A DNA stretch of 36,535 nt, taken from assembly GCA_001789205.1 (NCBI GenBank), contig MFYT01000097.1, positions 1 through 36,535 of the forward strand, given 5' to 3'. The notes under the pieces were generated by a model, which was not told the origin of the DNA, made no database searches, and was given only the letters and a program-made list of their open reading frames with translations. Each line of letters opens with the position of its first letter. Positions within the stretch are counted from its first letter, which is position 1. This DNA comes from Candidatus Raymondbacteria bacterium RIFOXYA2_FULL_49_16 (lineage in GTDB: Bacteria; Fibrobacterota; OXYB2-FULL-49-7; XYB2-FULL-49-35). Below, piece by piece: positions 1-36,535 of the stretch. Made by a program: the position numbers and the translations under genes.

Positions 1-90
1 CCCCGAAGACCGAATGAAGAGCCGTATGCGGGAAAGCTGCTCGTACGGTTCCGCGAGGGGCTGGGCAGGCAACTGCCCGGTCTACTCAAC
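1..90 (+). mobile_element. 3' end of a group II intron (partial, runs off window start)
   Basis: The first 90 bases carry the two 3'-terminal domains of a group II intron ribozyme: a domain V hairpin (19-51) and a domain VI hairpin (61-80). After domain VI the sequence continues UCUACUCAAC. A84 lies 7 nt before the C at 90, which suits a branch-point adenosine and an intron ending in AAC at about 90. The body of the intron, including any reverse transcriptase, lies outside the window. The reading frame of the exported protein that follows is open straight back through this region, but the intron structure explains the sequence better than coding does. The exact 3' splice site is inferred. Confidence 0.8.
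19..80 (+). ncRNA. Group II intron domains V and VI
   Basis: Domain V runs 19-51. It opens with GAGCCGUAU and closes with GUACGGUUC, a nine-pair stem with one G-U and one U-G pair. The distal helix GCGG/CUGC is capped by a GAAA-containing loop and has a two-base bulge (U41, C42) on the 3' side. The catalytic AGC triad of the family is A20-G21-C22. It is very close to the textbook group IIB domain V. Domain VI is the 8-bp stem 61-68/73-80 with a GCAA tetraloop. The fold was derived by eye. Confidence 0.85.
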
Positions 91-96
91 AAAACA

Positions 97-612
97 TTGT
101 TACTCGTTGCAAGTTTCGCTGCGGTTTTGTTCGGGGCCCAGGAAACCGCCACGCCTTCCCTGTGCGGCATTTTTCTTGGCCAGGACAAAGCGAAACTGGT
201 TTTCCATCTGCGGTCAGCACCGCAATTTAAAGCAGCGGAGATACTCATTGATACCAACGTGATCATGATCGCTCCACCGGGCAAGGAAGTAATGCTGTGC
301 GACAGTATTGGCGTTGCGTCGATAAAATGCATGTTCAACAGGAAAAAGGACGTGCAGGCGATCACGCTTATTTTTCCCGCGCAGAATGTGGATGCGGTCT
401 CACGCGTATATACCCTGGCGCATGCAAGACTGGGGGAGCCTGTTTCCACCACTTCAAAGACCATGGGTTTCAAATTCGAAGCTGAATGGAAAAACAAGAC
501 TTTTGGCGCTTCGTTTTTTTCCTCTGATACTGATTTTGAGACCTATCTGCTCATAGGCAATCCCGCGTTCATCAAAGAAGAGGAGGCGCGGGGCAATCGC
601 TCCGGCGATTAA
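97..612 (+). CDS. Exported hypothetical protein, 5' end interrupted by the intron
   Basis: I do not recognise the family. The translated region begins with a hydrophobic stretch (LLLVASFAAVLFGAQ), a Sec signal peptide likely cleaved near AQ, followed by about 150 residues of mixed alpha/beta character, so the protein is probably periplasmic. The start given is a TTG at 97 with no convincing ribosome-binding site. The frame runs on upstream as K-T directly into the 3' end of the group II intron. I infer that the original start codon and first basic residues lie in a 5' exon beyond the window and that the intron sits in the signal-peptide codons. The gene could be expressed only after splicing, or it may be broken. 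The next gene starts 6 bases after its stop. Confidence 0.6.
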   Translation: MLLVASFAAVLFGAQETATPSLCGIFLGQDKAKLVFHLRSAPQFKAAEILIDTNVIMIAPPGKEVMLCDSIGVASIKCMFNRKKDVQAITLIFPAQNVDAVSRVYTLAHARLGEPVSTTSKTMGFKFEAEWKNKTFGASFFSSDTDFETYLLIGNPAFIKEEEARGNRSGD

Positions 613-617
613 CACAC

Positions 618-1844
618 ATGCGTTTTTTAATCAAGCGCATGGCCCCTCTTGGCCTATTGCTGTTTCTGGCCTTTTGTTCCGGTAAAAAAACCCTTTCAGG
701 CCCCGAACTCGAAGCGGCAATACGCCTGTACCTGAACGAGCAAAAAGCCTTTGCTGATTTTACCGGTGAACCCAATGAAGTGGAACGTTTAATCACAAAG
801 GTGCTTGCCGAACATGGGCCTGTGCGTGCTGGCCAGGATACGGCGTATATCACAGGTCTGGATGGCAAACAACGCGCGCTTGGCCTGCACATACCCGCGT
901 TGTACGCTCCCGAACGGCTAGCGCCAGTGGTACTCTGGCTCCACGGCGGGGTCAATGGCACGCGGCAGGACAAAGGCGCGGACGCGGCCCATTTTTTCGC
1001 CCGTGAAGCGGATTCGCTTTATTTTATTTTCGCAGCGGTCTCAGGAGAACGCGGGGCAACATGGTTCGACGAAACAGGCATGGCGAATATTCAGAAAGCG
1101 CTTCGGTACATCAAACAGACCTATGCTGTTGATGACAACAGGGTGGTACTTGCGGGTGTTTCTGACGGCGGCACTGGCTGCTTTGTGTCTGGCATGCACT
1201 ATCCCGGTTCCTTTGCCGGATATGTAGTGGTCTCGGGCGCGCCTGCGCTGTTGCCCATGCTGCACATTGCGTCGGTCCCTTTCAATATGAAGCTCCGGCC
1301 TTGGTATGTCATTCATGGCGGATTGGACCGGCTCTATCCTGGGGTCCAGGCGCGGCAAGCGGCCGCGCTTTTTACCTCGCTGGGAGTTGATTACACTTTT
1401 CATTATTACCCTGAGTGGCCCCATGGCCTTGATTCCATCAGTGGTGAAAAGGCGGGCATGCTTGGTTTTGCGTTGCGTGTACGCCGCGACCCTTGTCCCG
1501 ATGAAATAGCCTTCAAGACCTTTGAACCCATGCGGGTCTCGTGGCTGTCCATAGACTCATTGGCGCCCCCTGCGCCTGGCGCGCTGGTGCAGCCCGCTTC
1601 TGTGCGCGCGCGCAAGCAAGGACGCAGGCTGGTGATAGACGCTGAAAGGGTCAGTCATGTATCACTGTATGCCGCGCAGCCGCTTTTTACCCCTGGCGAA
1701 AAGGCGGCCCTGTGCGTCAATGGACACGAGCTTGGGGAACGGGTATTCACTCCGGAAGGCGCAACGCCGCTTGATTATGCGCGTGAAATGCGCGACAGGG
1801 CGTTCCTGCCTTTCTGTCGCATTGCCATTACGGTCACCAAGTAA
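618..1844 (+). CDS. Exported alpha/beta-hydrolase (esterase-like)
   Basis: A 408-residue protein with an N-terminal hydrophobic segment (about 7-20) ending in LAFC, so it is exported and possibly a lipoprotein, although the residue before Cys is unusual. A catalytic domain of the poly(3-hydroxybutyrate) depolymerase/feruloyl-esterase type spans roughly 80-290. It has an oxyanion-type LWLHGG strand, the nucleophile elbow G-V-S-D-G (Ser182), an Asp in GGLDRLYP (Asp237) and a His in EWPHGLD (His269), giving a complete Ser-Asp-His triad. The last 110 residues form a separate beta-rich region of unknown function. The ATG at 618 follows the previous stop by only six bases, suggesting cotranscription. 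The substrate cannot be read from sequence; an acyl or feruloyl ester is a family-based guess. Confidence 0.75.
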   Translation: MRFLIKRMAPLGLLLFLAFCSGKKTLSGPELEAAIRLYLNEQKAFADFTGEPNEVERLITKVLAEHGPVRAGQDTAYITGLDGKQRALGLHIPALYAPERLAPVVLWLHGGVNGTRQDKGADAAHFFAREADSLYFIFAAVSGERGATWFDETGMANIQKALRYIKQTYAVDDNRVVLAGVSDGGTGCFVSGMHYPGSFAGYVVVSGAPALLPMLHIASVPFNMKLRPWYVIHGGLDRLYPGVQARQAAALFTSLGVDYTFHYYPEWPHGLDSISGEKAGMLGFALRVRRDPCPDEIAFKTFEPMRVSWLSIDSLAPPAPGALVQPASVRARKQGRRLVIDAERVSHVSLYAAQPLFTPGEKAALCVNGHELGERVFTPEGATPLDYAREMRDRAFLPFCRIAITVTK

Positions 1845-1862
1845 CGATATTTAAGACACTAT

Positions 1863-4025
1863 ATGGCCCGCGGGAAAAACCCTGGAGGCCTGCGCAAAGC
1901 ACGGAAGTTCTTCAAGGACGCAATCATTGCGTGCAGCAGGCAGCTCCTCTATATCCTCTACGATGATAAAGGCCTTATCCGGTCGTTTTCCCTTTTTAAT
2001 ACAGTGCTCCGCGAGCTCAAACGGAAGACTTTTACCGGTTACCCGGTCACGAGTCTGCTACTTCCGCATTTTGACAAATCTAATGTCAATTGGCCGCGGG
2101 AACTTTTCCGTGCGAGCGACAGTAACGGGATTATGGCAATGCTCAAGGTTTTCCCGGACAACGACCCTTCGCTGCGCTCTGATCTCTATGTGTTCAAAAA
2201 TGGGGTCCCGTTGCGTTGTTGGATCCGGAAGCGCGGGAAATACTATTTCATGGCCGCGATGCTGCACGAAAACTTCATCGACCGTGCCATCGGCGAACTT
2301 ACCGAGGATCTCTTTGCACTCATCGATCAGCACGACGAGGTCCTCTTTTTCAGCCATCGCTTCCGCGACACCATTACCGCGGACATAAACCCGCGGAAGC
2401 TCTATATGTACCAGCTGACAGACAGCGAAAAATGGTTTTCGCTGGTCAACCGCGACCGGGACGTCAGGACCTATCTCGAAGGGCTTATCGTCCATCCCGC
2501 GCATACCTGGAAAATAGAGAAACAGATCAATGCCATTGAAAAAGACGAATGGATATCTGAAGACGACAGTAAATGGGTATTGTCCGGTGACACCATTGCG
2601 CGGGTGACTGATCATAACGAGATACTCTTCATGACTTATGGCCGCAGGGTTGAACAGGTGAAAAAGGATGTGCGAATCAGTTTTACCGTGGACGTGTCCC
2701 GGAATGTGGGGGCCATGGGCGTTGTTTTCTTCGCTGATATCAGCAGGTCGTTTACCGCCACCAGTTATCCCGATGCCAATGGCCATTATTTCGCGCTCGA
2801 ATTTTGGGGTGAGAACCAGGAGGTCTTTCGCCTCAAGAGGCACGGCAAAGACATTGAATTCAAGCAAGTGGGATCGCGGAGGTCCATAGCGGAAATGCTA
2901 AAGACCTTTGCCCCTGGAAAAAAGAGAATAGTCATTACATTCGAGAAAGTGGGACACGCATTTACCTGCCTTGTTGAAGACAAACCGATAGTTTCCCTTT
3001 TTGACGTGGGACAGGCGCTCCAGAATGTAAGCAGTTATATCGGGCTGGTGGGCGGCGCAAACGCCAATTTCAGCGCCATCTCGGTTTTTACACGGTCAAC
3101 GCTTTTTGATCCTGGAAAAATTCCGTCTCAATCCGTTGATCTTCAGTTCTACCGTCTGCCCAACCGTACCTACGAGACGCGTATCGGTAAGCCTTTGCAC
3201 ATGGGCAACGAGATACAATATGTATATATGAAAGACGTGACCCGCAGCCGCCAGCTCCTGGACCAGGTCAACAGCTATATAAAAAAAATCGACGAGGAAC
3301 TCGATACAGCAAAACGCATCCAGAACGCCCTGGCCAATATTCCGGTGCCCCAGAGTACGCGCATCGATTTCTCCTATTTCTACAAGCCCTCGGGCAAAGT
3401 GGGCGGCGACATGCTCGATATCAAGGAAGTAGGTGACGGCCGGTACGCGGTAGTTGTCTTCGACGTTGCGGGCCATGGCATTGCGGCCTCGCTCATCTCG
3501 TCTATGGTGAAGATGTCATTCACCACCGCGCTGAAACAAACGCAGTCGCCCGCCGAGGTCATCAGGATCGTCAACCACGACATGTGCACCGCAACGGAAT
3601 CCACCACACTCGTCACGGCCTTTGTGGGTATCATTGACCTTGCGGCCGGTACGCTCGCGTATTCGCGCGCAGGCCACTGTATGCCCGCGATTTTTTCCCA
3701 GGGTGAAAAGGCCCCTCTTGTGCTCGAAGGGGGATCGCTTATGATGGGCATCTATGAAAACTATTCCATCCAGGAGTTTTCAGCGCCCCTGCGCAACGGC
3801 GACCGGATTTTACTTTACACTGACGGCATCACTGAACTGCGGAACGGCAAGAACGAGTTTTTCGGCATCAATCGTCTCCATGGCCTGGTGAGCGAGACCC
3901 TGGCCTTGACTCTCGATGAGGCGAAACAGCGTATTGTGACCGAGGCGGTTTCATTCATGGCCGGCAGTCCGTTTCACGACGATGTCACGCTCCTGCTCAT
4001 CGATGTCAAACGCGTGGGCGCATAA
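1863..4025 (+). CDS. SpoIIE/RsbU-type serine phosphatase with novel N-terminal sensor region
   Basis: A 720-residue cytoplasmic protein with no signal peptide or membrane span. The C-terminal 230 residues are a PPM/SpoIIE phosphatase. Metal-binding and core motifs are VGGDMLD (about 515), DVAGHG (about 534), LYTDGITE (about 650) and HDDVTLLLID near the end. Just before it a coiled coil (LLDQVNSYIKKIDEELDTAKRIQNAL) follows a PAS-like tail ending VYMKDVTRSRQL. Residues about 230-410 look like a beta-sandwich of the LamG/concanavalin type, with alternating strands and conserved W, F and G. The first 220 residues match nothing I know. Such phosphatases usually dephosphorylate anti-sigma-factor antagonists in partner-switching pathways, but no STAS or anti-sigma kinase gene is in the window. 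It starts 18 bases after the hydrolase stop. Confidence 0.85.
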   Translation: MARGKNPGGLRKARKFFKDAIIACSRQLLYILYDDKGLIRSFSLFNTVLRELKRKTFTGYPVTSLLLPHFDKSNVNWPRELFRASDSNGIMAMLKVFPDNDPSLRSDLYVFKNGVPLRCWIRKRGKYYFMAAMLHENFIDRAIGELTEDLFALIDQHDEVLFFSHRFRDTITADINPRKLYMYQLTDSEKWFSLVNRDRDVRTYLEGLIVHPAHTWKIEKQINAIEKDEWISEDDSKWVLSGDTIARVTDHNEILFMTYGRRVEQVKKDVRISFTVDVSRNVGAMGVVFFADISRSFTATSYPDANGHYFALEFWGENQEVFRLKRHGKDIEFKQVGSRRSIAEMLKTFAPGKKRIVITFEKVGHAFTCLVEDKPIVSLFDVGQALQNVSSYIGLVGGANANFSAISVFTRSTLFDPGKIPSQSVDLQFYRLPNRTYETRIGKPLHMGNEIQYVYMKDVTRSRQLLDQVNSYIKKIDEELDTAKRIQNALANIPVPQSTRIDFSYFYKPSGKVGGDMLDIKEVGDGRYAVVVFDVAGHGIAASLISSMVKMSFTTALKQTQSPAEVIRIVNHDMCTATESTTLVTAFVGIIDLAAGTLAYSRAGHCMPAIFSQGEKAPLVLEGGSLMMGIYENYSIQEFSAPLRNGDRILLYTDGITELRNGKNEFFGINRLHGLVSETLALTLDEAKQRIVTEAVSFMAGSPFHDDVTLLLIDVKRVGA

Positions 4026-4153
4026 TTAGTATCTGTTTAAAATTCGTTGTATTCGGGCACTGAGCGAAGTCGAAGTGCCCGAATACCCAGGTAAACGCTC
4101 GTTTCGACTCCGCTCAACGAGCGTTTACACCAATTTTAAACAGACACTAATTA
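4023..4153. repeat. Nested palindromic intergenic element
   Basis: The outer arms are 4023-4044 and 4132-4153, complementary at 21 of 22 positions. Inside are two perfect hairpins: 4050-4061/4074-4085 (12 bp) and 4091-4103/4116-4128 (13 bp). Their 12-base loops (4062-4073 and 4104-4115) are themselves reverse complements except for one base. The loop and neighbouring sequence contains the GAGCGAAGTCGA/TCGACTCCGCTC type motif that recurs in intergenic repeats of many bacterial genomes (recalled, not searched). The element fills the gap between two convergent genes, and its left arm includes the stop codon of the phosphatase. It may act as a bidirectional terminator, or be a MITE or REP-like element. 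Confidence 0.85.
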
Positions 4154-4160
4154 GAAACGG

Positions 4161-5921
4161 TTATTTAGAATAGTTCAAAATCTCCTTGATCACGAAATCC
4201 CTGAGGTTCTCCGTATCCGTCGGCTTTGTGTTCCTGAAAAAATCCTCGTCTGTGAACACACGGTGGTCCAGGATAATACCCTCGAACATCTTGTTCTGCT
4301 TGGACTTGATGTGCGCGTTAAGGCGTTCCCAGCGCCCCGGGTCTTTTTCCTTAACGAGGTCTTCAAGTGTCTTGATATACCTCACGTCATCGATTCCCTC
4401 GATCAGTCCCTTGAACGCCAGGGTCTGCACTGGCCTCTTGCCGTCCTGTGACGGATAGACGATGACCCAGTCCGCGTCCCCGCCATCGCGGTCAAAGTCA
4501 TTCCATGGATCGCCGCGATAAAAATTATAGGACCAGAAGAACATGCCTGTGGCGTCGTAATACGAGGGTATTTGCCCGTAGGAGAAACGCACTTTGCCGA
4601 AGGAACGGTTGGCGTCGCAGTTGTGGTAGGCCCAGTACTCCTTGTCGTTCTTTTTTGCGAGCATACTCGTGGTGGCGTGACCGCGGTTCGCGCACATGAT
4701 GTCGCAATAGGGGATCTGCGCGTATTTGTCGTCATCAGCGATATGGAAGACGCCGTAGATGGGAAGGTCGGGCGCCTTCTTTTTCACGCGCGGATACCAG
4801 TAACGAAGCCACGGCATGAGCCGGAGCGGCGCCTCGTCGTAGATGACCAGGGTGAGTCTGGGCCATTTCTTTTCAATGGAGTGACTGTACATGAGACTGC
4901 ACGCCTGGGGGTAGAGCTCGCCCAATGTTGGGTCAGAGGTGTCACCCACGATCACATTGGCGCTGTTGAGTTCTCCCTCGAAAAGGCGGGTACCGAAGGT
5001 TTTGTTGAGCGCGATCTCCAGGCTGCCCCAGCAGTTGTTGCCGAGTTGGATGGCGATTGGGCCGCGCATGCCCGCTTTCTTCATTCTTTCCACAAAGGCG
5101 TCAACGCTGGTGAAGTCCATTTTGAGTTTTCCATTGTCATTGATCACCTGTATGCGGTTTGCCGGCCAAATCCACCAGAGCATGTCAATGCCCGTTTCCT
5201 TGAGAAATTCCCATTCTTCGGAAACAAACTCCACGTTCGAGCGGAAGGCGCCGAAGCGCGGCACGCCTTTGTCCGTAAGTCTGAACGGCAGTACTTCCAC
5301 CCGCAATGGGAACGAATAGGGCGTACCGTCCACAGAGCAGGACACTGCGGCATGGTAGGCGCCGGCCTTTACATTCTCCGGCACCTTGATTGTGACCCAG
5401 AAAAGACCGGTCGCTCCTTTTTTAATTGCTCGGGATTCGGGTCCATACACAAACATGGGGTAGTGCATGAAGGATTTTTCGTTCTTTTCCATGGAAGTGC
5501 TTCGAATGACATGGAAGACGATATCATCCACCGTTGCCGCCTTTGCCAGCCACGCGGATTTGCCGTCAAGTGGTTTTACCGCTGCTTCGGCCTTTACTTT
5601 TTTAAGATCACTGAGCGCGTATATATTGAAACCGTTTGATTCAATCTCTCCAGGTGCGGCGCGCAGTCTGAGCGTGTCCAGCCGTTCTCCTTTATATGGA
5701 TATGAATAGGGAAAGATTTCAATGTTACGGTCGCGCGAGTAGAGGGCAAAACCTTGTTTTTTATCCTGGTCATTGAATGCCAGGGTATCACCCTTTTGCG
5801 GAATGCGGAACTCGGTAAATCCTAGCTTTACAAGCGAGTCCGCGGTATTGGGAGAGACGGGTAGGCCGGCATGTGAAACCATTGTATTTAAAAAAACAAC
5901 AATCAGTATCAGGTACTTCAT
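4161..5921 (-). CDS. Secreted DUF4091 / GH123-like glycoside-hydrolase-family protein
   Basis: A 586-residue exported protein. The start chosen is the ATG at 5921 (MKYLIL...), because an AGGAG ribosome-binding site lies just upstream; a longer frame from 5942 would place that site inside the gene. The signal peptide ends near SHA-G. An N-terminal beta-sandwich region (about 20-210, with PENVKAGAYHAAVSC typical of these proteins) precedes a TIM-barrel-like catalytic region. Toward the end lies LIEGIDDVRYIKTLEDLV, the signature of DUF4091 (GIDDxRYxxTLE). Relatives are linked to GH123-type beta-N-acetylgalactosaminidases, so glycan degradation is plausible but the substrate is unknown. It is convergent with the upstream phosphatase gene across the palindromic element. 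Confidence 0.75.
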   Translation of the reverse strand: MKYLILIVVFLNTMVSHAGLPVSPNTADSLVKLGFTEFRIPQKGDTLAFNDQDKKQGFALYSRDRNIEIFPYSYPYKGERLDTLRLRAAPGEIESNGFNIYALSDLKKVKAEAAVKPLDGKSAWLAKAATVDDIVFHVIRSTSMEKNEKSFMHYPMFVYGPESRAIKKGATGLFWVTIKVPENVKAGAYHAAVSCSVDGTPYSFPLRVEVLPFRLTDKGVPRFGAFRSNVEFVSEEWEFLKETGIDMLWWIWPANRIQVINDNGKLKMDFTSVDAFVERMKKAGMRGPIAIQLGNNCWGSLEIALNKTFGTRLFEGELNSANVIVGDTSDPTLGELYPQACSLMYSHSIEKKWPRLTLVIYDEAPLRLMPWLRYWYPRVKKKAPDLPIYGVFHIADDDKYAQIPYCDIMCANRGHATTSMLAKKNDKEYWAYHNCDANRSFGKVRFSYGQIPSYYDATGMFFWSYNFYRGDPWNDFDRDGGDADWVIVYPSQDGKRPVQTLAFKGLIEGIDDVRYIKTLEDLVKEKDPGRWERLNAHIKSKQNKMFEGIILDHRVFTDEDFFRNTKPTDTENLRDFVIKEILNYSK

Positions 5922-6152
5922 GACCACTCTCCTGAATTTCAATGCCGGGCAACTCGTTTCCGCCTTTTAGTCGGGACCAGTCCTCTTCGTCAAGAAAATA
6001 ACCCTTCCAGACCGCGAAAACAAGAGATTAAAAAAATGGGCTGGAAGTTTGCCCGATGATGCCGTATGTTCGGATTTGCTTCCTTTGATATCATTATCTA
6101 GAGTTGTGCCTATGTGCTAGACATCTGATTTCGAGCATTTTTTAAATAATAT

Positions 6153-6181
6153 TTGCAGTTATTCACTTAAAATTCTATATT
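6153..6181 (+). promoter_or_regulatory. Putative sigma70 promoter of the AAA ATPase gene
   Basis: TTGCAG at 6153-6158 and TATATT at 6176-6181 are separated by 17 bases. Transcription would begin around 6188, only a few bases before the ATG at 6192, so the mRNA would be almost leaderless, which fits the absence of a ribosome-binding site. The rest of the gap 5922-6152 shows no gene or repeat that I can support. Confidence 0.4.
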
Positions 6182-6191
6182 TAGACTAAAT

Positions 6192-7346
6192 ATGTCAGAG
6201 CTACTGAGATTTTTAGACCATTTTAGTCAGAACTACTTCCTTTTTGGGCCTCGGGGTACAGGTAAATCTACCTGGTTACAACGAAGATATCCGGAAGCAG
6301 CGAGGTTAGATTTATTGGATACCGCATTGCAGCGCCAGTACCTTGCATATCCTGAAAGATTGAAAGACTTTCTGGCCGCGCATAAAAACCACATGACAAT
6401 TATTATTGACGAAATACAGCGTGTTCCCCAGATGCTTTCCATTGTTCACCAGCAGATTGAAAACAACAAAGCCCTCCATTTTATTCTCACCGGATCCAGC
6501 GCCCGCAAGCTCAAACAGGAAGGGGTGGATCTCCTTGCCGGTCGTGCGGTCGTGCGTCATATGCACCCTTTTATGGCCGCAGAAATGGGGGACTTGTTTG
6601 ATCTGGAAAAAAGCCTGGAAAAGGGAATGGTACCCCTGGTACGTATGGCGGAATTTCCCGAGAAAACACTCCGCGGGTATATTGACCTGTATCTTGAGCA
6701 GGAAGTAAAAGCGGAAGGCATTGTGCGGCGCCTGGACATATTCAACCGCTTTCTGGAAGCATTGACCTTTTCACAAGCGCAGGTCCTTAATACGGCAGCC
6801 ATTGCCAGGGATTGCGCTGTTTCCCGCAATACGGTGGAATCCTACATCGCGATTCTTGAAGACCTTTTACTGGCAGTCAGGATTCCGGTTTTCAGCAAAC
6901 GGGCAAAACGCGCGCTGGTCTCCCATAAAAAGTTCTTCTTTTTTGATTGCGGTGTATATCAGTCATTGAGACCCGCCGGACCCATTGACCATCCCTCCGA
7001 AATAGCCGGCCCCGCTCTTGAAGGGCTGGTCATGCAGCATCTGCGCGCCTGGATAGATTACCGGGACTGCCGGTTGCAGATGTATTACTGGCGCACTCTG
7101 GCTGGGAGCGAAGTCGATTTTATTTTATATGGGAACGATGGTTTTTATGCTTTAGAGGTTAAAAACAGCAAAACCATCAGGCCTGAAGATCTACGCGGGC
7201 TCAAGTCGTTCAGACAGGAGTATCCTGAATGCAGCGCCTATTTTCTTTACCGTGGTGAGGAAAAGACCGACAGGGATGGAATCCATTGTATGCCGGTTGC
7301 GGATTTTCTTAAAAGGTTGGACCCAAAAAACCCCCTGCCCATGTAA
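6192..7346 (+). CDS. AAA family ATPase with DUF4143 domain
   Basis: A 384-residue protein of the widespread AAA_14/DUF4143 family. Walker A is GPRGTGKS (19-26), Walker B is IIIDEIQ (Asp73-Glu74) and a sensor-like strand ILTGSSA follows. A winged-helix-like segment is at about 190-225 (AIARDCAVSRNTVESYI). The C-terminal DUF4143 region contains EVDFIL followed by ALEVKNSK, the arrangement of a PD-(D/E)xK nuclease-like fold. Family members are common in accessory DNA and their cellular role is largely unknown. It is monocistronic, with its own AT-rich upstream region, and marks the left edge of the accessory stretch. Length is normal for the family and no frameshift is seen. Confidence 0.85.
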   Translation: MSELLRFLDHFSQNYFLFGPRGTGKSTWLQRRYPEAARLDLLDTALQRQYLAYPERLKDFLAAHKNHMTIIIDEIQRVPQMLSIVHQQIENNKALHFILTGSSARKLKQEGVDLLAGRAVVRHMHPFMAAEMGDLFDLEKSLEKGMVPLVRMAEFPEKTLRGYIDLYLEQEVKAEGIVRRLDIFNRFLEALTFSQAQVLNTAAIARDCAVSRNTVESYIAILEDLLLAVRIPVFSKRAKRALVSHKKFFFFDCGVYQSLRPAGPIDHPSEIAGPALEGLVMQHLRAWIDYRDCRLQMYYWRTLAGSEVDFILYGNDGFYALEVKNSKTIRPEDLRGLKSFRQEYPECSAYFLYRGEEKTDRDGIHCMPVADFLKRLDPKNPLPM

Positions 7347-7524
7347 TTGTTGCCTGCTCCTGTTTCACTCCGCTATTTACCTTGCTATCGTACGATAATT
7401 AATATACTTTTATTCTAAGCCCTTTTATTTTCAATAGCATGGATGGATTTTTATTTTCGAAGGTCTAATAGTATGATGGCTAAGCGGTTTTCTCCGGTGC
7501 TTCTGGTGTCCACATGTTACAGGC

Positions 7525-7749
7525 GTGGCGCGGAACATTGTGGGTGATTTATCTGTCAGGAGAAGAATGTGCATCCTTTCCGGCCAGTGCGTCCTCCGCA
7601 AACAGGTATCAGGCAGCGGTAGTTTTGCCTGGGATGCCTCAGTGCAGGGGAGCGGGGCGTATGTGCGCAGGCTGGAGACGGGCTCGCCTCGTTCCGCAGG
7701 CGAAGCGGGAGGGAATGTGATGGCGAGGAGGATGGTTTTAATTCGATGA
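7525..7749 (+). pseudogene. Internally deleted relic of a sorting-domain (T9SS-like) protein
   Basis: The frame ends in VSGSGSFAWDASVQGSGAYV followed by RRLETG, then, after a short insertion, NVMARRMVLIR. This matches the C-terminal sorting domain of the protein at 8304-9599 (VSGSGSFVWDASDQGSGVYV, CRLEAAG, KVMARRMVCLK) almost residue for residue. The first beta-strands and the PNPFNP motif are missing, and there is no export signal. Upstream bases around 7545-7575 (CTGTCAGGAGAAGAATGTGC) resemble the leader of the intact gene (CTGCCAGGAGAAAAATGTGC, about 8264-8283). The relic therefore looks like a paralogue that lost its middle. About 27 bp of GC-rich sequence is inserted near 7680-7710. The surrounding gap, 7347-7524 and 7750-7814, shows no other gene. 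Confidence 0.65.
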
Positions 7750-7814
7750 AAGGTTCGCAAACACGCGCTACCGGCATGGCGCAGAACGTTAGGCGCAATT
7801 GTTTGTAAGATGCT

Positions 7815-8243
7815 ATGAGAGTAAATTATTTGTTTAGCATGAAGTTGTGCAATTGGACATTAATTCTATGTGTAGTCTTTTTGTCTTGTTCTGATGTTGT
7901 TGATCCAGATCCTTTTGGGTGTAATTCAAGAGAGCCCTTAATTATTAATGATATTTCCTTAAATGATGGTTATCTTGGATTAGGGTATGATGAAATATTG
8001 GAAACCACAGGTAATTTATGCTGTATTAGTATCAGCAATGACACGATAGGCTTTCCTGCTGGACTATCGTTGAAGGACACTATTAATGGTTGGCACCTTT
8101 CCGGTATTCCAGAAGTAACCGGTTCATTTAGCATACCTGCAATTGCCAGTGAATTTGGAACTCAATGTGTGGGTAGGGATGCTAATTTCAATATCCAACT
8201 TACAATAAAGGACACTTTATTAACCAAATATAAACAGCGATAG
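7815..8243 (+). CDS. Small putative lipoprotein with a putative-Ig-like repeat
   Basis: A 142-residue exported protein. The hydrophobic N-terminus (LILCVVFLSC) ends at a cysteine followed by SD, an imperfect lipobox, so surface or periplasmic anchoring is likely. An alternative start at 7839 (MKLCNW) would give a tidier signal peptide, and neither start has a good ribosome-binding site. Residues about 75-115 (FPAGLSLKD...WHLSGIPEVTGSF) follow the 'PxGLSL...GxPxxxGxF' pattern of the putative-Ig (He_PIG) domain. The gene is clearly more AT-rich than its core neighbours, as is the next gene, suggesting acquisition or relaxed constraint. It lies between the relic and the full-length copy of a sorting-domain gene. 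No function is assigned. Confidence 0.6.
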   Translation: MRVNYLFSMKLCNWTLILCVVFLSCSDVVDPDPFGCNSREPLIINDISLNDGYLGLGYDEILETTGNLCCISISNDTIGFPAGLSLKDTINGWHLSGIPEVTGSFSIPAIASEFGTQCVGRDANFNIQLTIKDTLLTKYKQR

Positions 8244-8303
8244 TACAGCTCTTTATAATTGACCTGCCAGGAGAAAAATGTGCGCCCTATATGTGGAGGA
8301 AGA

Positions 8304-9599
8304 ATGAAAATTTATAGAATAGTTTTATTCATAGGTATATTGAGCATTTCGTTTCTTTCAGCTGAAGTGCTTTTTTACAGCGCTACATCCGAACCCAACC
8401 CAACACACACCAACTCGGGTATGGCGATAATAAAGTCGAATCTCGCTACATCTGAAAAAGACACCCTTCGGGATAAGACGGTGATTGATGTCTCAGATGA
8501 TGGTTTAGCGATGTTAATCGTTGGTCAAATGTATGATTTCGCACTTGCAGATACCGGTTTTAGAATATTAAAAACATTTCCCTCACATCAATTTTTTACA
8601 GGTCAATTTTCTGCGTCTGGGGATCTTGTGTCCTTGGTTGACTTTGGTAATGAATATTTTAATAACAAGTTATATTCCCTTAGTTTGGTGAATGATACTT
8701 TGGAGCTGATCGACAGTGCAATTTATCATGAGAACATACCTGTGTTTTCATTCTCAGAGGACAAACTTGCCTATGTCAGATACTCATCTCTATATACAGA
8801 TCCTAGTGATAAAATTAACAATCCGCAAGAATTGGTTGTTTGTAATTTTACCAATGGAAGCAAGATAGTCCTCTCTGATTCCGCGCTTGATGGGGGAGAT
8901 GGCTTTTCTGTTCTCCAATGGCATCCATCAGACTCTCTGCTGTATTATCTTTCGCCGCAAGGTTTTGCAGAAATCAACGTATTTACCGGTCAAAAGTCAT
9001 TTGTCGATAGTTCAGCCCTTTTAAAACCTTTTTTTACAGATCATGGCAATACGGTTATTTATAACAACAGATACGGAACGATATTTTATAATAGGATGGC
9101 GATGATAAAGGACACTGTTTATGATCTTCTTACATTGGATATTTCTCCTGATTCAACCAAATTTATCGGGATTCTGTGGTCGTCGATAGCGGCTATAGGG
9201 GATTATAACAGAGTGGCTTTAAATTTCTATGATATTGAAGACAAGACTTTCCAGGTCTCGCAAGATTCAATTTTTATAACCGATGGATTTGTCAGGTGTT
9301 TCTGGAGAAGTTTGGTCGATGTGCAAATACAAAAACAGGCGCCTCATGGTGTTGGTTCGGTTTTAACTTCAAGCCCCAACCCCTTCAATCCTGCAACTGC
9401 AATATCCTATGCTATTCCTGGCAATGGACAGGCGGAATTAGGCATATATTCCCTGGCAGGAAAATTGGTGTATCGGACACTGGTCTCAGGCAGTGGCAGT
9501 TTTGTCTGGGACGCCTCAGACCAGGGGAGCGGGGTGTATGTGTGCAGGTTGGAGGCGGCAGGGAAAGTGATGGCGAGGAGGATGGTGTGTCTGAAATAG
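8304..9599 (+). CDS. Secreted protein with beta-propeller-like body and C-terminal sorting domain
   Basis: A 431-residue protein read from the ATG at 8304, which has a GGAGGA ribosome-binding site at 8295-8300; longer frames from 8259 lack one. The signal peptide is about 1-20 (ending near LSA-E). Residues about 40-340 contain repeated short blocks (VSDDGLAMLIV, FSASGDLVSLV, FSEDKLAYVRY, LDISPDSTKFIG) like WD40/PD40 propeller blades. The last 80 residues form a type A sorting domain with SSPNPFNPATAISY, a beta-sandwich, and a terminal GKVMARRMVCLK. Such domains direct proteins to the type IX secretion system in Bacteroidota; related tags occur across the FCB group. The body is AT-rich and the sorting domain GC-richer, so the tag may have been recombined onto it. 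Ligand unknown. Confidence 0.7.
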   Translation: MKIYRIVLFIGILSISFLSAEVLFYSATSEPNPTHTNSGMAIIKSNLATSEKDTLRDKTVIDVSDDGLAMLIVGQMYDFALADTGFRILKTFPSHQFFTGQFSASGDLVSLVDFGNEYFNNKLYSLSLVNDTLELIDSAIYHENIPVFSFSEDKLAYVRYSSLYTDPSDKINNPQELVVCNFTNGSKIVLSDSALDGGDGFSVLQWHPSDSLLYYLSPQGFAEINVFTGQKSFVDSSALLKPFFTDHGNTVIYNNRYGTIFYNRMAMIKDTVYDLLTLDISPDSTKFIGILWSSIAAIGDYNRVALNFYDIEDKTFQVSQDSIFITDGFVRCFWRSLVDVQIQKQAPHGVGSVLTSSPNPFNPATAISYAIPGNGQAELGIYSLAGKLVYRTLVSGSGSFVWDASDQGSGVYVCRLEAAGKVMARRMVCLK

Positions 9600-9627
9600 T
9601 AAACCAGCGAAAAGTTTCCCTCCCTTT

Positions 9628-10263
9628 ATTGTTTTATTACCGTTTTTTCTCTTTGGGCCTGTTTTTGCCGATGTTGTCAACACAGGCGATCCAGCGGACA
9701 AATTTATTTACACCAATGAATTTCTGATTTCTTTTGAGAAGCAGAAACAGCGCAAAGGGGCGTTGTTATTCTGGGGCGGTCTGGGTCTTGTACAGCCATT
9801 TGACCTGGAAGAAAACATGTCCTATGGTTCAGAATTCGCCATTGAAGCCCGTTTGTACCCGACCTCTCATAGAAATCAAGGGATGTTCGGCGGCGCCTAT
9901 CTTGGATATGGGTACACGCATATACCCACTTATTATGGCTACCCCTCTCTTCTCAGCAATCCTCTTCACGGGAAGGAAGTGTATCAGCGCCATATAACAG
10001 CCTCTGAAATATCCATTGGCCTGAAAATTGGCTATAAATTCATAATCAAGACGTTTTCAAACGGCAATGCACACAAACGGATTTTATTGGAGCCTTATTT
10101 CAGCATGTCGGAAACAGGGTGGACCATTGAAGAGAATCCACCGTATTTTTCGGTTAATACCGTTGGAGTGCGTTTTGTCTTTGAGTGGTATTTTCCCAAC
10201 CTAGCGCAGAAAGAAAAACCATATGAGCCGCCGCCAAAGATATATATTGAGGAAATACCCTGA
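9628..10263 (+). CDS. Small exported envelope protein (barrel-like), start codon unclear
   Basis: The frame is open from 9595. It encodes a convincing signal peptide (IVLLPFFLFGPVFA-D), then about 190 residues rich in aromatic and glycine-containing strands (LLFWGGLGLV, GAYLGYGYTHI, VGVRFVFEWYF) typical of a small outer-membrane beta-barrel, ending in a proline-rich tail. No ATG, GTG or TTG precedes the signal peptide in frame after the upstream stop at 9592-9594. The coordinates use the ATT at 9628 as a rare possible start. The first ordinary start is a TTG at 9763, which would remove the signal peptide. The start may have been lost when upstream sequence was rearranged, or translation may depend on the preceding gene. 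It starts just after that gene and is possibly cotranscribed. Confidence 0.5.
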   Translation: MVLLPFFLFGPVFADVVNTGDPADKFIYTNEFLISFEKQKQRKGALLFWGGLGLVQPFDLEENMSYGSEFAIEARLYPTSHRNQGMFGGAYLGYGYTHIPTYYGYPSLLSNPLHGKEVYQRHITASEISIGLKIGYKFIIKTFSNGNAHKRILLEPYFSMSETGWTIEENPPYFSVNTVGVRFVFEWYFPNLAQKEKPYEPPPKIYIEEIP

Positions 10264-10356
10264 CCGTACCCATGTTTGCAGCCTTTCATCAAATAGAATG
10301 GCACAAGGGTAAAGAAATGTGTATTTTATTGATGTAACCTGATAAGGGATGCTATT

Positions 10357-10641
10357 GTGGTAACAAAAAAACAAATTGATACATGTGTTGAAGTCGCCAA
10401 GAAATACGGCATCAGGAAGCTTATGCTTTTTGGCAGCGCCAACGACGACATGAACCATGCGCGGGACATTGATCTGCTTTGTTATGGGCTTTCGGAGATT
10501 GACGTACTCCGGATGTCCGGTGAAATTGAAAATAGAACCGGTATTCTCGTGGATGCCATCCCTGCTGACCAGGAAACGCCATTTGTCAGAATGAATGTCG
10601 TCCGGGGGAAAGTGCTGTATGACGCTGCACGAGCTGCGTAG
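10357..10641 (+). CDS. MNT-domain nucleotidyltransferase antitoxin (MntA-like)
   Basis: A 94-residue minimal nucleotidyltransferase. The GTG start at 10357 has an AAGGGA ribosome-binding site just upstream. The active-site pattern is LFGS (Gly26-Ser27) then, after nine residues, D-I-D (Asp37, Asp39), with a third likely acidic strand at ILVDAI. In type VII MntA/HepT systems the MNT enzyme AMPylates a tyrosine in the HEPN toxin and so neutralises it. The stop lies inside the next gene (23-base overlap with the HEPN start at 10619), the usual tight coupling of such a pair. The pairing with a HepT-like gene makes the antitoxin role likely; it is not demonstrated. Confidence 0.8.
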   Translation: MVTKKQIDTCVEVAKKYGIRKLMLFGSANDDMNHARDIDLLCYGLSEIDVLRMSGEIENRTGILVDAIPADQETPFVRMNVVRGKVLYDAARAA

Positions 10642-11080
10642 CGAAGTTGAAGCTGAAACAGCCGATCTTCGCACGGTTTTATCCGAGATTGATCAGGTTC
10701 TTGCTGAAGCTAGCGTGTCCGGCGATTCAGCCGCTGTTCGGAATGGAAGCGCGGCTCTTGTTGCCCAATGTTATAGGGGAATGGAGAATATCTTAAAAAG
10801 GATTGCAAAGTTTCAGGCCAAGCCTATACCCTCTGGCGCTGACTGGCATGTCGCATTGGGGATGATTTATACGGTACGAGACGATAATCCGGATGGATTC
10901 ATTCAAGGAAGCCTGCTTGAAAAGCTGACGGTCATGCGCAGGTTCCGGCATGTAGTACATCATGGATATGGATTCAAGCTGCATTGGGGTACAATTCAGG
11001 TGGCGGCACAAGAGGCCCGTGGCGTCGTAGATCTATTTGTTAATGCGGTGAACGAATACCTCAATAAATTATCAGAATAA
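10619..11080 (+). CDS. HEPN-family ribonuclease toxin (HepT-like)
   Basis: A 153-residue all-helical protein of the HepT-like group. The start chosen is the ATG at 10619, preceded by a GGGGGAAAG ribosome-binding site, rather than the longer frame from 10595. Family landmarks are YRGMENILKRIAK and IPSGADWH (about 52-77). The catalytic and regulatory motif RHVVHHGY gives R110-x4-H115-x-Y117, which is the RX4HXY signature: Arg and His form the RNase site and the Tyr is the residue AMPylated by MntA. The protein is expected to be a dimeric RNA-cutting toxin kept inactive by the MNT partner encoded immediately upstream with overlap. All key residues are intact, so the module looks functional. Confidence 0.8.
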   Translation: MTLHELRSEVEAETADLRTVLSEIDQVLAEASVSGDSAAVRNGSAALVAQCYRGMENILKRIAKFQAKPIPSGADWHVALGMIYTVRDDNPDGFIQGSLLEKLTVMRRFRHVVHHGYGFKLHWGTIQVAAQEARGVVDLFVNAVNEYLNKLSE

Positions 11081-11141
11081 TTTATTATATCCTCCGGCGC
11101 ATTCTTGTCGGCTCGATTTTAACAACAGAAAATCTTTGATC

Positions 11142-11166
11142 AACCAGCGGCCTCTGCGCCGCTGTT
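11142..11166. terminator. Hairpin between the convergent HEPN and gatA genes
   Basis: A 7-bp stem CAGCGGC (11145-11151) / GCCGCTG (11158-11164) closes a 6-base loop. There is no T-run on either side, so it is at best a weak terminator between the convergent genes. Confidence 0.3.
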
Positions 11167-11190
11167 AGAATGTAGGTATCAATCCGCCAG

Positions 11191-12630
11191 TTAAGGGTTA
11201 GCGGACGATTCCATGGCCTGCGCCACGGCAAGCACCGTGGCTTCGTCAAATGCCCTGCCAAAGACTTGTACGCCCACGGGCATTGAGTCTCCCTCTCGTG
11301 CAAACGGCACTGAAATACCCGGCAGGCCTGCCAGGTTCAGCGAGATGGTATAAATATCGGACAAATACATGGCAAGGGGATCGTTTGCTTTTTCGCCGAT
11401 GTTAAAAGGCATGGTGGGCATAGCAGGGCCAACGATGCAGTCGCACTGGGAAAAGGCCTTGGTGAAATCTTCGGTGATGAGCGTGCGCACCTGCTGCGCT
11501 TTTTTATAGTATGCGTCGTAATATCCCGCCGACAACACGTAGGTGCCCAGCATGATGCGGCGTTTTACCTCTGCGCCAAAGCCCTGGCTGCGGGTCTCGC
11601 GGTACATCTCTTTGAGCGTTGACACATCTTTGGCACGAAACCCGAATTTGACGCCATCGTACCGTGCGAGGTTGCTGCTCGCTTCGGCAGTGGCGATAAT
11701 GTAATACGTGGCGACCGCGTATTCCGTGTGTGGCAGGGAAATGTCAACAACCTGCGCGCCAGCGGCCTTGAGATTGTCCACAGCTTCCATGACGCGCGCA
11801 CGCACGGTTTCATCGAGGCCCTGGGCAAAGTATTCGCGCGGCAGGCCAATGCGCAGTCCCTCGACCCCTTTGTTCAGCGTAGCAGTAAAATCCGGCACTG
11901 GTTCGGGAGACGAAGTGGCGTCCATTTCATCGAATCCGCAAATAACGTTCAGCAGAAGGGCCGCGTCTTCCACGCTTGTTGTGATTGGACCAATCTGGTC
12001 GAGGGAGCTGCCATAGGCAACCAGGCCATAGCGGCTTACCCTTCCATAGGTGGGTTTGATGCCAACAACGCCGCAACAGGCAGCTGGCTGGCGGATGGAT
12101 CCGCCAGTATCAGACCCAAGAGCAACTGGCGCCATGCCTGCGCCAACCACTGCGGCACTGCCGCCAGAAGAGCCGCCGGGGATCTTTTCAGGATCGAGCG
12201 GATTGCGCGTTGGGCCAAAAAAGGAATTTTCCGTGGACGAGCCCATGGCAAATTCATCCATATTTGTCTTGCCAAGAACAATAGCCCCTGCTGCGGTTAA
12301 TTTTTGCACCACAGTAGCGTCAAAAATAGGCACATAGTTTTCAAGGATTTTTGATCCGCAGGTGGTGAGTATGCCCTTTGTGCTGATATTGTCCTTTATC
12401 GCAATGGGAATGCCGGCAAGAGAGCCGGGGTCTTTGCCCTGGGCAATGGCAGCATCGATCTCTTCAGCGCGTGCCAGGGCCTCGTCCGAACAGACCGTAA
12501 TGAACCCATTCATAGGTCCATTTTTTTCAAGGACTTGCTTTAGGCACTCCTCAACCAGAGCGGCTGACGAATTGGTTTGGGTCTTTATCTCGCGGCCAAG
12601 AGTGGCAAGGGAGGGGTAGGTATGTTTCAT
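11191..12630 (-). CDS. gatA: Glutamyl-tRNA(Gln)/aspartyl-tRNA(Asn) amidotransferase subunit A
   Basis: A 479-residue amidase-signature protein. The Ser-cisSer-Lys triad is intact and falls at the positions used in characterised bacterial GatA enzymes: Lys79 (IAIKDN), Ser154 (PGGSSGGSAA) and Ser178 (SDTGGSIRQPA). As part of GatCAB it releases ammonia from glutamine to convert Glu-tRNA(Gln), and often Asp-tRNA(Asn), to the amide form. Length is typical. Neither gatB nor gatC lies beside it, so the subunits must be encoded elsewhere. The start at 12630 has a weak AAGG sequence upstream. It is transcribed divergently from the aminotransferase gene across a 104-bp AT-rich gap. Confidence 0.93.
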   Translation of the reverse strand: MKHTYPSLATLGREIKTQTNSSAALVEECLKQVLEKNGPMNGFITVCSDEALARAEEIDAAIAQGKDPGSLAGIPIAIKDNISTKGILTTCGSKILENYVPIFDATVVQKLTAAGAIVLGKTNMDEFAMGSSTENSFFGPTRNPLDPEKIPGGSSGGSAAVVGAGMAPVALGSDTGGSIRQPAACCGVVGIKPTYGRVSRYGLVAYGSSLDQIGPITTSVEDAALLLNVICGFDEMDATSSPEPVPDFTATLNKGVEGLRIGLPREYFAQGLDETVRARVMEAVDNLKAAGAQVVDISLPHTEYAVATYYIIATAEASSNLARYDGVKFGFRAKDVSTLKEMYRETRSQGFGAEVKRRIMLGTYVLSAGYYDAYYKKAQQVRTLITEDFTKAFSQCDCIVGPAMPTMPFNIGEKANDPLAMYLSDIYTISLNLAGLPGISVPFAREGDSMPVGVQVFGRAFDEATVLAVAQAMESSANP

Positions 12631-12734
12631 GCGACCTTTGTGAATACATCAAAATACTATTTTTTGGCATTTCAAATATATATTTTTATCTGGTTGTTAC
12701 GGATTCTCTCACACGCATACTTAAGGAGGAAACA

Positions 12735-13940
12735 GTGCAATCGGTGTCAGTTTCAACACGCGGTAAGAACGTCCCAAAGTCGGCCATCAGAAAACTCATT
12801 CCATTTGCCAAGGAGCGCGAGAAAACAGGCGTTAAGATCATCAAACTGAATATTGGCCAGCCTGACATTGAAACGCCCGAGGAATTCTGGCAGGGTGTCA
12901 GGGATTTCAAGGAACGCGTTTTGGCCTATGCGCCGTCCGAAGGCAGGGCAGAGCTGGTAAAATCATTTGTCACGTATTACAACAAATATGGCATCACGGT
13001 CACCACGAGCGATATAGTGGTCATTATGGGCGGCATTGAGGGCATTCTCTTTGCCCTGCTCGCAGCCACAGATCCCGGCGATGAAGTTATTGTGGCAGAA
13101 CCCTATTATTCCAACTACCTTGGTGTGGCCGCAATGGCGCAGGTCAATTTTGTCGCCTTTACCACCACTGCCGAGAACGGCTATCACCTGCCCGCGCGCG
13201 AGGAAATTGTAAAAAAGATCACCCCGCGCACCAAGGCCGTTCTGATTTCGAGCCCGGGCAACCCGACTGGCTGCGTCTATACGCGCAAAGAGATGGAGTT
13301 GCTGGCCAGTATTGCCAACGAACACGGTCTCTTTCTGATTTCCGACGAGGTCTACCGCGAATTTGCCTACGACGGCGAGGAGGCCACAAGCGTCATGCAG
13401 ATTCCCGGGACAGAGCAGTGCGGGATCATTATTGACAGCGTATCAAAACGGTACAGCGCGTGCGGAGCGCGGCTTGGGTGCGTTGTGTCGAAGAACAAGG
13501 AATTCATGGCCTCGGTCCTGTCGCTGGCAACCGTGCGTCTTTCAGCTGGCACACTCGACCAGGTGGCCATTGCCAATTGCATCAATACGCCTGACGCCTA
13601 TTTTGAAAAAGTGCGCAAGGAATACGTGGAACGCCGCGACATCGTGGTCAAAGGCCTGAGCGCAATACCCGGCGTGGTATGTCCCAGTCCCAAGGGAGCT
13701 TTTTACGTTATGGCAAAGATCAAAGGCGTTGATACCGAGGAATTCGCAAAGTGGCTGCTCACTGATTTCGCCGATAACAACGAAACGGTCATGATCGCGC
13801 CCGGAGCCGGGTTCTATGCCACTCCGGGCCTGGGCCGCGATGAGATACGTATTGCCTATGTGTTCAAGGCGCCGGTCATGAAGCGGGCCATGGAAATACT
13901 GGCACAGGCCATTCAGACGTTCCGTTCACTGAAAAAATAG
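12735..13940 (+). CDS. Class I/II pyridoxal-phosphate aminotransferase (aspartate-type)
   Basis: A 401-residue fold-type I aminotransferase. The GTG start at 12735 follows an excellent AGGAGG site. Landmarks are NIGQPDIETP near the N-terminus, SSPGNPTGCVYT (substrate and PLP contacts), ISDEVYREFAYDG (the Asp that binds the PLP pyridine nitrogen) and DSVSKRYSACGARLG with the Schiff-base Lys238. A conserved Arg near the C-terminus (DEIRIAYVF) would bind the substrate carboxylate. It is most likely an aspartate or related amino-acid aminotransferase; alanine, LL-diaminopimelate or aromatic specificity cannot be excluded. It heads a short run with the next two genes (gaps of 9 and 8 bases), probably one operon. 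Confidence 0.88.
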   Translation: MQSVSVSTRGKNVPKSAIRKLIPFAKEREKTGVKIIKLNIGQPDIETPEEFWQGVRDFKERVLAYAPSEGRAELVKSFVTYYNKYGITVTTSDIVVIMGGIEGILFALLAATDPGDEVIVAEPYYSNYLGVAAMAQVNFVAFTTTAENGYHLPAREEIVKKITPRTKAVLISSPGNPTGCVYTRKEMELLASIANEHGLFLISDEVYREFAYDGEEATSVMQIPGTEQCGIIIDSVSKRYSACGARLGCVVSKNKEFMASVLSLATVRLSAGTLDQVAIANCINTPDAYFEKVRKEYVERRDIVVKGLSAIPGVVCPSPKGAFYVMAKIKGVDTEEFAKWLLTDFADNNETVMIAPGAGFYATPGLGRDEIRIAYVFKAPVMKRAMEILAQAIQTFRSLKK

Positions 13941-13949
13941 GGACATGCC

Positions 13950-14246
13950 ATGAAGCCGGTCGAAGCGCTCACGCGCAAGGAACTTGAGCAGGTCGCGCTA
14001 GATCTGGGATTCAAGAATGTGCGTAACCTTGCGACTGAAAATATTATGAGAAAGGTCAAGTTTCTCCAGCGCTTTGCCCGGTCCAACGCGGAAGGCCAGG
14101 CGCCGGGAGAGGCCTTTGGTCATGGCGCGCACGAAGCGCAGGCATTCACGGTGCTGCACAAGTTGCGCAGGGAGGATTTCACCCCCGATGCGATCAGATC
14201 CGGCATCTGGGACATTATACAGGACGTATTGAAGGGAACCCACTGA
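13950..14246 (+). CDS. Small protein with SAP/Rho-N-like N-terminus
   Basis: A 98-residue protein with no signal peptide. Residues 6-37 (LTRKELEQVALDLGFKNVRN...IMRKV) follow the helix-turn-helix pattern of SAP or Rho N-terminal domains, which bind nucleic acid, but the match is by eye only. The remainder is charged and helical, ending in DIIQDVLKGTH. It sits 9 bases after the aminotransferase and 8 bases before the permease, so translation is likely coupled. The ribosome-binding site is weak (AGGGACA). No confident function; RNA or DNA binding is a hypothesis. Confidence 0.65.
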   Translation: MKPVEALTRKELEQVALDLGFKNVRNLATENIMRKVKFLQRFARSNAEGQAPGEAFGHGAHEAQAFTVLHKLRREDFTPDAIRSGIWDIIQDVLKGTH

Positions 14247-14254
14247 CGGGCCGT

Positions 14255-15328
14255 ATGTCACGATCAGCGATTTATACCGCGTTTTTTCTCCTGATACTTA
14301 TTGCCATTACCGCGGCTTTTTTCAGGACCATTGAGCCTTTTATACTCGATATCATTGTCGCCGCAATCCTGGCCCATATGTTTTCGCCCCTGCATATATG
14401 GCTCAAGAAGGCGCTGGTGAAGCATCACCGCATTGCCGCGGGACTCACCGTAGCCGCGGCCTTTTTTATTGTTTTTCTGCCCGTGGTGTTGCTGGGCACG
14501 TTGATTACGCGGGAGGCGGCCGGTTTTTTCGTGTTTCTGAGCGGCAAGGCGGCGGACCTTTCCAAAACCGTTGAGCATGTGCTTGCCATGCCGTTGATCA
14601 ACGAATACCGGAGCGCTTTCGATTTCATCAACCTGCGGGAAAAGCTGCAGTCGATCATGGAGTCGTTCGGCAGCATCACCGTATCGCTCATCCAAAACGC
14701 ATTTGTCAATATTTATGAAATAGTGTTCAATTTTTTCATTGTGCTCATCCTGCTTTTCTTCCTTTTGGTCGATGGTGAAACGCTGTTTGTCAAAATCAGG
14801 AACCTCTTGCCCCTGCGGCGCGAGGACCAGGTGATTCTGGTGAGCAGGTTCAACGCCATCACTGACGCGACCATCAAGGGCACCATTATCATCGGCATTG
14901 TCGAGGGAACTGTGGGCGCATCGCTTATGGCCATTTTCGGCTTTCCTTCGCCCGTGGTCTGGGGGCTTGTCATGGCCCTGCTTTCCATGGTTCCCATCCT
15001 GGGTACCAACACTGTATTGGTGCCCGCGGCCTTGTTCCGGATTTTTACGGGCCAGTATGCCTCGGGCATTGCCATCCTGGTGCTGGGCGTGGGGTTTGTG
15101 CTTATCAGCCAGTATTTTATCAAACCGCGCGTTCTGGGGTCGCGTTCAGGGCTTCACGAAGCGCTCATTCTTCTTTCCACCATTGGCGGCATCATGTGGC
15201 TGGGTCTTATCGGGTTTCTCATTGGGCCGGTGGTTGCCGCGCTTTTCATCTCGGTCTGGGACATGTTCAGTGTGCGGTACAAGCGGGAACTTGAAACACG
15301 CAGCGATGCGCCGCCGCCTTCTGCTTGA
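14255..15328 (+). CDS. AI-2E family transporter (PerM/YdiK-like permease)
   Basis: A 357-residue polytopic inner-membrane protein with about seven to eight hydrophobic helices: two near the N-terminus (residues 5-45), one at 60-85, a long soluble/amphipathic stretch at 90-150, and a cluster from 150 to 340. Family features are VPILGTNTVLVPAALFRIF, the glycine-rich IKPRVLGSRSGLHEALILLS and GFLIGPVVAALFISVW near the end. The family includes autoinducer-2 exporters but also Na+/H+ antiporters and PerM-type proteins of unknown substrate, so 'AI-2' should not be taken literally. It is the last gene of the short operon begun by the aminotransferase and is convergent with the next gene. Confidence 0.85.
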   Translation: MSRSAIYTAFFLLILIAITAAFFRTIEPFILDIIVAAILAHMFSPLHIWLKKALVKHHRIAAGLTVAAAFFIVFLPVVLLGTLITREAAGFFVFLSGKAADLSKTVEHVLAMPLINEYRSAFDFINLREKLQSIMESFGSITVSLIQNAFVNIYEIVFNFFIVLILLFFLLVDGETLFVKIRNLLPLRREDQVILVSRFNAITDATIKGTIIIGIVEGTVGASLMAIFGFPSPVVWGLVMALLSMVPILGTNTVLVPAALFRIFTGQYASGIAILVLGVGFVLISQYFIKPRVLGSRSGLHEALILLSTIGGIMWLGLIGFLIGPVVAALFISVWDMFSVRYKRELETRSDAPPPSA

Positions 15329-15329
15329 A

Positions 15330-15365
15330 AAATAAAAACCAGCCGGCGCTTTTTAGGGCGCCAGC
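15330..15365 (-). terminator. Rho-independent terminator of the minus-strand exported-protein gene
   Basis: Read on the minus strand, the stem GCTGGCGC (15365-15358) / GCGCCGGC (15349-15342), with one mismatch and an 8-base loop, is followed by TGGTTTTTATTTTT (15341-15328). This fits termination of the gene at 15401-15844. On the plus strand there is no T-run after the stem. Confidence 0.7.
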
Positions 15366-15400
15366 CAGTCTATCCAGGAGGGACAAAGGGTTTTCCGCAG

Positions 15401-15844
15401 TTAGAGGGTGAATGCCGATGCCAGGTCGCCGCCTTTCACCTTTTCATAGATATCACTTACGATGGGGAAGTCGTTTTTTTCAATTTTCCGGAACGCATAC
15501 TGTCCGTTGAACGGGTCAAAGGCGCTGAAATTAAAGGCCAGGGCCCGTTTGTTGTTAAAGGGTTTCATTGCCTTGCGGTCCACAATAATAAGAACGCGGT
15601 CGCCTTTTTTATAGTCTGATTTTTTCGCGGTTGTTTTATCAAATTTGAGATCAATGACAGTGGACTGGAGGCGGCCTTTCAGTTCCCAGGTCACTTCGAC
15701 CATGGCTGAGCTTGTTCCCATATAGTAGATGTTTCCCAGAACGATATGAGAGGCTGACTGAAGCATTGGATCAAGATCATCCGAAGCCCTGGGTACAATC
15801 ATGAATGCATTGGCCACTAAAAAGAAGAGAATTATTTTTTTCAT
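15401..15844 (-). CDS. Small exported hypothetical protein
   Basis: A 147-residue protein. The ATG at 15844 has a GGGAG ribosome-binding site. The signal peptide MKKIILFFLVANAFMIVPRA precedes a compact mature domain with alternating strands: ASHIVLGNIYYMG, AMVEVTWELKG, KKGDRVLIIVDR. This pattern resembles small periplasmic beta-barrel domains described in proteins that carry 'ELKG...YKKGDRVLVF' segments, but I cannot name a family. The terminator at 15330-15365 follows its stop closely, so it is monocistronic. The function is unknown. Confidence 0.7.
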   Translation of the reverse strand: MKKIILFFLVANAFMIVPRASDDLDPMLQSASHIVLGNIYYMGTSSAMVEVTWELKGRLQSTVIDLKFDKTTAKKSDYKKGDRVLIIVDRKAMKPFNNKRALAFNFSAFDPFNGQYAFRKIEKNDFPIVSDIYEKVKGGDLASAFTL

Positions 15845-15901
15845 GTACCAGGCTCCCTTTTAATTTGAACTTGATGTTTTACTTTCAGTTTGCAATAAAC
15901 G

Positions 15902-15920
15902 GGCCAAAGCGGATTTGGCC
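15902..15920. promoter_or_regulatory. Perfect 7-bp inverted repeat in the divergent upstream region
   Basis: GGCCAAA (15902-15908) and TTTGGCC (15914-15920) flank a 5-base spacer. They lie between the divergent genes starting at 15844 and 16096, the spot where an operator would be expected. No regulator is known. The remaining AT-rich gap shows no convincing -35/-10 pair. Confidence 0.3.
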
Positions 15921-16063
15921 TGTTTGAGCGCTATTTAATCAATTAAGTTAATCAATTAATCGCTTTAAATAAATTTATTTTATTTTTGCAGGGGAAATAA
16001 TTTCCAGATATGGGACAGAAACGCCCCTATGGAAAAAATCGAGATAATAATATATATTACAAC

Positions 16064-16087
16064 TATAATAACCTGTATAATAACCTG
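16064..16087 (+). repeat. Perfect 12-bp tandem duplication just before a ribosome-binding site
   Basis: TATAATAACCTG occurs twice with no gap (16064-16075 and 16076-16087), ending exactly where the GGAGGG ribosome-binding site of the secreted esterase begins. Each copy contains TATAAT, so it could duplicate a -10 element, but no -35 box is found at the right spacing. Confidence 0.7.
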
Positions 16088-16095
16088 GAGGGCAT

Positions 16096-18627
16096 ATGAA
16101 ATTTACGGCGTTACTGGTTCTTGCGGCATTCATTGGATACTCAAGCGCGGCATTGTCCACGCATAGTTTTACCAACAAAGCGGGTAGAGGCAGTCACCCG
16201 AACGCTCTCACCTATGGCAGCGGCAGGGTGGTTGTCAACCTGTCCGCCATCAGCGGGGCAACCGTATATCGGGCGATCTTTGATCCAAACAGGCACTATG
16301 GCAACAGCGGGTCGTATCCGGCAAGCGGCAATGCAATGCAAAACATGATCCTTGTGTCCAAGGCCGATGACACTCTTGCCATACGCGGACCCCGCTACCG
16401 TACCTTTGACGCGACCGCGGCTGTCCAGGCTGCCCTGACAGCTGGTACGCCCTGTACGCTGACCGTGGCCAATGCCGCTGGTTTGGGCGGAGACGGCGCA
16501 ATGCTCTCTCTCGACGTCATGTGCAATGCGGCAGCGGCAGCGTCCATTGCCCAGGTCGACAGCGCAACAGCACGGTTCGACAATGGAGACGCGATAATCA
16601 CCTTTAAGGAGCTCAATCCGATTTTTACCGCCTCAACCATTACCTGCGACCAATACAACACCGAGTATAACGCCCGCTTTTCCACGGCTACAGGCGCGGA
16701 TTGGTCCGGTACTATAGAGAAAATCCGGTACCGTATCTACCGGTCTGCCCAGCCACTTGCCACTGAAGGGGCGCTTGCGGCCGCTGAGCTGGTTGACGAG
16801 ATAAAACCGCTTACTTGTTGGGACGCACCCTATTATGGTTCGGGTAACTGCACTGGTACCAATATTGTCCCGCGGTATCCCATCAACAATCTCGAGCTTG
16901 CCTCGCCCGGCATGGGCATTTATGTTGACCGATACAAAGGCATTGGCAGTGAAACCTTCTATTATTTCGTGAGTCATACTGTGGACGGAGCAGAGGACTT
17001 TTCAATCCTGACCGAAGGCGCCAATGCCACCAACAGCGTGCTCGAAAGCGGCGGACCAGGCATGGTGCTGCTCCGCGAGATCAAATCAAATGTAAGCTTC
17101 AATTATGTGAGCAACTGTACGCTTTACTATTATGTACGCTGGGAAGCGCCGCCGTACTGCAATATGCCCAGTTCGCCCTACGACTACCTGGTAGGTGTGC
17201 CGCCCAATCCCAAGCGGCCTAATCCAATGGCGCAGGTATCGCTCCACTGCTGGGGCGGCAGCATCAATTCCTGCTACGGCTGGTGGTACAGGGCCGAAGA
17301 GGGCGGCCTCATTATCTCCACAAACCAGTATCCCTATGACTGGTGGACCTCGTATCACGAGAACAGCGGAACGCTGAAGTCATTCGCTGACGGCACAGTC
17401 CAGCCTTTTACTGAGGCCAGATATCTTTCGTTCATCTATTATTTCGCTGTTCCAAATTATAACATAGATGTTGAGCGTATTCATCTTGCCGGGAGCTCCA
17501 TGGGCGGGGCAGGCACCTCCTTATGGGGCATGCGTAGCGGCCAGATTTTCTCACATCTCATCTCATGGGTTGGGGTCCATATTCCCAAAGAGTCGCCAAC
17601 ATTTACAGGCTCATTCATGGGAAATTATGGCGATACCTCGTGGAACACTACATTTTCCAATGAACAAATGGAACAGTTCGGGTATCCTGTCATACATCCG
17701 TCTGATAACGTGAATGTATGGGACTATTGGGACAATACCAAATGGCTGGCGGCAAATCCAGTTGCCGAGACTCCCTGGTTGTCTCATTCCAATGGCACAA
17801 ACGACAACGGCATTGGCTGGCCGCAGGCGTGGAAAAACGCTCAATCCCTGATGGGGGCAAAGCGGGGCTTTAATTTTTCCTGGGGCACCTCTGGCCACAG
17901 CCAGAGAGCGGTGCTTCTTGGCCAGCAGAGCGACCGGTATTGCACCATGGATTTCCGTAAAAACCAGTCGTATCCTGTGTTCACGGGCGGATCACTCGAC
18001 AAACCCCTTGGCAGCGCGCCCTGGGACCATGATTCATCGGGCAATATCAACAACTATGTGTTCTGGGACGTTGCCACGGTGGTTGACGAGGCAGACCGCT
18101 GGGAAATGACCGTGTGGCTCGATGACGGCGCTTCCCAGGCAACGGAGACCGTTGATATTACGCCTCGAAGGCTGCAGCAGCTTGCCCATGGCGCAGGCTC
18201 AACCTATGCATGGGAGTTTGTCGAAGGCCTAACCACCATTGCGAGCGGTACAGCCAATGCTGACGCCAACGGGTGCATCACGGTCCCCAATCTTACCCTT
18301 TCCAAGACCCATCGCACCCTGAAGCTTACCTGTGACAATTGTGTTGTCGCCACAAGGGACAATGCAACTGACTGGACACAACCAGTGCTTACCGCAGTAC
18401 CCAACCCATTTAATCCAGCGGTCACCATCCAGGTAAAGGGCATGGGCAAGGCGTCCCTTTCAGTGAGGGTGTATGATCTTTCTGGTAAACTGGTTGCTGA
18501 TCTGACCGAGCAGGTTTTAGGAAGCCAGGTTGTCTGGAACGCTTCTGGCCAGGCAAGCGGGATGTATGTAATCAAAGCCGTATCGGGTAAACGGACCTTG
18601 ACGCGCACGGTTGTTCTGACGCGTTGA
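16096..18627 (+). CDS. Secreted multidomain esterase with C-terminal sorting domain
   Basis: An 843-residue secreted protein; start ATG at 16096 after GGAGG. The signal peptide (1-18) ends near YSSA. Residues about 20-310 are beta-rich and cysteine-containing, partly fibronectin-III-like. An alpha/beta-hydrolase core at about 330-620 carries the elbow HLAGSSMGG (Ser468), a likely acid Asp570 (TNDNGIGW) and His601 (WGTSGHSQR), a complete triad of the prolyl-oligopeptidase/esterase type. A further beta-domain follows, then a type A sorting domain from about 764 (AVPNPFNPAVTIQV to the final TRTVVLTR). It is probably exported by a type IX-like system and cleaved or anchored at the surface. Polysaccharide-ester hydrolysis is a reasonable guess given the architecture; the substrate is not visible. 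Confidence 0.75.
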   Translation: MKFTALLVLAAFIGYSSAALSTHSFTNKAGRGSHPNALTYGSGRVVVNLSAISGATVYRAIFDPNRHYGNSGSYPASGNAMQNMILVSKADDTLAIRGPRYRTFDATAAVQAALTAGTPCTLTVANAAGLGGDGAMLSLDVMCNAAAAASIAQVDSATARFDNGDAIITFKELNPIFTASTITCDQYNTEYNARFSTATGADWSGTIEKIRYRIYRSAQPLATEGALAAAELVDEIKPLTCWDAPYYGSGNCTGTNIVPRYPINNLELASPGMGIYVDRYKGIGSETFYYFVSHTVDGAEDFSILTEGANATNSVLESGGPGMVLLREIKSNVSFNYVSNCTLYYYVRWEAPPYCNMPSSPYDYLVGVPPNPKRPNPMAQVSLHCWGGSINSCYGWWYRAEEGGLIISTNQYPYDWWTSYHENSGTLKSFADGTVQPFTEARYLSFIYYFAVPNYNIDVERIHLAGSSMGGAGTSLWGMRSGQIFSHLISWVGVHIPKESPTFTGSFMGNYGDTSWNTTFSNEQMEQFGYPVIHPSDNVNVWDYWDNTKWLAANPVAETPWLSHSNGTNDNGIGWPQAWKNAQSLMGAKRGFNFSWGTSGHSQRAVLLGQQSDRYCTMDFRKNQSYPVFTGGSLDKPLGSAPWDHDSSGNINNYVFWDVATVVDEADRWEMTVWLDDGASQATETVDITPRRLQQLAHGAGSTYAWEFVEGLTTIASGTANADANGCITVPNLTLSKTHRTLKLTCDNCVVATRDNATDWTQPVLTAVPNPFNPAVTIQVKGMGKASLSVRVYDLSGKLVADLTEQVLGSQVVWNASGQASGMYVIKAVSGKRTLTRTVVLTR

Positions 18628-18661
18628 CCAGGTCTTCCGGGCGTTCCATCATGTTGTGAAC

Positions 18662-18705
18662 ATTCGCCCTGTACCATGCAATTTATTGCATGGTACAGGG
18701 CGAAT
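18662..18705 (+). terminator. Perfect 20-bp hairpin between the esterase gene and tolQ
   Basis: Left arm 18662-18681 and right arm 18686-18705 are perfectly complementary over 20 bp with a 4-base loop TTTA. Downstream is TTCGTATCTTTC, only moderately T-rich. It most likely ends the esterase transcript. It stops 17 bases before the tolQ start, leaving almost no room for a separate tolQ promoter downstream of it. Confidence 0.65.
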
Positions 18706-18722
18706 TTCGTATCTTTCTATCC

Positions 18723-19454
18723 ATGGAAATCACTTCTAATGCGGTAATATCTCTCATAGTCAAGTCCGGCCCTTTTGCGCGGTTCATCCTGCTCCTCATC
18801 TCTTTCTTTTCCGTGCTTACGGTGGGGGTTTTTATCTACAAGTTCCGCGCGTACAAGGCGGCCCTTGAAAAAAACCGGCGCTTTTACGCTACGTTCACCA
18901 AGACCCAGAAACTCACGGACCTGCAGATAAACCCTGACCGCGGCGCCCGCGGCACGCTCGAGGAAATAGCAACAATAGGCCTTGCCGAGTATAACCGGCT
19001 GCTCGAGACCGTAATGGCGCACCAAGATTCCACTATCAGCAACTTTTTTCTTGAGACACAATTTTCCATCATCAAGGACAATTTGGAAAAGGGGGCGTCT
19101 GAAGCTGTGCAAAAGGCTGACCGTTACCTGGTCACCCTTGCCATCACCAGTTCCACCTGTCCGCTTCTGGGACTGCTGGGCACGGTCTGGGGCATCATGC
19201 ACGCCTTTTCCGACATTGGCAGCAAGGGGACCGCGAGCCTCAACGTGGTGGCGCCGGGTATTGCCGAGGCGCTCATCACCACGGTATGGGGTATTGGCGT
19301 GGCAATTCCCGCGCTGGTGGCGTACAACGCTTTTGCGAACCGCAATCGGTCCATTGAGAGCGAGGCGTACGATTTCTCGGCCCACCTTCTCAACCGCATC
19401 AAAATCGACTTTTTCGAGCTCATGTACAAGCGCGAGGCAAAGAGAGGCTCATGA
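18723..19454 (+). CDS. tolQ: Tol-Pal/ExbB-type proton channel subunit TolQ
   Basis: A 243-residue inner-membrane protein of the MotA/TolQ/ExbB family. The ATG at 18723 (MEITSNAV) is chosen because the longer frame from 18690 would start within the right arm of the strong hairpin. TM1 is at about 20-40. The conserved pair of helices lies at about 140-160 (LLGLLGTVWGIMHAF) and 180-200 (IAEALITTVWGIGVAIPALVAYN), both with the family's glycine and threonine pattern. With TolR it forms the proton-driven motor that energises TolA for outer-membrane constriction. Its ATGA overlap with tolR and the order of the following genes identify it as TolQ rather than ExbB or MotA. Confidence 0.9.
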   Translation: MEITSNAVISLIVKSGPFARFILLLISFFSVLTVGVFIYKFRAYKAALEKNRRFYATFTKTQKLTDLQINPDRGARGTLEEIATIGLAEYNRLLETVMAHQDSTISNFFLETQFSIIKDNLEKGASEAVQKADRYLVTLAITSSTCPLLGLLGTVWGIMHAFSDIGSKGTASLNVVAPGIAEALITTVWGIGVAIPALVAYNAFANRNRSIESEAYDFSAHLLNRIKIDFFELMYKREAKRGS

Positions 19455-19885
19455 GACGGTATGGCCGGCCGTTGAATGCAGACCTGAACCTCACCAATCT
19501 TGTTGACGTCACGTTCACCCTGCTTATCATTTTCATGATCACCGCGCCGTTGCTCACCCAGGGCATCAAGGTCGATCTGCCCAAGCTCACGGCGTCGAGT
19601 ATTGAGACAGACAATACCATTACCATCCATATTTTACGCAACCGCACCATCTACATAGAGCACGACGGCGCCAAGTCGCGTATCAGACTCAATGACTTCA
19701 ACCGTTCCTTTGCCGACATCTACGCTGCGTCCAGCAAGCCTGTGGTGGTGAATGCGGACAAATCCGTTCCCTACGGCATTGTTATGCAGGTCATTGGCGT
19801 GCTCAAGGAATCGGGTGTGCAAAAGCTGGGCTTTCTCACCGACCCGGTTGAGAGCAGGGACGCCATCCAGTCACTCAAATTGTAG
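19451..19885 (+). CDS. tolR: Tol-Pal/ExbD-type motor subunit TolR
   Basis: A 144-residue ExbD/TolR protein overlapping tolQ by four bases (ATGA). A short cytoplasmic N-terminus leads into one membrane helix (about 15-38). The proton-carrying aspartate lies at LTNLVDVTFTLLIIF, as in all family members. The periplasmic domain contains ADKSVPYGIVMQVIGVLKESG, the ExbD signature, and ends KLGFLTDPVE, giving the peptidoglycan-binding fold. Length is typical. It works with TolQ in a 5:2-type complex and is cotranscribed with tolQ and tolA. Confidence 0.92.
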   Translation: MRRYGRPLNADLNLTNLVDVTFTLLIIFMITAPLLTQGIKVDLPKLTASSIETDNTITIHILRNRTIYIEHDGAKSRIRLNDFNRSFADIYAASSKPVVVNADKSVPYGIVMQVIGVLKESGVQKLGFLTDPVESRDAIQSLKL

Positions 19886-19894
19886 CAGGCCGCA

Positions 19895-20593
19895 ATGAGC
19901 ATGCCCGCAGCACTACTCGAATCGGTAAAACGCGATCCCTTCAAAAAAGCGGTCACCGTATCCCTGGTTCTGCATCTTTTTGTTATTATATCATTCACGC
20001 TGCACGATATGATGAAACCGCGTCAGGTGGTGAAAAAGGCCTATCTGTTCGATATGGTGAATACGCGGCCGCAGCCACGCAGGTTCGCGGCGCCTCCTGT
20101 TGCCAAACCGCGCGAGGTAAAAAAACAGGAGCCGGCTAAAAAGACCGTTGAGAAACCAAAGGAAAAAGCCATTTCCACGAAAAAGGCGAAAAAAGAGGAG
20201 AAGCAAAAAGAAGAGCCCAAAGAGCAGCTCCAGGACGAACCCAAAGAAACGGTCCAGGAAAAGGACGCGCCCCAGACACTGCAGAACGAGATGACCATTT
20301 CCCAGCCCGATTTCCCTTTTAAGTATTATTATCAGCAGATCATAAACGCGGTAGAGCGTAATTGGAATCCGCCCCAGGAGCTGTTGGGCAGCGAAATGCA
20401 GCTGGCGGTTGAAGTGAAGTTCCGGCTTTTAAAAAACGGACAAGTCACGGATCTTGAAATATCCGAATCATCGTGGAACACCATTCTCGACAAACTTGCC
20501 CTTCGGGCCATTGAAAAGGCGCGTATTCCGCCCATTCCTGGTGATGAATCTGAACTGACGATTACTTACCGGCTTGTGCTCTCAAGGAATTAA
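19895..20593 (+). CDS. tolA: TolA/TonB-type periplasm-spanning protein
   Basis: A 232-residue protein with a single membrane anchor at about 19-37 (VTVSLVLHLFVIISFTL). A long Lys/Glu/Pro-rich linker (about 65-135) is expected to form an extended periplasmic rod. A TonB-family C-terminal domain (about 145-232) follows, with YYQQIINAVERNWNPP, AVEVKFRLLKNGQVTDLEI and ALRAIEKARIPPIP. It transmits TolQR energy to the outer membrane. The linker is much shorter than in enterobacterial TolA, and the C-terminal domain reads as TonB_C, which is usual outside proteobacteria. The start may be 19895 or 19901; neither has a strong ribosome-binding site. It lies 9 bases after tolR and 3 before tolB. Confidence 0.85.
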   Translation: MSMPAALLESVKRDPFKKAVTVSLVLHLFVIISFTLHDMMKPRQVVKKAYLFDMVNTRPQPRRFAAPPVAKPREVKKQEPAKKTVEKPKEKAISTKKAKKEEKQKEEPKEQLQDEPKETVQEKDAPQTLQNEMTISQPDFPFKYYYQQIINAVERNWNPPQELLGSEMQLAVEVKFRLLKNGQVTDLEISESSWNTILDKLALRAIEKARIPPIPGDESELTITYRLVLSRN

Positions 20594-20596
20594 TAC

Positions 20597-21841
20597 ATGC
20601 TGCTGTTATTACTTATCGCTATATCGGTTATTCAGGTCTCTTCACCGGCAGAAGAGCTCTTTCTCGAGAGCACGTCAAGCGGCATCCCAAAGATGGATAT
20701 AGCCGTGGTCGATTTTGTCAGGAAAAACCTGGGTCCTGGCAGCACAGGCGCAGCCAAACCGCACGAGGTCATTGTCAATGACCTGAAGCTTTCCGGCAGG
20801 TTCAATGTCTTTCCCATGAACACCCTCGACACGGTGACCATGCACAAGAAAAACATCGCGGTTTTTATTGAAGGGACAATTGATCAGAGCAAGGGGAACA
20901 CTATTTTCGAGTGTTTCCTGCACGACGCCTATTCCCTCAATCTCATCACAGGTAAACGGTTTAACGTGAAGGACAATGCGGTGCGCAAAGCCGCGCACCT
21001 CTTTTCCGATGAAGTGGTGTACCAACTCTTTGGCGAAAAGGGCATTGCAACTACAAAAATCGTGTGTACTATGCGGGGCCCAAAGGGAAAGGACGTCTGC
21101 GTTCTCGACTATGACGGTTATAACCCGGTCTATATCACGCGGAACAATTATATCAACCTGACGCCCGCGTGGTCTCCGGACAACCAGGCCGTGTATTACA
21201 CGTCATACCGTGATAAAACCCCGGCATTGTACAAGACGTTCATTTATACGGGCCAGACCGTGCGCCTTACGCCCAATGCCATGCTCAATTTTTCGCCCAC
21301 GTCAAATCCCATTGACAGCCGTATTGCCTTTGCATCAACGGTGCATGGAAACAGTGAAATCTATATCATGGAGGGCGATGGCACGGACATAGCGCGGCTC
21401 ACCTTCCAGGGGTCTATCGAGTCGTCTCCTTGTTTCTCGCCCAATGGCTATGAAATCACCTTTACCTCAGACCGTACCGGTTCTCCGCAAATCTATATCA
21501 TGGATTCTGAAGGGACCAATGTGCGGCGCCTTACCTTCGAAGGCAAGTACAATGCTTCGCCTTCCTGGTCGCCCAAAGGCGATAAAATTGCCTATCAATC
21601 AATGGTCGAGGGCGTGTTCAATATCTGTACCATTGATATCGAAGGCGGCGCTGTGCAGCAGCTTACAACCAAGAGCGGGAACAATGAGCACCCGTCTTTT
21701 TCAGCCGACGGCCGGCTCATCATGTTCTCGTCCACACGGGCGGGCGCCAGTGATTTGTATATTATGAATGCGGACGGTTCGAACCAGACGCGGATCACCA
21801 CCGGCGGAGGATATGAGTTTCCCGAATGGTCGGGGCGGTGA
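20597..21841 (+). CDS. tolB: Tol-Pal system beta-propeller protein TolB
   Basis: A 414-residue periplasmic protein. The signal peptide is short (LLLLIAISVIQVSSPA). An N-terminal TolB_N domain (about 25-150) reads KMDIAVVDF...IVNDLKLSGRFNVF, which is the family pattern. A six-bladed propeller follows, built from PD40 repeats such as PAWSPDNQAVYYTSYRD, PCFSPNGYEITFTSDRTG, PSWSPKGDKIAYQS and PSFSADGRLIMFSSTR, each paired with an IYIMD strand. It moves between TolA and Pal. Here Pal would be its expected partner but is not encoded next to it. The gene starts 3 bases after tolA, so the operon is tightly coupled. Confidence 0.93.
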   Translation: MLLLLLIAISVIQVSSPAEELFLESTSSGIPKMDIAVVDFVRKNLGPGSTGAAKPHEVIVNDLKLSGRFNVFPMNTLDTVTMHKKNIAVFIEGTIDQSKGNTIFECFLHDAYSLNLITGKRFNVKDNAVRKAAHLFSDEVVYQLFGEKGIATTKIVCTMRGPKGKDVCVLDYDGYNPVYITRNNYINLTPAWSPDNQAVYYTSYRDKTPALYKTFIYTGQTVRLTPNAMLNFSPTSNPIDSRIAFASTVHGNSEIYIMEGDGTDIARLTFQGSIESSPCFSPNGYEITFTSDRTGSPQIYIMDSEGTNVRRLTFEGKYNASPSWSPKGDKIAYQSMVEGVFNICTIDIEGGAVQQLTTKSGNNEHPSFSADGRLIMFSSTRAGASDLYIMNADGSNQTRITTGGGYEFPEWSGR

Positions 21842-21858
21842 TTTGCAGGAGTGAAGTC

Positions 21859-22629
21859 ATGAAAGAAAACGTAAAAAAAATTGTCCTTGCAGCTGTCGCG
21901 GGCGCGTGCCTGCTGACCGGCTGCGCAGGCCAGGTCGCGGTGGTCAATCGCGCGGAGTGGGAACAGCAGAAACAGGAGATTGCGGCGCTCAAGGCCGGGA
22001 TTGGCGGGCTCCAGACATCGGTTGAAAAGCTGCACGACGAGGAGATGAAACAACTCAAGCTCATCAATGCCGACTTGCGGGTGCTCTTTTCCGACCTGAG
22101 CCGCAATCTGAACGTGGTGAGTGGCAAACTCGAGGAAAATCAGTACAATCTCGAGAAGCTGAGCAAGACCACCACGCAGCTCACGGAACGGAAGTTTGTG
22201 GTGCGCAGCGTTGCTGGCCGCGATTCGCTGCTTCAAGACACTGTGGTTGCCGAGGACAAGGTCGATGTGCAGAAGCTTTTCAAGATAGCCCGCGAGGACT
22301 TCAATGCCAAGGATTATGAGCGAGCGCGCAAGGAGTTTGAGGAACTCAACGCGAAATTTCCCGACGACAACCTCGCGGACGACTGCCGGTATTGGGCGGC
22401 TGAGTGCTACTATGTGCAGAAAAAATACAAGGAGGCGCTTGAACAGTACAGAGAGGTTGTTGAAAAGTATCCGACAGGCGACATGGGGCCAGCGGCCATG
22501 TTCAAAATGGGACTTTGCTACAAGGGGTTGAGCGACAAGAAAAACATGGAAAAGACCTGGACCGACCTGATTTCGAAATACCCCAACAGCGACGAGGCCA
22601 TGCAGGCAAAGGCGCGGACAGGCAATTAG
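21859..22629 (+). CDS. cpoB: Tol-Pal system protein CpoB/YbgF, lipoprotein form
   Basis: A 256-residue protein. The ATG at 21859 follows an AGGAG site; a longer frame from 21826 overlaps the end of tolB and lacks one. The lipobox LLTGC places Cys22 as the acylated residue, so unlike E. coli CpoB this version is a membrane-anchored lipoprotein. Residues about 30-115 form a heptad-rich coiled coil (trimerisation region). After a linker come three TPR-like repeats (about 130-256: FKIAREDFNAKDYERARKEF, DNLADDCRYWAAECYYVQKK, GDMGPAAMFKMGLCYKGLSD), the signature of YbgF. It links the Tol machine with cell-wall synthesis at division in E. coli. It is the last gene of the operon. Confidence 0.88.
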   Translation: MKENVKKIVLAAVAGACLLTGCAGQVAVVNRAEWEQQKQEIAALKAGIGGLQTSVEKLHDEEMKQLKLINADLRVLFSDLSRNLNVVSGKLEENQYNLEKLSKTTTQLTERKFVVRSVAGRDSLLQDTVVAEDKVDVQKLFKIAREDFNAKDYERARKEFEELNAKFPDDNLADDCRYWAAECYYVQKKYKEALEQYREVVEKYPTGDMGPAAMFKMGLCYKGLSDKKNMEKTWTDLISKYPNSDEAMQAKARTGN

Positions 22630-22650
22630 TGTGATCTCATTTAGAGCACA

Positions 22651-23895
22651 ATGCGCATGGAAATAAAAAAACTCATCAAGTCCTTTTTACCTGGTCTGTT
22701 TTTGCTCGGGTTTAATATCGGGACCGGCAGTGTCACCACCATGGCCAAGGCAGGTGCGGTCTATGGCATGTCCCTCTTGTGGGCCATTATTCTCTCCTGC
22801 ATCGTGACCTATTTTTTGATCATTATTTTCAGCCGTTATACCATGGTGACCGGACAGACAGCGCTTCATGCATTCCGGACCAATATACATCCATTCTTCG
22901 GCATTTTTTTCATTGTAGCCCTCACTGCCGGGACCAGCGCAAGCATCATGGGTGTCATGGGCATTATCTGCGATGTATGTCATGTCTGGTCCATGGGATT
23001 CATTGCTGGCGGCATTTCTCCGGTCCTGTTTGCGTTCTTTTTCATTCTCCTGGTCATCTATATTTTCTGGAACGGTAAAACCGACTTTTTTCAGCGCGCC
23101 CTGGCAGTCATGGTCGCTATTATGGCGGGCTGTTTCGTTCTTAATTTTTTTATCATGATGCCGCCGTTTAGCCAGATACTGCAAGGCGCCATTCCCAGCC
23201 TGCCCCATGCGCCTTCCGACCAGGGCGATGGCCCCTTTTTGGTCATCGCCTCCATGGTGGGCACAACCGTATCGGGATGCCTTTTTATCATACGGACCAC
23301 CCTAGTAAAGGAAGCGGGCTGGACCCTGAATGATTTGAAGACCGAAAAGCGCGATGCTCTCTTCTCAGTGTTCATGATGTTTGTCCTGAGCGCCACAATC
23401 ATGGCCGCGGCCGCGGGAACTCTGCATGTCAAGGGTCTCACGCTCTCCAAGTCATCGGAACTGGTCACGCTTCTTGAGCCGCTTGCAGGAGGGTTCGCGG
23501 TCGCCGTTCTTGTCATTGGCATTATAGCGGCGGGACTCTCCTCGCAATTTCCCAATGCCCTGCTTCTTCCATGGCTGCTCTGCGACTACAACAATTCTCC
23601 CCGCACCATGACCATGGGTAAATATCGCGCCATGTTTGTGGCGCTTTCCCTTCTGGGACTTGTGGTCCCGGTTTTCGGCTTCCGGCCCATTCCGGTCATG
23701 ATACTTTCCCAGGCCCTGGGAACGATTCAATTTCCCTTGTTGATAGTGTGTATTGCGATCATAGGGAACAAAAGACCGGTCATGGGAGAGCACAGTTTTG
23801 GGGCAGGCACTAATAGTATTCTTTTCGTCATTATGGCCTTTGCGTGTTATATGAGCTATACAGGGATAAAAGGTCTTATTAATGTCTTTTTCTAA
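22651..23895 (+). CDS. Divergent Nramp-family transporter
   Basis: A 414-residue inner-membrane protein with about eleven hydrophobic helices and the general Nramp/LeuT layout. Helix 1 reads FLPGLFLLGFNIGTGSVTTM where classical Nramp has DPGN. The helix-6 region reads VGTTVSGCLFIIRTTLVKEAGW in place of MPHN. The metal-coordinating Asp, Asn and Met of true Mn/Fe transporters are therefore absent. Related non-canonical clades move Mg2+ or Al3+, or have unknown substrates. The ribosome-binding site is weak, and a second ATG lies two codons in (22657). It sits 21 bases after cpoB, so readthrough from the Tol operon is possible, and is followed by the AGE-like gene at 32 bases. Confidence 0.75.
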   Translation: MRMEIKKLIKSFLPGLFLLGFNIGTGSVTTMAKAGAVYGMSLLWAIILSCIVTYFLIIIFSRYTMVTGQTALHAFRTNIHPFFGIFFIVALTAGTSASIMGVMGIICDVCHVWSMGFIAGGISPVLFAFFFILLVIYIFWNGKTDFFQRALAVMVAIMAGCFVLNFFIMMPPFSQILQGAIPSLPHAPSDQGDGPFLVIASMVGTTVSGCLFIIRTTLVKEAGWTLNDLKTEKRDALFSVFMMFVLSATIMAAAAGTLHVKGLTLSKSSELVTLLEPLAGGFAVAVLVIGIIAAGLSSQFPNALLLPWLLCDYNNSPRTMTMGKYRAMFVALSLLGLVVPVFGFRPIPVMILSQALGTIQFPLLIVCIAIIGNKRPVMGEHSFGAGTNSILFVIMAFACYMSYTGIKGLINVFF

Positions 23896-23927
23896 ACAGG
23901 TGACACTCATTATATTTATACAAACGC

Positions 23928-25268
23928 ATGATACTTAAAAAACCGGAATTAACAACTGATACCTGCAAGAATCTCCTTGCGTATTACCGGGATTTTCATC
24001 GGAAAAATCTCGAGTTTTTCATTTCCCTGCGCACACAGTGGCATGCCGCGAACCCGGGAAAGCATTTTCCAGGCTTGTGCGCGAACATCAACCCGCTTAC
24101 CGGTAGCTTCAGGCCAGCGTCTGAGCAGCGCGCATGGGGATGGGGCGATACCCGCGCCCTGGGTGTCTGGTGTTCGTTCTTTATCATGAACAGAGTGCCA
24201 GATGATTTGATACATGACCTTTCTCACTATTGCGATACGCTGTATGTTTCGCTTGTAGAGAAGCTCAAAAAAAACCATGGCTCCATTCCTTTTACCGCTT
24301 CCATTGAGACAAACCTGCCTGACGATGAACCGCGTAACAGATCCTTGGGACCTGATGAAGCTGATTTCTCAATGCTTTTCGGGTCCAATGCCTTCATGCA
24401 ATATGGTATGTGGATGAATGACCAGGGCGTTTTCGACAAAGGCAGCGCCATGTTTTTCAAGTGCTGCGCAGCCATCGCTGCGTCGGCCTTTGTATTCAAT
24501 TATGCGAAGACACCCCCCATTGGCCGTGTCCATGGCCCAAGAATGATTGCGCTTGGCGTTATCGGCGAGGTGCTCAAAAGCATGCAGGCGCTCGGAGATC
24601 CCTGGGACAAACATGATGTGAGGCCAAAGCTTATTGAACGAGCCCTTGAATATATCGCGTATATCACGGCAAACCATTTCAGGAAAGAACCCGTTGCTTT
24701 CTGGGAATTCAGCGATGAAAAGGGCGGTCCTGTTAAAAATCAGGCAGGCGCAATACAGGTGGACCCGGGTCATGCGAGTGAATGCGCGGGATTTATAGCC
24801 GAACTCGCGCCCTTTCTGCCAAAAGCGGATCGGAAAGCTGTGCTTGAAATAGCGCTTGCCATGCATCTTTTTGCTGACCGTATAGGATTTTCGCCAAAAG
24901 GGGTCATGTACAAGTCAGTTGATCTTCTTACCGGTAATCCTCTTCCCGACACGCAGACCGTTAAAAGAACGGGCAAGCCTACTGCGCCGTGGTGGAATGT
25001 GCGCGAGCATTGCGCTGCTGCTCTGCGTCTGTATACGCTGACAAAAGACAATCGTTGCGTTGTATCGTATAAAAAAGCCCAGAACGCTTCATATCAGTAT
25101 TATCCCAGTCACATTTTTCCCGGCATGATGGTCCAGACCCTAGATCCCGAGACCCTGGAGGTTGTTGATGTGCCGCCAGCCACGGGAAACATCGACGCCA
25201 TGCACGATCCGCGCGCCCGCGTACGGGAGATGGAGAATCTTGAGCTGCTCATACAACAGGCTTCGTGA
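23928..25268 (+). CDS. Alpha/alpha-barrel protein, AGE-epimerase-like
   Basis: A 446-residue soluble protein with no signal peptide. Helical repeats, and motifs such as AWGWGDTRALGVW near the N-terminus, VDPGHASECAGFIAEL in the centre (compare 'EPGHxxEWAxLL' of N-acylglucosamine 2-epimerases) and WWNVREHCAAALRLYTLTKD near the C-terminus, suggest an (alpha/alpha)6 toroid. The central His and Glu/Asp are what such epimerases or isomerases use. The resemblance is by eye and weaker than for a true AGE; a glycosidase of the same fold is an alternative. It lies between a divergent transporter and a methyltransferase, on the same strand, perhaps one pathway. Confidence 0.5.
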   Translation: MILKKPELTTDTCKNLLAYYRDFHRKNLEFFISLRTQWHAANPGKHFPGLCANINPLTGSFRPASEQRAWGWGDTRALGVWCSFFIMNRVPDDLIHDLSHYCDTLYVSLVEKLKKNHGSIPFTASIETNLPDDEPRNRSLGPDEADFSMLFGSNAFMQYGMWMNDQGVFDKGSAMFFKCCAAIAASAFVFNYAKTPPIGRVHGPRMIALGVIGEVLKSMQALGDPWDKHDVRPKLIERALEYIAYITANHFRKEPVAFWEFSDEKGGPVKNQAGAIQVDPGHASECAGFIAELAPFLPKADRKAVLEIALAMHLFADRIGFSPKGVMYKSVDLLTGNPLPDTQTVKRTGKPTAPWWNVREHCAAALRLYTLTKDNRCVVSYKKAQNASYQYYPSHIFPGMMVQTLDPETLEVVDVPPATGNIDAMHDPRARVREMENLELLIQQAS

Positions 25269-25400
25269 AAGAACTATTCCTATTTGCGAGTGTGGAAATA
25301 TATATTTTAAGTATAAAGACGAAAAGCCCACACGTCTTTTCGCCCCTTCTATTTTAAATCCAGAGAGTGTCCCATCAAGCATCGAACACATGAAAAGAAG

Positions 25401-26279
25401 GTGGAGAAGTTTTATTCCACCGGCTTTACCATTGGCCGTTTCAAAAATATAACACGGAAGAAACGGACAGAGGAGTTCCTCTCATTCGGCTACTGGGAAA
25501 AAAACACAAAGACCTATCTCGATGCGGCAAATAACCTGCTCCATTACTTTGTCGAAAAAAGCGGCATTGGACGCACGCAAAAGATATTGAGCGTTGCCTG
25601 CGGCTATGGCACCGAGACATTCGCCGTGTACGACGCCTTCAAGCCCGACCGGATCGAAGCCATCGATGTTACTGAAAAACACGTGCAGTATGCCAATGGC
25701 AAGGCCGCTACGCTGAATCTTGCCGATAAGATCAGGTTCTCCCATGGAGACGCCTGCAAACTGGATTATCCAGTTGCCGCGTTTTCCCTGGTTCTTGGTA
25801 TCGAGGGGCCGGTCCATTTCAATACGCGCGAGGCTTTTTTCGGCAGCGCATACCAGGTGCTGGGAAACAACGGCAATTTGCTGCTCATGGACATTATTAC
25901 AGGCGAAAAGTTCGCCAAAGCCACCTGGCTCCAGAGGAAAATCCTGGCCTTTACGGTCAAACGGTGGGTGGTACCCAAGGCCAACTGGGTGGACCAGGCG
26001 ACCTATCGTCAGCAACTCAGCAAGGCCGGGTTTACCACGCGGTTTATCACTCCCATTGGCGACAAAGTATTTCCCGGATACGCCAAAAACGGATTAAGTC
26101 TCAGGACCATCTGGATCAGGATGTTTCAGCGCGGTCCCGGACCCACCGTAGGACTGACCATTATTTCGTATCTGCTTGGGTATTTGTATAAGAGGGGTCT
26201 GATAGAATACATCTACGTCAAAGCCACAAAAGAACCCGATTCCATGCCGGGTCTTGTCCCCCTGCCTGCTGCTCTGTAA
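25401..26279 (+). CDS. Class I SAM-dependent methyltransferase
   Basis: A 292-residue Rossmann-fold methyltransferase. Motif I is ILSVACGYGTETF (about 62-74), the acidic residue after strand 2 lies in EAIDVTEKHV, and motif III is HGDACKLDYP, followed by FSLVLGIEGPVHFNTRE, where small-molecule methyltransferases bind substrate. The C-terminal third has a hydrophobic segment (TVGLTIISYLLGYLY) suggesting membrane association, as in quinone or lipid methyltransferases. The GTG start at 25401 is uncertain: AAAAGAAG is the only possible ribosome-binding sequence and the frame has no ATG upstream. The substrate is unknown. It is followed 20 bases on by a convergent gene. Confidence 0.75.
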   Translation: MEKFYSTGFTIGRFKNITRKKRTEEFLSFGYWEKNTKTYLDAANNLLHYFVEKSGIGRTQKILSVACGYGTETFAVYDAFKPDRIEAIDVTEKHVQYANGKAATLNLADKIRFSHGDACKLDYPVAAFSLVLGIEGPVHFNTREAFFGSAYQVLGNNGNLLLMDIITGEKFAKATWLQRKILAFTVKRWVVPKANWVDQATYRQQLSKAGFTTRFITPIGDKVFPGYAKNGLSLRTIWIRMFQRGPGPTVGLTIISYLLGYLYKRGLIEYIYVKATKEPDSMPGLVPLPAAL

Positions 26280-26299
26280 TTTTTTTAACGGTCCTGTTA

Positions 26300-27487
26300 T
26301 TACTGGAGCGTTTTTACTTCACCCACCTTGTTTGGCAGGCCAAAGATGTCCCGTTTTGCCTCAAGATAATAGAGGTAGTTATTGTAGGCGACATCAGCCT
26401 GGACACGGTGGTCAACATGGGGGATAAAGCCGCCTTCGTTGACCAGGGGTTTGAGACGATTGAGCTCTTTTTTGATGGCGTCCTTGCCTTCAAGGAGCAC
26501 GACTTTGTCAAAACCGCCCATCATGCGGATGCCGGGGCGCTCTTTGCGCAGGTTTTCGGGATGCAGGCCAGCGTTTACTTCGAGCGGAAACATGATGTTG
26601 ACCCCGTTGTTGAGCCAGGCCGGGGTAAGCAGGCGGAAATCTCCGTCGCAGTCCACAAAGCTGTATTTAGTGCCGTTTTTCCGGTAGATGTCGAGGACCG
26701 TTTTGTAGACAGGGCCGCATTTTTCAATAAAGAACTCGGGTGTTACAATGGGACCTGCCTTGTAGGCGATGTCTTCCCACCAAGCCACAAGGTCAATGGA
26801 CATGTATTTGGTCACCTCGACCGCCGTGTAGGTGTAGAGGGCCTTCATATCAGAGAGGATTTCATCGAGCAATTCAGGCTGGTCAAAGAGGTTGGTGCAG
26901 ATGCCTTCAAAGCCCATCCAGTCGCGGATACGTCCCGCGGTGCTGCCGCTATGCAGAGAGAGCACGTAGTTCCGGTCCTTCACTTTTTCGCCTAGTGCGG
27001 CGATGTCCGCAGGAATACGGCCCGGTGTATGGGGGTTCAGGCGTTGCTTGTGGGGAAGGTAACTTTTTTTGTCTTTGATGGGAAAGTCGATGTAGTGGGG
27101 GATGGAATCTTTGCCATTGGAGAAGATTTGGCATTTGACGCGGTCCGTGTCGTAGATGATTTTATGTTCGCCGTCATCGGAGACCACTTCTTCATCGAAC
27201 TTGGGCAGCAATCCATTGTTCACGGGCACGCTTTTTTGCCAGACGTCAAAACCGAAGTAGATGTCCGCCAGATCATTGTTTGCGACCCACTGGGGAAGGC
27301 CTTCGGCGTGCCAGCGTCGCAGGGTGTCAACCCAGTAGCCGAATTCGGTGTCAATGATGCGGTCAGGTTTTTTGAATTCCATGGTGGCGAAAAAGCGTTC
27401 GCGGGGCGAGAGTTCACCCTGTTTGACCGGAACGTTCGTGTAATCCTGCGCCTTTGCGTACAGCGCCATCATTTCATTGGCGTCCAT
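26300..27487 (-). CDS. Uroporphyrinogen decarboxylase-family (URO-D) protein
   Basis: A 395-residue protein of the URO-D/MtaA superfamily. It shows SPRERFFATMEFKKPDRI at the N-terminus, the typical opening of the non-haem branch, then a TIM-barrel with DLVAWWEDIAYKAGPIVTPEFF, KYSFVDCDGDFRLLTPAWLNNGVNIMFPLEVNAG and RMMGGFDKVVLLEGKDAIKKEL. Members of this branch commonly demethylate corrinoid or thiol cofactors, or are uncharacterised, rather than making haem. There is no haem or corrinoid gene nearby to decide. Length is normal for this branch. It is divergent from the M24 peptidase gene across a 94-bp gap and convergent with the methyltransferase. Confidence 0.8.
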   Translation of the reverse strand: MDANEMMALYAKAQDYTNVPVKQGELSPRERFFATMEFKKPDRIIDTEFGYWVDTLRRWHAEGLPQWVANNDLADIYFGFDVWQKSVPVNNGLLPKFDEEVVSDDGEHKIIYDTDRVKCQIFSNGKDSIPHYIDFPIKDKKSYLPHKQRLNPHTPGRIPADIAALGEKVKDRNYVLSLHSGSTAGRIRDWMGFEGICTNLFDQPELLDEILSDMKALYTYTAVEVTKYMSIDLVAWWEDIAYKAGPIVTPEFFIEKCGPVYKTVLDIYRKNGTKYSFVDCDGDFRLLTPAWLNNGVNIMFPLEVNAGLHPENLRKERPGIRMMGGFDKVVLLEGKDAIKKELNRLKPLVNEGGFIPHVDHRVQADVAYNNYLYYLEAKRDIFGLPNKVGEVKTLQ

Positions 27488-27581
27488 AATTCTCCCGTAT
27501 GGTAATTGCTAAGGTTTAGCGTAAACGCGTGCAGAAGAAAATATAATTATTTTCCGCCTGGCGATAAGTTATTTTCTGTGC

Positions 27582-28721
27582 ATGGATATTGCGGTGAAAC
27601 GGAGAAACCGGGAGCTTTTTGCGAGGGCAAAGGAGCGGATCCAGAAGTCGAGAAAGGGTTCACTCGACATCATTTACATCACGCACCACGAGAGCGCGGG
27701 CGCTGATAGGAGCTTCTTTTTCTTCACGGGAATAGCCCAGGGCAACCTCATCTATGCTTCGTGCGTTGTGAGCCGCGATGGTTCGGTCCATCTTTTTATC
27801 CACGAGCTTGAGGAAGCTGAGGCGCTGCAGACCGGGTTGCCGTATACCATAATTAAACTCGGGGAACAAACGGTCATCAAGGCCCTGCAGGGGAGCAAGT
27901 ATGTGGGCATAAACGCCAATGCCATTACCTTGCAGGAGTCCGGCGCCATAAAGGAAAAGCGTTTTCAACTGGTGAATATCAATAAGGAGATTGAGGATGC
28001 GCGGGCGTCCAAGAGCCAGGCTGAGATTGAGCGGATGCGGCAATCGGCGGCCATTGCGGCAAAGGTGGCCGCGGCCATTCCTGGCATGGCAAGGCCTCAT
28101 ATGACCGAGAAGGAGCTTGCCGCGCTCATTGATTTTGAAATGGCGTGCGCAGGATCTGAGCGGCCCGCGTTTGACACCATTGTGGCTTTTGGTGAGAACA
28201 GCGCAGTCCCTCATGCGCAGCCTTCCGGCCGCAAGCTGAAAAGCGGGGATTTTATTCTGTGCGATTTTGGCGCAACCGCGGGTAAAATGTGTTCAGATAT
28301 TACCAGGGTGTATTGCGCTGGCAAGCCGTCGGCCCAACAACAGGCAATGTACCAGGCCGTATACAAGGTTCAGCGTGACGCGCTTGCCAGGCTCAAGGCG
28401 GGCGCAAACGGCAACGAACTGCATACGGCCGCGGAGGCGGCCATTGACGAATTTTTTCGCACAGCAAAGCTGCGGGGAAAAATGGGCCATGGGCTTGGCC
28501 ATAGCATTGGATTGTATCCGCACGATGGAAAACGGATAGGCAGGACCGATTTTCTTGTTCCTGAGAATTTTGTTACGACTATTGAGCCTGCGGGGTATGC
28601 GCCTGGGTTTGGCGGTGTGCGCATTGAGGACACTGTGCTTGTCACCCGCGAGGGGATTGAAGTGTTGACCGAGAAGGCGCCGAAGAAAGACCTTGTGTGT
28701 GTTGCAGGGTGTGAGATATAG
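27582..28721 (+). CDS. M24-family metallopeptidase (Xaa-Pro aminopeptidase-like)
   Basis: A 379-residue cytoplasmic protein. An N-terminal creatinase-like domain (about 1-145) precedes the 'pita-bread' catalytic domain. The five metal ligands are all visible: Asp in LCDFGATAG, Asp in CSDITRVY, His in GHGLGHSIGLYPHD, Glu in TTIEPAGY and Glu in GVRIEDTVLVT. The enzyme should use two divalent metals to remove N-terminal residues before proline. Length matches the PepQ/YpdF group. The ATG at 27582 lacks a clear ribosome-binding site; no better in-frame start is seen. Its stop codon overlaps the start of the downstream repeat. Confidence 0.88.
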   Translation: MDIAVKRRNRELFARAKERIQKSRKGSLDIIYITHHESAGADRSFFFFTGIAQGNLIYASCVVSRDGSVHLFIHELEEAEALQTGLPYTIIKLGEQTVIKALQGSKYVGINANAITLQESGAIKEKRFQLVNINKEIEDARASKSQAEIERMRQSAAIAAKVAAAIPGMARPHMTEKELAALIDFEMACAGSERPAFDTIVAFGENSAVPHAQPSGRKLKSGDFILCDFGATAGKMCSDITRVYCAGKPSAQQQAMYQAVYKVQRDALARLKAGANGNELHTAAEAAIDEFFRTAKLRGKMGHGLGHSIGLYPHDGKRIGRTDFLVPENFVTTIEPAGYAPGFGGVRIEDTVLVTREGIEVLTEKAPKKDLVCVAGCEI

Positions 28722-28821
28722 GTGCGAGGACTGAGGCGCGAGGATCGAGACAGCACGAGGTTACTTGATGTACGCAAAAAACAATCCATTCTCTCTCCTC
28801 GTTCCTCGCACCTCGATCCTC
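28720..28821. repeat. Intergenic inverted and direct repeat (GCGAGGA-type)
   Basis: GGTGCGAGGA (28721-28730) pairs with TCCTCGCACC (28803-28812), and GAGGATCGAG (28740-28749) pairs with CTCGATCCTC (28812-28821). Because the order is A, B, A', B', the two pairings cannot nest. The left pair of units are also imperfect direct copies of each other (GTGCGAGGACTGAG, GCGCGAGGATCGAG). It begins at the stop codon of the M24 gene. It could act as a terminator-like structure or be a dispersed repeat. Confidence 0.6.
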
Positions 28822-28858
28822 AACGTAATTATTTATATTATAACCCCTTACGTCTCTA

Positions 28859-28874
28859 TGTGACGCAGATCACA
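28859..28874. promoter_or_regulatory. Perfect CRP-type operator TGTGA-N6-TCACA
   Basis: Both half-sites match the CRP consensus exactly (TGTGA 28859-28863, TCACA 28870-28874). The centre is about 94 bases upstream of the inferred transcription start of the LPP20/TPR/FlgT-like operon, a distance compatible with class I-like activation. CRP/FNR-family control is inferred; no regulator gene is in the window. Confidence 0.6.
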
Positions 28875-28924
28875 GCATTTTTTTATGAAAATATTTATGT
28901 TTTAATGAAATAAAATGGGTAGCG

Positions 28925-28954
28925 TTGACAACAATAATTTATTAATATTATAAT
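28925..28954 (+). promoter_or_regulatory. Near-consensus sigma70 promoter
   Basis: TTGACA (28925-28930) and TATAAT (28949-28954) are both perfect, with an 18-base AT-rich spacer. Transcription would start near 28961, giving a leader of about 53 bases before the AAGGAGA ribosome-binding site and the ATG at 29014. It serves the three-gene envelope operon. Confidence 0.8.
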
Positions 28955-29013
28955 ATCTTTTACTCAATGAATTTGGCTGTAAAAACGATTCAATTAAAAC
29001 CAAGGAGAGACAC

Positions 29014-29844
29014 ATGAAGAGCAGGTTCATTCAAACCAGCGCGGCTATTACGGCCGTTGTCTGTCTGATATGCGGCACTGCCTTTGCCCAGATTGGCGGC
29101 TCGGTCGATTGGGTCAACAGGGTCGTAAAGGCAAAGGGTATTGGCGCGGTCAACCCCAATATGCCCGAAAGCGCGGCCCGGCCTGGTGCCATACGCGCTG
29201 CCAAGCAGGTCGCTTTGCGCGACGCATTGGAGCTTATCAAGGGGCTTCAGCTCAATTCCACGACCACCATTGCCAATGGCATGACCGAAAATGACGCTAT
29301 TAACACCAGTATAAGCGGGTTTGTCAAGGGATTCCAGTTTGAACCCAATCCTCATTATATGAGCGACGGCACGGTTGAGATCGAGGTGACCATTCCTATT
29401 GACGGTGTTTCTGGCCTTGGATCGGCCCTTTTTGGCGGTTCAGTCGAACTGGTCCCCGAGAAGCCTTCCACCACCTTTGCGCCTTCCGGAGCTCCGGCCA
29501 AGGGGTTCACGGGCCTTATTATCGACGCCAAGGGTCTGGCTATCAAACCCGCACTCATGCCGCGCATTACCGATGAGAAGGACAAAGAGATCTATGGCAG
29601 CGCTTATGTATCGCGTGACTTTGCCGTGAAGTTCGGCATGTGCGGATACGCGAAGGACATTGCTGACGCGCAGAAGCGGACCGATCGCATTGGCGCTTCG
29701 CCTTTTGTGGTCAAGGCGCTCAAGGCCGCTGGCCCCAACAAAACTGATATTGTGGTGTCCAACGACAATGCGGCCACCATTATGAGCACGGCGCAGAACA
29801 TGAAGTTTCTGTCCGAATGCCGCGTCATAGTTCTTATTGATTAA
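29014..29844 (+). CDS. Exported LPP20-family protein (FlgP-like)
   Basis: A 276-residue exported protein. The ATG at 29014 follows AAGGAGA. The signal peptide ends CGTAFA-Q. Residues about 30-130 carry the LPP20 pattern VVKAKGIGAVNPNMPE, AIRAAKQVALRDALELIKGL, then TIANGM and SGFVKGF. LPP20 proteins include the FlgP outer-membrane lipoproteins of Vibrio, although this one has a Sec peptide and no lipobox. A second domain (about 165-276) contains GLIIDAKGLAIKPALMPRI, a strand arrangement seen in LPP20-linked proteins, and ends in MKFLSECRVIVLID. It is first in a three-gene operon whose next start follows 17 bases after its stop. Confidence 0.75.
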   Translation: MKSRFIQTSAAITAVVCLICGTAFAQIGGSVDWVNRVVKAKGIGAVNPNMPESAARPGAIRAAKQVALRDALELIKGLQLNSTTTIANGMTENDAINTSISGFVKGFQFEPNPHYMSDGTVEIEVTIPIDGVSGLGSALFGGSVELVPEKPSTTFAPSGAPAKGFTGLIIDAKGLAIKPALMPRITDEKDKEIYGSAYVSRDFAVKFGMCGYAKDIADAQKRTDRIGASPFVVKALKAAGPNKTDIVVSNDNAATIMSTAQNMKFLSECRVIVLID

Positions 29845-29861
29845 TGAAAGGAACCCAGAAT

Positions 29862-31058
29862 ATGAAACCGAAGAATATAACCGCGGTGTGCACGGCTGGC
29901 ATGCTTGCGCTTTTCCTGTTTGGCGGCTGTGCAAAAACGCGTAAAGCCGGCGGGCAGATGGACACGCCTGAAGTGCATTATGAGCAAGGCATGAAGTATT
30001 ACAACCAGGGCGAGATTACCCGGGCTGGAGATGAGTTCGACCTTGCCCGCACCCTTGATTTCAAGTACGCTCCCGCTTATGCGGGCCTGGCCCTGGTCGC
30101 AGGGGAAAAGGCGCGCGTTGAGAAAAATCCCAAGCTCGCGGAAAAGGGCTTTGACAAGGCGTACGAATATATCGAGAAGGCGAAAGACCTGGACAAAAAG
30201 CTTGTGGCCGCATGGCTGGCATATGGCATGGTGATTACCATGCAGCATATGGCTGACGAGGACAAGGAATGGGTCGAGAACGCGCTTGAGCAGTACGACA
30301 AGGTGATAGCGAAACTCGATCCCGCCTGCAGCGAGGCCTACTACCGCAAGGGTTGGACCCTCAAATACGCCTTCAAATTCAGGGATGCGGCCGATCAGTT
30401 CAAGAAAGTGCTGGACCTCGACAAGACCTATACCAAGGAAGCTGACGAACAATGGAATATCATGCAGAACATTGAACGCGCGGCCCCGGGCAGCAAGATC
30501 GGCATGAAAATCGCGCTTATTGAAAAGATATCGCGCGCCGATGTGGCGGCTTTATTCATGAGCGAGCTTGATGCGGCTAACCTTATACAGAAGAAGCGTC
30601 CGAAGAACTATGACACTGATTTCAAGGCGCCGGACGATCCACGTACGCTTGAGGCCCAGAAGACCGTGACCATGGCCGAGGCGACTGATATTGCCACGCA
30701 CTGGGCGCGCAATTTCATCAACGATGTGGTTAATCTGCAAGTACGGGGCCTCGAACCCTATCCGGACCATACCTGGAAGCCCGATCTTTTGATTACTCGC
30801 GGCGAATACGCATTCATGCTCGAGGACATTCTCATCGCCATTCTGCGCGACGAGTCGCTGGCCACCAAGCACATTGGTGCGTCCGAATCGCGTTTTCCCG
30901 ATGTCAATCCATCGGCTCCTTTTTACAATGCCATATGCAATATGGTCGACAAGAATGTCATGGACGCGAACATTGATGGCGAGTTCAAGGCTTTGGACCC
31001 GGTTTCGGGCGCCGATGCGCTTCTGGTCATCAGAAAGCTCAAGGAACTGAAAAAATAA
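29862..31058 (+). CDS. TPR lipoprotein with C-terminal SLH-like domain
   Basis: A 398-residue lipoprotein. The start at 29862 is preferred because AAAGGAA lies 9 bases upstream; a start at 29844 would contain that site. The lipobox LFGGC is acylated at Cys. Three to four TPR units fill residues about 35-205 (HYEQGMKYYNQGEITRAGDE, APAYAGLALVAGEK, SEAYYRKGWTLKYAFKFRDA). The C-terminal region (about 300-398) reads like one to two SLH repeats: LITRGEYAFMLEDIL, SRFPDVNPSAPFYNAICNMV, then a turn and ALDPVSGADALLVI. SLH domains usually bind cell-wall polymers. A lipid-anchored TPR protein with an SLH end could bridge membrane and wall. Confidence 0.7.
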   Translation: MKPKNITAVCTAGMLALFLFGGCAKTRKAGGQMDTPEVHYEQGMKYYNQGEITRAGDEFDLARTLDFKYAPAYAGLALVAGEKARVEKNPKLAEKGFDKAYEYIEKAKDLDKKLVAAWLAYGMVITMQHMADEDKEWVENALEQYDKVIAKLDPACSEAYYRKGWTLKYAFKFRDAADQFKKVLDLDKTYTKEADEQWNIMQNIERAAPGSKIGMKIALIEKISRADVAALFMSELDAANLIQKKRPKNYDTDFKAPDDPRTLEAQKTVTMAEATDIATHWARNFINDVVNLQVRGLEPYPDHTWKPDLLITRGEYAFMLEDILIAILRDESLATKHIGASESRFPDVNPSAPFYNAICNMVDKNVMDANIDGEFKALDPVSGADALLVIRKLKELKK

Positions 31059-31070
31059 GGAGGTACTGCT

Positions 31071-32216
31071 TTGAAAATCATGACACTTTTTGCCTGCTCG
31101 GTCCTCCTTTTCGCCGCTGGCGCAACCTGCCAGCAGGCAGCTGACGATGTCAAAATCGTTGAAGGCTATGGTCTTTCGAGCACGCAGCCCGATGCACTGA
31201 CCCAGGCCAAGCGCGACGCCATTGAAAAAGGTATTGGTGTTATGCTTCTGTCGCAGACTGAGACAAAGAATTTCATGCTCGAAAAGGACGTGATTATCAC
31301 CAAGACCATGGGTTCGGTCAAGAAATACGACGTTTTATCCCAGGGAAAAACACCAGACGGCCTCTTTGAGATCAAGATCAAGGCCCAGGTGTCGCTTGCC
31401 AGCATAAAGGCCGACCTTGCGGCGCTCAAAATCCTGCTCGAGACCATGGACAAACCGCGTGTCATGGTGCTTATCCAAGAGAGCCGCAACGGCGAGACCA
31501 AAGCCGGATACAATTCAGCGGCCACCGCCATCCTCGATTTTCTTACGGAAAAAGAGTTCAACATAGTCGATCCCGCGCAAGTCGCGGCGCTTATGGGCAG
31601 CAACGACGAATATATCGCCCAGGCCGCAGCGGGCGATCCTGTTGCCGCGGCAAAACTGGGCCGTGATAATGGGGCTGAAGTGATTCTAGTGGGCAGGGCC
31701 ACGGGTTCGCTTGCGCCAGACAATCCCATGCTCGGGAATATGAAATCAGGCCAGGCAGACCTCAATATCACGGTCATCAACTGCCAGACCGGCAAGGTGA
31801 TTACCGCGAAGAACGCGCACCAGGCAAAACCGCACATTTCAGCGGAAACCGCCATGTCCAACGCGCTGCTTGCGGCTGGAAAAAAGATCCTTGACCGCGA
31901 TCTTTTCGACAAGATTGTAGGCCACTGGCAGGACCAGGCCAACAACGGCCAGGAACTGCGCGTGCTCGTCAAGGGCGTTGATTCTTTTGCCAAGCTCAAG
32001 GAAGTCAAGATGTATGTCCAGACCATGTCGCCCAACGTGGTCACCGTGACCCAGCGCAGCTGGACCAAGGAAAAAGGCCAGCTAGAGCTTGCGGTGGTAT
32101 TCAAAGGCAACGCAGAAGCGTTCTGTGAATATATTGACGGAAAAGCGACAAAGGGCGGGGTCAAGATGGCCGTGGTCGATTATTCGTCAGGCGCTGTGAA
32201 GCTATCGGCGGAGTAA
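31071..32216 (+). CDS. Exported FlgT/CsgG-like envelope protein
   Basis: A 381-residue exported protein with a TTG start at 31071 (GGAGG lies 8 to 9 bases before). The signal peptide is about 1-22; there is no good lipobox. Residues about 28-115 (VEGYGLSSTQPDALTQAKRD, then a long strand region ending LFEIKIKAQVSL) match the FlgT N-terminal/LPP20-like fold. Residues about 125-230 (RVMVLIQESRNG, ATAILDFLTEKEFNIVDPAQ, AKLGRDNGAEVILVGRATGS) resemble the middle domain of FlgT and the CsgG/LpoB class. The last third is unassigned. It is the last gene before the strong terminator at 32245-32280. Vibrio FlgT builds a flagellar outer ring, but no flagellar gene is here. Confidence 0.7.
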   Translation: MKIMTLFACSVLLFAAGATCQQAADDVKIVEGYGLSSTQPDALTQAKRDAIEKGIGVMLLSQTETKNFMLEKDVIITKTMGSVKKYDVLSQGKTPDGLFEIKIKAQVSLASIKADLAALKILLETMDKPRVMVLIQESRNGETKAGYNSAATAILDFLTEKEFNIVDPAQVAALMGSNDEYIAQAAAGDPVAAAKLGRDNGAEVILVGRATGSLAPDNPMLGNMKSGQADLNITVINCQTGKVITAKNAHQAKPHISAETAMSNALLAAGKKILDRDLFDKIVGHWQDQANNGQELRVLVKGVDSFAKLKEVKMYVQTMSPNVVTVTQRSWTKEKGQLELAVVFKGNAEAFCEYIDGKATKGGVKMAVVDYSSGAVKLSAE

Positions 32217-32237
32217 GAAAAATAAATCACGGGTAAA

Positions 32238-32280
32238 AAAACGGTCCCTGCTGCGGTAAAAAGCAGCAGGGATTTTTTTT
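32238..32280. terminator. Strong bidirectional rho-independent terminator
   Basis: The 10-bp perfect stem TCCCTGCTGC (32245-32254) / GCAGCAGGGA (32263-32272) has an 8-base loop and is followed by eight T (32273-32280) on the plus strand. On the minus strand it is followed by CCGTTTTTTT (from 32244 to 32235). It can end both the envelope operon and the ribosomal-protein/uppP/HIT operon. Confidence 0.9.
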
Positions 32281-32394
32281 GCCTTGGCTGGCAGCCGGGG
32301 CGTGATTGTATGCAGGGGCGTCATTCAGAAGGTGTAGTCTTTCGCTGCAGAATGATGCCCGTACATTGGATTAATGCCCCTGCAGTTGGCCAGG

Positions 32395-32874
32395 TTAGAA
32401 CGCGGGTTTTAATTTGTCGTAGGTTGCAAAGAGCCCTTCGGAGAGCACCTTGGTTTGGCCTATCACGGGCATAAAATTGGTGTCCCCGTTCCAGCGGGGC
32501 ACAATGTGCACGTGGCAGTGTTGGTCAATGCCCGCTCCCGAGACGCGGCCCAGGTTCATGCCGATGTTGAATCCCTGCGGGGAGAGGGTTGCGTTCAGGG
32601 CTTTTTTGCAGGTGCGCACGGTTTCCCACAGGTTTTGGTAGGCGTTGTTTTCAAGTCCGCACACGTCGTCTTTGTGCGCAAAGGGGACAATGAGGAGATG
32701 GCCGTTGTTGTAGGGAAAGCGATTCATGATGACAAAGCAGTGGCTAGAACGGGCTAAAATGAGATTGTCGCGATCCTTATTTTCTCGCGGCTTGTCGCAG
32801 AAGATGCATGTGTCCGGGGTTTGGTCGATGGTTTCGATATATTCGGCGCGCCAGGGCGCCCAGAGCTTGTCCAT
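32395..32874 (-). CDS. HIT-family nucleotide hydrolase/phosphorylase
   Basis: A 159-residue protein with the histidine triad at H119-x-H121-x-H123 (QHCHVHIVPRW) followed by NGDTNFMPV. The N-terminal segment LWAPWRAEYI and the CIFC pair are typical of the AP4A-phosphorylase-like HIT branch found widely in bacteria. It should act on dinucleotide polyphosphates or nucleoside conjugates in the cytoplasm. It starts 4 bases after the stop of uppP, so it is the last gene of that operon, and the terminator near 32245 follows. Length is normal. Substrate preference cannot be read from sequence. Confidence 0.88.
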   Translation of the reverse strand: MDKLWAPWRAEYIETIDQTPDTCIFCDKPRENKDRDNLILARSSHCFVIMNRFPYNNGHLLIVPFAHKDDVCGLENNAYQNLWETVRTCKKALNATLSPQGFNIGMNLGRVSGAGIDQHCHVHIVPRWNGDTNFMPVIGQTKVLSEGLFATYDKLKPAF

Positions 32875-32878
32875 GGAA

Positions 32879-33640
32879 TTAAAAATAGATTATGCCCGCT
32901 ATGCCCGCAAGTATGCAATACGGGGCAAAGAGGTGGAGCCTGCCGCTGTTCACAAAGGAAAGCAGTACCTTGAGCGCGACAATGCCTATTGCAAATGCGC
33001 TGACCGTGCCCAGGGCCACGGGAAGGGCCGATCCTGCGGGCAGTCCGGGCCCTTCTGCCAGGTCTTTGCCGTGGAGCACCACCGCCCCAAGGATTGAGGG
33101 AATGGAAAGAATAAAGGAAAAGGCGGCCGCCTGTTCGCGCTTTAAGCCCAGAAAGAGACCCACGGCAATGGTTGATCCTGAGCGAGAAATGCCGGGAATA
33201 ATGGCAATGCCCTGTACCACGCCTATGATAAATGCCCGGGTCATAGTCAGGTCTTTGCCGTTGTTTTTTTTAAAACGTGTGGCGGCAAGGAGCAGACCGG
33301 TGACAATGAGCATGAGGCAGACCAGCCGGGGCGACCCGAACATGTTTTCGAGCGGGTGTTTGAACAGGACGCCGATGATGCCTGTGGGAACTAGGCCGGC
33401 AAAGACCATGAGCGCGTATTTCAGGTCGCGCATAAGGAGGATTTCAACGATTTTTTTCCTGAATACAATGCCAACAGCGGCCAGGGTCCCCAGGTGGAGC
33501 ATGATGTCAAAAAATAGCTGCTGGTCGAGGTTGGGAAACGAGGGGAAGAGGTTTGTGAAAATGACCAAGTGGCCGGAACTGGAAACAGGGAGAAATTCAG
33601 TCAGGCCCTGGACAATGCCAAGGATCAGTGCGCTGAACAT
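32879..33640 (-). CDS. uppP: Undecaprenyl-diphosphatase (BacA type)
   Basis: A 253-residue, eight-helix inner-membrane protein. The catalytic region is GIVQGLTEFLPVSSSGHLVI (8-27) and the second family signature is IPGISRSGSTIAVGLFLGL with the conserved Arg and Ser. It recycles undecaprenyl pyrophosphate to the monophosphate carrier for peptidoglycan and other wall polymers, and gives bacitracin resistance. The start overlaps the rpmA stop as TAATG, so translation is coupled to the ribosomal protein genes. The HIT gene follows after 4 bases. Length is slightly below the family average (about 265), without loss of motifs. Confidence 0.93.
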   Translation of the reverse strand: MFSALILGIVQGLTEFLPVSSSGHLVIFTNLFPSFPNLDQQLFFDIMLHLGTLAAVGIVFRKKIVEILLMRDLKYALMVFAGLVPTGIIGVLFKHPLENMFGSPRLVCLMLIVTGLLLAATRFKKNNGKDLTMTRAFIIGVVQGIAIIPGISRSGSTIAVGLFLGLKREQAAAFSFILSIPSILGAVVLHGKDLAEGPGLPAGSALPVALGTVSAFAIGIVALKVLLSFVNSGRLHLFAPYCILAGIAGIIYF

Positions 33641-33897
33641 TAAGCTGCGGCAAGAATGGAGACTTTTTTACATTCCTTGCCCAGGCGGCTGAAGCAGACC
33701 GTGCCTTTTACCAGGGCAAAGAGGGTGTGGTCTTTGCCAATGCCCACGTTGGGTCCTGGATAGATGCGCGTACCGCGCTGCCGCACAATGATGGTTCCCG
33801 CGCTCACGGATTCGCCTGAGAACCGTTTGACGCCAAGGTATTTGGGATTGCTGTCTCTGCCGTTTCTGCTTGCGCCTACGCCTTTTTTGTGTGCCAT
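33640..33897 (-). CDS. rpmA: 50S ribosomal protein bL27
   Basis: An 85-residue protein beginning [20 protein letters not shown], the standard bL27 N-terminus, with [41 protein letters not shown] and a C-terminal strand. It sits near the peptidyl-transferase centre and helps tRNA positioning. There is no N-terminal extension of the kind cleaved in Firmicutes. It lies 12 bases after the rplU stop on the minus strand, the usual pairing. It ends by sharing bases with the uppP start, where many bacteria instead have obgE. Confidence 0.96.
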
Positions 33898-33909
33898 GGG
33901 GGACCTCGC

Positions 33910-34314
33910 TTATGCTTTCGGTTCGCTTTTTTGTTCTTTTTTCGCCTTTGCCGCGGCTTTTTTCTGCTCTGCCTGGGCAGGGTCGTGCGTCTCTTTTTTG
34001 CCATTGCACACGACTTCCGTGATTAGGATGTCCGTATATCCCTGGCGATGGCCGGTTTTTTTTCGGTAGTCCTTGCGCCGTTTTTTCTTGAAAATGATCT
34101 GTTTTTCGCCAAGGACATGGGCCAGGACAGTGGCTCTGACCGCCGCGTTTTCGACATAGGGCTTGCCAATGCTTGCTTCGTTGTTGTCGGAAAAGAGGAG
34201 GACTTTGTCAAAACTGATTTCTTTGTTCGCTTCAGCCTCAATAGAGGGAACGCGGCATGTATTTCCCGGGCTCACTTTGAACTGGACGCCCTGGATGTCG
34301 ACTATGCAGTACAT
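33910..34314 (-). CDS. rplU: 50S ribosomal protein bL21
   Basis: A 134-residue protein. The ATG at 34314 ([14 protein letters not shown]) has a CAGGAG site; a longer frame from 34347 would start ahead of it without one. The core contains [56 protein letters not shown], all standard for bL21. A C-terminal extension of about 30 residues ([15 protein letters not shown], then alternating Ala/Lys) goes beyond the usual 103 residues; basic tails of this type are common in some lineages. It heads the rplU-rpmA-uppP-HIT operon. Confidence 0.94.
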
Positions 34315-34407
34315 AGAATCTCCTGTCCTGTTTGGTTTTAAAGGCAATAAATATAGTTATTACGCGCTTTTGCTTCAAGAGTATTCATCAATTATTTTAT
34401 ATGCTCC

Positions 34408-34692
34408 ATGACCCTTGAACTATCAGACGGCAGGTCCATACCGCATGTTGTGGTATGCGATTCTTTCCTGAAACGGCTATTGGGATTCATGTTCAGAAAG
34501 AAGCTTGCGCCAGGCCAGGCGCTCCTTTTTCCTGGATGCTGGATTATCCACACCTGTTTCATGCGGAAGAGCATCCGTGTGCTCTTTCTGGACAACGGCC
34601 ATGCGGTTGTCCGCGAGATTGAGAACATGAAGCCGTGGCGGATTGCATGGTGCGGACGCGCGCGCCACACGCTCGAGATTGTGCGCGGTTGA
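34408..34692 (+). CDS. DUF192 protein
   Basis: A 94-residue protein of the DUF192 family. It shows DSFLKRLLGFMFRKKLAPGQALLF followed by CWIIHTCFMRKSIRVLFLDNGHAVV and AWCGRARHTLEIVRG, which match the family's 'RxxGLMFR', 'IHTxFMxxxIDVLFLD' and 'AxxVLEL' blocks. Function is unknown; many members are exported, but this copy has no signal peptide and may be cytoplasmic. The start is the ATG at 34408 with no strong ribosome-binding site. It stops one base before the stop of the next, convergent gene, so the two genes meet end to end. Confidence 0.8.
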   Translation: MTLELSDGRSIPHVVVCDSFLKRLLGFMFRKKLAPGQALLFPGCWIIHTCFMRKSIRVLFLDNGHAVVREIENMKPWRIAWCGRARHTLEIVRG

Positions 34693-35109
34693 TTAGAGGG
34701 CCATTTTTTTGCAGACACAATAACAGAGGCGTGAGAAGAACCTGCCAGCGCAGGGAAGCGCGGGGCCAGCGTATCCTTTCTTAATGATCAGGAGATCGTT
34801 CAATAAAACCGCGCTCATCTCCTCGGGTCTGAAAAGAAAGAGGGGATGGCCTGCCTGTGTATTTGGGCCGGGCTGCCGGGTGGTGATAAACTTGGACAAT
34901 GAGAGCGCGCGCGGTGCGGTCAGGGCCGCGCCATTAGTGACAATAAGGACAAAGAGTCCTCCTAGCTCAATGGTCTGCGTGAGACTGGCCACAATTCTCT
35001 CTGGAAAAGGATAGTGTTCGAGCTCGCGTGGTGCAACGCAGACGCGCCCGGTAGTACCCGTGAGAAAGGATTTTTGAGCGTTTTGGACGATTTTTTCAAC
35101 AGCGGTCAT
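34693..35109 (-). CDS. Hypothetical cytoplasmic protein
   Basis: I do not recognise this protein. It has 138 residues from the ATG at 35109 (MTAVEKIV), chosen because GGAG lies about 8 bases upstream; a longer frame from 35160 would include that site. There is no signal peptide. Visible features are a central hydrophobic strand region (IELGGLFVLIVTNGAALTA), a LLNDLLIIKKGYAG segment and a cysteine-containing C-terminus (LCYCVCKKMAL). It is divergent from purL across about 120 bases and convergent with the DUF192 gene. Confidence 0.6.
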   Translation of the reverse strand: MTAVEKIVQNAQKSFLTGTTGRVCVAPRELEHYPFPERIVASLTQTIELGGLFVLIVTNGAALTAPRALSLSKFITTRQPGPNTQAGHPLFLFRPEEMSAVLLNDLLIIKKGYAGPALPCAGRFFSRLCYCVCKKMAL

Positions 35110-35230
35110 TTCGTGGGCTCCAGGGTCATTTTTCCGTGGTTTTTTAATAATATAGCACATAGCACCTGAGAAGCGGAATATTGTATTTTATTCTGTTTTC
35201 AAACCACGCTATTGATCAAAGGACGCACGT

Positions 35231-36535
35231 ATGAAAGAGCCGGTTGTCAGCCAGAAACTCGCGGAAGAACACGGTCTAACGGCCGAGGAATACCAGAAGA
35301 TCTGCCAGGTGCTTGGCCGCACACCTTTGTATACCGAATTGGGCATCTATTCGGTCATGTGGTCCGAGCACTGCTCGTACAAGAACTCCATCGCGGTACT
35401 CAAGACTTTTCCCAAGGAGGGGGAGCGCTGCCTTACGGTCGCGGGAGAGGAGAACGCCGGGGTCATCGACATTGGCGAGGGCAGGGCGGTCACCTTTAAG
35501 ATAGAGAGCCACAACCATCCCTCGGCGGTCGAGCCCTACCAGGGCGCGGCAACGGGCGTGGGCGGCATCATGCGCGACATTTTCACCATGGGCGCGCGGC
35601 CCATTGCCTCGCTCAATTCCTTGCGTTTTGGCGAGCTTGCGGGCAAGGATGCCAACCGCGTCAAATACTTGTTTTCCGGAGTTGTCAAGGGTATCGGCGA
35701 CTACGGCAATTGTCTGGGCGTTCCCACTGTGGCCGGGGAGGTCTATTTCGAGGATTCCTACCGGGGCAATCCTTTGGTAAATGCCATGACGGTGGGCATC
35801 ATGAAACATGAACACCTGGCCAGCGCCAGCGCCAAGGGGCCGGGCAATGCGGTCATTTACGTGGGGTCCACAACGGGCCGCGACGGCATTCACGGCGCCT
35901 CATTCGCCTCGCTCGAACTTTCCGAAGAGTCTGAGGAAAAACGGAGCGCGGTGCAGGTTGGTGATCCCTTTACCGAAAAATTGCTTATCGAAGCAACGCT
36001 CGAGGCAATACAGACAGGCCGCATCGTGGGTATCCAGGACATGGGCGCGGCGGGACTTACCTGTTCGTCGTCTGAGATGTCGGCCAAGGCAGGTACAGGT
36101 ATGGAGATCCTGCTCGAAAAGGTGCCCATGCGCGAAACCAATATGATTCCCTACGAGATCATGCTTTCCGAATCGCAGGAACGCATGCTTTTAGTGGTTG
36201 AGCCGCAGAACATGGATGAGATCATGGGCATTTATACGAAGTGGGGTTTAAACGCGGTCCGTATCGGCACGGTCACGGACAACGGCAGGCTGCGCGTTTT
36301 TTTTCACGGTGAACGCGTTGCCGACATTCCCTCAAAGTCGCTGGTGCTGGGCGGCGACGCGCCGGTGTATATCCGCGAGCGCCGCAGACCCGCGTATCTC
36401 GACGAGACCCAGCGTTACAACCTTGCGGCCGTGCCCGAGCCCACCAGTCTGCGCGTACCGGCTTCGTACAGTGAGGTCCTGTGTACCCTGCTCGCTTCGC
36501 CCAATATCGCGAGCAAGGAGTGGGTCTACGAACAG
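35231..36535 (+). CDS. purL: Phosphoribosylformylglycinamidine synthase subunit PurL (partial, 3' end outside)
   Basis: The first 435 codons of PurL, the ATP-dependent subunit that makes FGAM from FGAR in purine synthesis. The start is ATG 35231. The N-terminus ([20 protein letters not shown]) and the signature [13 protein letters not shown] are those of the short PurL used with separate PurS and PurQ. Further on are the nucleotide- and metal-binding block [53 protein letters not shown] and [18 protein letters not shown]. The frame is open to the last base of the window. About 300 residues should lie beyond the edge. No purS or purQ is upstream. Confidence 0.95.

Follow-up and report, generated by a model that had tools for sequence, protein, structure and literature searches.

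An operon for FlgP-like, TPR-SLH and FlgT-like exported proteins in Fibrobacterota, possibly encoding an envelope scaffold independent of flagella

Each domain of the three proteins described here is already known from other systems. FlgP, of the LPP20/SHS2-like family, is found in the basal disk of Campylobacter and in the H-ring of Vibrio, of which FlgT is also a component, and LpoB, CsgG and PelC have a common fold. In FlgP, an insert between the helix and the second strand correlates with ring formation and forms the ring-making hairpin (PMC12222027). Domain D2 of the Treponema pallidum protein Tp0624 was without structural analogue, and the D1-D2 unit without D3 has been seen in nearly 50 proteins to which no role was assigned (PMC5104382). 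OmpM, which with SlpA represents the SLH tethers of Terrabacteria, is absent from Gracilicutes, the group containing Fibrobacterota (PMC10628300). Flagella are ancestral in Fibrobacterota and were lost in the Fibrobacteraceae (PMC4704652). In a partial search of the literature we found neither a unit made up of FlgP-like and FlgT-like proteins and an SLH lipoprotein, nor FlgP- or FlgT-like proteins retained after loss of the flagellum.

The operon lies on contig C97 of a 5.4-Mb Fibrobacterota genome (G000), in a stretch of 36,535 nucleotides that was analysed as a whole and is called the window below. Positions 28925-32274 form a single transcription unit, with a promoter, three ORFs head to tail and a terminator, and the features of the unit and its products are as follows:

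28925..28954, + strand: sigma-70-type promoter, TTGACA-N18-TATAAT, 12/12 consensus match
29014..29844, + strand: ORF of P1, 276 aa
29844..31058, + strand: ORF of P2, 404 aa
31071..32216, + strand: ORF of P3, 381 aa
32243..32274, + strand: intrinsic terminator-like hairpin and T run, 12 pairs, closing the unit (sequence)
P1, residues ~28-130: LPP20/FlgP-type domain (profile and fold matches)
P1, residues ~165-276: Tp0624-D2-like domain (profile and fold matches)
P2: lipobox with Cys29, TPR repeats, and SLH repeats at ~281-327 and ~350-392 (Pfam and alignment)
P3: signal peptide, N-domain homologous to that of P1, CsgG/PelC/LpoB-like middle domain and C-terminal domain, with an overall FlgT-like fold

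The three ORFs are those of the initial annotation, at the same coordinates and all on the + strand. P1 and P2 have one base in common at their junction, and P3 begins with a TTG start codon preceded by AAGGAGG. A strong promoter of its own had also been attributed to the operon; in the window, shuffling the preceding 250 bases 100 times gave one sequence that also scored 12/12, but relatives are without it 5' of P1, and it is specific to G000. No sigma-70, sigma-28 or sigma-54 promoter was conserved 5' of the P1 orthologues. Codon bias was considered as a sign of high expression and set aside, P1-P3 being within the more biased half, yet unremarkable.

P1 carries a Sec signal peptide, with cleavage between AFA and Q, and no lipobox cysteine. 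In a search with a P1 profile built from 15 sequences, positions 43-110 of the profile aligned with FlgP from 9hmf, the structure of the Campylobacter motor scaffold (E=5.2e-6), and there was a weak match to the FlgP of 8z5n, the LPHT ring of Vibrio (E=0.09). The AlphaFold model of P1, poor to modest in quality (pLDDT 61.6), matched the FlgP of 9hmf in a fold search with a probability of 0.97. Pfam LPP20 was recognised in nine of 15 P1 orthologues (best E 3.3e-5), under the Pfam cut-off in every P1 member with a listed score (19.9 and 19.8 bits in two distant relatives, for a cut-off of 25.9), and was not recognised by Pfam in the P1 of the window on its own. The ring-associated FlgP insert appears to be present in P1, as judged from the profile alignment with 9hmf, which is continuous across the insert except for a gap of one residue; the insert region is not resolved in the model. 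The C-terminal half of P1 matched Treponema Tp0624 (5jir) in the profile search (E=1e-13), and the P1 model matched the same structure in the fold search with E=4e-10 over 271 columns, covering D1-D2. Because of these profile and fold matches we identify P1 with the Tp0624 D1-D2 unit, and Tp0624 D1 thereby groups with FlgP/LPP20, a connection that is drawn here via P1. The description of P1 as an exported FlgP-like protein was thus borne out, on profile and fold evidence independent of P3, but the Tp0624-type second domain had been overlooked. Besides having this second domain, P1 differs from FlgP in three ways: it is not a lipoprotein, its gene does not lie in a flagellar locus and was seen without flagellar neighbours, and it occurs in G019 (see below), where flagellar markers were not found. 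From Tp0624 it differs in that it ends after D2, without the OmpA-like D3, and its neighbour P2 would contribute the wall-binding part.

For P2, all parts of the proposed lipid-anchored TPR-SLH protein were found. Pfam SLH scored 39 bits in two stretches (cut-off 20.8) and TPR_2 scored 30.7 bits (cut-off 27). The lipobox cysteine, Cys29, is invariant and is followed by an alanine. Under the E. coli Lol rule, alanine after the lipobox cysteine leads to outer-membrane sorting, and if the rule extends to this phylum such sorting would be expected of P2. Trp287 and Arg319 (the TRxE arginine), both in the first SLH repeat, are invariant in 14 orthologues, and the equivalent tryptophan and TRAE arginine bind the wall ligand in other SLH proteins (PMC10628300). 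Like the OmpM/SlpA tethers, P2 is predicted to be linked to the outer membrane and would reach the wall by SLH repeats with the ligand residues, but it is a TPR lipoprotein and has no C-terminal beta-barrel.

P3 gave a good AF2 model (pLDDT 86.8), and its first two fold matches among 350,542 PDB chains were FlgT 3w1e (E=1e-9) and the FlgT of the Vibrio LPHT ring (8z5n_0; E=2.7e-9), with alignments of ~398 columns that span the whole protein and suggest that the three-domain fold of FlgT is shared. The TM-scores of these alignments are low (0.30-0.36), so the domains match better than their packing, and P3 differs from FlgT in its sequence (12-13% identity), in its unlike domain packing (rmsd 15), in scoring under the Pfam FlgT cut-offs and in lying outside a flagellar locus. 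Against the PDB, the P3 sequence profile had no usable match and FlgT was found by the fold search only; Pfam FlgT_N/M/C were below cut-off, with just FlgT_N appearing, in one of 15 orthologues (E=0.046). The proposal of a FlgT-like P3 therefore holds by fold and not by Pfam family score, in a test independent of P1. Fold ranks 3-47 were mostly CsgG and PelC, also GNA1162, and covered the middle domain. In the Pfam search LpoB (PF13036) was recognised in five of 15 P3 orthologues and CsgG in two of 15, both weakly (best E 1e-4 and 1.1e-4), and the P3 of the window had neither. The sole clear NCBIfam match was to the model of Leptospira LipL46 (E=1.5e-8), at 33.7 bits against a cut-off of 400 bits, and P3, in which no lipobox was found, is not a lipoprotein as LipL46 is. 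The N-domains of P1 and P3 are homologous, including the insert (hhalign 97.6%, 33% identity, 82 columns), and the region equivalent to the insert is modelled in P3 as helices, not a hairpin. None of the comparisons with FlgP, FlgT, Tp0624 and OmpM holds for every tested feature, and we therefore consider that the three proteins work like these systems and are not members of them.

Among 168 Fibrobacterota genomes, P1 occurs in 21, P2 in 19 and P3 in 25, with fragments counted and short TPR-only or domain-only matches left out. The full trio is present in 16 of the 168 (G000, G001, G007, G019, G023, G027, G029, G033, G039, G045, G047, G057, G059, G066, G069 and G167), so that the three genes co-occur across the phylum, G019 being without flagellar markers. 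Neither of the outcomes that the initial annotation named as refuting its proposal, restriction to flagellated strains with a flagellar locus or a lack of co-occurrence, was therefore observed. P1 and P2 adjoin in nearly all trio genomes, across many families, and the order P1-P2-P3 recurs in the distant G167 (family f14) and, as far as contig ends permit, in G001, whose two contig ends do not overlap. P1-P3 pairs without P2 in between occur in G027, G047, G075 and G154; P3 is not linked to P1-P2 in most genomes, and is present without P1 and P2 in G021 and G049. In most relatives P3 lies outside this operon. Fisher tests of co-occurrence, uncorrected and ignoring phylogeny, gave p values of ~1e-17 and ~1e-20. 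On a FlgI tree of 28 genomes, P1, P2 and P3 need 8, 7 and 5 changes, respectively, and co-occurrence corrected for phylogeny on this tree was not significant, with 3-4 independent pairs, mostly in the same direction, in an underpowered test. A contig scan with P2 returned one informative match, an order-level relative, the other being a TPR match in a Bacteroidales MAG.

Most other holders have a MraY-type gene and a SAM methyltransferase gene upstream of P1-P2, and in many holders ispG is downstream of P3, often after a gap of just 13-16 bases. The MraY-type gene of G019 is the sole PF00953 match of that genome. In loci L062-L070, L115-L117 and L123 the MraY-type gene, the SAM methyltransferase gene and P1-P2 stand in one operon. 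Locus L178 (G065:C341) reads MraY-methyltransferase-P2, with P1 cleanly absent between and no P1 elsewhere in G065, and in L114 (9305-10443; G154:C43) an apparent frameshift, either decay or an assembly error, breaks P3 into two ORFs (161 and 219 aa) next to an intact P1.

Our tentative interpretation, to which we give slightly less than an even chance, is that the operon encodes a periplasmic scaffold, independent of flagella, that connects outer membrane and cell wall. The lipid of P2 would sit in the inner leaflet of the outer membrane and its SLH end would hold the wall, either peptidoglycan or a wall polymer, with the TPR part as a docking surface. P1 would multimerise via its FlgP-type domain, whose inserted segment builds rings in FlgP, and P3, FlgT-like and with a related N-domain, may take part with P1 in one ring or curved lattice; P1, P2 and P3 would thus be in contact. 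The counterparts of P1 and P3, FlgP and FlgT, sit in one Vibrio ring (LPHT, 8z5n), and the wall and lipid-carrier genes (mraY, ispG) next to P1-P2 and P3 elsewhere also count for a scaffold. Counted against it are the flagella of 15 of the 16 holders, the somewhat faster evolution of P1 in G019, the lack of significance once co-occurrence is corrected for phylogeny, the mostly unlinked P3, the Pfam FlgT scores under cut-off, the poor P1 model and the helical insert region of P3. What makes a non-flagellar scaffold probable to the degree stated is that one relative keeps all three genes after the loss of flagella. The more specific picture, in which FlgP- and FlgT-like ring proteins, known until now from flagellar motors, form a ring or lattice beneath the outer membrane independently of a flagellum and the SLH lipoprotein bolts it to the wall, we hold with considerable doubt.

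No flagellar genes were seen within the window, and the description of the operon as one without flagellar genes is right for its neighbourhood. It does not extend to the organism, because G000 is flagellated, with flgI on C100, fliG on C18, flhA on C23 and eight flagellin matches. Flagellar markers are present in 15 of the 16 full-trio genomes. In the remaining one, G019 (96% complete, ~60 contigs), FlgI, flagellin, FliG and FlhA were all not found; all four are present in its congener G007. P1, P2 and P3 of G019 are intact and 84-88% identical to those of G007 at a dS of 0.9-1.2, with dN/dS values between the two of 0.07-0.10, near the ratios of flagellated pairs and mostly slightly above them. 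Relative rates in G019 are even for P2 and P3, and P1 has evolved somewhat faster, with 15-16 versus 4-6 changes for two outgroups. A recent loss of flagella in G019 would make the argument from retention weaker. Flagellated relatives without P1, P2 and P3 include G003, G009, G011 and G037, among others, of which G011 and G037 are nearly complete. P1-P3 do not track flagella.

The main alternative is that the three are parts of an accessory ring in the flagellar motor of Fibrobacterota, equivalent to the H-ring or basal disk, encoded at a distance from the flagellar clusters and confined to some clades, with P2 as wall anchor and the genes of G019 as a relic. The profile and fold matches of P1 and P3 are to FlgP and FlgT, which both occur in the Vibrio LPHT ring, and motor accessories differ among clades; because 15 of the 16 holders are flagellated, we regard such a ring as unlikely rather than implausible. 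It fits poorly with the intact genes of G019, which remain under purifying selection in a genome without FlgI, FliG, FlhA and flagellin, with the many flagellated relatives that do without P1-P3, with the operons that P1 and P3 share with mraY and ispG in relatives, and with the lack of an outstanding sigma-28- or sigma-54-like promoter. Extra LPP20-like matches in G057 and G053 had no recognisable flagellar genes around them, so that no dedicated flagellar FlgP was found by this route.

The same neighbours, mraY before P1-P2 and ispG after P3, would also suit helpers of wall synthesis, with P3 acting in the manner of LpoB on a peptidoglycan synthase and P1 and P2 positioning it between outer membrane and wall, and LpoB is the commonest Pfam match of the P3 orthologues. 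However, LpoB, CsgG and PelC have a common fold and FlgT ranks higher in the P3 structure search, P3 has no lipobox, and housekeeping wall genes are the same in genomes with and without the trio, all of which makes this role improbable. An export gate or collar for polysaccharide or protein, like CsgG or PelC, is suggested by the dominance of these two in fold ranks 3-47 of P3, but the matches are limited to the middle domain, the Pfam CsgG hits are few and weak, and no gene for a substrate, a synthase or curli lies close by, and we think such a gate highly improbable. That the three are independent envelope proteins sharing an operon by chance, as P3 lying elsewhere in most genomes and alone in two might suggest, can be given hardly any weight in view of the adjoining P1-P2 in many families, the recurrence of P1-P2-P3 in G167, the P1-P3 pairs of four genomes and the N-terminal domain common to P1 and P3.

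If the scaffold interpretation is true, the operon would represent an SLH-based outer-membrane tether in Gracilicutes and a candidate for the envelope scaffold that supplied the outer rings of flagella. A set of FlgP-like and FlgT-like proteins that survives without flagella offers a place to test whether the outer rings predate flagella or are separable from them. The orphan Tp0624 D1-D2 unit gains a family link, to FlgP, and a genetic partner, the SLH lipoprotein, and a phylum with a little-studied envelope gains a possible outer-membrane tether.

Other genes were noted in the same genome. By Pfam, positions 18690-22629 of the window hold a Tol operon with TolQ, TolR, a TonB/TolA-like protein, TolB and a CpoB-like TPR protein, and at this locus no pal lies between tolB and the CpoB-like gene. 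On contig C47 of G000, at ~47740-53240 (L129, 2740-8243), translations examined by eye include CsgG-like and GNA1162/PelC-like exported proteins and a PEGA-like repeat protein, possibly another envelope or export complex; a match to P3 on C47, considered as a paralogue, was rejected as belonging to this separate CsgG-like cluster. Large exported proteins encoded at 8259-9599 and 16096-18627 of the window have similar tails of the form NPFNP...YDLSGKLV...SGVYV/SGMYV, which look like a C-terminal sorting signal.
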